Origin: Carboxylicivirga sp. M1479
Lineage (GTDB): Bacteria; Bacteroidota; Bacteroidia; Bacteroidales; Marinilabiliaceae
Reading direction: 5' to 3'
NCBI RefSeq assembly: GCF_007097485.1
Contig: NZ_VKDE01000038.1
Span: 1 to 64,000, forward strand
DNA length: 64,000 bases
In this document: one piece after another, positions 1 through 64,000 of the stretch
How the letters are laid out: each line of letters begins with the position of its first letter
Position numbering within the stretch: the stretch's first letter is position 1
The notes under the pieces: model-generated
What the model was told of the DNA's origin: nothing
Databases searched by the model: none
What the model saw: only the letters and a program-made list of their open reading frames with translations
Program-made: the position numbers and the translations under genes

Positions 1-54
1 GCAGCCTCGTTCAATGACTTGCTCAAACTCTATGTTGTTATTTGTCGTAGCCAT
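1..54 (-). CDS. N-terminus of a possible IS110-type transposase (cut by window edge)
   Basis: An open frame begins with ATG at position 54 on the minus strand and runs off the left edge, giving only 18 residues, MATTNNNIEFEQVIERGC. Transposases of the IS110 family in Bacteroidota often start with a short polar stretch followed by ERGCGxDVHK, just before the first catalytic Asp. The visible part fits that beginning but stops before any catalytic residue. The identification is a guess from this short stretch. The neighbouring 90-bp repeats would fit a region disturbed by mobile DNA. Confidence 0.4.
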   Translation of the reverse strand, partial: MATTNNNIEFEQVIERGC

Positions 55-70
55 GCCTTCTTTTATTCAC

Positions 71-335
71 TAAGTTCCGAATTACCTCCAATAATCATCC
101 CCCTGTGTGCCAAATTTACTTGCCATGGGTGTTTCATGTGATTATATTTTGTTTTTTATTGTCACATAGAACTCGCCAAAATTAATCTTACTCCTGTGTG
201 TGAAGCAATTCGCATGGCTCGTTTCATATGATTATATTTTACTTTCATTTGCCATATGGAACTCACCAAAACCAATCATACTCCTGTGTAAGAAGTTATT
301 CTCATGGCTCGTTTCATAAGGGTAGTATTTAATAT
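71..335. repeat. Three tandem copies of a ~90-bp repeat
   Basis: Three diverged head-to-tail units lie between the partial transposase and the C1 protease gene. The marker CCTGTGT starts at 102, 193 and 283, giving periods of 91 and 90 bp. Each unit carries GGAACTCxCCAAAAxxAATC, then CTCCTGTGT, then ATGGCTCGTTTCATATG. The arms GTTTCATATG and CATATGGAAC are complementary, so each unit can fold into a hairpin. Related copies lie near 1755 and, inverted, near 46677. No coding frame is evident. Otherwise positions 55-350 hold nothing recognisable. Confidence 0.75.
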
Positions 336-350
336 GAACCTAAAGAAATA

Positions 351-377
351 AAAAAAGGATGACTTGCGCCACCCTTT
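351..377 (-). terminator. Rho-independent terminator of the C1 protease gene
   Basis: Read on the minus strand, AAGGGTG and CATCCTT form a 7-bp stem with one G-U pair around a short loop, followed directly by a run of seven T. It lies 25 bp beyond the protease stop codon. Confidence 0.7.
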
Positions 378-401
378 CATCTATATCAATTTAAATAAGC
401 T

Positions 402-1586
402 CTATTTTATGCTTAGCTTTTTCTTTAAATCTTTTGTCAAAGCATTTTTATTAATCATGATTGACATTGTTTTATACTTAACAAAAGCTTCTGATGCATA
501 AAAATATCCATCATATTTGTTATTTGTATTCCAAGAGTTTTTAACCTTGAAATATTTCGTACCATTTTGATCTGTTACCATTCCTGTAATTTGCATTCCA
601 TGGTCATCAGTCGTTTGGTAGTTATCGAAAGCTTCCTGACGCATTTCAGCTGTAATCTCTTTTTCCTTTACTGGCTTATCAAAACTATAAAGCATTTTGT
701 TGCGATCAGCACGTGTCATTGTTTCCCATTTTGAACGCTCTGATCCTGACATTTCTTTGGAGTCACTTTCTGGTACAATAGCCATCCCTTTTGTATGCGA
801 GAAACCTTTCTCACTAATATCAGCAGCCCATCCTATTGAATATCCATTCTCAAGAGAATGCTCAAAAATAGTCATTAAGTCGTCGATAGTTACATTGTAT
901 ACTTCTCCCCATAACCAATTATCAGGCACTTCAATAACAAACTTCTCGTAAGTTGGGTGGTGGCTATAAGAAGACACCTGGATATAATCATCCATATCTA
1001 AGCCAACTTGCTCCTTCATGTATGTTTGAGGTGTATAGCTTTTTCCATTTACCTCAAATGATGTTGGCTCAGCTCCTAAATAAGCATCTAAAACTCCATC
1101 AAAACCATTTTTCCAAGCGGTTGATAGCTTCTTATTCTTATTGGTAATTACAGCATCAACATAACCTTTTAAAACAGCATCCATTTCACCATGTACATGT
1201 GATTCTTCACCATACTGCAAGCCCGTATAAGCTTCTTCAGGTACCATACCATATTTCTTCATCACATACACAGCATCTTGAAATGCGCCACCTCCGGCAA
1301 AATTTAAAGAACCATGTAAACGAACGTATTTAACGGCCTTGTCAGCATAGCAGTGACGCACCACAAACATTTCAGAAAGGTTAGCAGGATCTTTACCGAT
1401 ACGAATCATTTCTGATTCGAAAAAACCTAATGCCGAAAAGCTCCAGCAAGTACCTGAACGGTGTTGGTCTTTAACGCATGTAGCCTCTAAATCATAAACG
1501 GTTTCAAATTTATAACCTTCCGTTTCTTCTTGAGCAAACACTGTTAAACAGAAAATGCTCAGCAATAGTGTTGATAATAATTTCAT
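402..1586 (-). CDS. Secreted C1-family (papain/bleomycin-hydrolase-type) cysteine protease
   Basis: The protein is a papain-clan cysteine peptidase of the PepC/bleomycin hydrolase type. The usual start is the second Met (394 residues), because a signal peptide follows directly (MKLLSTLLLSIFCLTVFAQ). An upstream Met would add 8 residues. Numbered from the longer start, the triad is visible: Gln49 and Cys55 in KDQHRSGTCWSF, His337 in TTDDHGMQITG, and Asn358 in VKNSWN. Members of this family trim peptides and are often exported in Bacteroidota. Export to the periplasm or outside is inferred from the signal peptide. It is a single-gene unit with its own terminator downstream and a repeat copy beyond its 5' side. 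The exact peptide specificity cannot be read from the sequence. Confidence 0.85.
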   Translation of the reverse strand: MKLLSTLLLSIFCLTVFAQEETEGYKFETVYDLEATCVKDQHRSGTCWSFSALGFFESEMIRIGKDPANLSEMFVVRHCYADKAVKYVRLHGSLNFAGGGAFQDAVYVMKKYGMVPEEAYTGLQYGEESHVHGEMDAVLKGYVDAVITNKNKKLSTAWKNGFDGVLDAYLGAEPTSFEVNGKSYTPQTYMKEQVGLDMDDYIQVSSYSHHPTYEKFVIEVPDNWLWGEVYNVTIDDLMTIFEHSLENGYSIGWAADISEKGFSHTKGMAIVPESDSKEMSGSERSKWETMTRADRNKMLYSFDKPVKEKEITAEMRQEAFDNYQTTDDHGMQITGMVTDQNGTKYFKVKNSWNTNNKYDGYFYASEAFVKYKTMSIMINKNALTKDLKKKLSIK

Positions 1587-1754
1587 GTGCAATAAGTTTA
1601 TCTTCGTCAATTAATAATTACAATGTTTAACCTTGCTTCAACTCAAAACAAGCATTTCAAAAATTAATCCACTCAGGATTATTCATTTTGATACAAATAA
1701 AACAAAGTTGAATGAAGCGTTAAATGATATTATTCATATGTCTTAAAATTCTAT

Positions 1755-1832
1755 TCATTGGCCATATGAAACTTGCCAAAATTAACCTTACTCCTGTGCA
1801 TGAAGCTATTCGCATAGCTCGTTTCATCTGAC
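1755..1832. repeat. Single copy of the ~90-bp repeat
   Basis: This copy has GCCATATGAAACTTGCC, CTCCTGTGCATGAAGCTATTCGCAT and CTCGTTTCAT in the same order and orientation as the array at 71-335. It ends about 10 bp from the stop codon of the GH123-like gene, so it sits in the intergenic space between that gene and the C1 protease gene. Confidence 0.7.
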
Positions 1833-1841
1833 TACAAATTT

Positions 1842-3614
1842 CTACTCCAGATTACTTTGCTGAGACAATTGCTTTAATAAAGCTTTACCATTATCAACCA
1901 TATGAGCCGCATCTTCACGAGGGATGCGATCAATAACAAAATCGCTCAAGAGCTCATCAATTAACTCCAGTTGCTTTCTGTTTATCTCGCTTTCCGTTTC
2001 TAAGTATTCCTCTTTCAGAATTTGTATCTTTTCAAAATCCTGAATACCCTCAATAAGAAGTTCGAAACGAATAGAACTGCGGGCCTTTGGATAGATCAAA
2101 TAATTACTGCCCGATGAATACTTTGATAACCTTGCTTCAGTCAAAGGATTAGCTCCCCAAGTATTTAAACCCTCAACATGTATACCATCAAGCCCTTGCG
2201 CAGCAGCATACCAACCCAACCAAGCCGCTTCGGCCGAAGGAGAATGAAGAAAAACATTAGGAATCTCATTTTCAAAACTTAAATGGTAGGTGGTTTCAAA
2301 GCCTTGCTGATGGCGAAATTTAAACCACTCTTTTAGATTACTGAATTGCGCTGGCACATTTGTAGCATATACATCATCAAACAAACCACTAGCCCACTCG
2401 TGAGCAACTAATTCTAATTTTATATTGGCATCAATTGACTGAATCATTCCCTTTATCAAAGCAACATCCTCATTGTTACCACTATCAATAACAAAAACCG
2501 CTTTACCAAACTCATTTGTTTCCTTTAAATGATTAATCAACTGCAAGTAGCAACTCTTGATTAGAGAATAATGCTCCTTTAAACTTAAGTCAATCAGGCT
2601 CAAGTGACCGTCTTGCTCATTATAAATACTTATCGTATTAACACCCTCAGGGCGATAAGCATAACAATCAATCTGTGAGTTTATATCATGATGTTTAAAA
2701 AACTTTATCCAGACATCCAGGGTGGTAAAATCCCCCACTACTTGTCCATTCTTCTTCCTCATCCATTTAATTAAAGGTTTAGTTTCGCCACTAACTCCTT
2801 GATTAAATACTGAGGCAGTAATATTCTTCTGCCCTGCTTTTTTCAACAATTCAACATACGGTTCAAGTACTTCAAAGTGCTCATTGCTCCATGGCTCAAC
2901 CTGATGCCAATTAGCAATGGCAAACGGATTAATACTCATATTGGTTTGAAAGCGCCATTTTTTAGGTGCTGGCAACTGCTTATTTAATACCGTTAGTGTT
3001 AACCTTAATTCTTGCGGAGGATTTTTACGAGAATATGTTTTTAAAGATGCCTTATAATTTCCCGCAGGCGCATCTGACGGTACATTAATGGTAAACCAAA
3101 GAGGCCTAACCGTTTGAGCATCCATATCTATCGTCGGCAACTGATCCAGCATATCAGGCAAAATACAAGAGTCGCGCCAGGCTTTTACATCGGATTGATC
3201 GTTAACAAAGTCAGCGTCACTCATAACGTAACGCACATAACTCGTTTCAACCATATCATTAGAAAGCGTATCGCCAGTTGATGAAATAAAATCGCTCCAA
3301 ACACACTCGACTTGGTCAACATCGGTAACTGTCCATAAAACGGCCTGAACGGAAGCTCGTTCTCCTTTCCAAACCTGTAATGATTGGTCTTTTACAACGG
3401 TTAACATTGGAACACGACCTTTTCTGTATTTGGTATTAACGGAGCCAAAAGATAAGTGCAAACCTCTTCCTGTAGCCTCCCATGCTTCAACATTCTTGGC
3501 TTCGGGATCCAAAGCTTCTTCAAAAGTTGAATATTGTATCTCAGGACGTTGGTTATAACACGATGAGAGCAAAAAGGATGAAAAGCAAAGGCTAATTATG
3601 AAGTAAATTTTCAT
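1842..3614 (-). CDS. GH123-like / DUF4091 lipoprotein
   Basis: A lipoprotein of 590 residues when started at the Met that opens a clean lipoprotein signal (MKIYFIISLCFSSFLLSSC, lipid-accepting Cys19). The frame stays open for 55 codons upstream, but that part lacks signal features and would run up to the menE stop. The N-terminal half is beta-rich. The C-terminal third carries LIYPKARSSIRFELLIEGIQ, typical of the DUF4091/GH123 domain (beta-N-acetylgalactosaminidase-like TIM barrel). The adjacent Asp-Glu pair used by characterised GH123 enzymes is not obvious; VIDSGN lies where an acidic strand end might be. The role is therefore glycan handling at the cell surface by family only. It follows the men genes on the same strand after a 165-bp gap. 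Confidence 0.7.
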   Translation of the reverse strand: MKIYFIISLCFSSFLLSSCYNQRPEIQYSTFEEALDPEAKNVEAWEATGRGLHLSFGSVNTKYRKGRVPMLTVVKDQSLQVWKGERASVQAVLWTVTDVDQVECVWSDFISSTGDTLSNDMVETSYVRYVMSDADFVNDQSDVKAWRDSCILPDMLDQLPTIDMDAQTVRPLWFTINVPSDAPAGNYKASLKTYSRKNPPQELRLTLTVLNKQLPAPKKWRFQTNMSINPFAIANWHQVEPWSNEHFEVLEPYVELLKKAGQKNITASVFNQGVSGETKPLIKWMRKKNGQVVGDFTTLDVWIKFFKHHDINSQIDCYAYRPEGVNTISIYNEQDGHLSLIDLSLKEHYSLIKSCYLQLINHLKETNEFGKAVFVIDSGNNEDVALIKGMIQSIDANIKLELVAHEWASGLFDDVYATNVPAQFSNLKEWFKFRHQQGFETTYHLSFENEIPNVFLHSPSAEAAWLGWYAAAQGLDGIHVEGLNTWGANPLTEARLSKYSSGSNYLIYPKARSSIRFELLIEGIQDFEKIQILKEEYLETESEINRKQLELIDELLSDFVIDRIPREDAAHMVDNGKALLKQLSQQSNLE

Positions 3615-3637
3615 CTGTCTAAAATTTGTATTCTTTT

Positions 3638-3720
3638 GCCACATAAAACTCCCAGATAACTTCAATTCTTCCGCCCGCGTGTGACTGAGAAGATTGAGTA
3701 TACATGATCGCTTCATTTTA
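3638..3720. repeat. Possible degenerate copy of the ~90-bp repeat
   Basis: GCCACATAAAACTCCC, then CGCGTGTGACTGAGAAG, then ATGATCGCTTCATTTT follow the order of the conserved blocks of the 71-335 repeat, but with many mismatches. It occupies the gap between menE and the proposed start of the GH123-like gene. Confidence 0.3.
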
Positions 3721-3778
3721 TTGAACTTATTCGTGATTAATGTGGCAAATATAACATATTGCTGTAGGCTATGAGCCA

Positions 3779-4861
3779 TTATGAAATGAGTTCTTGTAAT
3801 TTCTTACGCTTCACTTTACCTGTATCTGTTCGTGGGAATTCATCGACATAAATCATTTCTTTGGGAATTTGATATTTGGATAAACAACTTAGCTGACTCA
3901 ATTCTACATCACACACTGAGCCTGACTCAAGCACTAAAACCACTTTCTGCCCCAACTTCAAATCGGATTTCCACGAAATAACAAATTCATTACTAATGTA
4001 TGCTTGTAACTTTTTTTCCACTTCTTCAGGCACCACTTTAACGCCGCCCGAATTAATAATATTATCTAAACGACCAAGCAAACTAAAATCAAAATCGGAA
4101 TACAACTCTATTAAATCTGTTGTTATCAGCATTGTTTCGTTTACATCAGACGGATGAATCACTAAACATCCCTGATCATTTTTTGATATTTGAATGCCAT
4201 CTAAAACACGAAAAGCATGTTCTCCAATTGAACGAACAGCAATATGCGAAACCGTTTCTGTCATGCCATAACTCTCCCATACCTCACAACCAATCTGCAT
4301 CAGCTTATCACGCAAAGAAGTACTTAAGGCACTTCCTCCAACTAAAATCTTTTTAACGCGAGACAAATCATCAATATTATTTTGCACAATAGTACTGAGT
4401 TGCAGCGGCACCATTGCGACAAAATCGATGGTTTGATTCAGCCCCATTAAAGGATCAGAAGAAACACTTGATGTAATAAGGTTAAATCCTCCAACTATGG
4501 CTCTTACAAGCATCATTTTACCAGCAATATATTGTGCCGATAAACAAAGAAGCGCTGTTTGATTCGCTTGTAAGTTAAAAAAACGAATGGTACGCTTTGC
4601 CGAAGCCAGCATGGCGCTTTTTTTAACTTTTATTAGTTTCGCCTGACCTGTACTCCCCGAGGTTTGTAAGGTGATAAAATCTGAATCATTGATCCATTCA
4701 AGTATAAACTGGGCTATTAACCGATGCTCATGCTCCTCTGATTTTTCACATTGCTTAATGAGTAAGTCCAAGCCGTTTCTGCCCTTAAAGTGTTTTCCGT
4801 TTAAGGTAAGGGATAAATAAGCTGTATATTCAGTTTTGTCTGACATGGTATGATTATTCAA
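3779..4861 (-). CDS. menE: o-Succinylbenzoate-CoA ligase
   Basis: An adenylate-forming enzyme that activates o-succinylbenzoate to its CoA thioester in menaquinone synthesis. The 360-residue length suits the short MenE proteins of Bacteroidota. The P-loop-like AMP-binding motif TLQTSGSTGQAK is near residue 60. ESYGMTETVSHIA (ATP-binding core) and a C-terminal FPRTDTGKVKRKKL segment, with the catalytic Lys, are also present. The start overlaps the menC end by 8 bp, pointing to translational coupling in a menA-menC-menE operon. The start reads MNNHTMSDK; the second Met is also possible. Confidence 0.93.
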   Translation of the reverse strand: MNNHTMSDKTEYTAYLSLTLNGKHFKGRNGLDLLIKQCEKSEEHEHRLIAQFILEWINDSDFITLQTSGSTGQAKLIKVKKSAMLASAKRTIRFFNLQANQTALLCLSAQYIAGKMMLVRAIVGGFNLITSSVSSDPLMGLNQTIDFVAMVPLQLSTIVQNNIDDLSRVKKILVGGSALSTSLRDKLMQIGCEVWESYGMTETVSHIAVRSIGEHAFRVLDGIQISKNDQGCLVIHPSDVNETMLITTDLIELYSDFDFSLLGRLDNIINSGGVKVVPEEVEKKLQAYISNEFVISWKSDLKLGQKVVLVLESGSVCDVELSQLSCLSKYQIPKEMIYVDEFPRTDTGKVKRKKLQELIS

Positions 4862-5897
4862 AAGGAGAGTCCCATTTTTGCGAGCTATCGTAATACAATT
4901 GCTCGCCCTTTAATATCAATGGCGAACTAATATTATTGGTAAAAACCTGCCCTGTACCAAGCCCTTGTCGTAATGGGTTGTTTTTTGTGTAGGTCCACTG
5001 CGCAATTGCATTAAGCCCCACATTAGACTCTAAAGCGGAAGTAGCCCACCATTTCACTTTATTGCGCTCTGCCACCTCAATCCATTCATCTGCTGCGACA
5101 AAACCACCTAGCAAACTTGGTTTAAGAATGATGTACTGAGGTCGAATTTCGTCCAAAAGCTTCACTTTATCTTCTACAGAATGAATTTCTATTAACTCCT
5201 CATCCAAAGCAATGGGGATAGGACTCGTTCGACAAAGTTCTTTCATTTTGTTTATTTGGCCTGCCTTAATAGGTTGCTCAATGGAGTGCAGCTGAAATTC
5301 TGCTAATGCATTGAGTTTATTCAATGCATCTGCTGGCTCAAAGGCGCCATTGGCATCTACTCTCAGCTCCAATTGTTCACTTGAATACTTATTGCGTATG
5401 TGACTTAATAAACTAAGTTCCTGATCAAAATCAATGGCTCCTACCTTTAACTTTAAGCAGGTAAATCCTTGCTTCAACTTTTCGTCAATGCGCTGAAGCA
5501 TCGTTTCTGCATCGCCCATCCAGATTAAGCCGTTGATTACGATACTTTCTATACCAACGGTAAAATCACTTTTATATATCTCAAAAGCATTGGCATTACC
5601 CATCCCGAGCAATGCTGTTTCAATAGCTGTTTGAAGAGCAGGAAACGCCTTTAATGTCTCTCTGTAAGTATGGATGTAATCATTAATATGAAGACACACG
5701 TCTTTGATTTTATCATCCAGACTTGGTAAGTCATCAATGCTTAAACCAGGAATAAGAGAACACTCGCCAATTCCTATTTTACCATGCTCATTACGCAGTT
5801 GTATGAACCAACTGGGCTTGGTATAAAGGGTACCTCTGGATGTGCCGCCTGCCTCCTTAAAAATAAGATCACGCTTTATGTATTTAGCTTCTATCAT
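4854..5897 (-). CDS. menC: o-Succinylbenzoate synthase
   Basis: An enolase-superfamily dehydratase that converts SHCHC to o-succinylbenzoate. The barrel motifs are visible: KLKVGAIDFDQE holds the KxK catalytic Lys, LRVDANGAF the first metal Asp, SIEQPI the metal Glu, ALDEEL the third acidic ligand, and ILKPSLLGG the second catalytic Lys. The 347-residue length matches the family. It begins 3 bp after menA stops and overlaps menE, so the three genes are surely co-transcribed. Confidence 0.94.
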   Translation of the reverse strand: MIEAKYIKRDLIFKEAGGTSRGTLYTKPSWFIQLRNEHGKIGIGECSLIPGLSIDDLPSLDDKIKDVCLHINDYIHTYRETLKAFPALQTAIETALLGMGNANAFEIYKSDFTVGIESIVINGLIWMGDAETMLQRIDEKLKQGFTCLKLKVGAIDFDQELSLLSHIRNKYSSEQLELRVDANGAFEPADALNKLNALAEFQLHSIEQPIKAGQINKMKELCRTSPIPIALDEELIEIHSVEDKVKLLDEIRPQYIILKPSLLGGFVAADEWIEVAERNKVKWWATSALESNVGLNAIAQWTYTKNNPLRQGLGTGQVFTNNISSPLILKGEQLYYDSSQKWDSPFE

Positions 5898-5900
5898 GCC

Positions 5901-6806
5901 TTAGCTCATCATTAATCCAAAACCAAATAAAAATACAAAAAGCAATGTTGAAAGCGCTAGTTTCTTTAATTCAGGGTCAAAATCATCGGCCTTAGATGCC
6001 TTATGAACAACTACTAAATGCCTGGCAAAAAAAGGTAGCGACACTATAAAAAAGAAACTGATTGGTGTGAATTGATGCATGCTAACAAACACTACAGTAG
6101 TAACAATGGCAACAAGCACCAATACCAAATGGTACTTTTTAGCATTAGAAATACCGAGCTTTACAACAAGGGTATGCTTACCAGCTTCCTGATCGCTTTT
6201 TACATCGCGCATGTTGTTTAAATTCAGTACACCTGCACTTAGTAAACCCACTGAACTTGCTGGCAATAGCACCAAAAGATTGATGGTTTGAGTATAGAGA
6301 TAAAAAGAACCTGCCACACCAACCAAACCAAAGAATATAAATACAAATATATCGCCCTGCCCTTTGTAGCCGTATGGATTTTTACCCATCGTGTATTTCA
6401 TGGCGGCACCAATGGCAGCCAAGCCAATTAAAAAGAATAATATGCTTTGGTAATCGCTGACCTTACGAAAGGCTAAATAGATTAATATGATACCTGATAA
6501 AAGAGATAGAATGGCGAACACAACAATAGCCTTTTTCATTGCGCTTAGGCCAATAGCTCCAGTCTGAACCATCCTCTGCGGTCCCTCACGCCCCTCGTGA
6601 TCGGCTCCGTTAACAGTATCGCCATAATCATTAGCTAAATTAGAAAGCACTTGAAGAAATAAGGTAGTAAGCGCTGAACTTACTAAAATGGACCAATTAA
6701 AAGCACCATAAAAATGAGCTAAAAAGCCACCCATAATAATGGATGACAGTGCCAATGGTAAAGTGCGTAAACGAAAAGCACTTACCCAAGCCTTTACTTT
6801 TGTCAT
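5901..6806 (-). CDS. menA: 1,4-Dihydroxy-2-naphthoate polyprenyltransferase
   Basis: An integral-membrane UbiA-superfamily prenyltransferase that attaches the polyprenyl tail to DHNA to give demethylmenaquinone. The first Asp-rich motif reads NLANDYGDTVNGAD and the second NNMRDVKSDQEAGK. About eight hydrophobic helices fill the 301 residues. First gene of the menA-menC-menE run; menB, menD and menF are not in this window. A Bacteroidota-type promoter lies about 16 bp upstream of the start. Confidence 0.94.
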   Translation of the reverse strand: MTKVKAWVSAFRLRTLPLALSSIIMGGFLAHFYGAFNWSILVSSALTTLFLQVLSNLANDYGDTVNGADHEGREGPQRMVQTGAIGLSAMKKAIVVFAILSLLSGIILIYLAFRKVSDYQSILFFLIGLAAIGAAMKYTMGKNPYGYKGQGDIFVFIFFGLVGVAGSFYLYTQTINLLVLLPASSVGLLSAGVLNLNNMRDVKSDQEAGKHTLVVKLGISNAKKYHLVLVLVAIVTTVVFVSMHQFTPISFFFIVSLPFFARHLVVVHKASKADDFDPELKKLALSTLLFVFLFGFGLMMS

Positions 6807-6821
6807 AAAATTATTTTATCA

Positions 6822-6849
6822 CAAAAGTATACAATTGCATTTAAACAAA
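6822..6849 (-). promoter_or_regulatory. Candidate promoter of the menA operon
   Basis: Minus strand: TACTTTTG fits the TAnnTTTG -7 consensus of Bacteroidota (6822-6829), and a TTTG lies 16 bp upstream (6846-6849). That spacing is slightly short. Beyond it, up to the GNAT gene, I see nothing else. Confidence 0.45.
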
Positions 6850-7060
6850 AGAATAGAAAACACCCCTAAATCAAAAGTACAAATGAATCGAAACTGAAGC
6901 AGTTCAAGAACTAGCGGCACATAACAAGCGCCTATACCTATATACTTGTTTATTCAATTCAGTACTTCCCAAATACAAAAGAGTAATTGTAGCAGGTCAT
7001 CTGCTGCGCGATGCTTTTATCACACAGAACTAGTCAAAAAACTAGCAATCATGCTACCAA

Positions 7061-7585
7061 CTATTTTGCTATTGCTCCCATTAGTTTCTTTTTACCATAT
7101 ACAAATCGATAGAGCAAACTTCTAAGATCTTTGAATTGCTCATATGAAATACTACTTGGGTAACTTAATAAACGTTGGGGGAAAGAAGCCATTCCTTTAT
7201 GATACGAGGGCTGAATATAAACGTAAGGATTCTCAATAAAGCCCGTATTTTTATACAGTTGACAATTAATTTTCTGCACCTCATCCAATATCAAATCGGT
7301 TTCGGCCACCACTATTGCTTTCTGATGCACTTCACTCAACAAACGCTGTAACAATATCGGGATTACCTTTTCAGACTGTTCGCCCTTGGCTACGGCCATG
7401 TGTTCAATAACTACCCATTTGCCCAAATCCCAAAAGCCAATAAAGCCTTGTAAGCTACTGTTGGTTCTTAATTCCATTAATTGATAAGAACTTCGTTTAC
7501 AAACCTCCTCAAAGTGCTGCCTAGTCCTTCTCCTTTCGTACTCATAGGTACTTATCATTAAATCCCATACTTCTTCAGTCATCAT
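7061..7585 (-). CDS. GNAT-family N-acetyltransferase-like protein
   Basis: A 174-residue protein with the GNAT layout: a central FIGFWDLGKWVVIEHMAVAK strand pair, a region rich in Leu and charged residues where acetyl-CoA would bind, then QLYKNTGFIENPYVY, which resembles the late GNAT motif (YxxxGF). The motif-A sequence QxxGxG/A is not clear, so substrate and even activity are unknown. It is on the same strand as the men genes, but the 250-bp gap with a promoter suggests separate transcription. Confidence 0.7.
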   Translation of the reverse strand: MMTEEVWDLMISTYEYERRRTRQHFEEVCKRSSYQLMELRTNSSLQGFIGFWDLGKWVVIEHMAVAKGEQSEKVIPILLQRLLSEVHQKAIVVAETDLILDEVQKINCQLYKNTGFIENPYVYIQPSYHKGMASFPQRLLSYPSSISYEQFKDLRSLLYRFVYGKKKLMGAIAK

Positions 7586-7790
7586 AACTAATTCTTTTGC
7601 AGGGTATAATCAATTGGCATACCATTAATAATGAATAAAATAAAAAAGATGTGAAAGAAAGTATCCAGGCCAATTGGTATTCGTCAGTATTTCAATATGG
7701 TCCGTCATACAAAACGGCATCTGCTTTAACATTTAAGAAGCTAAAGATCTTCTTGCAGTACTTACCGTCTATGGCTATCCAATATTCTTT

Positions 7791-7798
7791 TATCTTTG
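7791..7798 (+). promoter_or_regulatory. Candidate -7 box of murB
   Basis: TATCTTTG matches TAnnTTTG and lies 19 bp before the murB ATG. A convincing -33 TTTG is not seen. Confidence 0.45.
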
Positions 7799-7817
7799 CC
7801 TGCTCAACCACGATAAC

Positions 7818-8831
7818 ATGAATAACATAGCGCATAACATCGGGCTAAAGCCTTATAACACCTTTGGATTTAATACTATTGCAAAAGAATTAATCACTTG
7901 CACCAACATAGAGTCTGTTAAAGAAGCACTTCACTATCTTCAAAGCAACGCTCAACCCTACCTCATTTTGGGTGGTGGCAGTAATTTGCTGTTTAGTCAG
8001 GATTTTAACGGCTTGCTTATTCATCCATTGTTAAAGCAAATGCATATAACTGACGAAACGGATCAATTTGTGTACCTAGAAGCTGGCGCTGGCGTGGTTT
8101 GGGACGACCTGGTAAAGTACTGCGTTGAGAAAAATTGGTATGGATTAGAAAACCTATCGTATATACCAGGTCATGTGGGAGCATCACCTGTGCAAAATAT
8201 AGGTGCCTATGGTGTTGAGGCCAAGGATTGTATTACAAGTGTTAAGGGATATTTTATTGATCGCGTGGAGCCTTTTGAACTGAGCAACCAGGAGTGCCAG
8301 TTTGCTTATCGACAAAGCATTTTTAAAGGTAAGCTCAAAAACAAAACACTCATTACTTCGGTTGTTTTTAAATTGAGTAAGAAAGAACATTTCACACTCA
8401 ACTATGGTCCAGTTAAGCAACAGGTAGAAAGCAATGGCCCCATCACACTGAAAAATGTGCGTGAAACCATTACCAATATACGTAAGAGCAAGCTCCCTGA
8501 GCCTGAAGTATTGGGTAATGCAGGTTCTTTTTTTAAAAACCCAATTATAAAATTGGACGCCTACGAAACACTAAAAAAACAATACGAACAAATACCACAT
8601 TATCCTATTGATGCAGAGCATGTGAAAGTACCTGCAGGTTGGTTAATTGAACAAGCAGGATGGAAAGGCAAAGCAATGGGCGATGCGGCGGTACATGACA
8701 AGCAAGCTTTAGTGCTTATCAATAAAGGCAATGCTTCGGGCAATGACGTTATTCAACTATCGAAGTGCATTATTAACGACATTAGTAAGAAGTTTAATAT
8801 TACCATTGAGCCAGAAGTGAATATTATTTAA
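7818..8831 (+). CDS. murB: UDP-N-acetylenolpyruvoylglucosamine reductase
   Basis: A FAD enzyme that reduces UDP-GlcNAc-enolpyruvate to UDP-MurNAc in peptidoglycan synthesis (cytoplasm). Visible signatures: NTFGFN near the start; LILGGGSNLLF and the IPGHVGASPVQNIGAYG FAD-binding segments; FAYRQSIFKG with the active-site Tyr/Arg; NAGSFFKNP with the catalytic Ser; and a late conserved Glu in IEPEV. LNYGPV is characteristic of the E. coli-type (type I) enzyme, and 337 residues fits. The next gene, mltG, begins 42 bp on, giving a small cell-wall operon. Confidence 0.95.
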   Translation: MNNIAHNIGLKPYNTFGFNTIAKELITCTNIESVKEALHYLQSNAQPYLILGGGSNLLFSQDFNGLLIHPLLKQMHITDETDQFVYLEAGAGVVWDDLVKYCVEKNWYGLENLSYIPGHVGASPVQNIGAYGVEAKDCITSVKGYFIDRVEPFELSNQECQFAYRQSIFKGKLKNKTLITSVVFKLSKKEHFTLNYGPVKQQVESNGPITLKNVRETITNIRKSKLPEPEVLGNAGSFFKNPIIKLDAYETLKKQYEQIPHYPIDAEHVKVPAGWLIEQAGWKGKAMGDAAVHDKQALVLINKGNASGNDVIQLSKCIINDISKKFNITIEPEVNII

Positions 8832-8873
8832 TTTGCAAGGGTAACACAATTACAATCATTTTAATCGATTAGC

Positions 8874-9941
8874 ATGTCTATTAAACAGAACACAAAAAAG
8901 AAAAAAACCAATAAAATATTTATCCGATTAGTATACATCAGCCTCCTACTAATATTGGTGGCGGCATATGTTGGTCAATCTTATTATAAACGCATTTATG
9001 CTCCCTGCGTGGTAGTTGAACAAGGTAAAGAACTCTTTCTAATTCCAACTGGCTCAGACTTTGAAGATGTGCTTATTGCCCTTGAAGATGGCGGATACCT
9101 ATCTGATGTTGATGGCTTTAAATGGGTGGCCAAGCAAAAAAGCTTCACAACAGTAAAACCAGGTCGCTACAAATTGAAGCACAACTGGACCAACAATGAT
9201 TTGGTCAATACCTTACGCTCGGGCAACCAAAGTCCTGTACGGGTTACCTTTAACAACATACGCACCATGGCTGAGTTAGCTGGTGCGGTTAGCATCTACC
9301 TCGAATGCGACAGCCTAACTTTGCTCAAAACCCTTAATGATGAAGCATCATTTAAAAACTATGGTTTTGACAAAGCATCGGCACCTGGATTGTTTATACC
9401 AAACACCTACGAGTTTTGGTGGAACACCTCGCCCGAAGCGTTTATAAAGCGTATGCACAAAGAGTACCTTAAGTTTTGGACTTCCAAACGACTTGAACAA
9501 GCCAAACAAATAGGACTAGAACCTAAAGAGGTAAGTGCTTTGGCGGCTATTGTTGATGAAGAAACCATTAAAACCGATGAAAAGCCAGATGTGGCAGGCT
9601 TGTACATCAATCGCTTGAATAAAAACATGCGCTTACAAGCCGATCCTACCGTTAAATATGCCATTGGCGACTTTAGCATACAGCGTGTTTTAACCAAAGA
9701 TTTAAAAACACCCTCGCCGTACAATACCTATTTACATGCTGGTCTACCTCCCGGCCCTATTCGGGTTCCATCCGTAACGGGTCTTGAGGCAGTTCTTAAT
9801 CACACGCAGCATAAATACCTGTACATGTGTGCTAAAGAAGATTTCTCGGGATATCATAACTTTGCGAAAACATTGAAGCAGCACAATGCCAATGCTGCCA
9901 AATTTCAAAGGGCTTTAAACTCCAATCGTATCTATCGTTAA
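8874..9941 (+). CDS. mltG: Endolytic murein transglycosylase
   Basis: A YceG-like lytic transglycosylase that cuts nascent glycan strands at the inner membrane. An N-terminal positively charged stretch is followed by one membrane helix (about residues 17-36). The catalytic domain shows LAAIVDEETI with the key Glu, then NRLNKNMRLQADPTVKYA and SPYNTYLHAGLPPGPI, all canonical. The ending LNSNRIYR is the usual family terminus, so the gene is complete although a MITE-like element begins exactly at its stop codon. Probably co-transcribed with murB. Confidence 0.95.
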   Translation: MSIKQNTKKKKTNKIFIRLVYISLLLILVAAYVGQSYYKRIYAPCVVVEQGKELFLIPTGSDFEDVLIALEDGGYLSDVDGFKWVAKQKSFTTVKPGRYKLKHNWTNNDLVNTLRSGNQSPVRVTFNNIRTMAELAGAVSIYLECDSLTLLKTLNDEASFKNYGFDKASAPGLFIPNTYEFWWNTSPEAFIKRMHKEYLKFWTSKRLEQAKQIGLEPKEVSALAAIVDEETIKTDEKPDVAGLYINRLNKNMRLQADPTVKYAIGDFSIQRVLTKDLKTPSPYNTYLHAGLPPGPIRVPSVTGLEAVLNHTQHKYLYMCAKEDFSGYHNFAKTLKQHNANAAKFQRALNSNRIYR

Positions 9942-10077
9942 GCATTTTAACCACCTCCCCACTTTGTGGTACTCCTCTTGGGCAAGGTGGAGAGGGATGA
10001 AAAACCGTCCCCTCCGGAATTTTAGGAGGGATGCCGACAGGCAGGTTGGTATAATGGGTTTTAAAAGCAATTTCCCT
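9939..10077. mobile_element. MITE-like element, copy 1 (left end missing)
   Basis: About 139 bp, very similar to the inverse complement of 53108-53260. Shared blocks include CCACCTCCCCACTT, ATGAAAAACCGTCCCCTCC, a GAATTTTAGGAGGG hairpin, GCCGACAGGC and the terminus TTAAAAGCAATTTCCCT. The first ~14 bp of the expected left terminus are absent, and homology starts at the mltG stop codon (TTAAGCAT). No target duplication is visible. It carries no gene. The rest of 10078-10164 shows nothing. Confidence 0.75.
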
Positions 10078-10164
10078 GATGCTTACGGCTAAAAAGTGGT
10101 TTTTTAATTGAAATTGTTTATTTTGATGACCAGCAATGACTCACACTAGTTAAACTTTTGATTT

Positions 10165-10797
10165 ATGGATGCAACAAGAAGACAACTACTCATTAAGGTA
10201 CGAGACTACTTACATCAACAAAGTCCCACCAAAATCAATTTACTGGAAGTTTGTAATGCCATTGGATGCCAACTTAACGAAATTTGCAAATGGGCACCCA
10301 CGCCCACTGCCCTATTAGAGCAAATACTAGAACTAAAAAGCATAGAGCTAAAAGAAGTACTGGATCTTGAGAAGTACAGCAACGAAAGTGCCATAGATAG
10401 CATGGTGATTAGCGGACAAGAAATATACGAACGCTTCGAACAGTTATCGCCAGCTAAATATGTGTTTATAAAAACACTAGATTCAGCTTTATACGATGCC
10501 TGCCAAATAAAAAAGTTTGACTTAATAGAACAGCATCTGTCGAATAATCTAGACAAAGGACTAGAAACAGGTGAGTTTAAAAGCTCCTTGGTTAAAAGTG
10601 ATATCATTAATAAATATATGAAACGGATAAAAGATATTCACTCACAAGAGTATTTGCATTCCGAGCACTTTACTTTTGCCAATATCTTTAGCAATATTTT
10701 TGAAGATTATCTTGAGGAAGTAGCAACAGAAGAAAATTGGAAGTATTTTCGCAAGCGCAAACAATTTTATGAAGCCATAAGCTTTGTAAATCGATAA
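10165..10797 (+). CDS. TetR-like transcriptional regulator (weak family match)
   Basis: A 210-residue mainly helical protein. The N-terminal 60 residues look like a TetR-type DNA-binding domain: a first helix, then INLLEVCNAIGCQLNEICKW as helix-turn-helix, followed by PTPTALLEQIL at the family's signature position. The C-terminal helical domain would bind a ligand, which cannot be guessed. It lies 18 bp ahead of the SPOR lipoprotein, so the two may share a transcript. The call rests on layout rather than strong motifs. Confidence 0.55.
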   Translation: MDATRRQLLIKVRDYLHQQSPTKINLLEVCNAIGCQLNEICKWAPTPTALLEQILELKSIELKEVLDLEKYSNESAIDSMVISGQEIYERFEQLSPAKYVFIKTLDSALYDACQIKKFDLIEQHLSNNLDKGLETGEFKSSLVKSDIINKYMKRIKDIHSQEYLHSEHFTFANIFSNIFEDYLEEVATEENWKYFRKRKQFYEAISFVNR

Positions 10798-10815
10798 TAA
10801 TTTAAATCAACACTC

Positions 10816-11265
10816 ATGCAAGTATTCAGATTCTTAACATTAGCCCTTTTAACCGGATTGATTGTTTCATGTGCTTCACTTAATGGTGGTTCGTCGAGCT
10901 TTGCCGATAGCGAAAGCCCTTATGTGGCAGAAGAATCAACACCTGTAGTTAAAGAAGACCCAAAGCCTAAGCAAGAGATTGTAGTTAAAGAAGAAAAAGT
11001 AACCATTGTAGATAAAACGGATGCTGAAATAGCGAAGTATTATGTGATTATTGGCTCTTTTAGAGTATTAGAAAATGCCCACAAATACAAAAAGCAACTT
11101 ACTCAGGAGGGTTTTATGCCAGTGTTGCTCGAAAACGAAAATGGCCTTTACCGTGTTTCTGTATCAGCCTATAACGAAGAGATGCCAGCACGTACTAAAA
11201 TTGGCTCAATCCGTAATAAATTTGAACAATACAACGATGTTTGGCTGCTTATAAGCAAAGCTTAA
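10816..11265 (+). CDS. SPOR-domain lipoprotein
   Basis: A 149-residue lipoprotein. The signal MQVFRFLTLALLTGLIVSC ends in a lipobox Cys19. A charged low-complexity linker rich in Lys, Glu and Val follows (about 30-70). Residues 73-149 form a SPOR domain (YYVIIGSFRVLENAHKYKK, GLYRVSVSAYN), which binds denuded septal peptidoglycan. A role at the division site is known for the family and inferred here. A strong terminator follows. Confidence 0.87.
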   Translation: MQVFRFLTLALLTGLIVSCASLNGGSSSFADSESPYVAEESTPVVKEDPKPKQEIVVKEEKVTIVDKTDAEIAKYYVIIGSFRVLENAHKYKKQLTQEGFMPVLLENENGLYRVSVSAYNEEMPARTKIGSIRNKFEQYNDVWLLISKA

Positions 11266-11285
11266 CACGTAAATTGATATCTTTT

Positions 11286-11318
11286 AAAAGCCGACGCTTC
11301 TGTGTCGGCTTTTGTTTT
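11286..11318 (+). terminator. Rho-independent terminator after the SPOR gene
   Basis: AAAAGCCGAC and GTCGGCTTTT form a perfect 10-bp stem with an 8-nt loop, followed by TGTTTT. It lies 20 bp after the stop codon. The remaining 11319-11590 shows no gene or repeat that I recognise. Confidence 0.85.
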
Positions 11319-11591
11319 ATAAAACGTTTTGGTTGAGCCTCTTTTCAAGTAATACCGATTACGATTCAAAATGCGCCTTTCGTTCGCGTCACTCCTAAAA
11401 GCACTATGAATATGTATCGGCATTATACCAGTGCATTTTAATATTTGAATGGAATAAAGCAAAGGATTTTAAGCATGTGCTCTCTCATTTAAAAGAATGG
11501 ACAGGCTTTTCAGCGCCAACACAATTGCGCTATATCATATTTAATCATCACATATGATGACTTTTATTCTTTCTACTCGCCAACTTTTTCC

Positions 11592-11599
11592 TATTTTTG
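11592..11599 (+). promoter_or_regulatory. Candidate -7 box of fprA
   Basis: TATTTTTG fits TAnnTTTG and is 49 bp ahead of the proposed fprA ATG at 11648. Because an alternative TTG start at 11597 would lie inside this box, it supports the ATG. Confidence 0.5.
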
Positions 11600-11647
11600 C
11601 GCATTCAAATACCGAAATATATAACATACAATATAATCCAGACAAAA

Positions 11648-12844
11648 ATGTACAGACCGGTAAATCTTTCTGAAGATATTTTTTACGTAGGTGTTAACGA
11701 TCGTCGCACTAGCTTATTTGAAAACATGTGGCCACTCGACCGTGGCGTATCTTATAACTCATATGTTATTGCCGACGAAAAGGTAGCCATTGTTGACACT
11801 GTTGAAGCAGGTCATTTTGAGAAGTGGATTGCCAAAGTGAGAGCAATACTCAATGGTCGCCAGGTAGATTATTTGGTGGTAAACCATATGGAGCCCGATC
11901 ACTCTGGTGCCATTCGCATTTTAACCGAGCTATATCCCGAGATGAAGATTATTGGTAACAAAAAGACTGTTCCAATGATAGAAGGTTATTATGGCATTAG
12001 CGGTAATTTCGAAATCGTAAAAGAGGGTGATTCAATTGATTTGGGTAAGAACAAGCTAACTTTCTATACAGTGCCGATGGTTCACTGGCCAGAGTCAATG
12101 GTTTGCTTTGAGGAAAAGAATCAAATCCTTTTCTCTTCTGATGCCTTTGGTAGCTTCGGCACTTTAGACGGTGGTATTTTTGACGACGAGCTGGACTTTG
12201 AGCATTATACCGATGAGATGCGTCGTTACTACTCTAACATTGTTGGAAAGTACGGTAATCCTGTTAAAAAAGCATTGCAGAAGCTTGGTGGCTTAGATCT
12301 TAAGATGGTAGCCCCATCGCATGGTCCTATCTATCGCGAAAACATTGCTCGCATGATTGAAATGTACGATCAGTGGAGCCAGTACGAAGGTGAAGAGGGC
12401 GTTGTTGTTGCTTATGCCTCAATGTATGGTAATACCGAAGAGATGGCAGAGGTTACTGCTCGTGCGATTAGTGAAAGTGGCATTAAAAATGTTCGTGTTT
12501 ACGATGTAAGTAAAACGCATCCATCATATGTTATCTCTGATATTTTCAAATTCAAAGGTATTATTTTAGGAAGCCCTACATACAGTAACGAGCTACACCC
12601 TAACATGGAAGCTTTAGCTAATAAAGTACACCACATGGGTATTACTAACCATTACTTTGGCGTATTAGGTTCATTTACCTGGGCTGGCGCTTCGGTTAAA
12701 AAGCTTCGCGAAATTGGCGAAAGTCTTAAGTGGGAAGAAGTAGGCGAGCCTGTTGAAGAAAAACATGCTTTAAAAGAAGATAAGTACGAAGCTTGCTGGC
12801 AGCTAGGTGTTGCCATGGCTGAAAGACTAAAAGCTGACAGATAA
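11648..12844 (+). CDS. fprA: Flavodiiron protein (A-type flavoprotein; O2 or NO reductase)
   Basis: A 398-residue cytoplasmic flavodiiron protein that reduces O2 to water or NO to N2O and protects anaerobes. The N-terminal metallo-beta-lactamase-like domain has the diiron motif HMEPDH, with further ligands in VHWPES, FSSDAFGSFG and APSHGP. The C-terminal flavodoxin domain starts at VVVAYASMYGNTEEMAEV (FMN phosphate loop). No C-terminal rubredoxin or flavin reductase domain is fused, so electrons must come from a partner encoded elsewhere. Start chosen at MYRPVNLSEDIFYVG, the normal family N-terminus. It is a monocistron with promoter and terminator. Confidence 0.93.
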   Translation: MYRPVNLSEDIFYVGVNDRRTSLFENMWPLDRGVSYNSYVIADEKVAIVDTVEAGHFEKWIAKVRAILNGRQVDYLVVNHMEPDHSGAIRILTELYPEMKIIGNKKTVPMIEGYYGISGNFEIVKEGDSIDLGKNKLTFYTVPMVHWPESMVCFEEKNQILFSSDAFGSFGTLDGGIFDDELDFEHYTDEMRRYYSNIVGKYGNPVKKALQKLGGLDLKMVAPSHGPIYRENIARMIEMYDQWSQYEGEEGVVVAYASMYGNTEEMAEVTARAISESGIKNVRVYDVSKTHPSYVISDIFKFKGIILGSPTYSNELHPNMEALANKVHHMGITNHYFGVLGSFTWAGASVKKLREIGESLKWEEVGEPVEEKHALKEDKYEACWQLGVAMAERLKADR

Positions 12845-12868
12845 TCAGCTGCATAAAATTATTATCAA

Positions 12869-12900
12869 AGGGCAATCAGTAATGGTTGCCCTTTTTTTTT
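12869..12900 (+). terminator. Rho-independent terminator of fprA
   Basis: GGGCAATCA and TGGTTGCCC pair (one U-G) around a 4-5 nt loop, followed by nine or more T, 25 bp after the stop codon. Confidence 0.88.
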
Positions 12901-13760
12901 GCCTCAATAAATAGTATTGATCACTTAAGTTGCTTCTGTTTTTTCACGACGACAGTCTTAAATTCTGTAACAGAGGCACTTTAATGCAGGGCAATCGCAT
13001 TTAAAAATATTTAACGCGTAACTTTTCTCTTAAAGAGAAAAGAACTTGATTTTGCTCTAGCCGCAAGGGCTTTTACTTTCTTCCTTCAGCCGAAGAAAGT
13101 AAACAAAGAAGCCCGCCGACTGCACCACTCGCTTACCCACTAGTTTCTTTGTTTTGAGACAGAAAGAACTCCCTACGGTCATACAGCTTTCTGTCTATTC
13201 AAAATCAACGAAAAGTGGGGCCCAAGCTACGTTGCTGATGTCGGATGCGTAACATGGAGCCTTGTAAGTTTAAATGCGTTTACCGTGTACTTTAATGGAT
13301 GTTCCCTACCTCTCATTTCATCAGCCAACACGGTTAGGTAATCATTACCATCGTACATTTGACCTGAAGCCTGCTTTCTTTAGCACAACGAGTTCACTAT
13401 TCAACCCTCGTTACGCCATCATTAAAAATGCAGCCCCTATAATCTATGCATAGGGTCTATTATTCGATGATTAGAGTCTATTATTTTAAGATTAGTGTCA
13501 TATAACTTAGATTGACGCCCTTCTATACAGGCATTAGATCTATATAAATTTGAGAAAGTATATTCCATACTGAGCAAGATGGCTTCCAAGCAACAATTAT
13601 CAAGATATTTGTTCGCATGCATATGGTTTTGTAGAAGCACTACGCCTATTATTGCTCCAATCACCTGTTGCCAATTGACACCACTACTCTATTCTTGAAG
13701 CCTTGACTCCGTTTTATTAGAACATAAATCATCAACAAGTGACGTTAGTACCAAAAAGAA
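12901..13760. other. Gene-free stretch of ~860 bp
   Basis: No convincing gene is seen. 13020-13200 contains short inverted pieces (TTTTCTCTTAAAGAGAAAA; CTTTCTTCCTTCAGCCGAAGAAAG) of the kind found in decayed Bacteroidota intergenic repeats. 13450-13550 holds short direct repeats, listed separately. A possible frame at 13437-13664 has no family features and overlaps these repeats, so it is not called. Confidence 0.5.
13454..13550. repeat. Short direct repeats at ~21-bp spacing
   Basis: GATTAGAGTCTATTATT, GATTAGTGTCATATAAC and a weaker GATTGACG begin at 13469, 13490 and 13510. GTCTATTATT also occurs at 13455, and ATTAGATCTATATAAA follows near 13531. The spacing is about two helix turns. The function is unknown; tandem protein-binding sites are one reading. 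Confidence 0.45.
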
Positions 13761-13761
13761 A

Positions 13762-13784
13762 AGCCCGAAGATTATCTCCGGGCT
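13762..13784 (-). terminator. Terminator of the NagB-PIG-L gene
   Basis: AGCCCGAAG/CTCCGGGCT forms a stem (G-U at one position on the minus strand) with an ATTAT loop, followed on the minus strand by TTTTCTTTTT. It lies 24 bp beyond the stop codon. Confidence 0.8.
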
Positions 13785-13807
13785 CATCAGTATTTTTATC
13801 TGTTGGC

Positions 13808-15790
13808 TTATAAAAATTCGTATCGTACAAAAGCTTCAAAAGCTTCGTATTCGGCCATTCCAAGTTCGTTATAGGTTTGTGCTGTACCTCTGTTACGGTC
13901 TTCAGCACGCTGCCAAAACTCTCTGTTGTCGCCACCTAAGAACATTGCTCCATCTTTCTGCGATTGGTGCTTAAAAATAGCGTTACGCTTGCGCATTAAC
14001 TCATCAGGACTGATTGGCACAGCCATTTCGATGTTATGCATCTCCCACTCATGCCAAGCACCGCGGTATAACCATACCCAGCAGTCTTTCATCCATGCTT
14101 CTTTCTTTAATACATCAACCGCCTGGAAAATAGCATCTAAACAAACACGGTGTGTACCATGTGGGTCAGATAAATCACCTGCTGCAAATATTTGATGTGG
14201 CTTAACCTCTTTAATTAAGTCAGCTACAATCTTAACATCGGCCTTACCCATTGGGTGTTTTTCAACACTACCCGACTCATAAAAAGGTAAGTTCAAGAAA
14301 TGAACATTCTCATCCTTTACATTGGCATAACGACATCCCGCTTTAGCTTCACCCACACGTATTAATCCTTTAATACGACGAACCTCAGGTAAATCAACCT
14401 GGTCTGGTTTCTTATTGGCTAAGAATTTGCGAACCTTATCGTGCTCTGCCTTAATCTTCTTATCGTCTTCGGTTAAGCCTGTGGTGTAATCACCAATAAA
14501 ATCAAGGTAACGCAACACATCATCATCCGATACAGCAATACTACCCGATACCTGGTAAGCCACATGCACCTCATGTCCTTGGTCAACCAAGCGTAACATG
14601 GTACCTCCCATCGATATTACATCATCATCGGGGTGTGGACTAAAGATGATCACACGCTTCTTCTCAGGTGACTGACGCTCTGGACGATTGGTATCATCGG
14701 CATTGGGTTTACCACCTGGCCACCCAGTAATGGTGTGTTGCAACTCATTAAAAATACGAATATTGGTTTGATAGGCCGAACCTCTTTCAGCAATAATATC
14801 TCCCATTCCGTTATCATTGTAATCGCGATCGCGCAACTTAAGAATTGGCTTTTGCACCTTTTGACACAACCAAAGAACAGCCTTCTTAATTAAACGATCG
14901 TCCCACTCTACACTATCAATTAACCAAGGTGTTTGAACACGCACAAGGTCTGCAGCAGCCGCCTCATCAACAATCATTTTACAATTCTCGTGATTCTGTA
15001 AAAACGAAGCAGGTATTTCTTCTGTTACACCACCTTCAATGGTCTTTTTAAGTATAGCAGCTTTCCCCTCGCCCCATACTAATACTCTAACACGTTTGGC
15101 ATTTAAAATGGTTTTAACACCCATGGTAATAGCCTTACGCGGAGAGTTGTCCATTCCAAAGAAATCAGAGGCAGCCTCTGTTCTGGTAATGTTATCTAAA
15201 GGAACAATGCGCGTTAAAGAGTTGGCCGATGAACCTGGCTCGTTCAAACCAATGTGGCCTGTTCTACCAATACCAAGTATCTGCATATCTATACCACCAA
15301 CCTTTTGAATTTTCTCTTCAAAAGAATGGCAGAATTCGTAAATCTTCTCCTGAGGAATCGTACTATCTAAATAGTTAATGTTCTCTTCAGGTATATCAAT
15401 GTAATTGAAAAACTTCTCGCGAATATTACGGTTAAAGCTTTGTAAAGCATCAGGTGTAATAGGGTAATACTCCATTACATTAAACACAATAACGTGCTCA
15501 AAACTAAGCCCCTCTTCTTTATGCATACGAATAAGCTCAGAGTAAACTTCACTTGGTGCTGAACCAACAGCCAATCCTAGTACACATTTACCTCCTTCTA
15601 ATTCTTTAATTTTAATAATTGAAGCAATTTCAGAAGCAACAGCTTTTGAACCTTCAGTAGAAGAACCATAAATTTTTGTGGATACTTTTTCGTGCTTAGT
15701 AATTAATGCTCGAAGGTAAGGATCATCGTGATAACCTTCATTCTTGAATTTCCCAGCTGGAGAAATTTTCTGATTGAATTTTTCTATCAT
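13808..15790 (-). CDS. Glucosamine-6-phosphate deaminase-like / PIG-L deacetylase fusion
   Basis: A 660-residue two-domain protein. Residues ~40-290 form a NagB-like sugar-phosphate isomerase domain (LGLAVGSAPSEVYSELIRMH; GIGRTGHIGLNEPGS). Residues ~378-640 form a PIG-L/LmbE zinc deacetylase domain with HPDDD at 386-390 and DPHGTH later. This fusion is common in Bacteroidota and is usually annotated as NagB. Two Asp residues used by E. coli NagB are not conserved here: FNMDEY is FNVMEY and GHDGH is GRTGH, while His and the GLNEPG Glu remain. Classical deaminase activity is therefore uncertain. The neighbouring GH3/serine hydrolase gene suggests amino-sugar or muropeptide handling. A promoter and a terminator frame the gene. 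Confidence 0.85.
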   Translation of the reverse strand: MIEKFNQKISPAGKFKNEGYHDDPYLRALITKHEKVSTKIYGSSTEGSKAVASEIASIIKIKELEGGKCVLGLAVGSAPSEVYSELIRMHKEEGLSFEHVIVFNVMEYYPITPDALQSFNRNIREKFFNYIDIPEENINYLDSTIPQEKIYEFCHSFEEKIQKVGGIDMQILGIGRTGHIGLNEPGSSANSLTRIVPLDNITRTEAASDFFGMDNSPRKAITMGVKTILNAKRVRVLVWGEGKAAILKKTIEGGVTEEIPASFLQNHENCKMIVDEAAAADLVRVQTPWLIDSVEWDDRLIKKAVLWLCQKVQKPILKLRDRDYNDNGMGDIIAERGSAYQTNIRIFNELQHTITGWPGGKPNADDTNRPERQSPEKKRVIIFSPHPDDDVISMGGTMLRLVDQGHEVHVAYQVSGSIAVSDDDVLRYLDFIGDYTTGLTEDDKKIKAEHDKVRKFLANKKPDQVDLPEVRRIKGLIRVGEAKAGCRYANVKDENVHFLNLPFYESGSVEKHPMGKADVKIVADLIKEVKPHQIFAAGDLSDPHGTHRVCLDAIFQAVDVLKKEAWMKDCWVWLYRGAWHEWEMHNIEMAVPISPDELMRKRNAIFKHQSQKDGAMFLGGDNREFWQRAEDRNRGTAQTYNELGMAEYEAFEAFVRYEFL

Positions 15791-15828
15791 AACTACGTTA
15801 AATTGACATTTCTGGTTTTAGATAGCTG

Positions 15829-15836
15829 CAAATTTA
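15829..15836 (-). promoter_or_regulatory. Candidate -7 box of the NagB-PIG-L gene
   Basis: The minus strand reads TAAATTTG, matching TAnnTTTG, 38 bp upstream of the ATG. The -33 element is unclear. Confidence 0.4.
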
Positions 15837-16042
15837 CAATTTATAATGATTAAAAATAAATAAAACAGAAAGTTTTAGTAACCTTTTTTGAATAATTTAA
15901 AAGCTATCGAAAGCTTCACATGATTGTTTAATTACTTTTAGCCATGTTATCCATAATTAAATTGGTGCTTCGCCCAAACCCAAGTTATGACTAAAACAGT
16001 TAAGGTAAGCATCGAAATGGATGATTTATACCGTCATTCTTT

Positions 16043-18586
16043 TTAATCAACTAAAGTATTGTATACAACATCCTGAATCTTGGTCCGCACATTCATTTCT
16101 ATGAGTTTTTTATTAAACGAACGTGGATGAATCCTGTTGGAAAGAAAAATATACATCAGATCATGTTCTGGATCAATCCATAAAATGGTACCCGTAAAAC
16201 CAGTGTGGCCAAAAGAAGCTGGCGATGCCTTATGCGATACATGACTGTTCTCGTCGGGTTCTAAGCGCGGTTTATCAACACCCAAACCTCGCCTATTACC
16301 ATGGTTATAGGTTTTTGTAAACTTACCAATGGTACGTGGCTTTATATATTGTACTCCTCCGTACGATCCTTCATTCAATAACATTTGCCCCAGCTTAGCT
16401 AAATCGCCTGCGTTAGCAAATAAACCTGCATGAGCAGCTACTCCACCCAACATGGCAGCCCCCTGATCATGCACATAACCATCTAGCAATACTCGTCTAA
16501 AACCTAAATCCTTTTCGGTGGGAACTATTTCACGTGTTGCATAGTTTTCTAAAGGTTTGTATAGCATTTTGTTGGCTCCCAAAGGTTGACTTATGCGATG
16601 ATAAAAAATCGAATCGAGCCTCTGCTGCTCTTCAGATTCTATAATCCTCTGCAATAAATAATAACCTAAGTCGCTGTAACGATAATTCTTACCCTCCCGT
16701 AAATTGGCGTTATAAATGAAATGGTACATGGAATCAACATAATGCTCATGCATGAACATGGTGTTGGTCAACTGCCTGTTATAACGATCACTCTCGGTTT
16801 TACTAAAAACATCTTTTCTATAGCGAGCATATTTATTCTGATACAAACGCGTATCGACCCTAATGTTATGTAACCACGAATAATGCCTGCTATACAACGA
16901 TCGCTTGTTTAAGGAATTTCGATCCAGTGCCTTGTAGTGAAAAGGAATATAGCTGGGTAAGCCACTCTGGTGAAGCAGTAACTCCCGTATGGTAATATCG
17001 GCCTTATCCGTTGTGTCAATATGAGGAATATATTGATTGAGCGTAGCTTCCAAATCCAATACTTCCTCTTCGTACAATTGCATAACCAAAGGAAAAGTAA
17101 CCGCCAGTTTAGTAATGGAGGCCACATCGTACAAATCACTGTTAGCAACCCGCTGCTTTTTACTATAGGTATGATGACCATAACTCTTTTGTACAACAAC
17201 ATTGCCCCCTTTAACCACCAGAAGCTGAGCACCAGGCGTTGCTTTCTTCTTTATGGCATCATAAACAATGCTATCAATCTTAAATAATGAATCAGCCAAC
17301 ATGGACGAGGCAAACGACTTATTAAAGCCTAAACGAGATTGTAAAGTTCCTAGCCTTTTATAATTATTATCACACAAAAACCGATCGTGCTTTGACTTAC
17401 CGCTAACAGGAAGACCCGCATAGCTGGCCTGAGCCAAGAGTGACCACGTATATTGCATCTGCTGTGGCATCAAAACAAAGGCATCAAAATAATTACATGC
17501 ACTAGATAGTGTTTCTTTGCTTATTGAACCAGCATAAACCAACACATTAGCCCTGCCATCATGGAGCGTATCCGTTTTTAGCTCATCAAACACCTGCAAA
17601 AGCCGATCTTCTTGATCGCAAACCACAAACTGCAAATTAGCCTGATCTATATTGGCAACCTTTGTAGGATGATAAAACTTAACATGCTCATTAAAGGCCG
17701 CACTTTTACTTTCTGTATTATTTTGGATGAAATACTTTAAGGTATCTACTCTTTGAATGGGTAATAAATCTTCTTGCTGATAAATGGCAATTGATTTCTC
17801 ATAGGCTTGATAACGCAGTTCTTTCAGTTCTGCTACATTAGTTAAAGCATCCAAAGTATCAGCACGCATTATTTGATAATTGAGTAGCTTTTCGATGCGT
17901 ACATCCAAATCTTTTTCAGGCACAAATCCATTCAGTACAGCTTCAGTTAGTTGCGTTCTGCACTGTGTCCACTTATCATCCCAAAAGAGTAAGTCTCTTT
18001 TTAAAATATCCTGAAAAGAGATAGTTAAAGGCTTTGCTGGCTCCCAAATTTGCATTGCTTTTAAATCTGTGACAGACTGCAGGCTTTTGTCTTTTATCTC
18101 AAGAGAGTCCTTTGCTTTTGAGTTGGCTAATAGCTCATCTAACAAATCACAGGGAAAATCAATAACCTGGATATACGAATTTTTATAAACAGAGCTATCA
18201 CCCAAATACAAACGTGCAATATTTTCTTCGTCGTGCGGTGTTATAATACCATCGTAACCTAAGTTTGTATAATGTTGAAATAGATTCCTCTTGTATTCTT
18301 TTACAAACGCTTTATCGCTAATAGATCGGTAAGTTTCAGCACTGGGACGTGGTACCGATAATGAGTCAAGACGAGTGAAACGCGTATCATAGGCCCAATA
18401 GCTATCAAATCGGGTATTACCAAGGTGCACACTATCTTTATTTAGCTCGGCTTGAGGAAGCACAAAAAGCATTGCCACCTTTTCTTCAACAGATAGTTGA
18501 TGTATGGTGGTGTCGGCCCTACTTATTGCCTGTGATGACATTAAGCAAGCAAATAACAATAATGTAACTAAAAACTCCCTCATCAT
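16043..18586 (-). CDS. Exported serine hydrolase (class C beta-lactamase fold) with decayed GH3 N-terminus
   Basis: An 847-residue exported protein (signal peptide within the first 24 residues). The C-terminal 400 residues form a beta-lactamase/transpeptidase-like domain with Ser490-x-x-Lys493 (VASITK), RYSDLGYYLL as the Tyr motif, and HTG at 794-796. In Bacteroidota this domain is often fused to an N-terminal GH3 beta-N-acetylhexosaminidase (~950-1000 residues in all). Here residues 28-400 keep GH3 traces (LSVEEKVAMLFVLP; VDTLKYFIQN), but the KHFPGHG/DTxxDSH catalytic block is absent and the domain is short. It is probably a muropeptide-acting esterase or amidase with a dead or structural GH3 part. 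It follows the NagB-PIG-L gene at a distance, on the same strand. Confidence 0.8.
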   Translation of the reverse strand: MMREFLVTLLLFACLMSSQAISRADTTIHQLSVEEKVAMLFVLPQAELNKDSVHLGNTRFDSYWAYDTRFTRLDSLSVPRPSAETYRSISDKAFVKEYKRNLFQHYTNLGYDGIITPHDEENIARLYLGDSSVYKNSYIQVIDFPCDLLDELLANSKAKDSLEIKDKSLQSVTDLKAMQIWEPAKPLTISFQDILKRDLLFWDDKWTQCRTQLTEAVLNGFVPEKDLDVRIEKLLNYQIMRADTLDALTNVAELKELRYQAYEKSIAIYQQEDLLPIQRVDTLKYFIQNNTESKSAAFNEHVKFYHPTKVANIDQANLQFVVCDQEDRLLQVFDELKTDTLHDGRANVLVYAGSISKETLSSACNYFDAFVLMPQQMQYTWSLLAQASYAGLPVSGKSKHDRFLCDNNYKRLGTLQSRLGFNKSFASSMLADSLFKIDSIVYDAIKKKATPGAQLLVVKGGNVVVQKSYGHHTYSKKQRVANSDLYDVASITKLAVTFPLVMQLYEEEVLDLEATLNQYIPHIDTTDKADITIRELLLHQSGLPSYIPFHYKALDRNSLNKRSLYSRHYSWLHNIRVDTRLYQNKYARYRKDVFSKTESDRYNRQLTNTMFMHEHYVDSMYHFIYNANLREGKNYRYSDLGYYLLQRIIESEEQQRLDSIFYHRISQPLGANKMLYKPLENYATREIVPTEKDLGFRRVLLDGYVHDQGAAMLGGVAAHAGLFANAGDLAKLGQMLLNEGSYGGVQYIKPRTIGKFTKTYNHGNRRGLGVDKPRLEPDENSHVSHKASPASFGHTGFTGTILWIDPEHDLMYIFLSNRIHPRSFNKKLIEMNVRTKIQDVVYNTLVD

Positions 18587-18807
18587 AAATTATTACCCCA
18601 ATACTCTGCTAAACGAAAATAAATAAAATTGGTTATGCCCAAAGCTAAATTCATGCCAAAATTAAATTAAGAATGCCTAACAAAGCACAAATGGCAAGAG
18701 ATAGAACAAGCTTTGAGCTATCAGTTTTTTTTGAACAGTTTGGATAATAGGGAAACATCAGCTACTTTTAGTCGTTGAAAAAGGATATTAACCCATCGTA
18801 TAAAGAA

Positions 18808-19215
18808 ATGAGTGTAAGTGATTCAATTAACAATTCGCTAGTTCAGGATTGGGGAGCAAAGGTTATTTTGGTGGTTGAGGATGTTGATACCAACAAAATA
18901 TTTTTTGATGCCGCGTTGCGCAAGACCAATGCAAAAATCCTGTGGGCTAAGGACGGTAAAGAAGCTATAGAGTTATTCAAAGCCAATGTTATTGATTTGG
19001 TTTTAATGGATTTGCAATTGCCAATTATGGATGGGTATACCGCTACTCGTGAAATAAAGGCGATTAACAAAGAGATTCCTATCATTGCACAAACTGCCCA
19101 CGTTATGTCGGGAGAACGCGAAAAATGTATGGAAGCTGGATGTGATGATTATTTGGCAAAACCTATTCGATTGCAAATTCTAATGGATACGCTCTCAAAA
19201 TATTTAAACAAATAA
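18808..19215 (+). CDS. Single-domain response regulator (CheY-like receiver)
   Basis: A stand-alone receiver domain of 135 residues. Visible: the VVEDVD acidic pair; the phospho-acceptor Asp in DLVLMDLQLPIMDG; Thr in IIAQTAH; and Lys in DDYLAKPI. The long name-less N-terminus of hybrid kinases is absent, so it would act as a phospho-relay or CheY-like output. Close relatives are often receivers of hybrid histidine kinases. The ATG at 18808 is chosen; a TTG at 18775 would add 11 residues. No kinase is nearby. It converges on the PorE-like gene with a shared terminator. Confidence 0.87.
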   Translation: MSVSDSINNSLVQDWGAKVILVVEDVDTNKIFFDAALRKTNAKILWAKDGKEAIELFKANVIDLVLMDLQLPIMDGYTATREIKAINKEIPIIAQTAHVMSGEREKCMEAGCDDYLAKPIRLQILMDTLSKYLNK

Positions 19216-19217
19216 GA

Positions 19218-19240
19218 AACTGCCCTCGGGCAGTTTTTTT
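19218..19240. terminator. Bidirectional terminator between convergent genes
   Basis: AACTGCCC and GGGCAGTT form a perfect 8-bp stem with a 2-nt centre, followed by nine T on the plus strand. It directly abuts the stop codons of both the receiver gene and the PorE-like gene. Confidence 0.85.
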
Positions 19241-21199
19241 TTACTCTATTTTCACCACTTTCAACTCAGTTCGTCGGTTTTTAGACTTTCCTTCTTCAGT
19301 ATTATTACTTTCAATAGGCTGCGTAAAACCATATCCTTTATAACTAAGCTGCGCTGCCTGCGCTCCATTAGCAAGTAAAAACTCATAAACCGCTTTCGCT
19401 CTGTTACCCGATAAGGCATCGTTGTAGGACTTGGAACCAGTATTATCGGTATGTCCGCCTATTTCAACTTTTACATTTGGGTTTAAACGCAATAAACGCA
19501 ACACGTAATTCAGCTCTGTATCCGAAGCTGAGTTCAATTGATAGGAGTCTGATTCAAAAAACACATTACGAAGCACAAACTTTTCCCCTTCCTTAATCTT
19601 TCTCAAATAAACATTGAGCTGCTGGGGCTTATTAATACTGGCATTACTGGCAACATCAAAGTTATCGGAATAAAAAAGATAGCCTTCTTTTTGAATATTA
19701 AGTGCATAAGCATCACCAGCTGGTAAACAAAACAGGAACTCTCCCGAATGTGGCGCCGTGCTGACCCTTGCCGACAATTCTCCATCAGGCATTTTATTTA
19801 TACGAATATCAGCCAACAGCACATCATTGGTCTCCTTATCAAACACCCGCCCTTTTACATAGGTAACTGGCTTTGGACGTATTGATTTAGGCAAAGTAAA
19901 CTGATATAAATCTTTATCTTTTCCCTCGTCTAAACCATCGGATGAAAAATACCCCAAGTCGCCCTGAGCATTGATAACCAGTCCAATCTCATCATTCTCG
20001 GTATTTAAAGGATAACCAAGGTTACTAGGCCTTTGCCATTGTCCTTGCTCATTCCTTTGAGAATAAAACAGGTCCATGGCTCCCATTCCAGCCCATCCAT
20101 CCGATGAAAAATACAATGTTTGATTGTCGTGGTGGATAAATGGAGAGTTTTCATCCCCAAATGAATTGACATTAGGCCCCAAGTTCTCAGCTTTGCCGAA
20201 AAACGGCGTTCCATCGGCTTTAAAACCAGTTATGCTAGCTCTCCAAATATCTTTTTTACCCTCTCCAGATGGTCGGCTACTCACGAAATAAAGGGTTTTA
20301 CCATCGGCCGAAAAACTTGGCTGCGACTCCCAAAAAGGAGTGTTCACTGGCGCACCCAGGTTAGTTGGCTGACTCCATCCATTGGCTATGCGTTTTGAAA
20401 ACCAAATATCACAACTTCCTTTTCCGCCTTTTCGACCACAAGCCGTAAAAAACATCCAATTACCATCAGCACTCAAAGCCTGAGCTCCCTCATTTCCATT
20501 GGTATTAAGAGACACAACAGATTCGCGCATCTTCCATTGCCCATTATCTTTAAGTGATATATAAAAGTCTTCTCTAAAATTCTGTGCGTTCTTTACCATA
20601 CCCGAAAGGTCATCTGCCAGTGGATCCTTTGGCACCAGAACCGTGAATATCATTGTTTCGCCATCTGCACTTAAGCTTGGCCAGTATTCATCCAAATCGC
20701 TATTGATATTATCCCCCATATTAACAGGCTCAATAAAAATAGGATTAACAACTGCTTCCATGGCAAACTGTGCTTTTTCCATCCAAAACTCAGGATTTAG
20801 CTTAGTTCTTTTGTTCTTATTGTGCTGCATGAATGTAGTCATCCAAAAAGCAACCTCATCATACTGCTTAGTATTGTACATGGCCACACCCATATTAAAC
20901 AATGCAGGAACGAAATAAGTGCTATCAATTGCCAAGGCTTTCTCTAAGGATGCGACCTCTTGTAGATAATTCTTCTGCGTAAAGTAAATGTCAGCTTTTA
21001 ATAAATAGGCTTCTATAAAACTATTCTCTTTTTTAATAGCAGCATTTAAATGATTAATAGCGTCATCGTAGCGATAACCTGCATAGCTGCGTTGTGCTAA
21101 TTCAAAACTAGCAATGGCTTTTTTTGATTTGACACTATATTTTTGTGCATCGATTTGACTGCAATAAAGGCTAACTAATAGAAGTAATAGATATTTCAT
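19241..21199 (-). CDS. TPR / PD40 beta-propeller / OmpA-family envelope protein (PorE-like)
   Basis: A 652-residue exported protein (signal MKYLLLLLVSLYCSQIDAQ; start chosen there, with a second Met six codons upstream). Domain order: TPR repeats at about 30-150, PD40/WD40-like propeller blades at 180-430 (LSADGxxMxFT, FSADGKTLYFVSSRPSGE), a carboxypeptidase-regulatory-like domain near 450-530, and a C-terminal OmpA peptidoglycan-binding domain (VEIGGHTDNTGSKSYNDALS). The order and size match PorE of the type IX secretion system of Porphyromonas and similar gliding-machinery proteins. The Bacteroidota paralogue family is broad, so a T9SS role is an inference. Confidence 0.8.
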   Translation of the reverse strand: MKYLLLLLVSLYCSQIDAQKYSVKSKKAIASFELAQRSYAGYRYDDAINHLNAAIKKENSFIEAYLLKADIYFTQKNYLQEVASLEKALAIDSTYFVPALFNMGVAMYNTKQYDEVAFWMTTFMQHNKNKRTKLNPEFWMEKAQFAMEAVVNPIFIEPVNMGDNINSDLDEYWPSLSADGETMIFTVLVPKDPLADDLSGMVKNAQNFREDFYISLKDNGQWKMRESVVSLNTNGNEGAQALSADGNWMFFTACGRKGGKGSCDIWFSKRIANGWSQPTNLGAPVNTPFWESQPSFSADGKTLYFVSSRPSGEGKKDIWRASITGFKADGTPFFGKAENLGPNVNSFGDENSPFIHHDNQTLYFSSDGWAGMGAMDLFYSQRNEQGQWQRPSNLGYPLNTENDEIGLVINAQGDLGYFSSDGLDEGKDKDLYQFTLPKSIRPKPVTYVKGRVFDKETNDVLLADIRINKMPDGELSARVSTAPHSGEFLFCLPAGDAYALNIQKEGYLFYSDNFDVASNASINKPQQLNVYLRKIKEGEKFVLRNVFFESDSYQLNSASDTELNYVLRLLRLNPNVKVEIGGHTDNTGSKSYNDALSGNRAKAVYEFLLANGAQAAQLSYKGYGFTQPIESNNTEEGKSKNRRTELKVVKIE

Positions 21200-21583
21200 A
21201 CGGTCGTTCTTACGCACTTTGCCCTATTTAGTTTTAAATTAAACCACTTTTAAACATCATTTAATCACACAGAAAAAATACGCCTTTAGAGTTGTTCTAT
21301 TTTGAGCAAGTTATAACTAGTTTTTATTGATGGCGAAATAAGCAATTATTTTTATAGCACCCCAAGATAATTCACTACTTCATCCGTATTTAATAGTATT
21401 GATTGATGGCTTTTTTTGAAAATTAATTTATATCAATTCAAAACAACCAGGTAAACACTTCATTTAATAACACTTACCCACCAACTAAGAACTCAATTCA
21501 AAGACATTTAAAGTCAGCCCACCCAAGTGGTTTTATTATAGTATCAGCTATACTTATATTTGCCCACCCACAACAAAAAGCAT
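21200..21583. other. AT-rich intergenic region between divergent genes
   Basis: The region lies between the PorE-like gene and the nitroreductase gene. Apart from the nitroreductase -7 box, no gene, hairpin or repeat is evident. Confidence 0.4.
21555..21562 (+). promoter_or_regulatory. Candidate -7 box of the nitroreductase gene
   Basis: TATATTTG fits TAnnTTTG, 21 bp ahead of the ATG at 21584. A TTG start at 21560 would lie inside it and is therefore rejected. Confidence 0.5.
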
Positions 21584-22417
21584 ATGATTGAGATAACGAG
21601 TGAGACTTGTACTAAGTGTAAAAAGTGTGAACGCATCTGTCCTGTATCAGGCATAAACATAGCGGACAAAAGCATTAGTAAGGATTGTATTGAATGTCAT
21701 CATTGCGGAGCTATCTGCTCCCAAGAGGCAATCAACCATAAAAATACAATCGGACACACAACACAAAATAACATACAACCATTCGATTTTGAGCTGTTAA
21801 TGCAACAACGCAGAACACACCGCATATTTAGCACTCAAACGGTACAACCCCAACTGCTCAAAGAGTTTATTGAAAACATGCGCTTTAGTCCAACAGCAAG
21901 TAACCTGCAGAGTCTAAAGTTCACGGTGGTTACCAACAAAAGCAAATTAAAAGAAGTTAATGACCTCAGTATTTCAACCTTAACAAAAGCTTTTAATGCG
22001 CTAAATAGCTTTACTGTACCAATAATGAAAGTCTTACTTGGTAAAAGTAAGGTTAAGAAGATGGAACAGTCTAAGCGGAAATTCATTAACAAATCAATTA
22101 GCAACCAAGATATGATTTGTTATAATGCTCCTGCACTCATTGTCATTCACGGTCAGGATAGTCCCGTTGGAATGCCAACACACGATGCCAGCATTTGGAC
22201 AGGCATGGCCACTTTATACGCCGAATTACTTAATTTATGTACCTGTATCAACGGCTATATTGTTAATGCAGCTAAGCGGAACAAAAAGATTAATGAGGTT
22301 CTACACATTGATAAGAAAGACCAAATTTATGCGGCTATTTTAATTGGTTACCCATCGGTAAAATTTAAAAGTAAAGTTGAGCGTAAAATGCCTCAAGTTA
22401 GTTTCATAGCTGATTAG
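21584..22417 (+). CDS. Ferredoxin-nitroreductase fusion
   Basis: A 277-residue protein. The first 60 residues form a two-cluster 4Fe-4S ferredoxin (CTKCKKCERICP and CIECHHCGAIC). The rest is an FMN nitroreductase domain: QQRRTHRIFSTQTV at the start, SPTASNLQSLKFTVV for FMN and an ILIGYPSVKFK ending. Such proteins reduce nitro compounds or other small acceptors with electrons from ferredoxin; the substrate is unknown. It seems to be a single gene, convergent with the YkgJ-type gene. Confidence 0.9.
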   Translation: MIEITSETCTKCKKCERICPVSGINIADKSISKDCIECHHCGAICSQEAINHKNTIGHTTQNNIQPFDFELLMQQRRTHRIFSTQTVQPQLLKEFIENMRFSPTASNLQSLKFTVVTNKSKLKEVNDLSISTLTKAFNALNSFTVPIMKVLLGKSKVKKMEQSKRKFINKSISNQDMICYNAPALIVIHGQDSPVGMPTHDASIWTGMATLYAELLNLCTCINGYIVNAAKRNKKINEVLHIDKKDQIYAAILIGYPSVKFKSKVERKMPQVSFIAD

Positions 22418-22426
22418 TTGCATCAA

Positions 22427-22690
22427 CTATAGGTGGTCCCATTTTGTTAAGCCTTGTAGTTTTGCCAATATTTCAATGGCTTCGTTTCTACAGGTGCCAC
22501 AAAATTCTGGCTCAGGGGTAAAACCTCCACATACCTTAGGTCGTTTAGGCGATTCAAAAATATCGCATCTGTAATTTTCGTCAAGATGCGGACAGTGAAC
22601 TCCACCAGCCTTGCCCTCTGGCAATTTTGGTAAAGCCGATGAAATGCTTGGCACAATACAGCAAGCCCCACAATTATCACGACACTCCAT
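22427..22690 (-). CDS. YkgJ-family cysteine-cluster protein
   Basis: A small 87-residue protein with a Cys-rich start (C3, C7, C10, C11 in MECRDNCGACC) and further Cys in HCPHLDENYRCDIF and FCGTCRNE. This matches the CxxCC-type YkgJ family, thought to bind zinc or an iron-sulfur cluster. The function is unknown. Its stop is 9 bp from that of the nitroreductase gene. It is divergent from sfsA, with promoters back to back. Confidence 0.8.
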   Translation of the reverse strand: MECRDNCGACCIVPSISSALPKLPEGKAGGVHCPHLDENYRCDIFESPKRPKVCGGFTPEPEFCGTCRNEAIEILAKLQGLTKWDHL

Positions 22691-22712
22691 AGAATTACTT
22701 TTTTAAAGGGCA

Positions 22713-22720
22713 CAAAAGTA
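22713..22720 (-). promoter_or_regulatory. Candidate -7 box of the YkgJ-type gene
   Basis: TACTTTTG on the minus strand, 22 bp before the ATG. Confidence 0.45.
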
Positions 22721-22741
22721 TATCATTATTTGCAGAATATT

Positions 22742-22749
22742 TACTTTTG
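22742..22749 (+). promoter_or_regulatory. Candidate -7 box of sfsA
   Basis: TACTTTTG on the plus strand, 20 bp before the ATG at 22770. The next upstream ATG (22761) would leave almost no leader, so 22770 is favoured. Confidence 0.45.
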
Positions 22750-22769
22750 CAAGCAAAGAAATGATGCCT

Positions 22770-23468
22770 ATGAAGTTCTCAACTCCCTTAATACATGGCT
22801 ACTTAATAAAGCGATACAAACGCTTTTTGAGTGATATTAGGCTTGACGATGGCAGCATTGTTATAGCACATTGTACCAATAGTGGATCCATGAAAACCTG
22901 CATTGAGGAAGGTGCCGAGGTGTACTTATCTCCAGCCACAGATCCCAAACGAAAAACCCGTTTCACCTGGGAAATGATAAAAATAAATGGAGCCTGGGTA
23001 GGCGTGCATACATCGCATCCTAACTTAATAGCCTACAACGCTATTGTAAATGGAGAAATCCCTCAACTTAAAGGTTATGAATCGTTACAGAGGGAGGTTA
23101 AAACTGGTAATAGCCGAATAGACATAATGGCTCAAAAACCGAATGAAACATGTTTTATTGAAGTTAAAAATGTAAGCATGAGAGACGGGAAATACGCACG
23201 TTTTCCAGATGCGGTGACCACCAGAGGGAAGAAACATCTTGAAGAATTAATACAATTAAAAAAAGAAGGCATCCGTGCTGTAATGCTATACATCATCCAA
23301 CGTAGTGATGTGGAAATATTTGCAACGGCTAATAATATTGACCCTGATTATACCTCAACTCTAAAGAAGGCCTTTGAATTGGGAGTGGAAATAATTCCTA
23401 TTAGAGTAAAAGTAAATCCTTATGAAATTAGTATTGATAAGGAGTTGCCATTTGATCTTAACGCATAG
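22770..23468 (+). CDS. sfsA: SfsA-family DNA-binding protein / nuclease
   Basis: 232 residues. The protein matches SfsA from the first residues (MKFSTPLIHGYLIKRYKRFL) through HCTNSGSMKTC, the central SRIDIMAQ and CFIEVKNVSM (PD-(D/E)xK-like nuclease core: Asp, Glu-x-Lys), and FPDAVTTRGKKHLEEL. The E. coli protein was named for maltose-gene effects; the fold is nuclease-like. Two Met codons just upstream (22761, 22764) are also possible. Its role in this organism is not clear from context. Confidence 0.92.
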   Translation: MKFSTPLIHGYLIKRYKRFLSDIRLDDGSIVIAHCTNSGSMKTCIEEGAEVYLSPATDPKRKTRFTWEMIKINGAWVGVHTSHPNLIAYNAIVNGEIPQLKGYESLQREVKTGNSRIDIMAQKPNETCFIEVKNVSMRDGKYARFPDAVTTRGKKHLEELIQLKKEGIRAVMLYIIQRSDVEIFATANNIDPDYTSTLKKAFELGVEIIPIRVKVNPYEISIDKELPFDLNA

Positions 23469-23616
23469 TACACATACGTTACAGTATAGTTCATATAAAA
23501 TAATAACACATATAACCATTCTAAATTAGGACATAACATACATAATAACACACTATTTTGTCTAAGGGTATTGGATTATGATTATTTTAGGATAATGTTA
23601 ATTTAAACCAACCCAC

Positions 23617-25497
23617 ATGAAAAAATTACTATTAACACTGCTGTTTGCAACAGTATATATTGCAGTGCACGCTGAAAAACCCCCGATTAAATTTGGCAAG
23701 GTAAGTAAAGAAGAATTGGCTATGACCGTTTACGAACCAGATACCTCAGCTGCTGCTGTTGTGTTATGTAAATATGGTCGTTTCTATGCCAATGAATATA
23801 AATTTTCACGTATCGAGCGTATTAAAGTCTTTAAAAAAGCAGGCACCAAGTATGCTGAGTTTGTTCTTCCTGGTCGAGAAGATGATACCTTCAGAGGGCG
23901 CACTTATAACCTGGTAGACGGAGAAATTGAAGTGACCAAACTTAAACGTGAGTCGATATTTAAAGAACGTGTATCGGATCGTTATTATAGATACCGTGTA
24001 GCATTACCAAATGTTAAAGTTGGTAGTGTGTTTGAAATAGAGTCGTCATCAAGTGGACTACCTACAGAATGGGCATTTCAAAGAGGCATACCTGTAAAAT
24101 GGTGCGAAATTATTTTAGAAGAATCTAGCTACATCAACTTCCGTAAAAAAATGGTTGGATACGAATCGATTACAAGTCCATCAAGTAATCGCTTTATCGC
24201 TAAAAATATCCCAGCCTTTAAGTCTGAGTCATACATGAACTCTAAGAATAACTACATCACCAAATTTGAGTTTGACATCCTCAGTATCAACGTACCAGGA
24301 TATTACGAATCTTTCACAACCTCATGGGAGGCTGTAAATGATCGTCTGATGGAACACGACCGCTTTGGCGCTTCTCTAAAAAGTAGTTCGTTATATATAA
24401 CAGACATTAAAAAAGAAATTGAAAATAAAAATTTAGAACCATTAGAAAAGGCTAAGGCAGCCTATGAAGCTATTAAATCCATTAAGTGGAATAACGAGGC
24501 CTGGATATTTTCGTCACAAGAGAATCTCAATAAGGCTTTTAAAGAAAAAGTAGGAAATAGCACGGATATTAACTTCCTCCTCCTACAATTATTTAGAAAG
24601 CTCGATATTGAAGCATATCCGGTAGTTATAAGCACCAGAAGAAATGGCATACTCAATCCGTTCTATCCAAGCTACGAAAAACTTAATTACACTTTAGTAA
24701 GTGCTGTAATTAACGAAAAAGAATACTTGCTTGACGCCACTGAAAAGGAACTCTGTTTTGGCATGCTACCATCGCGTTGTCTAAATAATAATGGCAGAGT
24801 GGTGACTAATCAAAAAGGTAAATGGGTTGATATAAAACCACAGTTTAAAAAGCAAGAATCCGTTTTGTATGATTTGAAATTAGACAAAGAGCTCAATCTT
24901 GTTGGAGAAATCAATTACAGTCGCAGTGGTTATGCTGGTTACAATTTCAGACAGGATTATAAAGAGTATGCTGGTGATGAAGATTACCTTACCTCACTAG
25001 AAGGCAAATACAGTGGTTTAATTATAAAGGATTTTACCATTAAGAATATTGAAGACAATGACAAGCCACTACAAGACAAATACACCGTTAAGTTGAGCAA
25101 TAAAGTGGAGCGAATCAATGATATAATTATGCTGAACCCATTTTTGCTCGAAAAAATAAGCGACAATCCATTTAAGTTAGAAGAAAGAAAATACCCTGTA
25201 GACTTTGCATATTGTCGCAATAAATATTTAGTATCAAAAATTACTATTCCAGATGATTTTATTGTATCAGAAATTCCAAAACCAATTAAAATCATCTTTC
25301 CTGATAAGTCGGTTAGTGTTCAGGTAATGCACCAACATATGGCAAATACCCTAACAACCATTTACAAGTTCAATATTAATAAAGTTATGTTTTTGCCTGA
25401 AGAGTACGAATACCTGAAAGCAGTATACGAGCAAATTATTAAAAAACATGCCGAACCAATTATCCTAAAACCAAATACCGATGCAGCAAGCTTGTAA
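23617..25497 (+). CDS. DUF3857 / transglutaminase-like protein, catalytic Cys missing
   Basis: 626 residues with a signal peptide (MKKLLLTLLFATVYIAVHA). An N-terminal DUF3857 beta domain is followed by a transglutaminase-core-like region near 280-380. Where an active enzyme would show a catalytic Cys, this has GNSTDINFLLL (315-317 Ser-Thr-Asp). Where His is expected it has NYT (about 357-359), though LLDAT with the Asp remains. It is probably a non-catalytic fold used for binding, as in many Bacteroidota relatives. The last 17 bp overlap the next gene, so translation is coupled. Confidence 0.8.
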   Translation: MKKLLLTLLFATVYIAVHAEKPPIKFGKVSKEELAMTVYEPDTSAAAVVLCKYGRFYANEYKFSRIERIKVFKKAGTKYAEFVLPGREDDTFRGRTYNLVDGEIEVTKLKRESIFKERVSDRYYRYRVALPNVKVGSVFEIESSSSGLPTEWAFQRGIPVKWCEIILEESSYINFRKKMVGYESITSPSSNRFIAKNIPAFKSESYMNSKNNYITKFEFDILSINVPGYYESFTTSWEAVNDRLMEHDRFGASLKSSSLYITDIKKEIENKNLEPLEKAKAAYEAIKSIKWNNEAWIFSSQENLNKAFKEKVGNSTDINFLLLQLFRKLDIEAYPVVISTRRNGILNPFYPSYEKLNYTLVSAVINEKEYLLDATEKELCFGMLPSRCLNNNGRVVTNQKGKWVDIKPQFKKQESVLYDLKLDKELNLVGEINYSRSGYAGYNFRQDYKEYAGDEDYLTSLEGKYSGLIIKDFTIKNIEDNDKPLQDKYTVKLSNKVERINDIIMLNPFLLEKISDNPFKLEERKYPVDFAYCRNKYLVSKITIPDDFIVSEIPKPIKIIFPDKSVSVQVMHQHMANTLTTIYKFNINKVMFLPEEYEYLKAVYEQIIKKHAEPIILKPNTDAASL

Positions 25498-27400
25498 AAA
25501 ATTATTCACTATCGTTATTGCTATGTGCATTCATTCGCAGGTTTTACAAGCGAAAGATGCTCCACAGTATGCAGTTGACCTAATTCCTACTGAACTAACA
25601 AAGGATGCCAATGCAGTAGTTCGAATAAATGATGTTGTTTTTGAGATTTTTTCGGATACAAAAGCTAAAGAAACAACTAAGTATGCTGTCACAATTCTGA
25701 AAGAGGGGGCTATAGATATGGCCATACTAAATCTGAATTACGACAAACTCTTTAAAGTTTCATCAATTGTTGGCAATATTTATGATGCCAATGGAAAAAA
25801 AGTTAGAAAAATAAAGAATGATGAAATAAGAGATATTAGCGCCATAAGCGGCTCTACCTTGTTTTCTGATAATAGAAGAAAGTATATTGATCCCGATTAT
25901 TATGCCTATCCATTTACAATTGAATACTCGTATATTACAGAATACAACACCTTATTTTTCATGCCCAATTGGGTGGCATTTGATGGTTATAACGTTTCCA
26001 CACAACACTCTAAACTCACCGCTATTGTAGATAATAGTTACACCTTAAGGTTCTTAGAAAAAAACATAAAAGTGAAAGAGAGCCAATCTGAGGATAACAA
26101 AACTATTTACGAATGGATGGCAAGTGATGTTGCAGCTACTAACTACGAAATTCTTAGTCCAAACATCTTTGAAAATGTACCATCTGCCCGATTGGCAGCC
26201 ACTAGTTTTAAAATGGATGGAATCAATGGCTCTCTCAACTCGTGGAACGATATGGGTGTATTTATGAATAAATTAATTGCAGATAGGGATATACTGCCGG
26301 AGGAGACCATTAATGAACTGAAGCAACTCACCGCAAACGCTGAGAGCAAAGAAGAAAAAATTAAAATACTATACGAATATTCTCAAAAAAAGAATCGCTA
26401 CATAAGCATTCAGGAAGGCGTAGGTGGTTGGCAGCCATTCCCCGCTGAAACAGTTGATCGCCTTTCGTATGGTGATTGCAAAGCCCTTTCTAATTATACC
26501 AAATCATTACTAAAAGCCGTAGGTATTGAATCATATTACGCTCGCATTTATGCCGGACAAAATATCTACTCGGCACCCAAGGATTTTTCTATCAACACCT
26601 TTAACCATGTTATTTTATGTGTCCCTTGCGATACAGACACGATATGGCTAGAGTGCACAAGCTCTGATTCGCCGTTGGGATACATGAGTGATTTTACCGA
26701 TGACAGGTACGCACTGCTTGTTAAAGAAAATGGAGGTGAACTTATTAAAACGCCCCACTATACAGCTGAACAAAACAGACAAAATACCAACTGCACCATT
26801 AGTTTTACCGATAACTTCAATTTAGATATTGATGCTAAAATATCGTACAGTGGAGCTAACTATGGTGATGAATACTATTTACTTCATAGAGATGAGAAGG
26901 ACCGACGTAAAACTATCATCAATAGAATTGACATTCCAAATTTTAAATTAATAAACTATCATTTAGAGGATGACAACGACAGGACACCTGTTTTTACGAA
27001 AAACTTACAGCTCGAAGCGTCCAATTATTGCTCTCAAATGGGGCAACGAAAACTATTAAAACTCAACTTATTAAATAGCTTTAATGGCGTACCAAACTAC
27101 GCTCGAAAAAGGCGCAACCCTGTACGCATACAGCGTAATTACAGCGAATGCGATACAATTAAGTATCAGCTTCCAAGCGATATATCAGTAGAAGCACTAC
27201 CTAAAAAGACCGAGCTTGACACCAAGTATGGCATTTATAAAAGCTCTGCTGAAGTAGTTGATGGAGATATTATTTACTATCGATACTTCCAAATAAACAA
27301 AGGCGAATACCCAAAAGAAGAGTTCAATGATTTTAGAGATTTTCTTGAAAAGGTATCTTCGGCCGATAACGCTAAAACAGTTTTAATACCCAAAGCATAA
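25481..27400 (+). CDS. DUF3857 / transglutaminase-like protein, active-site type
   Basis: 639 residues with a signal peptide and the same DUF3857 plus transglutaminase-like layout as the preceding gene, but with an intact catalytic set: Cys333 in LSYGDCKALSNY, His376 in NTFNHVIL and the WLECTS strand after it. Such proteins are exported, and their substrates are unknown. The overlap with the upstream inactive paralogue suggests the two work together. A strong terminator follows. Confidence 0.82.
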   Translation: MQQACKKLFTIVIAMCIHSQVLQAKDAPQYAVDLIPTELTKDANAVVRINDVVFEIFSDTKAKETTKYAVTILKEGAIDMAILNLNYDKLFKVSSIVGNIYDANGKKVRKIKNDEIRDISAISGSTLFSDNRRKYIDPDYYAYPFTIEYSYITEYNTLFFMPNWVAFDGYNVSTQHSKLTAIVDNSYTLRFLEKNIKVKESQSEDNKTIYEWMASDVAATNYEILSPNIFENVPSARLAATSFKMDGINGSLNSWNDMGVFMNKLIADRDILPEETINELKQLTANAESKEEKIKILYEYSQKKNRYISIQEGVGGWQPFPAETVDRLSYGDCKALSNYTKSLLKAVGIESYYARIYAGQNIYSAPKDFSINTFNHVILCVPCDTDTIWLECTSSDSPLGYMSDFTDDRYALLVKENGGELIKTPHYTAEQNRQNTNCTISFTDNFNLDIDAKISYSGANYGDEYYLLHRDEKDRRKTIINRIDIPNFKLINYHLEDDNDRTPVFTKNLQLEASNYCSQMGQRKLLKLNLLNSFNGVPNYARKRRNPVRIQRNYSECDTIKYQLPSDISVEALPKKTELDTKYGIYKSSAEVVDGDIIYYRYFQINKGEYPKEEFNDFRDFLEKVSSADNAKTVLIPKA

Positions 27401-27409
27401 ACAACAAAA

Positions 27410-27433
27410 AAGCCGGCTAACGCCGGCTTTTAT
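27410..27433. terminator. Bidirectional terminator
   Basis: AAGCCGGC, loop TAAC, GCCGGCTT followed by TT on the plus strand and by AAAAAA upstream (T run on the minus strand). It serves the transglutaminase pair and the convergent DUF6263 gene. Confidence 0.85.
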
Positions 27434-27454
27434 ATATACTATTTTACCTAGTAA

Positions 27455-28378
27455 CTACATGCTTGTATAAGTTGATTCACTGGTGATTTTCATTGGCATC
27501 TCCATTGGCGCAGGTAACTGAGGCGATTCAATAGCCACATTACCATCCAATTTTTGCAACATTTTTATTTCATTTGGCCAGCCCGTTTTCACATTTATAT
27601 CTGCAGTAAACGACAACTCTCCATTTAAATCAAAATGCTGTACCATGCCCATTTGCTCTTTCGAAAGACCTTCTTCAGTAGCCATGGTACCCGAACCAGA
27701 TAACTTAACAGCCTCTTTGCTAACCACATCAACATTATAATTAAAGGTATTGTTAATTGTTATTGGCTGCATTAGCTTTGTTTTAGTAGTCCATTTGGTA
27801 CCAACTTTCACCTTATCCTCGGGGTACACAATAAACATATTAGCTAAGGTATGCTTCATGTTATCATCTGAAAACTGACCTGAAAGCGTAGATTTCATCA
27901 TCTCGGCCTGCTGTGGATTATCTCCAAAAACCGTTACTAATTTCTGAGCAACCTCCTCAAAACCTTTCACTTCCTCAATATTACCTCTGTCATCAAATTT
28001 CAACTGAAACGTATGACCAACCATTAAATCAAACGATTTATTGAGCGGATTCGTAGCATCGGCCGAAGCATCATTAGAGTCGTAACTCATATTCATCATG
28101 GCACTTTCCATTTTAAATACCATGCTTTCGAATTTCATATCAGCAGAATAAACATTACCTGTTTTGCCTTTTATAGCAACAGTAATATCACTTCCAAAGG
28201 TATTTTTAATCGTTTGTGTCATTCCCGATATGTTTTGCTCAATACCCTGCGTTGTCATCTGCTTTAAACGATAGGTTTCGCCCACTTTAAGCTTATAGCG
28301 TAATGATGTTTGTGCCGAAACATTTAACGACAATAAAATAACTGCAACAATTAGCAATGCCTGATTTAGCCTCTTCAT
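27455..28378 (-). CDS. Exported DUF6263-type protein
   Basis: 307 residues with a signal peptide (MKRLNQALLIVAVILLSLNVSAQ). The body is a beta-rich, Met-rich domain with LRYKLKVGETYRLKQ at the start and repeated FKMES/FDLNGEL-like strands, as in the DUF6263 family of Bacteroidota periplasmic proteins of unknown function. No catalytic motif is seen. It stands alone, transcribed toward the terminator shared with the transglutaminase pair. Confidence 0.65.
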   Translation of the reverse strand: MKRLNQALLIVAVILLSLNVSAQTSLRYKLKVGETYRLKQMTTQGIEQNISGMTQTIKNTFGSDITVAIKGKTGNVYSADMKFESMVFKMESAMMNMSYDSNDASADATNPLNKSFDLMVGHTFQLKFDDRGNIEEVKGFEEVAQKLVTVFGDNPQQAEMMKSTLSGQFSDDNMKHTLANMFIVYPEDKVKVGTKWTTKTKLMQPITINNTFNYNVDVVSKEAVKLSGSGTMATEEGLSKEQMGMVQHFDLNGELSFTADINVKTGWPNEIKMLQKLDGNVAIESPQLPAPMEMPMKITSESTYTSM

Positions 28379-28476
28379 GTTATTAGGTTTAAAAATTATA
28401 AGTGTTACGAAGCTAAGAAAAAATAGCTTATGAATGGATTACTTTCTTAGATGAATCAATACGCTTACTGCCAGTA

Positions 28477-28944
28477 TTACTTTTGCACCCTGATGTATTT
28501 CTCAATTAGCAGAAGATTTTCATCGCCAAGGCCAAGGTCTTCCAACTCTTCAACTCCTTGTTGTATTAAAGTATCGCCTCGTAACTCTAATTTAAAATGG
28601 AAAGAGTGATTCTCCCATTCGCGAGCCGTACAAAAATCCAGATTCTCAGTGTACTCATCGTCTTTAAAAACAACCGTGCCACCTCCAGACATGTAGGCTA
28701 CTGTAGTGCTATCTTTGCCTTGCGCTAAGTCGTGCAGAAAAAAGGCAAAATGAGTGGGTGTGAGAATCTTAATCATCTCCTGCCCTTCTACCATGTTGGA
28801 TGTTACAGAATCTTTACTGTGATAATCGGATGACACCAACTGCCATGTTCCAACATACTGCTCAGGAAAAACGGTGGTGCTTTTATGCTCGTCGCAACAA
28901 GCATAACACAATCCTATTACAAGGATTAGTAAGGTAAATCTCAT
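28477..28944 (-). CDS. Small lipocalin-like lipoprotein
   Basis: 155 residues. The signal MRFTLLILVIGLCYACC provides a lipobox Cys at 16 or 17. After it, YVGTWQLVSSDY is a lipocalin-like opening motif, followed by alternating strands (HFAFFLHDLAQG, MSGGGTVVFKDDEYTENLDF). Function unknown. It lies ahead of the DUF6263 gene on the same strand, but 98 bp apart. Confidence 0.6.
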   Translation of the reverse strand: MRFTLLILVIGLCYACCDEHKSTTVFPEQYVGTWQLVSSDYHSKDSVTSNMVEGQEMIKILTPTHFAFFLHDLAQGKDSTTVAYMSGGGTVVFKDDEYTENLDFCTAREWENHSFHFKLELRGDTLIQQGVEELEDLGLGDENLLLIEKYIRVQK

Positions 28945-29009
28945 AATTGTATTTGTTTTAAGTTTCGAAGCGAAGATAATATTCTTTTCAAAAGCTTAAC
29001 ATCTATACA

Positions 29010-29726
29010 TTATGGATTATCAATATCAAAACCATTATAGGTCTCAAACTTCCATATTTCCACAATATTTTTCACTGATAACTCATAGGGTTTATAAATA
29101 CGATTAGTCGATACCAACAATAAGGTCTCGCTCTTTTGTAAGAGATTATACACCACTTTAAAAACAATGCCATCCTCGCGTGTAACAATCACACAGGGTG
29201 TTCCGTCCTTAATCGTTTTCCAATTTTGAATATACGAACCTGTTACCCAAACACCCTCAGGAATCGGCAACATAGAATCTCCCTTTATTTGGAAACTACG
29301 GTAGGTTTTATCGGGTGGTAAAAACGGCAAGGTAAACTTAGGTAGTGCAGAAATAAATTCGGTATCGCCGTAATCAGAAGTATAGCCAGCTTGTGCTTTT
29401 ACAGGCACCATCTCAATATTCTCTTTTCCATCGCCATCGACCGAAACGGTTAGTAAGCGTAACTTTTGCCCTGTCACATCAATGTCAAAACCTCCCTCAA
29501 TCTGCGATAACTGAAATTCTGACAAGGCCTCCAACTTGTAACGTACCAAAGCATCAATAGACACTTTAAAGTACTCAGCAAAACGGATAAGTGTTTTAAA
29601 TGGTGGCTGCACACTCTTTTCGTAACCAGCCAAGGTGGTACGCGTTAATTCAAGGCTTATAGCCAAATCATTTTGCGATAATTTCTTTCGCTTTCGTAAA
29701 AATTTAATATTCTCTGCAAAGTACAT
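29010..29726 (-). CDS. XRE-type repressor with S24 (LexA-like) self-cleavage domain
   Basis: 238 residues. An N-terminal helix-turn-helix (LSQNDLAISLELTRTTLAGY, ~16-35) binds DNA. The C-terminal S24 domain has the full self-cleavage set: Ala113-Gly114 in KAQAGY, Ser151 in GDSMLP and Lys190 in VFKVVYN. Proteins of this type are cut when RecA filaments form and so sense DNA damage. It points away from dinB and dnaE, which lie 1.8 kb off; in many Bacteroidota the same three genes are adjacent. It therefore likely controls them. The start MYFAENIKFL is the normal family start; an upstream Met would add 28 residues read out of the repeat array. Confidence 0.88.
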   Translation of the reverse strand: MYFAENIKFLRKRKKLSQNDLAISLELTRTTLAGYEKSVQPPFKTLIRFAEYFKVSIDALVRYKLEALSEFQLSQIEGGFDIDVTGQKLRLLTVSVDGDGKENIEMVPVKAQAGYTSDYGDTEFISALPKFTLPFLPPDKTYRSFQIKGDSMLPIPEGVWVTGSYIQNWKTIKDGTPCVIVTREDGIVFKVVYNLLQKSETLLLVSTNRIYKPYELSVKNIVEIWKFETYNGFDIDNP

Positions 29727-29749
29727 ATTGCTCAATATTATAACTATTT

Positions 29750-29757
29750 CAAAAATA
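29750..29757 (-). promoter_or_regulatory. Candidate -7 box of the S24 repressor
   Basis: TATTTTTG on the minus strand, 23 bp before the ATG. The first palindrome of the repeat array begins one base upstream, so any -33 element lies within the repeat. Confidence 0.45.
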
Positions 29758-30427
29758 TGTTCAACCCCGTCAGGGTTGATGTTGACATCACCCATACCCC
29801 GGATTATCATCCGAGGCTATTCAAGTAAAACCCCATCCGGGGTTAATTTGATAACACTCCTAAAACAAACAGTCTCCAAATACCTTTTATTTCCCAACAG
29901 ATAATCCCGGAGGGATGCCACTTGAATAACCATGTATGAAATGCATGGCCTCTCAAATAAATCAATCAACCCCAAAGTGGGTTGAACTTTACAAACCCAC
30001 TGTATATGGTCAAGCTTTAGGATAAGCAAAAAAGCTATCCGTTTCAAAATACCATTCGAGGTTAATTTGACAACACTCTTAAAACAAAGATCCTCCACCT
30101 ACCTTTTAATCACAACCAGATAATCCCGGAGGGATGCCACTTGAATAACCATGTATGAAATGTATGGTTACTCAAATAAATCAATCAACCCCAAAGTAGG
30201 TTGAACCTTACAAACCATCACTATATATAGCCAAGCTTTAGATTAAACTCAAAAGCTATTCGTGTCAAACACCCATTCGAGGTTAATTTGACAACACTCC
30301 TAAAACAAAGATCCTCCACCCACCTTTTAATCACTACCAGATAATCCCGGAGGGATGCCACTTGAATAACCATGTATGAAATGCATGGCCTCTCAAATAA
30401 ATCAATCAACCCCAAAGTGGGTTGAAC
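29758..30427. repeat. REP-type array A, left part (leader plus three units)
   Basis: A leader (CAACCCCGTCAGGGTTG, then CCGGATTATCATCCG) precedes three units of ~221-222 bp starting at 29829, 30051 and 30272. Each unit carries the palindromes ACCCCATTCGGGGT (or a variant), ATCCCGGAGGGAT, CATGTATGAAATGCATG and CAACCCCAAAGTGGGTTG. Frames crossing the array give repeated peptides and are not genes. The array ends a few bases from the RAYT stop codon. Confidence 0.9.
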
Positions 30428-30431
30428 CACA

Positions 30432-30872
30432 TTAAAACAAGTACTTTTCCTCAAATGCGATTCCATGCTCACTCAGCAAGCTTATATATTCCTCTTTAAA
30501 GCTTGCCTCCTGATGGTGTATTTCTTGATTCTTCACGTATTCTATCAAATCATTCTTCGAGCTTACATGATAAGTAAAAGCTCCATAGCCATCCTGCCAC
30601 CCCGTAAATTGAGGAAATAATTTTTCTTCCACTATAAAATTTGAAGTGGAGAGTTTAATATCCTTAACCAATAACGCAGGTGCCACCATGGGATGAAGGC
30701 CAACAACAATATGAACATGATCTTCAACTCCTCCTATACGATATAAATGACAATTCTTTTCTCGTAGAATACCCCAAATATATTTATATAGGCGCTCACG
30801 GTTAATTAAGGTCTTTTCTCTTCTTTTGGTGGAGAATACAATCTGATATAATATTTGCGTGTAAGTACTCAT
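30432..30872 (-). CDS. Y1 (IS200-like) transposase, REP-associated (RAYT)
   Basis: 146 residues. An HUH-type single-strand DNA transposase with the HVH metal pair at 52-54 (VEDHVHIVV), the WQDGYGAF signature near 92-99, and the catalytic Tyr112 in EYVKNQEIHH. RAYTs of this sort are single-copy relatives of IS200/IS605 TnpA that act on nearby REP palindromes. Here repeat units lie on both sides (three left, two right). The gene is intact, so the array may still be mobile. It is unlike the second RAYT at 60468 in sequence and in repeats. Confidence 0.92.
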   Translation of the reverse strand: MSTYTQILYQIVFSTKRREKTLINRERLYKYIWGILREKNCHLYRIGGVEDHVHIVVGLHPMVAPALLVKDIKLSTSNFIVEEKLFPQFTGWQDGYGAFTYHVSSKNDLIEYVKNQEIHHQEASFKEEYISLLSEHGIAFEEKYLF

Positions 30873-30924
30873 AGCTTAAACGATTAGATATATTATATTT
30901 CAATTTATTATCTTCATATTAATT

Positions 30925-31368
30925 ATTCAAACCCACCAGGGTTGATGTTCACATCTACCACACTCCGGATTATCATCCGGAGCTATTCAAGTAAAACCCC
31001 GTTCGGGGTTAATTTGATAACACTCCTAAAACAAAGATCCTCCACCCACCTTTTAATCACTACCAAATAATCCCGGAGGGATGATACCTAAATAACCATG
31101 TATGAAATGCATGGTTTCTCAAGTAAAATGACCAACCCCAAAGTGGGTTGAACCTTACAAACCATCACCTCACAATAACCAAGCTTCAGGTTAACTGCAA
31201 AAACTAATCAAGTAAAACCCCATTCGGGGTTAATTTGACAACACTAAAAAACAAATGCCCTTACCCATTTTTACTCCCTACCAAATAATCCCGGAGGGAT
31301 ACTACTTGAATAAGCATGTATGAAATGCATGGCTTCCCAAATAAAATAATCAACCCCAAAGTGGGTTG
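30925..31368. repeat. REP-type array A, right part (leader plus two units)
   Basis: A second leader (ACCAGGGTTGATGTTCACAT, CCGGATTATCATCCGG) is followed by units starting at 30995 and 31216 (221 bp apart) with the same palindromes as the left part, in the same orientation. From 31369 to 31505 lies an AT-rich region with the dinB promoter, but I cannot place a clear -7/-33 pair. ATATTATAA occurs at 31489-31497 and also at 29735-29743 near the repressor start; this may be chance. Confidence 0.88.
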
Positions 31369-31505
31369 AACTTTTCATAAAGACAGCTACCAACACTTCG
31401 TTATTTTTTCTTCTTATCCCTCAACACGTTCCGTCGTTAGGCTCAAAATTACTCCATTATACACTATACAAAAGTAGTATAAATGACTATATTATAAACA
31501 ACAAA

Positions 31506-32753
31506 ATGACGAAATTATCGACAACAATGAATAAATCAATATTACATCTGGATTTAGATACCTTTTTTGTGTCGTGTGAACGCCTCATTAATAAAGAATT
31601 AATTGGGGTTCCTGTGCTTATTGGCGGCACATCTGACAGAGGTGTGGTAGCTGCCTGCAGTTACGAAGCCCGGGTGTACGGCGTACATTCTGCCATGCCC
31701 ATGCGCATGGCCCGACAACTATGCCCCCATGCCAAAGTTATTAGAGGCAATAGTCAGGCCTACAGCACATTTTCAAACCAAATAACAGACATCATACGCG
31801 AACGCTCACCCCTATTCGAAAAATCATCCATTGATGAGTTTTACGTGGATGTAACAGGCATGGATCGCTACATCAAAACCACTTATCTATGGGCCAAGGA
31901 GCTGAGAGAGAAGATTATTAAAGACACCAAACTGCCCATTTCATTCGGCTTATCCACCAGTAAAACAGTGGCTAAAGTTGGTACGGGCGAGGCCAAACCC
32001 AACAACCACATACAAATAGAAACGGGTTACGAAAAAGCCTTTCTGGCACCTCTATCCATCAAAAAAATACCCATGGTAGGTAATAAAACCTATCACTTGC
32101 TACGGCGCATGGGTATCGAAAAGGTACGTACTGTGCAGGATATGCCTGTGGAATTAATGGAACGTGTATTGGGTAAAAACGGTATTGCCATCTGGAAAAA
32201 AGCTCAAGGCATTGATAACACGCCCGTAGTGGCCTGGAGCGAACGTAAGTCCATATCAACAGAACGCACCTTTGAGCAGGATACCACCGATATTTATCGC
32301 CTCAAAAGCATACTGCTTGGCATGGCAGAAAGCCTGGCTTATCAGTTACGGAGCAGCAATAAACTCACCTCCTGCGTTTCGGTAAAAGTGCGCTACTCCG
32401 ATTTTCAAACACATACCAAGCAAAAGCGCATTGCCTATACATCGCTCGACCATACCTTAATAGAGGTTGTGCAGGATTTATTTGAGAAAGCCTACGACCG
32501 CCGTGTATTGGTACGCCTGATTGGCGTGCGCTTTAGCAACCTTATTGGTGGCAGCTATCAAATTAAACTATTCGAAGATTCCTTTAAAATGATAAAGCTT
32601 TATCAGGCCATGGATAATTTACGAGGCAGATACGGACAAGATGCCGTGAAACGCGCACAAGGCATGCAGGCACGACATGTTAAGCAGATGAACCCGTTTA
32701 ATGGGCAGGTTGACGGAGAGATAATTCCTCCTAGTCCAAAAATGATAAGGTAG
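31506..32753 (+). CDS. dinB: DNA polymerase IV (Y-family)
   Basis: 415 residues. A translesion polymerase with the catalytic residues LDLDTFF, YEARVYGVHSAM and SSIDEFYVDVT, an HhH region around IPMVGNKTYHLL, and the little-finger domain after it. The ATG at 31506 is used, but MNKSILHLDLD at 31527 is the usual family start. It is followed after 83 bp by the DnaE-like polymerase, on the same strand. Together with the S24 repressor it forms a probable damage-inducible mutagenesis set. It lacks a visible beta-clamp motif at the extreme C-terminus. Confidence 0.92.
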   Translation: MTKLSTTMNKSILHLDLDTFFVSCERLINKELIGVPVLIGGTSDRGVVAACSYEARVYGVHSAMPMRMARQLCPHAKVIRGNSQAYSTFSNQITDIIRERSPLFEKSSIDEFYVDVTGMDRYIKTTYLWAKELREKIIKDTKLPISFGLSTSKTVAKVGTGEAKPNNHIQIETGYEKAFLAPLSIKKIPMVGNKTYHLLRRMGIEKVRTVQDMPVELMERVLGKNGIAIWKKAQGIDNTPVVAWSERKSISTERTFEQDTTDIYRLKSILLGMAESLAYQLRSSNKLTSCVSVKVRYSDFQTHTKQKRIAYTSLDHTLIEVVQDLFEKAYDRRVLVRLIGVRFSNLIGGSYQIKLFEDSFKMIKLYQAMDNLRGRYGQDAVKRAQGMQARHVKQMNPFNGQVDGEIIPPSPKMIR

Positions 32754-32836
32754 GGTGAGTCCGACGTTCAGAGTACGAAGAACCACAGGTAGACATGCCG
32801 CAATAATCAGTTACTTAATACAAACAACAACACAAG

Positions 32837-35809
32837 ATGCTAACAAACTGTCATTCATACTATAGCTTTAAATACGGCACCATATCAACCGAAGACCTGA
32901 TAAAAGTACTGGTTCACCATGGCTACACCAGCTTTGCACTAACCGATATTAATAACACAGCGGCAAGCATTGACTTTACCCGTCTGGCTGCACAGCATAA
33001 GGTACAGCCTGTGGTGGGTGTCGACTTTAGAAACGGCGTACAACAACAATACGTGGCTATCGCACAAAACAACAAAGGCTACCAGGAGATTAACGAATAC
33101 CTGACACCGCATCTGCACGAGAAGATTGATTTTGACGCACAAGCACCTGCCTTTAAAAATGCTTTTGTTATTTACCCTTTTTCGTATGCCGATGACGAAC
33201 TTCGAAGCAATGAATTTATTGGCGTATCGCCCGATGACTTAAAGCAACTACCCTTTTCGCACTGGAAAAACAAGCAGGATAAATTAGTAATCAAACACAG
33301 CTGTACCTTTCGCAACAAGCACGACTACAACGCCCACCGCCTACTACGCGCCATTGATAAAAACACCCTGTTAAGCAAGCTTCCGCCGGAAGAACAAGCC
33401 ACTGAAGCAGACACCATCATGCCTCAGGAGGAGTTACTGCAATTGTTTGCTGAATATCCGACCATCATTGAAAACACACAGCAACTGCTGGCCTCGTGCA
33501 GCATCGACTTTAATTTTGGCACCAACAAAAACAAGCAAGTATTTACCCAATCAACAGAAGAGGACTTTCAACTATTAAAAAAACGCTGTGAGGAGGGATT
33601 GAATTATCGCTTCCCAGAAAAAAGAGAGGAAGTAATACAGCGTATGAACAAGGAGCTGGAGGTAATTCGCGACCTGGGCTTTTGCGCCTACTTCCTACTT
33701 ACGCTTGATATTATTGATTATGCCCGAAGTGAGAATTTCTACTACATAGGCCGAGGAAGTGGTGCCAATAGTTTAGTGGCCTACCTCCTACGCATTACCA
33801 ATGTAGACCCCATTGATCTGGATCTGTATTTCGAACGTTTCATTAACCCCTTTCGACAGTCGCCACCCGATTTTGACATTGACTTTTCGTGGACCGACCG
33901 CGATGCCGTCACGCGCTATATTTTTGATACCTATGGTTACGACCGCGTGGTTCTGCTGGGTAACTACATCACGTTTAAATATAAATCTGCCATTCGCGAG
34001 ATAGCCAAGGTATTTGGTGTGCCCGACGATGAGATTGTCACACTACAAAAGAACCCATCAGCTGCCAGCAATAGTAAATACGGCCAATGGGTAATTAAGT
34101 ACAGTCAGTTTATCGATGGTTTTCCCAGCCATTGCAGCATCCACTCCAGCGGCATTCTCATTTCCGAGGAGCCCATCTCCTGCTACTCCTCTACCGAGCT
34201 GCTGCCCAAAGGCTTTCCGTCAACCCAGTTTGATATGTACGTGGCCGAAGATGTGGGCTTGCACAAGTTCGATATCCTCAGCCAACGTGGGCTTAGCAAG
34301 ATAAAGGACTCGGTGGATATTATACGTGAGAATACTGGTGTTGACATTGACATTGATGACATCGACCATTTTAAGCGCGATGAGCGCATTAAAGAGCTGC
34401 TGAAAGTAGGCATGGCCATTGGCTGTTTTTATGTGGAGTCGCCAGCCATGCGTATGCTGCTTACCAAGCTCAAGGCCGATGATTACCTGCGCCTGGTGGC
34501 CGCCAGCTCTATTATTCGCCCAGGCGTGGCTAAAAGTGGCATGATGCGTGAGTATATTCTGCGTTTTCAGAACCCTGAGCGACGCGAGCAAGCCAGAAAA
34601 GACCTGCCAGAGCTGTACAACATACTAGAAGAGACCTACGGTGTGATGGTGTATCAGGAGGATGTAATTAAGGTGGCCCATTACCTTGCTGGCCTATCAC
34701 TCGACGAGGCCGATGTACTGCGTCGTGGCATGTCGTGGAAGTTTAGGCAGCGTAATGAATTTTGGAAAGTACGTGAGAAGTTTTTCAACAACTGCCAGCA
34801 GAAAGGCTACGCCGAGCAAACCATAGCCGATATATGGCGACAGATTGAAAGCTTTGCCAACTATGCCTTTGCCAAAGGACACTCGGCCAGCTATGCCGTA
34901 GAAAGCTATCAGGCTCTGTACCTCAAAGCCTATTATCCACGCGAGTACATGACGGCTACCCTCAATAATGGCGGCGGATTTTACCGTGCCGAACTGTACC
35001 TGCACGAAGCACGCATGCACGGCGCTATTATTGAAGCCCCTTGCGTTAACCGCAGCGACTGGCCCTGTACCATTAAGGGCAAACATTTGTTCTTAGGCTT
35101 GTTTATGCTCTATGGCCTAGAAAAGAAAAGTGTACAACTCCTGCTCAATGAACGTGGCCTATGTGGCGAGTTTACCAACCTGCCCGATTTTGTAAACCGC
35201 GTACCCATCTCTTTGGAACAATTGCTTATTCTCATACGCATTGATGCCTTTCGTTTTACGGGCAAAACAAAAAAGGAATTACTGTGGGATGCGCATCACA
35301 TATTGGGTCACAGTAAAGTGACCAAACCCGAGCCTACATTATTTCAGGCCAAAGTGCAGGAGTTTGAACTGCCCGACCTGTGGGAGCACGAACTGGAAGA
35401 TGCATTTGATGAGCTAGAGCTACTGGGCTTTTCGCTAAGCTCTCCGTTTAAACTATTGGAAAAACAGCTGCCCAGCTTGCTCAAATCGGCCGACTTACCA
35501 CGCTTAATTAATAAAACAGTGGCCATTGTGGGCTACCTCATCACGCGTAAACCCACACGCACCAGCACTGGCGAAAGCATGTCCTTCGGCACTTTTCTGG
35601 ATATTGATGGCCACTGGCTCGATACCGTTCATTTTGCCCACTCGTTTAAGCGCTATCCGTTTAGAGGGCCTGGCTGCTACCTCATACGTGGCAAGGTAGT
35701 GGAGGAATATGGTTTTATATGTGTAGAAGTTAATCAGATGTACCGCTTACACAATCAAAGTCTGGAAGAGAATACGCGATTGCAAAAGCCGCTGGCCATT
35801 GGTGGTTAA
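32837..35809 (+). CDS. DnaE2-type (error-prone) DNA polymerase III alpha subunit
   Basis: 990 residues, shorter than the ~1160 of replicative DnaE. An N-terminal PHP domain is altered (NCHSYYS in place of HxHSEYS), suggesting loss of metal-dependent proofreading. The polymerase core has YIGRGSGANSLVAYLL and the catalytic Asp pair in PPDFDIDFSWTDRD. SYAVESYQALYLKAYYP and a C-terminal OB-like region follow. The lack of the replicative C-terminal tail and the place right behind dinB fit the DnaE2/ImuC class rather than the main replicase. Base composition is somewhat richer in GC than the surrounding intergenic DNA. Confidence 0.9.
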   Translation: MLTNCHSYYSFKYGTISTEDLIKVLVHHGYTSFALTDINNTAASIDFTRLAAQHKVQPVVGVDFRNGVQQQYVAIAQNNKGYQEINEYLTPHLHEKIDFDAQAPAFKNAFVIYPFSYADDELRSNEFIGVSPDDLKQLPFSHWKNKQDKLVIKHSCTFRNKHDYNAHRLLRAIDKNTLLSKLPPEEQATEADTIMPQEELLQLFAEYPTIIENTQQLLASCSIDFNFGTNKNKQVFTQSTEEDFQLLKKRCEEGLNYRFPEKREEVIQRMNKELEVIRDLGFCAYFLLTLDIIDYARSENFYYIGRGSGANSLVAYLLRITNVDPIDLDLYFERFINPFRQSPPDFDIDFSWTDRDAVTRYIFDTYGYDRVVLLGNYITFKYKSAIREIAKVFGVPDDEIVTLQKNPSAASNSKYGQWVIKYSQFIDGFPSHCSIHSSGILISEEPISCYSSTELLPKGFPSTQFDMYVAEDVGLHKFDILSQRGLSKIKDSVDIIRENTGVDIDIDDIDHFKRDERIKELLKVGMAIGCFYVESPAMRMLLTKLKADDYLRLVAASSIIRPGVAKSGMMREYILRFQNPERREQARKDLPELYNILEETYGVMVYQEDVIKVAHYLAGLSLDEADVLRRGMSWKFRQRNEFWKVREKFFNNCQQKGYAEQTIADIWRQIESFANYAFAKGHSASYAVESYQALYLKAYYPREYMTATLNNGGGFYRAELYLHEARMHGAIIEAPCVNRSDWPCTIKGKHLFLGLFMLYGLEKKSVQLLLNERGLCGEFTNLPDFVNRVPISLEQLLILIRIDAFRFTGKTKKELLWDAHHILGHSKVTKPEPTLFQAKVQEFELPDLWEHELEDAFDELELLGFSLSSPFKLLEKQLPSLLKSADLPRLINKTVAIVGYLITRKPTRTSTGESMSFGTFLDIDGHWLDTVHFAHSFKRYPFRGPGCYLIRGKVVEEYGFICVEVNQMYRLHNQSLEENTRLQKPLAIGG

Positions 35810-35896
35810 ATATGTAATATGCGTTAGAAAATCAGAGTTAAAGGTGGCTGTGTAGGCTTAGCTGAAAAGTGGTAATGCCGATGTTGAGCACCATAA

Positions 35897-37060
35897 TTAT
35901 TCCTCCACTATAATACTAACTGTATCTTCAGTCTCATTTGCATACTCATCTACGGCTGTAAATATTAAACTAAATTCCCCAATCACATTTGGGTTCATAG
36001 TTAAAGTCATTTTCTCTTTATCAAAATTAACCCAATCCAACTTTTCATTTTTAAGGCTAATTTCCAATTTATCACTATCAATATCCTTAAAGTAATCTGT
36101 CGGAATTGATACATTAAACTCCTTTCCAATCTTTATGACCTTTGGTTGAATTGGTTCAAAAACATATGGCTTGAATACATTTTGAGTATTTACCCAATAG
36201 ATATCAGACTCTGCATATCCTTTGTCATTAAAAATCTGCTTAGTGAAAAATAAAAACCTATTATCTATAGAAACGAATGGTCGCCTTTCCCAATCACTTG
36301 TATTGATTTTTGAACCCAATAATTCTGGCTGAATCCAGTTGCCGCTATAATCTCTATAACTAATAAATAAATCAGGTCCATTCTCATTTGTTGCGTACCT
36401 ACTAAAAATAATATAGCTCTCATTCGCTGAGACAAAAATGCTTTCTTCATCACGAACTGAAGAAATTGAATTTAATCGTTCAGCATCTATGTAATTATTG
36501 TTTTCGAGTGAAGAACAATACAAATCAGCTAATCCATTACCATCTCTGTTTGATGAAAAGTAAATTGTATTATTCATACTCATGCAGGCTGTTGACTCTC
36601 TCGTTAATGTACTTATTGGACTATCTATTTTCTCAGGCTGCTCCCAAAAACCATTCTGCTTTGTTAACATCCAAATATCGGTAAAACCATTATTTGCATC
36701 TGGTCTGCTTTGTGCAAATAGAAGTGATTTGCCACTAGGTGAAAAATATGGTAGAAAAACGCTTTCATTTTCCAGTGGCTCTAACACTTCAGGTTTTGTC
36801 CAGCTCCTATCTTCTTTATTGGAATAGTATATAGTACCACTAAAGTCACCTTTGTTGAAAATTCCAAATGCTAATTCTTGTGAATTTGGTGCAAATGAAA
36901 TCCCATGTTCAAACCGTCCTTTTATTGAAATAACATCTTTTGCAAATATTTCCGGAGTAGTACCAGGTTCTGTTTGTCCAAAATAGTCAATAGTTAAAGT
37001 ACTTTTATTACAAGCTATCAATCCGAAGATGAATATGAATGGTAAAAATCTTTTAATCAT
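35897..37060 (-). CDS. PD40 beta-propeller lipoprotein
   Basis: 387 residues from the Met opening a lipoprotein signal (MIKRFLPFIFIFGLIAC, Cys17). Repeated PD40 blades occur at about 50-290 (FSPSGKSLLFAQSRPDANNG, NNTIYFSSNRDGNGLADLY). The last 90 residues form an Ig/cadherin-like domain (FTAVDEYANETEDTVSIIVEE). Likely anchored in the outer membrane facing the periplasm or surface. A remnant of a second copy of its 3' end lies 1 kb away at 37913. Function unknown. The divergent space toward dnaE (35810-35896) holds nothing clear. Confidence 0.75.
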   Translation of the reverse strand: MIKRFLPFIFIFGLIACNKSTLTIDYFGQTEPGTTPEIFAKDVISIKGRFEHGISFAPNSQELAFGIFNKGDFSGTIYYSNKEDRSWTKPEVLEPLENESVFLPYFSPSGKSLLFAQSRPDANNGFTDIWMLTKQNGFWEQPEKIDSPISTLTRESTACMSMNNTIYFSSNRDGNGLADLYCSSLENNNYIDAERLNSISSVRDEESIFVSANESYIIFSRYATNENGPDLFISYRDYSGNWIQPELLGSKINTSDWERRPFVSIDNRFLFFTKQIFNDKGYAESDIYWVNTQNVFKPYVFEPIQPKVIKIGKEFNVSIPTDYFKDIDSDKLEISLKNEKLDWVNFDKEKMTLTMNPNVIGEFSLIFTAVDEYANETEDTVSIIVEE

Positions 37061-37235
37061 AGCTAGCATTTGTAATGTCGTTTTTTATGGTGCCAAGGTC
37101 TCGCTAAAATGGTGTCGTGAGATATTTCAACACTTCCATAATAAACAGAGCCAAAACGTTGGTTGTAAAAGCCTCTACTCTTCTCCAAAGAGTTAATCTC
37201 TGCCTGCTTTTGTACAAGTACTTATTTATTACTCA

Positions 37236-37754
37236 TTAATATTTTGGGATTCCATTCTTAAAAACATGTCTTGTTATGGCAATCCATAAAACAATAACCG
37301 AAATAAATAACAGGTTTCGAGCCCCTGCTAAATGTAGTCCCTTAAAAATTACACTTGTCCAGAAAAATATATACCAGACTATTTTCAGTCTTTCAACCAA
37401 CAGGTCATTCTTTGTTATTTTTAGCCTAATTAATTGATCTATTAAAATCATAATTAACCCAACTGAAATTAAAGCATAAGCTAATATAGTCGGAAGATGC
37501 ATAACAAGAACTCCTGCTCCAGCTATAATCAATAAGTCTCCCAGCCATACCAATTTTCGTTTATGGTTTTCCTTTAGTTTTGTTGTCATTATTAGAAAAG
37601 CGATACCTAATAATTGAAGAGCAATATATAAGACATTAAAAAATTTATGAATGAACACACTGTCTGAACCAACTGTCCTTAGGTAAACCCCAATGCCAGA
37701 ATAAATAACGATAAGAAACAATGATGTGTAAGCTAATATTCTTTTCGAACTCAT
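37236..37754 (-). CDS. Small integral-membrane protein of unknown function
   Basis: 172 residues with about six hydrophobic segments (roughly 8-26, 37-56, 68-82, 87-106, 122-138, 146-160) separated by short charged loops (TTKLKENHKRKL; RLKITKNDLL). No family is recognised. It lies upstream of the PD40 lipoprotein on the same strand, 170 bp apart, so co-transcription is possible but not shown. Confidence 0.5.
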   Translation of the reverse strand: MSSKRILAYTSLFLIVIYSGIGVYLRTVGSDSVFIHKFFNVLYIALQLLGIAFLIMTTKLKENHKRKLVWLGDLLIIAGAGVLVMHLPTILAYALISVGLIMILIDQLIRLKITKNDLLVERLKIVWYIFFWTSVIFKGLHLAGARNLLFISVIVLWIAITRHVFKNGIPKY

Positions 37755-37912
37755 GTATTACGATATTAAATTATTGACTAGCATTGAGAATATGCGGAGT
37801 ACAGTATTTCAAAGTACTTCACTATCAAACTGCAACTTTGTTTATTAAATGCTTTATATTCAATTTTTCCAAATCGCCACGCATTAAGAATAGTTATTGG
37901 TGAGCACTGTAA

Positions 37913-37951
37913 TTATTCCTCCACTATAACTTCAACCGTATTTTCAGTCTC
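37913..37951 (-). pseudogene. Remnant of a second PD40-lipoprotein 3' end
   Basis: The minus strand reads ETENTVEVIVEE-stop, closely matching the end ETEDTVSIIVEE-stop of the gene at 35897. The base similarity also covers about 45 bp including GTAATTATTCCTCCACTATAA beyond the stop. No longer frame precedes it, so only a tail is left. Confidence 0.6.
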
Positions 37952-37983
37952 GCGACTATAAATAACTAATGACACTTCAATAC

Positions 37984-38703
37984 TTAAAAAGCAATTTTTA
38001 TAATGATATCTCTTCTTTTTTTCCAATCCAAACCTTGTGCTTTCTGTTTAATAAATTGTTCGCTTAAATTCACTTCTAATTGGTGAATAATTGACTTAAA
38101 ATTAACATACAATTCTGATAAATCAATTTCTTTTTTTTCATAAATCACCGTAGATTTCCGCCCTTTTCTTATGAAGGTTTGAAGCGTAATCTTATGTAAT
38201 TCATCTATTGGAAGATCACGTTTCTCTATTCTTAATTGCTTTTCCTTAACTGGAATATAAAGGCCACTAAGTGCATAAAACTTATGAAGAAAATTATCTT
38301 TCCCAAAATTAATTAACCATGAAACCGTTCCATAAAACGGCATATCATATTCAAGTAAACATTCCTCTACTCTTTCATCCATATGTTGAAAGGTATTTCT
38401 CAAAGGAGTTACTTTCGACAATTCTTTAATTAACTCGTGATTATTGTTAGTTGGCAGCAGCTTGTAAAGCTTTATAAATCTTTGAATATTGTCAATAATA
38501 CTCCAGCAAAAATTGAATGTTGGTATTAAGTTCTTCTTTTTATTACCATGCTTATATGATAATCCTTTAAGTTCTTTATCCAAAGAAGAATAGTTTTCCT
38601 CAATCAGTTCTATTGTGAATCTTATGGAGTCAAGGATCAATAAATCTTTCCTTTTTAATCCTACAGGAAGATTATAAAGGGGAGAATCTTCTTTGTTAAT
38701 CAT
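37984..38703 (-). CDS. Hypothetical protein with a HEPN-like RNase motif
   Basis: 239 residues, mainly helical, cytoplasmic, rich in Lys. No close family is recognised. The segment LRNTFQHMDERVEE contains Arg102-Asn-x3-His107, which fits the R-N-x3-H (Rx4H) signature of HEPN RNases, set between helices as in that superfamily. Many HEPN proteins serve in toxin-antitoxin or anti-phage systems, but no partner gene is seen beside it. The assignment rests on one motif. Confidence 0.45.
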   Translation of the reverse strand: MINKEDSPLYNLPVGLKRKDLLILDSIRFTIELIEENYSSLDKELKGLSYKHGNKKKNLIPTFNFCWSIIDNIQRFIKLYKLLPTNNNHELIKELSKVTPLRNTFQHMDERVEECLLEYDMPFYGTVSWLINFGKDNFLHKFYALSGLYIPVKEKQLRIEKRDLPIDELHKITLQTFIRKGRKSTVIYEKKEIDLSELYVNFKSIIHQLEVNLSEQFIKQKAQGLDWKKRRDIIIKIAF

Positions 38704-38901
38704 ATATTATTGAATTCAGTTTTTATTTTTCTTGCGGTCATCTCATCCCTAACCCTATCTACAAAACGGTATTTCCACCCTTGTACCTACACATGTATCA
38801 CTCATTAATGAATTACCGTGTTTTGAATCATCGTTCTGTGGGCATTGTTGGCCAGTTAGTCCCTCTAAAAATAGAATTATTTTATTAAATAAGACCAAAA
38901 A

Positions 38902-38948
38902 CGGATGTCATCTCTTTAACACATGCTATAATAGAGATGACATCCGTG
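38902..38948. repeat. Long-stem hairpin, copy 1
   Basis: ACGGATGTCATCTCT and AGAGATGACATCCGT form a perfect 15-bp stem around a 17-nt loop. The identical stem, with a loop of the same length but different sequence, recurs at 39300. Confidence 0.85.
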
Positions 38949-39085
38949 TGTTGGCAATTATAGTTAATCACTCAGAGATGAACCAAAACGTCGCAACTAA
39001 TCAAACAAGATCCCCTTCTCTTCAGCATATTCATGAATTTCTTACAGCATCCATATGGTTTTCTAAAAGCACATTTTTCATTTTT

Positions 39086-39140
39086 AACTAGTGTTATAGT
39101 AATCTTTTAACTAGTGTTAATAATTATTTTTACACTAGTT
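39086..39140. repeat. Direct and inverted ACTAGTGTTA repeats
   Basis: AACTAGTGTTA begins at 39086 and again at 39109 (23 bp apart), and the inverse ACACTAGTT is at 39132-39140. The second and third copies can form a 9-bp stem. Confidence 0.6.
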
Positions 39141-39299
39141 ATAAGATAAAAACATAAGCATACTTCATCATGTTAATGCTTTAGAAAATTTATAAACATA
39201 CCAATGGAATTGCCAATGTAGCAGTTATGGTTCAATCACACTGGAGGAAGCCTCCTTGATAAAAGCCACTATTGCATGGTGCGATCCTGTAATGAAAAA

Positions 39300-39346
39300 A
39301 CGGATGTCATCTCTTTAATGCATATCGCAATAGAGATGACATCCGT
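39300..39346. repeat. Long-stem hairpin, copy 2
   Basis: The 15-bp stem and 17-nt loop length are as at 38902-38948, in the same orientation. The loop differs (TTAATGCATATCGCAAT against TTAACACATGCTATAAT). Confidence 0.85.
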
Positions 39347-39370
39347 GCTCCCTAGTCTGCAAGTCACTAT

Positions 39371-39409
39371 ACAACAAAGGCTGCCTCGTGTGAAGCAGCC
39401 TCTGTTGTT
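39371..39409 (-). terminator. Terminator of the DPP11 gene
   Basis: GGCTGC and GCAGCC pair, extended by ACAACA/TGTTGT flanks, about 20 bp after the peptidase stop codon. The T run is weak, so the element is only probable. Confidence 0.55.
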
Positions 39410-39426
39410 ATAATATCTGATAGTAT

Positions 39427-41586
39427 TTACTCTACAATCGTCATTTCGTCTAATAAATAACCAGCTCCGGCCATTTTATCAACAATGAACAACACATAAC
39501 GCATGTCTAACGAAATATTACGACACTGCTCCGGGTTGTACATCAAGTCACTCATTACACCTTCCCAGGCACGGTCAAAGTTAATACCAATCAGGTGTCC
39601 ATCGGCGTTTAATACCGGACTACCCGAGTTACCACCTGTTGTGTGGTTAGTAGCTACAAAACACACAGGTACTGTTCCGTCAACTTCATAACGACCATAA
39701 TCTTTGGTTTTATACAGCTCTTTCAGCTTAGCTGGCACACGGTAATCATAAATATCTGGATTATCCTTTTCCATAATACCCTCCAAGGTAGTGAAGTGCT
39801 TGTACTCAACAGCATCGCGTGCCGTATAACCTTTTACCTGACCGTAAGATACTCGCAAGGTAAAGTTGGCATCCGGATAAAATACTTTGTCGGCTTTAAA
39901 TTGCATTTGAGCAGCCATGTAGTCTTTATCCAAAGCACTCAACTGAAGCTTAAACTTCTTAAGCTGAGGATATACTTTATCTTTATAAACCGCAGCAAAG
40001 CTCTCGTTTAAATGGTAAGCCGGATCTTTTTCCAACTTCTTAAGCGACTTGGCTGAGAACTCATTGATAAATGCCAAAACAGCTGCTTTATCATCAAAAA
40101 TTGACTTGCCAAACACGTAGTCAACGTACTTAGCCACGTTGCCTTTGTATTTTCCATTAATCGATGCATACACATCTGGTTGGAAAGCGGCATCAATGTT
40201 TTCGGCATACATGGTTAAAAGCTTTACCGAAAGCTCCATGTCTATTGGCTCGTAGTAGTTTTTAAAGAAAAGCTCAACACGCTCAGTTAACTTTTCTTTC
40301 AACTTTTGTGCTGCTTCCTCATTCAACTCTTTGGCTGTATAAATGTCTTTTAAAGCATTCATCTGATTAGCCAAGTAAGCTATTTCCATGCCGTTCGACG
40401 GAATCATTTCGCGGTAGTAACCATACGTTAAGTTGTAGTTCGTATAGTCTTTATAAATGGCTTTATACTTGGTCAACAGATCGGCATACTCAGGCTTCTG
40501 CGCCTTGGCCCAAGCCGTAAAATCAGCTTCGTACTGCTGCTTTTTGTTGATGGCATCTAAAATTTCTAAACCACGATTCTCGCCAATCCAACGCTTCCAG
40601 CTATTGGAGATACGGGCATTTTTAGCTGCATATTTAATACGTACCGCCGGATCAGCACCCTGGTAGCGGTTCATAATGCCTAACTTCTGCGTACGTACAT
40701 CAATCAACTTAGGGTTTACCGTTTCGGTTAACATTTCTAAGTGGTACGATGGTACATACTGGTAGGTGCTACCCGGGTAACCAAACACCATGGTAAAATC
40801 ACCCTCATTAACACCTTTTAATGATACCGGGAAATGCTGTGCTGGCTGATATGGCACATTGTCTTTTGAATAGTCGGCAGGCTCATTATCCTTGTTGGCA
40901 TAAATACGAAACATAGAGAAATCACCAGTGTGACGGGGCCACATCCAGTTATCGGTATCGCCACCGAATTTACCAATGGCCGATGGAGGAGCTCCAACTA
41001 AACGCACGTCGGTAAATACTTCGTTAATAAATAAAAAGTACTGGTTGCCCTGGAAAAATGGCTTTAACACAGCTTTGTAATGCGTGTCTTTAATCGCTTC
41101 TTCCTTAATTGCTTTGATGTTGGCATCAATTACTTTTTTACGTTCAGCCGTTTCCATATCATCATTTACGCCTTCCAATACACGCTCAGTCACATCGTCC
41201 ATGCGCTTTAAAAAGGTTACCGATAAACCTGGATTAACCAACTCTTCGTCCTGCGACATAGCCCAGAAACCATTGGTTAAGTAATCGTTTTCAACAGAGC
41301 TATGGTATTGAATTTGACCATAACCACAGTGGTGGTTGGTAACAATTAAGCCCTTATCAGAAATCAGTTCACCAGTACAACCGCGACCAAATATCACGAC
41401 TGCATCTTTTAAACAAGCCTCGTTAACGCTGTACACATCTTCGGCTGTTAGCTTAAAGCCCAACTCTTGCATGCGCTCAATGTTGTATTTCTTCAACAAC
41501 ATCGGTATCCACATACCCTCATCGGCTTTTGCCAATGGCTGCAATAACAATGCAGCGACTAGTATCAATAATAGTTTCCTATACAT
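39427..41586 (-). CDS. dpp11: S46-family dipeptidyl-peptidase, Asp/Glu-specific (DPP11)
   Basis: 719 residues with a signal peptide (MYRKLLLILVAALLLQPLAKA). A chymotrypsin-like serine exopeptidase with His in IVTNHHCG (~85), Asp in GGDTDNWMWPRHTGD, and Ser654 in GGNSGSP. Arg672 (GINFDRAW) lies 18 residues after Ser654, matching Arg673 of Porphyromonas DPP11, which sets preference for acidic P1 residues; DPP7 has Gly there. Periplasmic dipeptide release for amino-acid use is the known role. It is first in line after maf on the same strand (20 bp), so co-transcription with maf is likely. Confidence 0.92.
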   Translation of the reverse strand: MYRKLLLILVAALLLQPLAKADEGMWIPMLLKKYNIERMQELGFKLTAEDVYSVNEACLKDAVVIFGRGCTGELISDKGLIVTNHHCGYGQIQYHSSVENDYLTNGFWAMSQDEELVNPGLSVTFLKRMDDVTERVLEGVNDDMETAERKKVIDANIKAIKEEAIKDTHYKAVLKPFFQGNQYFLFINEVFTDVRLVGAPPSAIGKFGGDTDNWMWPRHTGDFSMFRIYANKDNEPADYSKDNVPYQPAQHFPVSLKGVNEGDFTMVFGYPGSTYQYVPSYHLEMLTETVNPKLIDVRTQKLGIMNRYQGADPAVRIKYAAKNARISNSWKRWIGENRGLEILDAINKKQQYEADFTAWAKAQKPEYADLLTKYKAIYKDYTNYNLTYGYYREMIPSNGMEIAYLANQMNALKDIYTAKELNEEAAQKLKEKLTERVELFFKNYYEPIDMELSVKLLTMYAENIDAAFQPDVYASINGKYKGNVAKYVDYVFGKSIFDDKAAVLAFINEFSAKSLKKLEKDPAYHLNESFAAVYKDKVYPQLKKFKLQLSALDKDYMAAQMQFKADKVFYPDANFTLRVSYGQVKGYTARDAVEYKHFTTLEGIMEKDNPDIYDYRVPAKLKELYKTKDYGRYEVDGTVPVCFVATNHTTGGNSGSPVLNADGHLIGINFDRAWEGVMSDLMYNPEQCRNISLDMRYVLFIVDKMAGAGYLLDEMTIVE

Positions 41587-41605
41587 ATTTGTTGATTTAT
41601 TGGAT

Positions 41606-42178
41606 TTAAAATTCGTTTAATTCAGTATATAACTTTTGCACAGGCAAGCCCACCACATTGAAGTACGAACCCTCAATGCGCTCAATGCCAATCATACCAA
41701 TCCACTCCTGAATACCATAGGCACCCGCTTTATCGAAAGGTTGGTAATTATCAATGTAAAAATCTATTTCCTGGATGCTTAGCTGCTTGAAAAACACTTT
41801 GGTAGAAACGGTAAAGGTTTTCTGCTTATCAGCCGCTGTTAATGCCACACCCGTAATTACTTCGTGCTCCTTGCCCGACAGCATTTGCAGCATCTTTACG
41901 GCTTCTTTTCTATCGGCTGGCTTACCCAGTATTTGCTCATCGCACAATACAATGGTATCGGCAGTGATAACAATGGTGGGCTCCTTCTTTAAATCTTCAT
42001 GATAGGGAACTGCCTTTTGTTGGGCCAGGTAAACCGGCACTTTCAAGGCTTCCATATCATCCGGAAATACCTCATCCACCTCTTCTTTCAAAACCACTTC
42101 AAAGGCAAGTTGTAATTGCGATAACAATTCATTCCTACGAGGTGATTGAGAGGCCAATATTATTTTATGATTCAGCAT
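41606..42178 (-). CDS. maf: Maf nucleotide pyrophosphatase
   Basis: 191 residues from the Met opening the family motif MLNHKIILASQSPRRNELL. Maf proteins hydrolyse dTTP/UTP and modified nucleotides. Visible: ITADTIVL, GKPADRKEAVKMLQMLSGKEHEV and DKAGAYGIQEW, all conserved. An upstream Met would add 5 residues. It is within a same-strand series kdsC-like, UbiA, maf, dpp11; maf beside the UbiA and KdsC genes is a recurring Bacteroidota arrangement. Confidence 0.93.
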   Translation of the reverse strand: MLNHKIILASQSPRRNELLSQLQLAFEVVLKEEVDEVFPDDMEALKVPVYLAQQKAVPYHEDLKKEPTIVITADTIVLCDEQILGKPADRKEAVKMLQMLSGKEHEVITGVALTAADKQKTFTVSTKVFFKQLSIQEIDFYIDNYQPFDKAGAYGIQEWIGMIGIERIEGSYFNVVGLPVQKLYTELNEF

Positions 42179-42272
42179 ATTTAGTGTATGCAATTAATAG
42201 TTTTAAAAGGAAAAGCAAATATATAACATTTCGCTTCGCAAGCAGAAAATAAGGAACAGTAAGAGAAGTGTT

Positions 42273-43214
42273 TTAAAACATCTGACCCGCCAACAGTATA
42301 AACAGCACTCCCATAAGTATAATGAGTTTACTAATGCTACTTGCCTGATGAAATTCTTTGGGCGATTGGGCTTTCATCCATTTATATATTAACAACAGAT
42401 GAGGCAAGGTGAGCCCAATAATATAATAGGGCAATACATACGGAATGGTATCAAAATCATCTATATAAAAATAGATAGCCCACATAACAATGAGTGATAC
42501 CAACTCAAGAATGAGCACAAACACTTTGGCTAAAGGTATGCCCAGGGCTATTGGTAAAGTTTTGCATCCAACAGCCTTATCTCCTTTTACATCTTCGGCA
42601 TCCTTAATTATTTCACGAATAAAATTGGCCAGAAAAGCAAAAATAGCAAAGCCGGTAGTCCAAAACCAGGCTGTTGAACAGGCCTCGGTTCGTACAATGG
42701 CTTGTCCGTGTATTTTGGTGAGCATGGCAAACTCTACCGACACAACCAGCAACACAACAATGCCGGTTAAAAAGGAAATAACCAGGTTACCAATAACAAT
42801 ATGGCGTTTAAAAGTGGTACTGTAGTACCATAGCAGTATGGGTACGCCAATAAACATGAGGGCATAGCTCTCTTTGCGTGCCACGTAGGCAATAAATAAT
42901 CCGATAAGAATGCCCGAAATGGTTAATAACACGTGTAAGAAGAGGGCCGTACGCCTTGTAATGCGCTTGCCAAGCAACACCTTATCAGGCTTATTAATGC
43001 GATCAATGCGTATATCGAAATAATCGTTAATAATATAACCGGATGCTGCCAATAATACCGTTGCTAAAACAACCAAAGCAAAACGTAGGTGCGATAAAAC
43101 AGGATCGACACCATAGTGGCTCAGAATGGGTAATATCAAACCATAACGCAGTAAACATTGCATCGTTGCAATCAGCAACAAGTTCTTATACCTGATTAGC
43201 TTGAGATAATCCAT
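42273..43214 (-). CDS. UbiA-family prenyltransferase (geranylgeranylglycerol-phosphate transferase type)
   Basis: 313 residues with eight or nine membrane helices. Asp-rich motif 1 is NDYFDIRIDRINKP and motif 2 is REIIKDAEDVKGDKAVGCKT. The sequence resembles the UbiA branch that makes archaeal-type digeranylgeranylglyceryl phosphate and its Bacteroidota relatives, rather than MenA or UbiA proper. The substrate is uncertain. It sits 26 bp after the KdsC-like gene and 94 bp before maf. Confidence 0.82.
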   Translation of the reverse strand: MDYLKLIRYKNLLLIATMQCLLRYGLILPILSHYGVDPVLSHLRFALVVLATVLLAASGYIINDYFDIRIDRINKPDKVLLGKRITRRTALFLHVLLTISGILIGLFIAYVARKESYALMFIGVPILLWYYSTTFKRHIVIGNLVISFLTGIVVLLVVSVEFAMLTKIHGQAIVRTEACSTAWFWTTGFAIFAFLANFIREIIKDAEDVKGDKAVGCKTLPIALGIPLAKVFVLILELVSLIVMWAIYFYIDDFDTIPYVLPYYIIGLTLPHLLLIYKWMKAQSPKEFHQASSISKLIILMGVLFILLAGQMF

Positions 43215-43239
43215 TCTTGAGTTCTTATTTATTAAAATC

Positions 43240-43755
43240 TTACCAAATATAATCTAAAGCCCATTTACCATGTGCCCTTAATACTTGTTCCATCACATCG
43301 CGCACAGCTCCCTGACCACCATTTTTATCAGAAATATATTTACAAAGCGACTTTATCTCTTCCACTGCATCAGCCGGACAAACTGGAATACCAACGCGTT
43401 TCATCACCGGATAATCGGGTAAATCGTCGCCCATGTACATTACCTCACTGGCATCAATACCCGTTTCAGCCATCCACTTTTCAAAACATGGCCATTTATC
43501 ACTAATGCCCATGTGCACATGCTGAAGCCCCAGTCCTTCATAGCGCTTTTTAACAGCTTCGGTATTTCCACCTGAAATAATGGCCACCTGATAACCTAAC
43601 TTAACAGCCAGCTGCAAGGCAAAGCCGTCTTTAATATTGGCTGTTCGCATTGGTTCTCCATTGGGATACAAGGAAATCATTTGCGACGATAAGACGCCAT
43701 CCACATCGAAGACAAACGCCTTCACCTTCATTAAGTCTTCTTTGAAATTACTCAT
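43240..43755 (-). CDS. kdsC: KdsC-type HAD phosphatase (KDO-8-phosphate phosphatase)
   Basis: 171 residues. A capless HAD phosphatase with FVFDVDGVLSS (nucleophile Asp and general acid Asp), IISGGNT (motif II), KWPCFEKW (Lys) and MGDDLPDYPVM (motif III). It releases phosphate from KDO-8-P in lipopolysaccharide core synthesis. Size and motifs fit. Operon head with the UbiA and maf genes. Confidence 0.88.
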   Translation of the reverse strand: MSNFKEDLMKVKAFVFDVDGVLSSQMISLYPNGEPMRTANIKDGFALQLAVKLGYQVAIISGGNTEAVKKRYEGLGLQHVHMGISDKWPCFEKWMAETGIDASEVMYMGDDLPDYPVMKRVGIPVCPADAVEEIKSLCKYISDKNGGQGAVRDVMEQVLRAHGKWALDYIW

Positions 43756-43790
43756 GCTTGTATTTTGCTTTTAGTGCGAAGATAAGAAAA

Positions 43791-43819
43791 AGGCTCTTCA
43801 CCATTACAATGAAGAGCCT
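43791..43819 (-). terminator. Terminator after the NTF2-like gene
   Basis: AGGCTCTTCA and TGAAGAGCCT form a perfect 10-bp stem with a 9-nt loop; on the minus strand it runs into TTTTTCTTATC. It is ~330 bp beyond the stop of the NTF2-like gene and just upstream of kdsC, insulating the two units. Confidence 0.75.
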
Positions 43820-44145
43820 TTCAGCTGATATATTTTAGGTCTCAATCCAATATTATCCTAATAAAGTGGCGCTTCGCCCAAACCCGACTTACTTTTTGTT
43901 CTTAATGACAAAAACTAAGGAAAAAACATCAAGGCTACACCCGCTTTACTCAAAAAGACTACGTCTGATTGACTGAAATTGATTAAACTCGCCTTTTTCC
44001 GTACCTCCAAAAGCCTCAAACAGAAATCAATTTTTAACCGTCATTTCAACCTTGCTTTTTGGCTCACCGGCTGAGGCCGTTTGAAATAAACACTTTACAA
44101 ACATTGAATGAAAACATTTACAACGCTATTGGTCTCAATCCTTAA
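43820..44145. other. Intergenic stretch without a gene
   Basis: No frame or RNA is recognised. TGGCGCTTCGCCCAAACCC at 43867 has an almost identical match at 15963 (one mismatch in 19), also intergenic. The rest resembles decayed intergenic sequence. Confidence 0.4.
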
Positions 44146-44598
44146 TTATGTGTGGTCCAGTATTATTTTCCACTGACCATCAATGCGCTTCCAAACCAAA
44201 GAGAAATTGCCCTCGGCATTACTCATCTCGCGCTCCAGATGGTAACTACCTACTACTATCACACAATCATCAGCTACCTGATTAAAATGCTTAAATGCAT
44301 AGCTTAAAACCCCTCGGTGAGCGGCCGTTGGGTATCCTCGCTTGTAGTTATCTAATGTTTGTTGCCATCCATGGGTTATGTTGTTCAAACCCATAAATTG
44401 CAAGGAGTCGGATTGCCAATACACTTGCATATAACCTTCAAAATCGCCCTTATTCCAACACTGGCTCGACGCCTCCATTTGCGATAATATATCCTGCCTG
44501 ACCAATTCATCTACTGGTCTTAATACTTGCTCATTCTGCTTTGGAGCACAAGCAAAAAGTAAAATGCTCATGCCGACTAATAATAATACTTTCCTCAC
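44146..44598 (-). CDS. SnoaL/DUF4440-like lipoprotein
   Basis: 150 residues. The lipoprotein signal MRKVLLLVGMSILLFAC gives Cys17. The rest has the NTF2-like cone fold layout: a long helix with QCWNKGDFEGYMQVYWQSDSLQF, later VGSYHLER and a closing strand SLVWKRIDGQWKIILDHT, typical of DUF4440. Small-molecule binding or an accessory role is guessed only. It lies 20 bp after the porin gene, so the two form an operon. Confidence 0.75.
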   Translation of the reverse strand: MRKVLLLVGMSILLFACAPKQNEQVLRPVDELVRQDILSQMEASSQCWNKGDFEGYMQVYWQSDSLQFMGLNNITHGWQQTLDNYKRGYPTAAHRGVLSYAFKHFNQVADDCVIVVGSYHLEREMSNAEGNFSLVWKRIDGQWKIILDHT

Positions 44599-44618
44599 TT
44601 CTAATTCTTTTATGCAAA

Positions 44619-45851
44619 TTAGTAATTTACCTGAAACTGCAAACGTAACAACTGCCCTGTTTGACGGTTAATGGGCATTTCCATGTCCTCATAACGACGA
44701 TCGGCAATCGTATAAATAGCCACTATCTCAAAAGCCTTAATGGGCTGCCACTCAATACCAATCTCCAACTCTTTCATATCATAACTACGGGCGTCTAATT
44801 CAAACTTTTTACCACCCTGGTAGTACATCCCTTTTACAAAAGGAATAATCTCTTGTTTATTATGCTGTATACGGTACATTACCTGGGCATAGCCACCGTG
44901 TAGATTTTCCTTACCTATGGAACCAATTCCGCTGCCTTCATCGTATGCAAACTCAGGCCCAACGCCCATGTTATATTCGGCCTGAAAGCCAAAGGGCTGT
45001 GGGTAATACAACACTGTGCCGGCAATACGGCGATCTTCAAAGGGCTCATCAAAAGGCGAACGGTTGGTTAATGAGCCATCGTCGTTACGGATTACCACAC
45101 CATCAGATACCGATGCCATTACATAGTGCCCAAAATACCCTTGTATGCCCAACTCGAAATATTGTCCTGAAGAAAACTCAAATGGGTAGGCAAAACGCAT
45201 AGCAACGTGCGGAAACTTCTTTTCGTCAGGAACAAGGCTATTTCCCCTTTGTCCGTTATAAAACATGACGTAAGCCATCCCGTAATCTCCAGATCCCTTA
45301 AGGCCTTTGCTTTTAATGGTTTTAAAGCGATTTCGAATGAGCGTAGGCGCATAATGAATACCAATATTCATATCGCGTTCATCTTTTACGGCACTGTTCA
45401 AGGGATCATTTCGATCTAAGGCTAATCTATTTTGCGATGATTGTAAGTTTTCAAAACCAAAAGGAATTTTACTCTGCCCTCCTCTTACTTTCCACTGCCC
45501 TGCAGGATCAAGGAAATAATCGAAATAAGCATCTCTTAACTGCCCCAGGTTCTTACCATCAGAGGCAAAATCAGCCTGAAAGTAAAAGTATAAACGAGGG
45601 TGAATCTGACCACTTACCTTAAAACGCATTCTTCGAAGTGAAAAGCCATCATAACCACCATAGGTACGATCGCCTTGAGGGTTTTCCATCTCTGGATTGG
45701 TCTTGTATAAATCGTTATATCGCAACTGCATATAACCATTTATCTTAATTTTATCGAACCATTGGGGTACTTTAATCGAAGAGGACTCTTCTTGCGCCGT
45801 TGCTAAATGACTGCATAAAGCAAATAACAATAAAAAAATAGTGGGCTTCAT
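44619..45851 (-). CDS. OprO/OprP-type outer-membrane porin
   Basis: 410 residues with a signal peptide (MKPTIFLLLFALCSHLATAQ). The start of the barrel, INGYMQLRYND, then GFSLRRMRFKVSGQIHPRLY and FYFQADFAS, is the usual opening of phosphate-selective porins; the chain ends LLRLQFQVNY with a terminal aromatic residue. It probably passes phosphate or another anion through the outer membrane. It is first gene of a two-gene unit with the NTF2-like lipoprotein. Confidence 0.87.
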   Translation of the reverse strand: MKPTIFLLLFALCSHLATAQEESSSIKVPQWFDKIKINGYMQLRYNDLYKTNPEMENPQGDRTYGGYDGFSLRRMRFKVSGQIHPRLYFYFQADFASDGKNLGQLRDAYFDYFLDPAGQWKVRGGQSKIPFGFENLQSSQNRLALDRNDPLNSAVKDERDMNIGIHYAPTLIRNRFKTIKSKGLKGSGDYGMAYVMFYNGQRGNSLVPDEKKFPHVAMRFAYPFEFSSGQYFELGIQGYFGHYVMASVSDGVVIRNDDGSLTNRSPFDEPFEDRRIAGTVLYYPQPFGFQAEYNMGVGPEFAYDEGSGIGSIGKENLHGGYAQVMYRIQHNKQEIIPFVKGMYYQGGKKFELDARSYDMKELEIGIEWQPIKAFEIVAIYTIADRRYEDMEMPINRQTGQLLRLQFQVNY

Positions 45852-46058
45852 TTTGGGTTTGTTACTTAACGTTTAGTTATTTAATGACATCAATGTAGTG
45901 AAAATCAACGAATGCTACATAATATTTTTCAATTACCAAATATACACAAAGCCCCTTATTTGCTTTACTAAAATGTCGTACAACATGTCATGTGACTAAT
46001 CAATCAAGTTCCTGATTTTTTACTATTTTCACTCACGAAAAAGAGATTGCTCAAACGC

Positions 46059-46673
46059 ATGGAAGAAACTGATCAGTATAAAACCATAGACAGCCCGTCA
46101 ACAGGCATATTCAAAGATAAAGGAAGCAAGTTTATTAGCTATGCTTACCCCGTTTACGACGAAGAGGCCATTAAAGAAAAAATAGCTGCCCTAAAAAAAG
46201 AATATTACGACGCCCGACACCATTGCTATGCCTGGCAACTAGGCACATCGGGCAAACAATTTAGAGCCAACGACGATGGTGAACCATCGGGCACGGCCGG
46301 AAAACCCATACATGGCCAATTGAAATCAAATGGATTAAGCAATATCCTGGTAGTTGTTATTCGCTATTTTGGCGGCACAAAACTCGGAACAAGCGGACTG
46401 ATTAATGCCTACCGCGAAGCAACCATTGATGCCATTAATAATGCGACCATTGTTGAGAAAACAGTTGATGATGTGTACCAACTAAGCTTTGATTATGGCG
46501 TGATGAATGACATCATGAAAATAATGAAAGAGGAAAATCCCAATATAATCAAACAAGATTTTAATCTAAGATGTATGATTGAATGGAGCTGTCGACAAGC
46601 TGATGTTGATCGCATTAAGTCACGACTAGAGAAAATAGAATCAGTCACTGTTGACTTCTTAAAAACCATCTAA
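46059..46673 (+). CDS. YigZ/IMPACT-family protein
   Basis: 204 residues from the ATG at 46059 (a TTG at 46047 would add four). The IMPACT N-terminal domain shows KGSKFISYAYPV, HHCYAWQLG, DDGEPSGTAGKPIHGQL and VVVIRYFGGTKLGTSGLINAYR, all strongly conserved. The C-terminal DUF1949-like part follows (~135-200). The family is linked to translation control but the activity is unclear. Confidence 0.92.
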   Translation: MEETDQYKTIDSPSTGIFKDKGSKFISYAYPVYDEEAIKEKIAALKKEYYDARHHCYAWQLGTSGKQFRANDDGEPSGTAGKPIHGQLKSNGLSNILVVVIRYFGGTKLGTSGLINAYREATIDAINNATIVEKTVDDVYQLSFDYGVMNDIMKIMKEENPNIIKQDFNLRCMIEWSCRQADVDRIKSRLEKIESVTVDFLKTI

Positions 46674-46676
46674 ACG

Positions 46677-46718
46677 GATGAAACAAACATACAGGAGCAT
46701 GATTGATTTTGGCGAGTT
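46677..46718. repeat. Inverted partial copy of the ~90-bp repeat
   Basis: The reverse complement reads GGAACTCGCCAAAATCAATC, then CATGCTCCTGTATGT and GTTTCATCCG, as in the units at 71-335. An ATCCCGATAAATCGGGA palindrome follows at about 46722. Confidence 0.55.
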
Positions 46719-46770
46719 CCATCCCGATAAATCGGGACAAGTAGTGGCAATAGAAAGCAAAAAATAACAA

Positions 46771-47715
46771 ATGAAAAAGTTCGATATAATAGTAACGGGT
46801 GATTGCAACATCGATTTACTATTCAATGGGTTTGACCACCTGCCTGCCTTTGGTGAAGAGGTATTGGCAGAGCAATTCAATATAACACTTGGCAGCTCAG
46901 CTGGTATTACAGCGGCTCATCTGGCGGCTTTGGGCATGAAAGTAGCCTATATTGGTGCCATTGGCGAGGATACTTTTGGCAAGCAGTTTAAAGAATTAAT
47001 GAATGCTGCCGGCGTTAATACCGATTACATGGTTGATAAAGCCGGTTTTAGCACAGGATGTACAGCTGTATTAAGCAAAGGTGAAGAACGAGCTAACATC
47101 ACGCATGCCGGTGCTATGGAGCAACTCTGCCCTGCCGATATTCCAGCACAGCTACTAGAAGCAACACCGTTCTTTCACCTTTCGAACCCCTATGTATTAC
47201 CACATTTTAGAAACGTTTTACCCACATTTTACAAGAGCTTAAAAAAGCACCCCATTCACACATCTCTTGACCCGCAATGGGATGTAGAGGAAAAATGGAA
47301 TACCGACCTCAATGAGCTTTTGCCTTATGTTGATGTTTTCCTCCCTAATAAAACCGAATTACAACTGCTTTTGAAAGGAAATAAGCTGCAAACTGAAGAC
47401 GTGCAGAAGTTTCCGAATACCATTGTTTGCACTCATGGCAATCAGGGCGTGGCAATCACTGAAAATGGCCTGACTAAACAAATGAATAGCTATATCAACG
47501 AGCAACCCCAGGACTGTATTGGTGCAGGCGATGCTTTTACTGCCGGCTTTTTAAGTGCTAAAATTGATGGGCAAGATAACACGAATGCTGTTGAAATGGG
47601 ATGTCGATCAGGTGCACTATCCACCACTTTTACAGGCGGTAGCGTAGCTTATCATTCACGTGCCCATTTTGAGCAACTATTCGCAAATGCTAACATTAAA
47701 AAGATTAAACACTAA
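46771..47715 (+). CDS. PfkB-family carbohydrate kinase
   Basis: 314 residues of the ribokinase fold: an N-terminal VTGDCNIDLLFNG strand, AAHLAALGMKVAYIGAIGEDTFG (PfkB signature 1) and DCIGAGDAFTAGFLSAK (signature 2, with the catalytic Asp). The substrate cannot be read, though sugar or nucleoside is usual. It stands 35 bp ahead of the RdhA-like gene. Confidence 0.88.
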   Translation: MKKFDIIVTGDCNIDLLFNGFDHLPAFGEEVLAEQFNITLGSSAGITAAHLAALGMKVAYIGAIGEDTFGKQFKELMNAAGVNTDYMVDKAGFSTGCTAVLSKGEERANITHAGAMEQLCPADIPAQLLEATPFFHLSNPYVLPHFRNVLPTFYKSLKKHPIHTSLDPQWDVEEKWNTDLNELLPYVDVFLPNKTELQLLLKGNKLQTEDVQKFPNTIVCTHGNQGVAITENGLTKQMNSYINEQPQDCIGAGDAFTAGFLSAKIDGQDNTNAVEMGCRSGALSTTFTGGSVAYHSRAHFEQLFANANIKKIKH

Positions 47716-47750
47716 AAACAAACCATAACTCCCCAAATCACACCACAACT

Positions 47751-49100
47751 ATGCAATTCTTCCGATTAACATTAGCCATCATAGCCATTGGAATCATCTT
47801 ACTGATGCTTTTAATGCTTTTCACATCCATTATCGAAAAGAGAAAAGGTGCTGCCTTAAAAGCCTGCATTCTACTACTCCCAGGCCTGTTATTACTATTG
47901 GCTGCCCAATATCTTTCATCTTACTTCGACTGGGTGATTGCGGCTTTTGATATCCTTGTTCTGGCATTTGGAGCCTATTTGCTCGTTCCCAGGCTCCTAT
48001 TCTCAATCCCTAAAGAAGATTTACCGAAAGGGAACATAGATGAACGAACGGTTATGTTTGCGCGCAATGAGATTAAACCCAATACCGAACGATACGATTC
48101 ATTTTACAAGGAACATCCTGATCTAAAAGAAAATGATGATAACTTCAGGCAACTACCTGGCTTGCTTAGTAAACATTCAACCTTTTACAACCCATTGGCA
48201 TACGAAGCTTCCGATGCTATCTTTCACATTGTGGATAGCCTGCATAAACATGTAGAAGGCGATGTTAAAGAGCAAGCCAAATCTATTGATCCAAAAGACT
48301 ATCAAAAATTTATAACAGAGTGGACCAAAAAATCGGGAGCTAAATCAGTTGGCTTTACAAAAATGAAAGATTACCACTGGTACTCGGTGGGTGGCAGAGG
48401 TGAACGTTATGGCAAACCGATAGAACAAAAGCACACGGTTGGCATCGCATTCACGGTGGAGATGGATCACGAAATGGTAAAACCAGCACCTAAGAGTTCC
48501 ATCATCATGGAGTCGGCCACTCAATATTTACAAGCAGGTATTATTGCCACCCAGTTAGCCCAGTTCATTCGCAACAGTGGTTTCGAAGCCAGAGCACATA
48601 TCGATGGTAACTACCAGGTGGTAGCACCTTTGGTAGCACGAGATGCTAATTTAGGTGAGATTGGCCGAATGGGATTGTTGATGACTGAAAAACTTGGTCC
48701 CAGGGTGCGCGTTGGCGTAGTAACAACCAACATGCCATTGGATACTGTTGAACGTGCATATAACAATAGCTTTGAAGATTTTTGTGATAAGTGCCTGAAA
48801 TGTGCTACAAATTGCCCTGCCAGTGCCATCTCCGATCAGCCAAAAGAGATGATTAAGGATGTAAACAGGTGGCAAATCAATTCGGAAAAGTGTTTTAATT
48901 ATTGGTGTACTGCAGGTACCGATTGCGGTCGTTGCATGAGCACATGTCCGTATTCGCACCCCAACAACTTACTGCATAATATTGTACGATGGAGCATTAA
49001 TCAATTTCCTAATTTTAGGTATTGGGCAGTAAAGATGGATGATTTCTTTTATGGGAGAAAAACTAAATCAGAAGCATTACCAGGCTGGTTAAAACACTAA
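47751..49100 (+). CDS. Membrane-anchored reductive-dehalogenase-like protein (RdhA/QueG superfamily)
   Basis: 449 residues. Three hydrophobic helices (about 4-25, 36-54, 61-80) form an N-terminal anchor. The catalytic part resembles RdhA/QueG: a corrinoid-binding region with ARDANLGEIGRMGLLMTE and GPRVRVGVVTTNMPL (298-330), then two 4Fe-4S clusters, C345-x2-C348-x2-C351-x3-C355-P and a second set from C381/C386 with C392-x2-C395-x3-C399-P. No Tat signal (RR) is present, unlike classical RdhA. The helices recall the separate anchor RdhB, here fused. Cobamide-dependent reduction of a halogenated or other substrate is the family role; the true substrate is unknown. Confidence 0.82.
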   Translation: MQFFRLTLAIIAIGIILLMLLMLFTSIIEKRKGAALKACILLLPGLLLLLAAQYLSSYFDWVIAAFDILVLAFGAYLLVPRLLFSIPKEDLPKGNIDERTVMFARNEIKPNTERYDSFYKEHPDLKENDDNFRQLPGLLSKHSTFYNPLAYEASDAIFHIVDSLHKHVEGDVKEQAKSIDPKDYQKFITEWTKKSGAKSVGFTKMKDYHWYSVGGRGERYGKPIEQKHTVGIAFTVEMDHEMVKPAPKSSIIMESATQYLQAGIIATQLAQFIRNSGFEARAHIDGNYQVVAPLVARDANLGEIGRMGLLMTEKLGPRVRVGVVTTNMPLDTVERAYNNSFEDFCDKCLKCATNCPASAISDQPKEMIKDVNRWQINSEKCFNYWCTAGTDCGRCMSTCPYSHPNNLLHNIVRWSINQFPNFRYWAVKMDDFFYGRKTKSEALPGWLKH

Positions 49101-49654
49101 TCAGCAGCAATAAGCCGTTCCTTTACCTTTTCTGCTGGATTACCGCGGTATATTCCATTTTGATGAAGGTTAAGGGACGCCACACTATTAATCGCCAATA
49201 CCGAATGGCTTTGGCAAGTAACACCTCCGGTAACGATACTACGTGCGCCAATCCAAACGCCATCTTCCAGCGTAATTGGTGCTACCATTAAATCAAAGGT
49301 TGGCAACTTGTAGTTATGATTACCTATCAGCAACATGGCTTCTTGCGAAAGACAACAGTGACGACCAATGGTCACCTGATCGAGGTTATCAATCCACACT
49401 TTTTCACCTATCCAAGAGTAATCTCCAATACTTAATTTCCAAGGGTACTTAATATTAACACCCGGCTTAATAACAACACCCTTCCCTATTTGTGCGCCAA
49501 ACAAACGCAATAGCATTACTTTAATCGAAGAAATAGGATTTATTGGATTAATAAAAAACAAGACATTGATAACGAACCAGGCTGTGCGCTTGATAAAGCC
49601 CCCTCCTGTGTTAAACCATGAATTGTCGTATCGAGATAAGTCGGTTTTACTCAT
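49097..49654 (-). CDS. WcaF-type hexapeptide acyltransferase
   Basis: 185 residues from the Met of MSKTDLSRYDNSWFN (an upstream Met adds 13). A left-handed beta-helix acetyltransferase with hexad turns: IGKGVVIKPGVNIKYP, LSIGDYSWIGEKVWI, VTIGRHCCLS and ITLEDGVWIGARSIVTGG. It belongs to the WcaF/colanic-acid acetyltransferase group, which modifies exopolysaccharide building blocks. No sugar-polymer cluster is nearby. Its stop overlaps that of the RdhA-like gene by 4 bp. Confidence 0.88.
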   Translation of the reverse strand: MSKTDLSRYDNSWFNTGGGFIKRTAWFVINVLFFINPINPISSIKVMLLRLFGAQIGKGVVIKPGVNIKYPWKLSIGDYSWIGEKVWIDNLDQVTIGRHCCLSQEAMLLIGNHNYKLPTFDLMVAPITLEDGVWIGARSIVTGGVTCQSHSVLAINSVASLNLHQNGIYRGNPAEKVKERLIAAD

Positions 49655-49775
49655 AATTAATACGTTTGTTTCCGAAAGTAATATCTTTCGCACACCAACA
49701 CAAATATCAATTTAGGAAAGTGAAAAAAGAACCTGCTTTGGAGAGTTTCAAAATGGGAAAAGTAATGCTATCAAA

Positions 49776-50084
49776 CTACAGGTAAATACCCTCCAGTTGT
49801 ACCTGTTTGTAAATAGGCGTTTCTACAAACTGCTTATGCCAATCTTCTTTGGAGTAAACGTATAACGAAAGGCTTTGGCTTGCATCCAGCTCTACTTTAT
49901 ATTTAGCATCTAAATATTGCTGCTCAACACTAAAATCAACTTTTTCAGGTGTTAAGATATACAATTGAATATCTTGGTGCATCTCTGTTCCTTGGGGAAA
50001 TAGAAGAATAACATCTGCATAAGGATCTAAGGCCTGCACATGCTCTCTAATTAAATCTGCTAAATCACCTGTTTGTTTGTTCAT
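49776..50084 (-). CDS. Nucleotidyltransferase-like protein without catalytic motif
   Basis: 102 residues. The flow DPYADVILLFPQGTEMHQDI then LYILTPEKVD and SLYVYSKEDWHKQFVETPIY resembles the small MNT-type nucleotidyltransferases whose core is GSRARGxxxxxSDWDLLVLT. Here FPQGTEMHQDIQLYIL replaces it, so the Gly-Ser and both Asp residues are gone. It is probably an inactive relative. No HEPN partner is next to it (an unrelated HEPN-like protein is 11 kb away). Confidence 0.5.
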   Translation of the reverse strand: MNKQTGDLADLIREHVQALDPYADVILLFPQGTEMHQDIQLYILTPEKVDFSVEQQYLDAKYKVELDASQSLSLYVYSKEDWHKQFVETPIYKQVQLEGIYL

Positions 50085-50251
50085 CCAGCAAAAGTAGAAC
50101 TATTCTCGATTATAATAAACATCTTTTATCATCATTGTTAAGCAGGTCATCAAATACTAATGCGCGGAACCATGAACCTTTGTTTGATTTGTTTTGTTGA
50201 TTTTTGAAGTAGTTTTGCATCTCTTTTACAATTTACAATAGCAACGAAGCA

Positions 50252-51421
50252 ATGGAATACAGGCGATTTGGTAAAACCAATAAAAAAATAAGTACCATCA
50301 CATTGGGTGGCATGCGCTTTAAGCAAGGATGGGATAATCCTCGCCATGAAATACCAAGGCAAACGCAAGATCATTGCAATCACATGATTGACTTAGCCAT
50401 CAAAAATGGCATCAACCACTTTGAAACAGCCCATGGCTATGTTAAAAGCGAAACTGCTTTTGGACGAAGCTTTAATCAAGAGCTAAAAATCGACCGTTCA
50501 TCATATTACTTAATGACTAAAGGTAATCCTGCCACAGCTGATGATACACGGCGCCTGGTGGAAGAGCAGTTAACGACTTTACAAACCGATTATTTTGATT
50601 TCTATGCATGGCATGGCATCAATACTAATGGCTTGATTAAGGATGCTTGCCAAACAGGTGGTGCGGTTGAAGAGTTACTTAAAATGAAGGAAGAGGGCAT
50701 TATTAAACATGTTGGATTTAGCACTCATGGTTCGCTCGACACGATTACCAAAGCCATCAACACCGACCTGTTTGAGTTTGTCAACCTCCATTATTATTAC
50801 TTTTATCAGCGTAATAGAGCAGCCATTGACCTAGCACAAAAGAAAGATCTTGGCATATTCATCATCTCGCCCAACGATAAAGGCGGTCAGCTATACCAAG
50901 CACCTGAAAAAATTAAAAAGGCCATTCCTCATGCTACACCTATTCAATGGAATGCACGCTTTTGTTTGAGTCATCCTAATGTACACACTCTATCTTTTGG
51001 CATGACGGAACTTGCTCATTTTAATGAGATGAACGGCATATTTCCGAGTACCAATACAAACGACCAGGCAGCTAAACATCAATTAGATCTAATGCTTAAG
51101 GATGATTCTCACAGTTGGTATGATGCTTACGATTTGGATCACAGCACAAATCTAGACATCCCCTTACTTCTTCATTGGCGCAAACTATGGAAATGTTACG
51201 ATTTATTAGACTTTGCAAAGTATCGCTACAAAGAATTAAAAACCCCTAACCATTGGGTACCTGGCGCTTTTGCTACTTCTGAAGAAATTAATAAAATTGA
51301 TTTTTCCAAAGTGCCTGCAAACCTGCCTTTAAAAGAGCTATTATCAGAGCTACACTTGGCACTGTATCAAAACCCGGATGAACCAAAACTTATTGACCCA
51401 TTGAAGTTAAGTGTCGTATAG
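50252..51421 (+). CDS. Aldo/keto reductase
   Basis: 389 residues with the AKR start (MEYRRFGKTNKKISTITLGGM), FETAHGYVKSE with the catalytic Tyr, FDFYAWHGIN with the His, and the late IISPNDKGGQL segment. The C-terminal ferredoxin-like Cys motif of some related proteins is absent. NADPH-linked reduction of a carbonyl is the family role; the substrate is unknown. It is a single gene. Confidence 0.88.
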   Translation: MEYRRFGKTNKKISTITLGGMRFKQGWDNPRHEIPRQTQDHCNHMIDLAIKNGINHFETAHGYVKSETAFGRSFNQELKIDRSSYYLMTKGNPATADDTRRLVEEQLTTLQTDYFDFYAWHGINTNGLIKDACQTGGAVEELLKMKEEGIIKHVGFSTHGSLDTITKAINTDLFEFVNLHYYYFYQRNRAAIDLAQKKDLGIFIISPNDKGGQLYQAPEKIKKAIPHATPIQWNARFCLSHPNVHTLSFGMTELAHFNEMNGIFPSTNTNDQAAKHQLDLMLKDDSHSWYDAYDLDHSTNLDIPLLLHWRKLWKCYDLLDFAKYRYKELKTPNHWVPGAFATSEEINKIDFSKVPANLPLKELLSELHLALYQNPDEPKLIDPLKLSVV

Positions 51422-51763
51422 AGCATCTATTCTTTTAGCTTTATTAAATCATGCATAATTGTGGCATTATCTCTTCAAGTAGATTAAATATGTTGTTGAA
51501 TAATACTCCAATAATCATTCACCCTAAGCCAATTTATAGTGTTTCAATAGTTGATTTTAGCTCTCTGATGAAAAAAAATCGCAATCCTGAGTAAAAAAAA
51601 ATAATATTTTTCCAACACGCCAAAAGACTACAAATCAGCTGCTTCAGTGATTTTATTTAGTGTTAATTAATGTTGAAATTTATAGGATTTAATTAATATC
51701 GATTGTAATTCAGATTATTAATCTACATTTGTATCAACAAATAACAATTTCAATATTATTAAG
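51422..51763. other. Intergenic region ahead of the cold-shock gene
   Basis: AT-rich with no gene. It holds the cold-shock promoter, listed separately; no cold-box-like structure is clear. No hairpin is obvious between 51422 and 51600. Confidence 0.4.
51702..51731 (+). promoter_or_regulatory. Promoter of the cold-shock gene
   Basis: -33 ATTG at 51702-51705 and -7 TACATTTG at 51724-51731, 18 bp apart, fit the Bacteroidota consensus (TTTG ... TAnnTTTG). The leader to the ATG would be about 27 nt. Confidence 0.6.
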
Positions 51764-51952
51764 ATGAATAAAGGAAAAGTAAAATTCTTCAATGATGCAA
51801 AAGGTTTCGGTTTCATTACTGAGGAAAACGGTAAAGAACATTTTGTACACGTTACTGGATTAATCGACGAAGTTCGTGAAGGTGACGAAGTTGAATTTGA
51901 TCTTCAAGAAGGAAGAAAAGGTTTAAACGCTGTGAACGTAAAAGTAGTATAA
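51764..51952 (+). CDS. Cold-shock protein (CspA family)
   Basis: 62 residues, the length of a minimal cold-shock domain. RNP1 is KGFGFITEE and RNP2 FVHVTGL, with KVKFFNDAKGFGF preceding; these bind single-stranded nucleic acid. It acts as an RNA chaperone. Own promoter and strong terminator. Confidence 0.95.
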   Translation: MNKGKVKFFNDAKGFGFITEENGKEHFVHVTGLIDEVREGDEVEFDLQEGRKGLNAVNVKVV

Positions 51953-51985
51953 TCGATATAACTTTTTTATTACTGTACCAAAAGG

Positions 51986-52016
51986 AGCTCATCATTATTG
52001 ATGAGCTTTTTTTTTG
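51986..52016 (+). terminator. Terminator of the cold-shock gene
   Basis: AGCTCATCA and TGATGAGCT form a perfect 9-bp stem followed by nine T, 33 bp after the stop codon. From 52017 to 52296 nothing else is recognised. Confidence 0.9.
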
Positions 52017-52296
52017 CCTATAAAAGTACAATACCCCCCACCGTGCTTCTTCATCATTGTTTCATGAAAGCCCCAAGACAATAGATTTGTCACATTTAGA
52101 GTCAAATCATATCATTAATTACCATAAGGCTTCCCCTTCTGCTTGTGCTACTTTCTAGCAAAATCCCCTATGCCTTCTTTCGTACTGTCCTTTTGGAGCT
52201 AAAATAATAGGTAATACATGAGCGCTTCGCTATTGGCATAAAAACATTAAACTGTTAATTGTGTTATCTTTATAACACCAAGCAATACCTAATCAG

Positions 52297-53619
52297 ATGC
52301 GAATATCTATCTTCGTCTTTCTCTGCGCAATTATATTAAGCAATAGCGCTCATCTATCGGCTCAGCGGTTTTTATCAAAGGAATGGGCAGATAGCATAAA
52401 AGTTAAAAAAGAACGTAAAGAGGCCAATGGTAGCCTAATGGTAATGCCCCTTGCTGGCCCGGCTTACACCCCCGAACTGAAACTAAGTTTTGCAGGTGGC
52501 GTTATGACCTCTTTTATGACCAATAAAAAAGATAGTTTAATACAACGTAGTTCTGCCCCAATTATGCTTGGATTAAGTACTTCAGGTGCCTACTTTATTG
52601 GCACCAAGCTAACATCATTTTGGTTGCAAGACAAAATTCGCATTTATGGCGACTTTAATTTCAAACACATGCCCGATAACTATTGGGGCGTTGGCTATGA
52701 TGAAGGTCGCTATACCGAAAAATCGGATTCAACAACTGCCTATACGCGCACATGGTGGCAAATAAATCCCAGAATTTTATGGCAGTTTAAACCTAATTAT
52801 TTTGCCGGCCTGGTAATTGATTACAATTACACCCAAGGTAGTGAAGCAAGTAAAGGGGTTGCTGAAGATCCATATTACCAACAGGATAAAGATCGCCCGT
52901 TAAATGGTGGCTTTGGATTAATCTTTCAGTTTGATAGCAGAGATGTACCTGTTAATGCCTGGTCAGGCATGTTCGCAGAGTTTTCTGCCACCAGCTACAA
53001 CACCGCATTTGGAGGAGATAATAATTATGAGATTATTATTGCCGACTTCAGGAAATACTGGACAATAAAAAAACAAGGCAGAACCATAGCAACTCAGTTA
53101 AAAGGCCAGGGAAATTGCTTTTAAAACTAATTATACCACCCCGCCTGTCGGCACCCCTCCTAAAATTCAGGAGGGGACGGTTTTTCATCCTTCTCCTCCT
53201 TGCCAAGGAGGAGTACCACGAAGTGGGGAGGTGGTTAATATGCTTAAAAGCGAATTCCCTAGTTAAAAGGCCGTTTTGGATATGGCGATGTTCCGTTTGG
53301 GGAGATGTCACAACTAGGAACCCCGTTTGATTTAAGAGGTTATACCTGGGGGCGCTACCGTAATAACTCCATGTATTACGCACTTGCCGAATACCGCCAT
53401 ATGTTTTACAAAAATGATGACACCATAAGTAAGCACGGCTTCACTACTTGGTTGGGTGCTGGTTCTATTGGCTCCGACACCACCGAGTTTGAGCAATACC
53501 TGCCCAGTTTAGGAGTGGGCTACCGCCTAGAGGTTCAACCCCGTATGAACTTGCGTGTAGATTTTGGTTTCGGACTTGAAACATTTGGTTTCTATTTTAA
53601 TTTTAATGAAGCTTTCTAA
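52297..53619 (+). pseudogene. BamA/TamA-like outer-membrane protein split by a MITE
   Basis: The first 270 residues (signal MRISIFVFLCAIILSNSAHLSAQ, then beta-strand repeats) end early at a TAA inside an inserted 153-bp element. After the element and a repeated AGTTAAAAGGCC, the frame resumes as RFGYGDVPFGEMSQLG and DLRGYTWGRYRNN and ends FYFNFNEAF, a normal barrel terminus. Deleting 165 bp restores a 385-residue protein without any frameshift. It belongs to the surface-antigen (BamA C-terminal) family, and the next gene is an intact paralogue. As it stands only a truncated barrel can be made, so it is treated as a disrupted gene. Confidence 0.88.
53108..53260. mobile_element. MITE-like element, copy 2 (complete)
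   Basis: 153 bp flanked by the 12-bp duplication AGTTAAAAGGCC (53096-53107 and 53261-53272). The ends are inverted repeats: AGGGAAATTGCTTTTAA at the left and AGGGAATTCGCTTTTAA read inward from the right. The interior has a CCCCTCC/GGAGGGG palindrome and CTCCTCCTTGCCAAGGAGGAG. It codes for nothing, so movement must depend on a transposase encoded elsewhere. Very similar to 9939-10077, inverted. Confidence 0.88.
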
Positions 53620-53693
53620 AAAAACAAGACAAACAATACCACATTACTATCTGTTAATAAGGGTATAGTAGTTTTTACATTAAAAAAGCATAC

Positions 53694-54746
53694 ATGACCA
53701 TAAGAATAATCCTCATCTTTCTACTTCTGATACTATCCTTGCCATATGCCAATGCATTATCTAAAAAGGATAGTACAGATAAAAAGGTCGATTTTGTGCC
53801 CGTTCCATACATTAATTATAACAGAACAGGTGGTTTTGAATTTGGGGGTGTACCAATGGCTATGTACCAATTAAATAGTAAAGATAGTATTTCACCGCCG
53901 TCAATGACTGGTTTAGTGGGCAAATACTCAACTGAAGGCAACTGGGTTATTATAGCTTTTCAGCGCATGTATTGGAAGCAGAACAACTGGCGCTTGGTTT
54001 TTGCGGCGGGAATGGCTTCCAATGGTTTTCAATATTATTCTGAAATAAATGGAGAGATACCTATAGACTATACAACCACCGCAGCATTTGCTTACATGGA
54101 GATTCAACGGCGAATCTATAAAAAGCTATACGGTGGATTGGTCATTATCAGTAGCGTTACTGATACAGAGTTTGATAACGATTCTAACAGCAAACGGACG
54201 TATTTTAATACAATAGGAACAAAGTTCTCGGTGGATTTGCGAAACAATGTTTATTACCCAAGCGAAGGACTGAATGATAATTTCCAATGGACTTCAACAC
54301 CCGATTTTTTAGATAATGAATTTGTGGGGCAGCGAATTGAGATTGATCACAATCAATATTTTCCCTTTAATAATAAAAGAGATGTTTTCGCTTGGCGCTT
54401 AATGACTGGCTTTAGCATTGGAAGCACTGCATTTGAACGCCAATTTATTGTTGGCCGAAATGATTTAAGAGGATATACACAAGGTGAATACCGGGGCGAG
54501 AGTATTGCCACACTGCAAGGAGAGTACCGTTGGAATCCATACAAAAAAATTGGTTTTGTAGGCTTTGCTGGTTTGGCTACAATTTGGGGTGCAGAGATTG
54601 ACGATAACAATGGAAAAATACTACCATCAATAGGAACAGGCTTTCGTTATAATGTATTTCCTAAGAATCATATGAACATTGGGATGGAGGCAGCTGTTGG
54701 TATAGATGACTGGGGCATTTACTTTAGAATAGGCGAAGCCTTTTAA
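53694..54746 (+). CDS. BamA/TamA-family outer-membrane protein
   Basis: 350 residues with a signal peptide (MTIRIILIFLLLILSLPYANA). An intact paralogue of the split gene before it, with the surface-antigen barrel signature RNDLRGYTQGEYRGES and the ending WGIYFRIGEAF with terminal Phe. POTRA domains are not evident, as the soluble N-terminus is short, so it is a bare barrel rather than a full BamA. It probably shares a transcript with the genes on either side (gaps of 74 and ~20 bp). Confidence 0.8.
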   Translation: MTIRIILIFLLLILSLPYANALSKKDSTDKKVDFVPVPYINYNRTGGFEFGGVPMAMYQLNSKDSISPPSMTGLVGKYSTEGNWVIIAFQRMYWKQNNWRLVFAAGMASNGFQYYSEINGEIPIDYTTTAAFAYMEIQRRIYKKLYGGLVIISSVTDTEFDNDSNSKRTYFNTIGTKFSVDLRNNVYYPSEGLNDNFQWTSTPDFLDNEFVGQRIEIDHNQYFPFNNKRDVFAWRLMTGFSIGSTAFERQFIVGRNDLRGYTQGEYRGESIATLQGEYRWNPYKKIGFVGFAGLATIWGAEIDDNNGKILPSIGTGFRYNVFPKNHMNIGMEAAVGIDDWGIYFRIGEAF

Positions 54747-54766
54747 CCAAGCTAAATTATTTGATC

Positions 54767-55798
54767 ATGAAAACACTCTCCAAATTAATAGGAATAATAG
54801 TGATACTAACGACAATTACAAGCGTTAGTAATGCACAAGGGTTCGACAGCACCCAAATTGGAAAAGAGTACCCTTACCTCTTGCCCATTTTAGGTAACAA
54901 GGCATATACCCGAGGGTATAAATTTCAGCTACCACATGGCATCATGGTTAACTCAATTTATAATGAACAGAATATATTGTTAGAAAACTTTAAAATGGCG
55001 ATTAATGATGGTGATTTTATTGATTTAGCCGATAACATAATATTTGGGCCTTCGTCGGCTGATATTAAAACCTTCAATTTTAGAGCAGACACATGGATAT
55101 TTCCATTCTTATCAGTAGGCGGATACTATGGTCAATACAAAGGAACCACCTCTGTTAGACTTGAGGGTTTAAAAAATTCTGTTGGCGAACCCATATTGGA
55201 AGCTTTGTTTCCCATTGAAACTTTTTCAGATGCCGACGGTGCCTATTGGGGTTTTAACGTACTGGGTATTATACCTGCCGGACCAGTAAACTTAGCCGTT
55301 GATTATTCCTGGTCTTGGTCGCAAAATGAATTATTGAACAAACCTGTTCGGGTAGATGTAAGTGGCATCCGCGTTATTAAAAACTTTAAAGTTGGTAAAA
55401 AACCAGATATGTTCTTAGGAGTATGGACTGGTGCTCAATTTAATAAATTGGGGGCCTTAACTGATGGTGAAATAGTATTGGGCGATCTGGGCCGCAGCGC
55501 AGGTGCTGTTAACCAAACAGCCTTGCAGGAGCAGTGGCAGGAACTCACTACATCAAACGACTGGAACCAGTTTTCTGCGGGTGAGCAAGAAACCATTGAG
55601 GCCCTTTACAATAAAGCCAGAGGCATTGAAGACACAGTTATTAAATACCAATTTAACAAGTCTTTGGAGTACAAGTGGAACATGTTACTAGGAGGAAACT
55701 TTCAGTTGAACAGGCATTTCCAATTCCGAACCGAATACGGCTTTTTGAAATCGAAAAAAACCCTTATGTTTTCTGCCAACTATAGATTTGGTCTATAA
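54767..55798 (+). CDS. Predicted outer-membrane beta-barrel protein
   Basis: 343 residues from MKTLSKLIGIIVILTTITSVSNAQ (a Met two codons earlier is possible). After the signal, alternating strands (ADTWIFPFLSVGGYYGQYKG, PAGPVNLAVDYSWSWSQNE, FRTEYGFLKSKKTLMF) end with SANYRFGL, as in barrels. A helical stretch (~245-285) interrupts. No named family is recognised. It is third in the envelope gene group. Confidence 0.6.
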   Translation: MKTLSKLIGIIVILTTITSVSNAQGFDSTQIGKEYPYLLPILGNKAYTRGYKFQLPHGIMVNSIYNEQNILLENFKMAINDGDFIDLADNIIFGPSSADIKTFNFRADTWIFPFLSVGGYYGQYKGTTSVRLEGLKNSVGEPILEALFPIETFSDADGAYWGFNVLGIIPAGPVNLAVDYSWSWSQNELLNKPVRVDVSGIRVIKNFKVGKKPDMFLGVWTGAQFNKLGALTDGEIVLGDLGRSAGAVNQTALQEQWQELTTSNDWNQFSAGEQETIEALYNKARGIEDTVIKYQFNKSLEYKWNMLLGGNFQLNRHFQFRTEYGFLKSKKTLMFSANYRFGL

Positions 55799-55832
55799 CA
55801 CAAACCTTTTCAAATACTAAATACCAGATACT

Positions 55833-56597
55833 ATGCTAATAGGACTTATTACACTCATCATCATGCTTCTCTCTGGCCCTGAGCAAGTATTTATGATCAA
55901 AGGCTTACAAAAGGAAGTCAGGCAACACGTTGATGATAAAGAACGCAAAAAAGAAATTATCCAAATCATCAAAACAAGTCGGAAAACAATAGAAAAAGAA
56001 ACTAAAAATAGTGAACGGAAAGCAAAAGACTTCTATAAAGATTTAAAAGATTATCCATGCGATTTTACAATGATAAAACAGCATTTGGATAATCACAATG
56101 CCAAAGAGAAAGAGCTTCAAAGTATGTTGATTGAAAATAGATTAAAACTACAGGAGCTTTTAACTACTGAGGAATGGCAGTTAATTATAGAACCAAGTAT
56201 CCACCCTAAACCCAAGATGGTTCGTAAAAAGCTGAAAACTGATATAAAAATGCTTAGTACTGCTCAGAAGCATTTCAAAAATATTGAGAAGATTCTAAAA
56301 GAAGGAGATACCAACAAAGAGGACTTGGCAAATATTAACAAGCTCTTTCAAAAGTTCAAGGATAGTAACATTGCCATGTTACATAACATTGCCAACAATA
56401 ATTTCAATTCTACAAAAATATTAAGAGATCAAACTTGCAGCCGTGCGGACATCAACGCTTTTTATAATGAACAAAGCAAACATCGCCAAGCTGTTAGGCA
56501 AAGTTTTATTGAATTGATTGAAGTAACTCAAAAAGCTGTTACCCAAAAACAATGGCAAAAAATACGTTACAATTTAAAAAAGATTATCATCATTTAA
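55833..56597 (+). CDS. Coiled-coil protein with N-terminal membrane helix
   Basis: 254 residues. One hydrophobic segment (MLIGLITLIIMLLSG) is followed by an almost wholly helical, Lys/Glu-rich body with heptad-like spacing (KERKKEIIQIIKTSRKTIEK; KTDIKMLSTAQKHFKNIEKI). No domain is recognised. It starts 34 bp after the barrel gene and closes the four-gene run. A periplasmic stalk or tether is one idea only. Confidence 0.55.
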   Translation: MLIGLITLIIMLLSGPEQVFMIKGLQKEVRQHVDDKERKKEIIQIIKTSRKTIEKETKNSERKAKDFYKDLKDYPCDFTMIKQHLDNHNAKEKELQSMLIENRLKLQELLTTEEWQLIIEPSIHPKPKMVRKKLKTDIKMLSTAQKHFKNIEKILKEGDTNKEDLANINKLFQKFKDSNIAMLHNIANNNFNSTKILRDQTCSRADINAFYNEQSKHRQAVRQSFIELIEVTQKAVTQKQWQKIRYNLKKIIII

Positions 56598-56675
56598 TGG
56601 CAGCAAAAAACCACCTCTTTTTTGTCATAAAAAACAATTAATCAACTGAGAAAACAATTTCAATTAAGAAGAGCA

Positions 56676-58055
56676 TTACAACTCTTCTTTCTTTTTGTCG
56701 AAAATTAGGTTAATACCTATACGTCCATTCACATACTGTGCATTTTCGGGGTCAAATAAAGACAGTAAATTATCAGTTACAGCATAAAACTGAAAGGCTC
56801 CTGCCCTAACAGAGATACCTGTTCCTAGATTGGAAGGTGCATTTTTCTTCATGGTATACGTAATCGCTGATGATATCACTTTACGATGAGAAAGTCCGAC
56901 CGAAAAGGATGCTTCAGGTAAAAATAATTCATCGATTACATAATTTTTAGATAGAACACCAAAATTAAGCCATGGCTGGAATTGATAGAAAGCACTCACA
57001 TTAAAATTCCCCATTAAACCAGTGGAATAGACTTCATTTGCATCCTCCACCTTAAAAGCTTCCTTAAAATCCGCCTCTAATTGTGCCCAGTAATCATCCT
57101 CACCACCTTCCTCACCAGTTATTTCATCAGACACATCTACACCTTCGAATAAAAATGTCCCCGACGTTGACAACTGGGTGGTTTCAGTGGTCCACGAGAT
57201 AGATCCTACATCTATTACCGAAGCTCCCAGCAATAGCTTTTCTGTTGCCTGATACGTCACCCCAAAATCAAAAGCAAATCCTTTATTTTTGGTTGATAAA
57301 AAATCATCTGCTCCAAAAGAATCACTTAACTCAACACTGCTCACATATCCCTCATCATCGTATCCAATATCAAGTGGTAAGTTGGTACGCACAGCCATAC
57401 TAGACTGCAAGGATACCAAACTATTTTCTTCCGTAATAAACTTGGCATCTACATACTCCGATTCTACATGAGCAACACCTAAAATAATTTTGGCACGGGC
57501 GCCAATCGTAAATTTTGAATTCAAAATGCGCGACCACCCGAAAGCGATTTCATTATAATCGACCCCATGCACGTACATATCCGATAAGTCGTGGTTAATG
57601 GGCGCATTACCCTCGTAATTCCAATTACCATTTCTCAAATCAAATAAGGCTTTCGGGTAATTAGCTCTAGCTTTTAAACGATGATTTATTTCAAAACTCA
57701 GAAATGTGTGCTCTCTTACCGAAAATCCAAGACCCAGTACCTGCAGGGTAGCTTCTGTGGCAAAAGTATTAAGATCTTGAAGTTGACCTGCTGCGTAATC
57801 CAAATCAATTACAGTTGAATCGCTAGTCGCATCCGGACGAATGATATCATTCCAAGAGAATCCAGAATTCTCTCCATTTATTTGCACGCCGCCCAGAGCA
57901 GGCATGGCAATGTACCAGCCATCAACAGGTCGAAAAGCTGGGTTCATGATATTATTCTGAGGTATTCCCTTAAGAAATATTTGTGTGTTATCCTGCGCAG
58001 AAACACTACCAACTATTAACAGAATTAAAATGTAAGCTATATAAATTCGATACAT
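56676..58055 (-). CDS. DUF5723-family outer-membrane-type protein
   Basis: 459 residues with a signal peptide (MYRIYIAYILILLIVGSVSAQ). NNIMNPAFRPVDGWYIAMPALGG is the opening of DUF5723 proteins; many barrel-like strands follow (LGLGFSVREHTFLSFEINHRL, FGWSRILNSKFTIGARAKII). The fold recalls PorV/FadL-type barrels, some of which serve type IX secretion. It follows the lipoprotein gene by 24 bp, in one operon. Confidence 0.75.
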   Translation of the reverse strand: MYRIYIAYILILLIVGSVSAQDNTQIFLKGIPQNNIMNPAFRPVDGWYIAMPALGGVQINGENSGFSWNDIIRPDATSDSTVIDLDYAAGQLQDLNTFATEATLQVLGLGFSVREHTFLSFEINHRLKARANYPKALFDLRNGNWNYEGNAPINHDLSDMYVHGVDYNEIAFGWSRILNSKFTIGARAKIILGVAHVESEYVDAKFITEENSLVSLQSSMAVRTNLPLDIGYDDEGYVSSVELSDSFGADDFLSTKNKGFAFDFGVTYQATEKLLLGASVIDVGSISWTTETTQLSTSGTFLFEGVDVSDEITGEEGGEDDYWAQLEADFKEAFKVEDANEVYSTGLMGNFNVSAFYQFQPWLNFGVLSKNYVIDELFLPEASFSVGLSHRKVISSAITYTMKKNAPSNLGTGISVRAGAFQFYAVTDNLLSLFDPENAQYVNGRIGINLIFDKKKEEL

Positions 58056-58079
58056 ATTCTTTTCGTTTTAAGGTCAGTA

Positions 58080-59603
58080 TTAGTCTAAATCAACAACACC
58101 CTTCATATCAATAGCGATATTAAGCGATTGATCGGTTGTTATCACCACATGCTGATTGGGCACATCGTAACTGCTACTTTTTATGTGCATGCGCATGAAT
58201 AATTTCTCCGCAATTGATAAATAGTTAATTTGCTCTTGAGTAAGTATTATTTCCTGACTTTGCTTTTTTGCTTCGGTGGCAATACCGTCAGTATTAATTT
58301 CAGCCCCTTCTAAAAAAATGGCTTCGATCGTATCCAAGATTCGATCCTCATCCTCATCATAAATATCGACGAAAACATCAGTATCAAAGGGAAAGCTAGT
58401 TTCTCCAGAAATCACCATTGTAGCCGCTTGCAAGTCTTGCAGCACCTCATTCTCATCTACATCAAGCGTATCTATAGATATGTAACTATCAATCCTGAAT
58501 TCAGCAGGTATTTCTACTAAATAACCCATTATAACACTGCTCTCATCGGTGAGTTCAACCTCATTATTTAAAGCAAAACCCGGATTAAGTGTTAACACGG
58601 CATCGTAATCAATGGTAGGAGGCAAATAGCTTAGAAAATCAGTTAGGTTCGAGTTAGTATTATCAATAACTAAAGTATCGCGCACATAAGCAACATCCTC
58701 GGGAGCAGGTGGCACTAAAATATCTGGAAAAACAAGCTCCATACTATCTAAAGGTGCTATCTCACCTTTGAAATAAGGGTCGATAATACCTTCAAACGGC
58801 GTATAATTAGTTACTATTAAATTAATGTTTGGTTCTGCAAACTCAATGCCATCAGGCACTTCATCCAATCCCTCATATTGCATTTCTATACTACCCGACT
58901 CAAAACGGGTAGTCGTTTCCTCCATGGTACCTTTAATGTAATCATAATCCAAGTTGCTAATAGAAAAAGTCAAGGCTCCTATTTCTAAGGTATAATCACG
59001 GGAAGCATCCATTAGGCGCACCGTAAAAATGGCTGGAACCTTCTGATCTACCAATTCAAAAAAGTCATCCTCATATCGTTCATTAAAAGGGTTATCATTG
59101 CTAATTTGAGTTTCAATAATCTTGCCTCCTTCGGATGCATTAACTGTAGGCAATTCTATTTTCAAATATAATGGAGCCACCATGTCCTCACCACTAATGG
59201 ATAAATCGTAGCTCACCTCCATAGCACTTATGGTACCATTATTACTTGTGATCGGAATATATGCTTCGAAAGTAAATTCTGCTCCTCCATTAAGCATTGA
59301 GTAATCAATTGGGCTAGTTGACTCTCCTGCAGCAATATCAAATAAATCGTCCAATGTCAGTACCGATACAGAGTCAGCCTGTTGGTAAAGCATGATGCGC
59401 TCGAATCCATTAACATCAGTATAGTAGCTCACGTAGTCGGTTTCATCGCTGAAAAGTTCGCCCATTGTTACCTCCGTAAACATTAGGGGCATAGTAAAAC
59501 CTGGGTTTATAGGGATTTCATCTTTTAGCGTATCGGTATTAAATAAATCACCCGAACAAGCACTAAAAAGCGGTAATAGTACAATGAGAATTTTCCATTT
59601 CAT
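58080..59603 (-). CDS. Large acidic lipoprotein of unknown function
   Basis: 507 residues. The signal MKWKILIVLLPLFSAC gives Cys16. The mature part is very acidic (runs of Asp and Glu, e.g. IDTLDVDENEVLQDL) and built of repeated beta-rich segments. No family is recognised beyond being a Bacteroidota-style surface or periplasmic lipoprotein. It is paired with the DUF5723 gene as a two-gene operon, and the two may form a complex. Confidence 0.65.
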   Translation of the reverse strand: MKWKILIVLLPLFSACSGDLFNTDTLKDEIPINPGFTMPLMFTEVTMGELFSDETDYVSYYTDVNGFERIMLYQQADSVSVLTLDDLFDIAAGESTSPIDYSMLNGGAEFTFEAYIPITSNNGTISAMEVSYDLSISGEDMVAPLYLKIELPTVNASEGGKIIETQISNDNPFNERYEDDFFELVDQKVPAIFTVRLMDASRDYTLEIGALTFSISNLDYDYIKGTMEETTTRFESGSIEMQYEGLDEVPDGIEFAEPNINLIVTNYTPFEGIIDPYFKGEIAPLDSMELVFPDILVPPAPEDVAYVRDTLVIDNTNSNLTDFLSYLPPTIDYDAVLTLNPGFALNNEVELTDESSVIMGYLVEIPAEFRIDSYISIDTLDVDENEVLQDLQAATMVISGETSFPFDTDVFVDIYDEDEDRILDTIEAIFLEGAEINTDGIATEAKKQSQEIILTQEQINYLSIAEKLFMRMHIKSSSYDVPNQHVVITTDQSLNIAIDMKGVVDLD

Positions 59604-60023
59604 AGGACCAAATTTGAATGTTCTTATAAAACAGTTAGATGCTAAAATAGTTTAATGGAAGGTGGGCAATTCTGGTATTAATTTAGGAACAAGTGAAGCA
59701 CTATAGTTTGGGAGAATTTAAACCTATAAACTAACGAATAGAGCATAAGTAATAAACAACATTCTTTGCTGAGTAGCTTATTCGTTTTCTATGTGGCACC
59801 ATGGATACAAGTAGGTAACAGAAAGGTGCCAAGAAGGCATCAACCTCGCTAACAGCGAGGTTGTACCGAAGAAGGTACGGTGAAGCTACGAAGCAATACC
59901 AAAGCAGATACAATGGATTGACATACATTATCCGATAAACTAAAAAACCTAAACGTCCATAAAGCGATAAACATATATTCCTACAAACGTCAAACTCGCA
60001 AATCAGTTTCATCGCTAGGTATG
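59604..60023. other. Intergenic stretch with two adjoining hairpins
   Basis: AACCTCGCTaacAGCGAGGTT at 59842-59862 (9-bp stem) and GTACC/GGTAC at 59863-59878. A frame across 59731-60012 has no family features and includes the hairpins, so it is not called. Nothing else is evident before the repeat array starts at 60024. Confidence 0.5.
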
Positions 60024-60400
60024 TGTCGGGCTTTCAGCCCTAGTATTGATGTTGCATGGAGGCACACAGGTCGTTTCGCATAGCTCAACAACCTGTGCTA
60101 GTACGTTCATGCCTTTCAGGCAATTTTGGATAATTAACACCTTGCAATCCATAATATTGTATTATACATATTTAGCTCCAACGGAGCGATGTGTATTAAG
60201 ATAGGTCAAAGGCCTATCGTAAATACATAGCAATAATATTTAGCTCTGTAGAAGCGGCACATCTAATCATTAAGGATTCTGTCACGTATTCATGTGTCGG
60301 GCCTTCAGCCCTAGTATTCACTTTGCATTGATTAGCACAGGCCGTTTCATTTCATTCAACGACCTGCGCTAATATGGGATTGCCTTTCAGGCAAAAGATT
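60024..60400. repeat. REP-type array B, left part (two units)
   Basis: The block TCGGGCTTTCAGCCCT (second copy TCGGGCCTTCAGCCCT) occurs at 60026 and 60297, 271 bp apart. Each unit continues with CACAGGTCGTTTCGCAT, CAACAACCTGTGC, TGCCTTTCAGGCA, GCTCCAACGGAGC, TAGGTCAAAGGCCTA and GCTCTGTAGAAGCGGC. Most of these are short palindromes. This family is unrelated to array A. Confidence 0.88.
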
Positions 60401-60467
60401 AGGAAACAACGGATGATAATTTATTTATAATTTCCTAACTTTCATCTTAAACAACTAAACCATAATT

Positions 60468-60914
60468 ATGTCCCAATCTTTGTCTAAGGTTTATATTCAC
60501 CTTGTATTCTCAACCAAACATATTAAACCATTGATACACGAAGATGTTCGTTCAGGCTTACAAGCTTACATTGTGGGTACTTTGTCCGAACTAAAATCTT
60601 ATGTTGAAGCGGCATATGCTAATCCAGATCACATACATATCCTATGTACTCTGCCTCGTATTCTTAGTGTGGCTTCATTGGTATCAAAACTAAAGTCTTC
60701 TTCATCAACATGGATGAAAACGAAAGGTAGCCCAAACTTCTATTGGCAAGATGGCTATGGTGTTTTCTCCGTTAGCGCATCCAAATTAACTATTGTGAAA
60801 AGGTATATAGAGAATCAGAAAGTTCACCATCAAAAAACATATTTTAAAGATGAGCTAAGAGAATTTTTGAATCAGTACAATGTTGAATTTGACGAGGCCT
60901 ATATTTGGGATTAA
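60468..60914 (+). CDS. Y1 (IS200-like) transposase, second RAYT
   Basis: 148 residues. HIH pair at 55-57 (NPDHIHILC), WQDGYGVF signature (~93-100) and Tyr113 in RYIENQKVHHQ. Same fold as the RAYT at 30432 but only distantly similar in sequence; it is surrounded by its own repeat family, two units before and four after. Intact, so activity on array B is plausible. Confidence 0.92.
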   Translation: MSQSLSKVYIHLVFSTKHIKPLIHEDVRSGLQAYIVGTLSELKSYVEAAYANPDHIHILCTLPRILSVASLVSKLKSSSSTWMKTKGSPNFYWQDGYGVFSVSASKLTIVKRYIENQKVHHQKTYFKDELREFLNQYNVEFDEAYIWD

Positions 60915-60938
60915 TAACACAATATATTTATCATCATG

Positions 60939-61945
60939 TGTCGGGCTTTCAGCCCTGTGATTGATGTTGCATTGGTGCACACAGGCCGTTTCACATGGCT
61001 CAACAACCTGTGCTTATATGTGATTGCCCTTCAGGCAAAGAATTAAAAAACATCACATTTATAATCAAATAGACTTTATTTATTAAAGAAAGCTCCAACG
61101 GAGCGATACGTAACAAGGTAGGTCGAAGGCCTATCTTATGGGAGGGCAGTATCTACTAGCTCTGTAGGAGCGGCACATCTCAGTATAAAACAATACGTCA
61201 CGTTTACTCATGTATCGGGCTTTCAGCCCTGGGATTGATGTTATATGCTAACACAGGCCGTTTCGCATGGCTCAACAACCTGTGCCTGTATATGATTTCC
61301 TTTCAGGCAAAAAGAGGAATACAACTATTTCAAATAAACAGCGCCGAAGGTGCGCAACATATCAGGATAGGTCGAAGGCCTATCTTTTAGACGAATTACC
61401 AATTAGCCCTGAAGGGGCGACACATTTCATCATAAAAAAATACGGCACATATATGTATGTGTCGGGCTTTCAGCCCTGGGATTGGTGTTGCATTGGTGCA
61501 CACAGGCCGTTTCACATGGCTCAACAACCTGTGCTTGTATATGATTGCCTTTCAGGCAAAAAGAGGAATACAACTATTTCAAATAAACAGCGCCGAAGGT
61601 GCGCAACATATCAGGATAGGTCGAAGGCCTATCTTTTAGACGAATTACCAATTAGCCCTGAAGGGGCGACACATTTCATCATAAAAAAATACGGCACATA
61701 TATGTATGTGTCGGGCTTTCAGCCCTGTGATTGGTGTTGCATTGACTCGCACAGGCCGTTTCGCATGGCTCAACAACCTGTGCTTGTATGTGATTGCCTT
61801 TCAGGCAAAGGAACGACAAACATCACCTTTATAACCCACTAGGCTTTATTTCTTACAAACAGCGCCGAAGGTGCGCAACATATCACGATAGGTCGGAGGC
61901 CTATCTTTTAGACGAATTACCAATTAGCCCTGAAGGGGCGACACG
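60939..61945. repeat. REP-type array B, right part (four units)
   Basis: TCGGGCTTTCAGCCCT occurs at 60941, 61215, 61462 and 61711 (274, 247 and 249 bp apart). Within a unit the middle blocks change to GCGCCGAAGGTGCGC, TAGGTCGAAGGCCTA and GCCCTGAAGGGGC. The stretches after 61300 and after 61550 are practically identical, so one unit was duplicated recently. Frames over 61267-62021 repeat the same peptide and are artefacts. The array ends ~14 bp before the neighbouring gene. Confidence 0.9.
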
Positions 61946-61958
61946 TACGATAGCCCAA

Positions 61959-64000
61959 TTATATACGATATACAAAGCTGAACATGTAAAATTGATTAAG
62001 CGTTGGACTGTACGACTCTGAGATGGAGAACTCATCCACAGTTCTTCGTAACTCATCCTGGTTATTGGTCATGTCGTAGGCGGTAAAGATGATTTCGCCT
62101 TTGTTATTTTTAAATACCTTGGAGCTCAAGGCCAGATTTAGGTAAAATCGATTATTACTGACCAGACTACCTGATGCACCCGTGTAACTATGGCTGGTAT
62201 TGGTTTTGAAGATAAACTTTTTGTAAAAATTATAATAGAGGTTAAGTCCACTGTTTTGAGTAAAATAGTTGGATTGTGAACTGGCTCCTCCGCGGTTATC
62301 CACCATGGAATAGTTGCTGGCAGTGCGAACGGTAAAATCAATCTTTTCGTTGATATTGGAACCTAAGGTAAAGCTCTGGCTCAGGTTCAGGCGCTTGGAA
62401 TAATCCACCACCCCATTAATAAGGTTAGGCATGCGGCTATAGTTAACACCTGAGCGCATATTGAGTTTGGACTTAAGCTTATTCACGGGCAGGCCTGCTG
62501 TAAAATCAAGCCCCAGGCGGTAATTACCATCCAGGTTAACAGGCTGGCTAAACTGCCCACCAGCAGGTAAGAAATACTCACCCAGCACAAGGGTATCATT
62601 TTGAGCTACTACCCTGTTCTGGGCCACCATATCATTGGTGAGACTGGCAGTGAAATTCACTGAGGTAAACACCCCTTTTTGAGGGTTCGAACGGCGCATG
62701 GACACACGGGCCCGGTGCCTGCTCGATGATTTCAAGTTGGGATTACCCGTGGATATATTGAGTGGATTACTGACATCCACCACATCCTGCAGACTTCGTA
62801 AAGATGGGTTGCTGCTTGACATACCATAACTGGCCTGCCAATTGATTTTCTTACTCTGCTTAAACGAGTATTTCACCTGCGGTTCAATAAAGCGGAAGGT
62901 CTCCTTAAGTTGCTCCACTTCGGGAAACACCTCTTCGCTTTGAATCATATTTTGCGAAAGGGCTAATCCCATGTATAATTTTGTTTTTTCACCGCCTGTT
63001 TTAAAAGCTACACGAGCACGTTGTGAAGTACTTGTATTATTAAAATCACTGGAGGTTAAGCTATCCAGGCGACTATAGCTCTGGCTGTCTTCATCGTAAT
63101 CGAAGCTCTGTTTCTGTGACTGTCCCTGGCGCTGACTGATGCTATAGCCCATGTTCAATTGACTGTACTCCCCTATGGCATGGTTATAGGTCAAACCGGC
63201 TTTGAAGGTACTACCATCATTGTTACTCTCCGACTGTCGGTTAATGGCCTGCACCGTCTCTCCTGCATTATTGATGGTCTCCGACCATTGTTGTCCATGT
63301 CCAGTACTTTGTGATACATTAACCCCAGCGTTGGCCGAGAGGGCACTGCCCTTATCATTTAGTCGGCGGATGACATTGACCTGTCCGCCAAAAGTATTGG
63401 ATTCACCCAGATTACTATTGACACCCGTGTTTTTATTTAGCAACACATCGTCCTTATAAGTTTCTGACAAGTTGAGACTTTGGTTCTCATTGGTGTTCTG
63501 ACCCAGATTAGCCGACACCGTCAACTGAAAAGCTTCACTGGCATGGTTGGTCCATTGCAAACCCGCATTATGTCCCTGAACACTTGAATTACTGCGTCGC
63601 TCGTTGCTGTTGTATTGGTCTGCCAAGGCTCCTGCTACGTACTCACGTGAATTACTACTGTAGTTTTCACTTTGATTATCGTTAAAATTATAACGCACGT
63701 TAAAATCCTGCTCTCCGGTATAACCATAATTAGCACCCAACTGTGTTTGTTCTCTCTCGTTTCCAGATATGGTTCCTCCTCCACCTCCACGATTTATCTT
63801 CACCGGTGCATTGACATTGTTATGGCGTCCATTGAGGTTAAAACGGTGGGTTTCGCTGTAACGGTTAAGCTTTCCCTCACCCACGTAACGGTCGTCTTTA
63901 CCGTAGCCGGCAGCCACCTCACCCACCAACATGGAGTTCTTTTGATTTTTGGTGATGATGTTGATGGTTTGCCCACCATTCATGTCTTCAAAGCCCGAGT
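61959..64000 (-). CDS. TonB-receptor-like outer-membrane protein (cut by window edge)
   Basis: The frame is open to the right edge, so the N-terminal part lies outside. At least 680 residues are visible: after GGQTINIITKNQKNS, the last plug strand, come a Gly-rich loop and many barrel strands, each rich in Ser, Asn and Tyr (LGANYGYTGEQDFNVRYNF, RVSMRRSNPQKGVFTSVNFT), ending FYMFSFVYRI. It belongs to the outer-membrane beta-barrel protein family related to TonB-dependent receptors, without the classical end motif. Substrate unknown. Confidence 0.75.
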   Translation of the reverse strand, partial: SGFEDMNGGQTINIITKNQKNSMLVGEVAAGYGKDDRYVGEGKLNRYSETHRFNLNGRHNNVNAPVKINRGGGGGTISGNEREQTQLGANYGYTGEQDFNVRYNFNDNQSENYSSNSREYVAGALADQYNSNERRSNSSVQGHNAGLQWTNHASEAFQLTVSANLGQNTNENQSLNLSETYKDDVLLNKNTGVNSNLGESNTFGGQVNVIRRLNDKGSALSANAGVNVSQSTGHGQQWSETINNAGETVQAINRQSESNNDGSTFKAGLTYNHAIGEYSQLNMGYSISQRQGQSQKQSFDYDEDSQSYSRLDSLTSSDFNNTSTSQRARVAFKTGGEKTKLYMGLALSQNMIQSEEVFPEVEQLKETFRFIEPQVKYSFKQSKKINWQASYGMSSSNPSLRSLQDVVDVSNPLNISTGNPNLKSSSRHRARVSMRRSNPQKGVFTSVNFTASLTNDMVAQNRVVAQNDTLVLGEYFLPAGGQFSQPVNLDGNYRLGLDFTAGLPVNKLKSKLNMRSGVNYSRMPNLINGVVDYSKRLNLSQSFTLGSNINEKIDFTVRTASNYSMVDNRGGASSQSNYFTQNSGLNLYYNFYKKFIFKTNTSHSYTGASGSLVSNNRFYLNLALSSKVFKNNKGEIIFTAYDMTNNQDELRRTVDEFSISESYSPTLNQFYMFSFVYRI

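Follow-up and report, generated by a model that had tools for sequence, protein, structure and literature searches.

A miniature element (MITE) of 155 bp, with ends very probably recognized by an ISAs1-family DDE transposase, has inserted into an Omp85/BamA-like gene of Carboxylicivirga sp. M1479, duplicating 10 bp of the target and presumably inactivating the gene. The window is the whole 64,000-nucleotide stretch that was analyzed (C63:1-64000), from an assembly (G000) of 5.4 Mb in 130 contigs. The MITE insertion is real and probably recent, its mechanism is well supported, and its biology is of a known kind. In the proposed mechanism, an ISAs1-family DDE transposase would recognize the 18-bp ends of the 155-bp non-autonomous transposon, staggered joining to a target in the Omp85/BamA-like gene would duplicate 10 bp, and the insertion would inactivate the gene; the interior pair of inverted REP-like hairpins may be a passenger carried by the ends.

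The element occupies positions 53107 to 53261 (plus strand), limits that were taken from 25 near-full copies in the same genome. Its left terminal inverted repeat, CAGGGAAATTGCTTTTAA, spans 53107 to 53124 (plus strand), and its right terminal inverted repeat, which reads inward as TAGGGAATTCGCTTTTAA, spans 53244 to 53261 (minus strand) and matches the left end at 15 of 18 positions. The target-site duplication GTTAAAAGGC flanks the element at 53097 to 53106 and at 53262 to 53271, with agreement at 10 of 10 positions. Inverted ends of 17 nt (88% complementary) and a 12-base direct repeat were located where the earlier note had placed them, but the boundary set by copy comparison gives a true duplication of 10 bp rather than the 12 bp claimed. 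By that comparison the outermost bases of the element are C at 53107 and A at 53261, one base beyond the limits given in the earlier note on either side, since 23 of the 25 near-full copies start with C and 24 end with G or A; these two bases happen to match the flanks, which accounts for the longer figure.

The 177-base stretch containing the element and its flanks had 40 matches in its own genome, from which the 25 near-full copies were used and 15 were left out (one or both ends missing, or short partial matches). One copy, at C46:61088-61242, is identical over all 155 bases. Flanking 10-mers agreed at 8 or more of 10 positions for 19 of the 25 near-full copies (11 exact, five at 9, and three at 8), compared to 2 of 600 pairings of left and right flanks from different copies, and the best-scoring duplication length across the 25 copies was 10. 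The absence of a clear 10-bp duplication from the remaining six (L015, L025, L028, L030, L031, and L032) might be what is expected of old copies; two of them agree better at nine bases (L015, 7/9; L025, 8/9). The element is small, multicopy, and without a transposase gene, and it possesses both terminal inverted repeats and a target-site duplication, as is characteristic of MITEs. The central proposal of the earlier note, an element with inverted ends and a target duplication, is therefore upheld by the 40 matches and by duplication statistics far beyond chance. The window carries another copy of the 155-bp element at 9925-10078, which is damaged (91% identity over 140 bases, right end lost) and abuts the end of an ORF at 8874-9941.

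The upstream part of the interrupted gene (52297 to 53106, plus strand) was assigned by homologues and by a match to PF01103 (Omp85; E = 3.6e-5) whose 23.9 bits lie just below the 24-bit cut-off. The downstream part (53272 to 53619, plus strand) remains open up to its own stop, and the downstream ORF alone matched no Pfam family. An intact Omp85-like neighbor follows at 53694 to 54746 (plus strand; PF01103, E = 9.7e-9) and is weakly similar to the interrupted gene (38% over 100 aa of the downstream piece). When the upstream piece was searched against 14 genomes of the genus, it gave 54 matches including the gene itself, and 23 of the other 53 were compared. All 23 homologous loci (one from the same genome; 35-49% identity) pass through the site without an insertion, some with a gap of 1-2 residues near the junction; because no other strain of this species turned up among the genomes searched, the empty site was seen solely in homologues no more than 49% identical. 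These results support the claim that a non-autonomous transposon interrupts an Omp85/BamA-like gene.

Computed excision of 165 bp (the element plus one duplication) restored a stop-free frame of 385 residues, as the earlier note had predicted, and the downstream half is still intact, as it had also stated. Its description of the split as in frame did not survive. The element contains six stops in the frame of the gene, the first of which, TAA at 53122, ends the upstream ORF at 275 aa just after it runs into the element; the gene is therefore broken, the multiple-of-three length is incidental, and the product is presumably no longer functional. It is scarcely credible that splicing or bypass of the inserted sequence still allows the protein to be made: the length of the insertion, the intact downstream frame, and a strong RNA fold (z = -6.9) could be read in that way, but the six in-frame stops argue against it, elements of this sort commonly fold strongly according to the available portion of PMC4133298, and the presence of just one of 25 copies in a long open frame reveals no pattern of in-gene copies. 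That one copy is the present one, with 270 codons open before the insertion site and 116 after it. Two other copies have 95 and 62 codons before the site and 16 and 22 after it, and 22 of the 25 are without an open frame of 60 codons, although for one of these 22 (L023) the proximity of a contig end prevents judgment on one side. The identical copy, the exact duplication, and the position of this copy alone in a long frame suggest that the insertion is young and that selection has yet to remove it, and the earlier view of the event as recent is probably right.

Two hairpin units, inverted relative to each other and of one type that we read as REP-like, make up the interior of the element: unit 1 at 53133 to 53178 (plus strand), which includes a terminator-like stem at 53154-53176 that does not rise above shuffled sequences, and unit 2 at 53191 to 53240 (minus strand). 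Over positions 53000-53800, scans found one promoter (1.5 in shuffles) and one terminator-like structure (0.9 in shuffles), and no Rfam family matched in the window at the gathering threshold. As single-stranded DNA the element also folds far better than its shuffles (z = -6.3), and pairing of the inverted ends into a stem contributes to the strong folding of DNA and RNA alike. In an alignment of 13 elements from three genera, the arms of the units are nearly invariant and the region just inside the ends is variable. The covariation term is +0.09, two-sided changes affect 5 of the 47 pairs predicted, and the majority of interior pairs are constant; compensatory change is negligible, and the alignment offers no real evidence that a structure has been selected. 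The units also occur singly. On C39 and C1 of the same genome, seven of the 40 matches span approximately one unit, with the ends absent from their flanks as judged by eye. Another genome (G034) has seven matches that cover only element bases 86-130, and one of its contigs carries three of these within 825 bases. Relatives of 176-179 bp (L202 108-285, L091 399-574, L079 1500-1677, and L080 1274-1452) carry an extra 22-23 bases in the first unit, a small hairpin of the TCCCGA...TCGGGA type, which lies in one arm in L202 and in the other arm in L091, L079, and L080.

REP, REPIN, and BIME palindromic repeats are a known type of sequence, and the interior of the window element likewise consists of two inverted hairpin units; unlike those repeats, however, the units here lie between the ends of a transposon that has duplicated 10 bp of its target. 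This difference bears on the notion that a Y1 (RAYT) transposase moves the element as a REP/REPIN-type unit whose inverted ends are incidental. The paired REP-like hairpins would fit such a mechanism, as would the genome's five Y1 transposase matches, two of which lie within the window. We nevertheless give this idea very little credence, because searches at the five Y1 loci turned up neither of the interior units, and the 10-bp duplications of 19 of the 25 copies and the 18-bp inverted ends are, to our knowledge, not expected of Y1 transposition. Each of the two Y1 (RAYT-like) genes in the window (30432-30872 and 60468-60914) is flanked on either side by repeated palindrome-like sequence that differs in type from the units of the element, and a third match lies beyond the window at C63:75756.

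The driver of the element is most likely, judging from sequence comparisons, an ISAs1-family transposase and not one of the IS4 type that the earlier note had named. A 10-bp duplication with CAGGG ends is suggestive of ISAs1, and the domain associated with that family, PF13808, was therefore searched for; it matched in 10 of 60 genomes (eight above the cut-off), but not in the genome of the element. At three loci from related hosts (L093, L094, and L095), complete elements were recognized that have exact 10-bp duplications and CAGGG(T/C)(C/T/A)AACGCA ends, the rest of their ends differing from those of the MITE. The other seven of the 10 PF13808 loci scanned (L093-L102), several of which are fragments, had no credible end pair. 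The sole match in the same genus (G006) fell below the cut-off, and its locus had no paired ends.

Closer partners were obtained by a protein search, which yielded L120, and by way of the ends themselves. A 23-base end pattern was found in 18 stretches of a named genome collection, all titled as genera or groups that belong to the Bacteroidota. An ISAs1 transposase lay between paired ends in 2 of these 18 (L178 and L182), several of the other 16 having the end too near a contig end to show what it bounds. The first, from Plebeiobacterium sediminum AAT (L178, the same as L120), is an ISAs1 element of 1249 bp with CAGGGAAATCGCTTTTAA at both ends and an exact duplication, TATTAATAGC; its 379-aa transposase scored 385 bits against NCBIfam NF033564 (cut-off 70) and also carries PF13808 and PF01609. 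The second, from Parapedobacter soli KCTC 12984 (L182), is 1230 bp long with the same 18-bp ends, an exact duplication, GTTCTCCATG, and a 58% identical transposase. The left end of the MITE is identical to each end of these two elements at 17 of 18 positions, and its right end at 16 of 18. The duplication is exactly 10 bp in both of them and in L093, L094, and L095, equal in length to that of the MITE. The two complete elements differ from the window element in their length and in encoding a transposase, and they sit in other genera than the host.

IS4-family transposition, by comparison, is highly unlikely. The genome contains eleven matches to DDE_Tnp_1 (PF01609), and a 10-bp duplication falls inside the range of some IS4 subgroups. 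When each match was scanned together with up to 1500 bases on each side, however, no end pair with three or fewer mismatches per end bracketed any of the eleven, so that the MITE has no ends in common with a transposase-bearing PF01609 element of its own genome; pairs with 4 or 5 mismatches occurred at chance frequency. Complete ISAs1 elements elsewhere, in contrast, bear the ends almost letter for letter. One CAGGGAAA near L050/L052 was considered as an IS4 partner and rejected, the best downstream candidate for a matching end reaching 15 of 26, and the end-like sites L061-L066 (up to 4 mismatches) yielded no convincing partner.

The assignment to ISAs1 rests on the shared ends and the duplication length, and the earlier suggestion of a non-autonomous element mobilized in trans is in all likelihood right. 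That note had also proposed a search of the genome for both the end sequence and a transposase with the same ends. The former was abundant, the end pattern with at most one mismatch occurring 25 times forward and 25 times in reverse (the reversed pattern, 0 and 1 times); the latter was not encountered at the PF01609 loci or in the PF13808 search. Neither PF13808 nor a 366-aa ISAs1 transposase had any match in the 130-contig assembly, which therefore lacks a feature that is desirable, though not defining, for an ISAs1-derived element. The same 366-aa query matched in 14 of 71 genomes of the family, the own genome again being without a match, and within 14 genomes of the genus a protein search detected an ISAs1 fragment only in G012. 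A trans-acting driver need not persist in a genome. We infer transposition by an ISAs1 transposase whose source element has since disappeared, is missing from the assembly, or was only in transit. In G012, a damaged ISAs1 adjoins CAGGGAATACGCGTTTAA. A broken, shortened ISAs1 remnant in another genus of the family (G022, L100 116-700) keeps the left end CAGGGCAATCGCATTTAG, of a second MITE type, and could possibly be an intermediate between an insertion sequence and a miniature element.

Similar ends also enclose different interiors. Because 28 candidates were chosen by their ends, the resemblance of the ends is by construction. An end pair was obtained for 26 of the 28, and 17 of these had duplications of at least 8/10 (16 of 25 loci, L187 and L204 being one locus), a count favored by the choice of pairs partly on duplication score; the pair for L198 is probably wrong. 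Grouping of the interiors by blastn (E up to 1e-4, at least 40 bases) placed the elements of Carboxylicivirga and a near relative into five groups with no detectable relation between them, at 155-178 bp (including the window element), 182 bp, 227-228 bp, 232-351 bp, and 228/451/452 bp, and four Mucilaginibacter elements stood alone. A 155-bp relative with an exact duplication occurs in C. marina N1Y132 (L187). The window holds another element of the same end class (CAGGGCAATCGCATTTAA ...) at 12987-13287, which is 301 bp long, has an interior of another group and a duplication of 9/10 (CACTTTAATG/TACTTTAATG), and has relatives in L059, L060, L191, and Marinilabiliaceae bacterium JC017 (L075/L186). 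In Gaoshiqia sediminis (L183), the end sequence occurs at 4562 and 4866 in direct orientation, 304 bases apart and near a contig end, each time preceded by the same 12 bases, ggaagaatgcgc. The different interiors may have been either captured or diverged beyond recognition. It is conceivable, and we rather doubt it, that one pair of ISAs1 ends forms a general shell across Carboxylicivirga and related bacteria that has repeatedly enclosed unrelated dispersed repeats, REP-like palindromes included, with interiors swapping faster than the ends change.

Comparable elements have been ascribed to other drivers. According to the portions available of PMC11578231 and PMC4133298, MITEPye1 of Paracoccus yeei is ascribed to IS1182 and the TIMEs to Tn3-family transposases, and these are like the window element in being short, without a transposase gene, and provided with inverted ends resembling those of an autonomous family, direct repeats, and a stable hairpin fold; the window element differs in its transposase family and its hosts. 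The portions available of PMC11578231, PMC9208149, PMC4133298, PMC3542288, PMC5756416, and PMC3281130 describe no MITE ascribed to ISAs1. The literature searched held no paper joining ISAs1, miniature inverted-repeat elements, and Bacteroidetes, nor any on transposable elements of Carboxylicivirga; ISfinder, which lay outside the search, may well list an ISAs1-type MITE.

These results now provide a likely driver family, together with autonomous partners, for a group of miniature elements from this family of bacteria, and the broken gene is a sign of recent activity of the element. If ISAs1 ends do act as a general shell, sequences with one means of spread would gain a second, and the five interior groups without detectable relation under similar ends would suit testing how MITEs acquire cargo.
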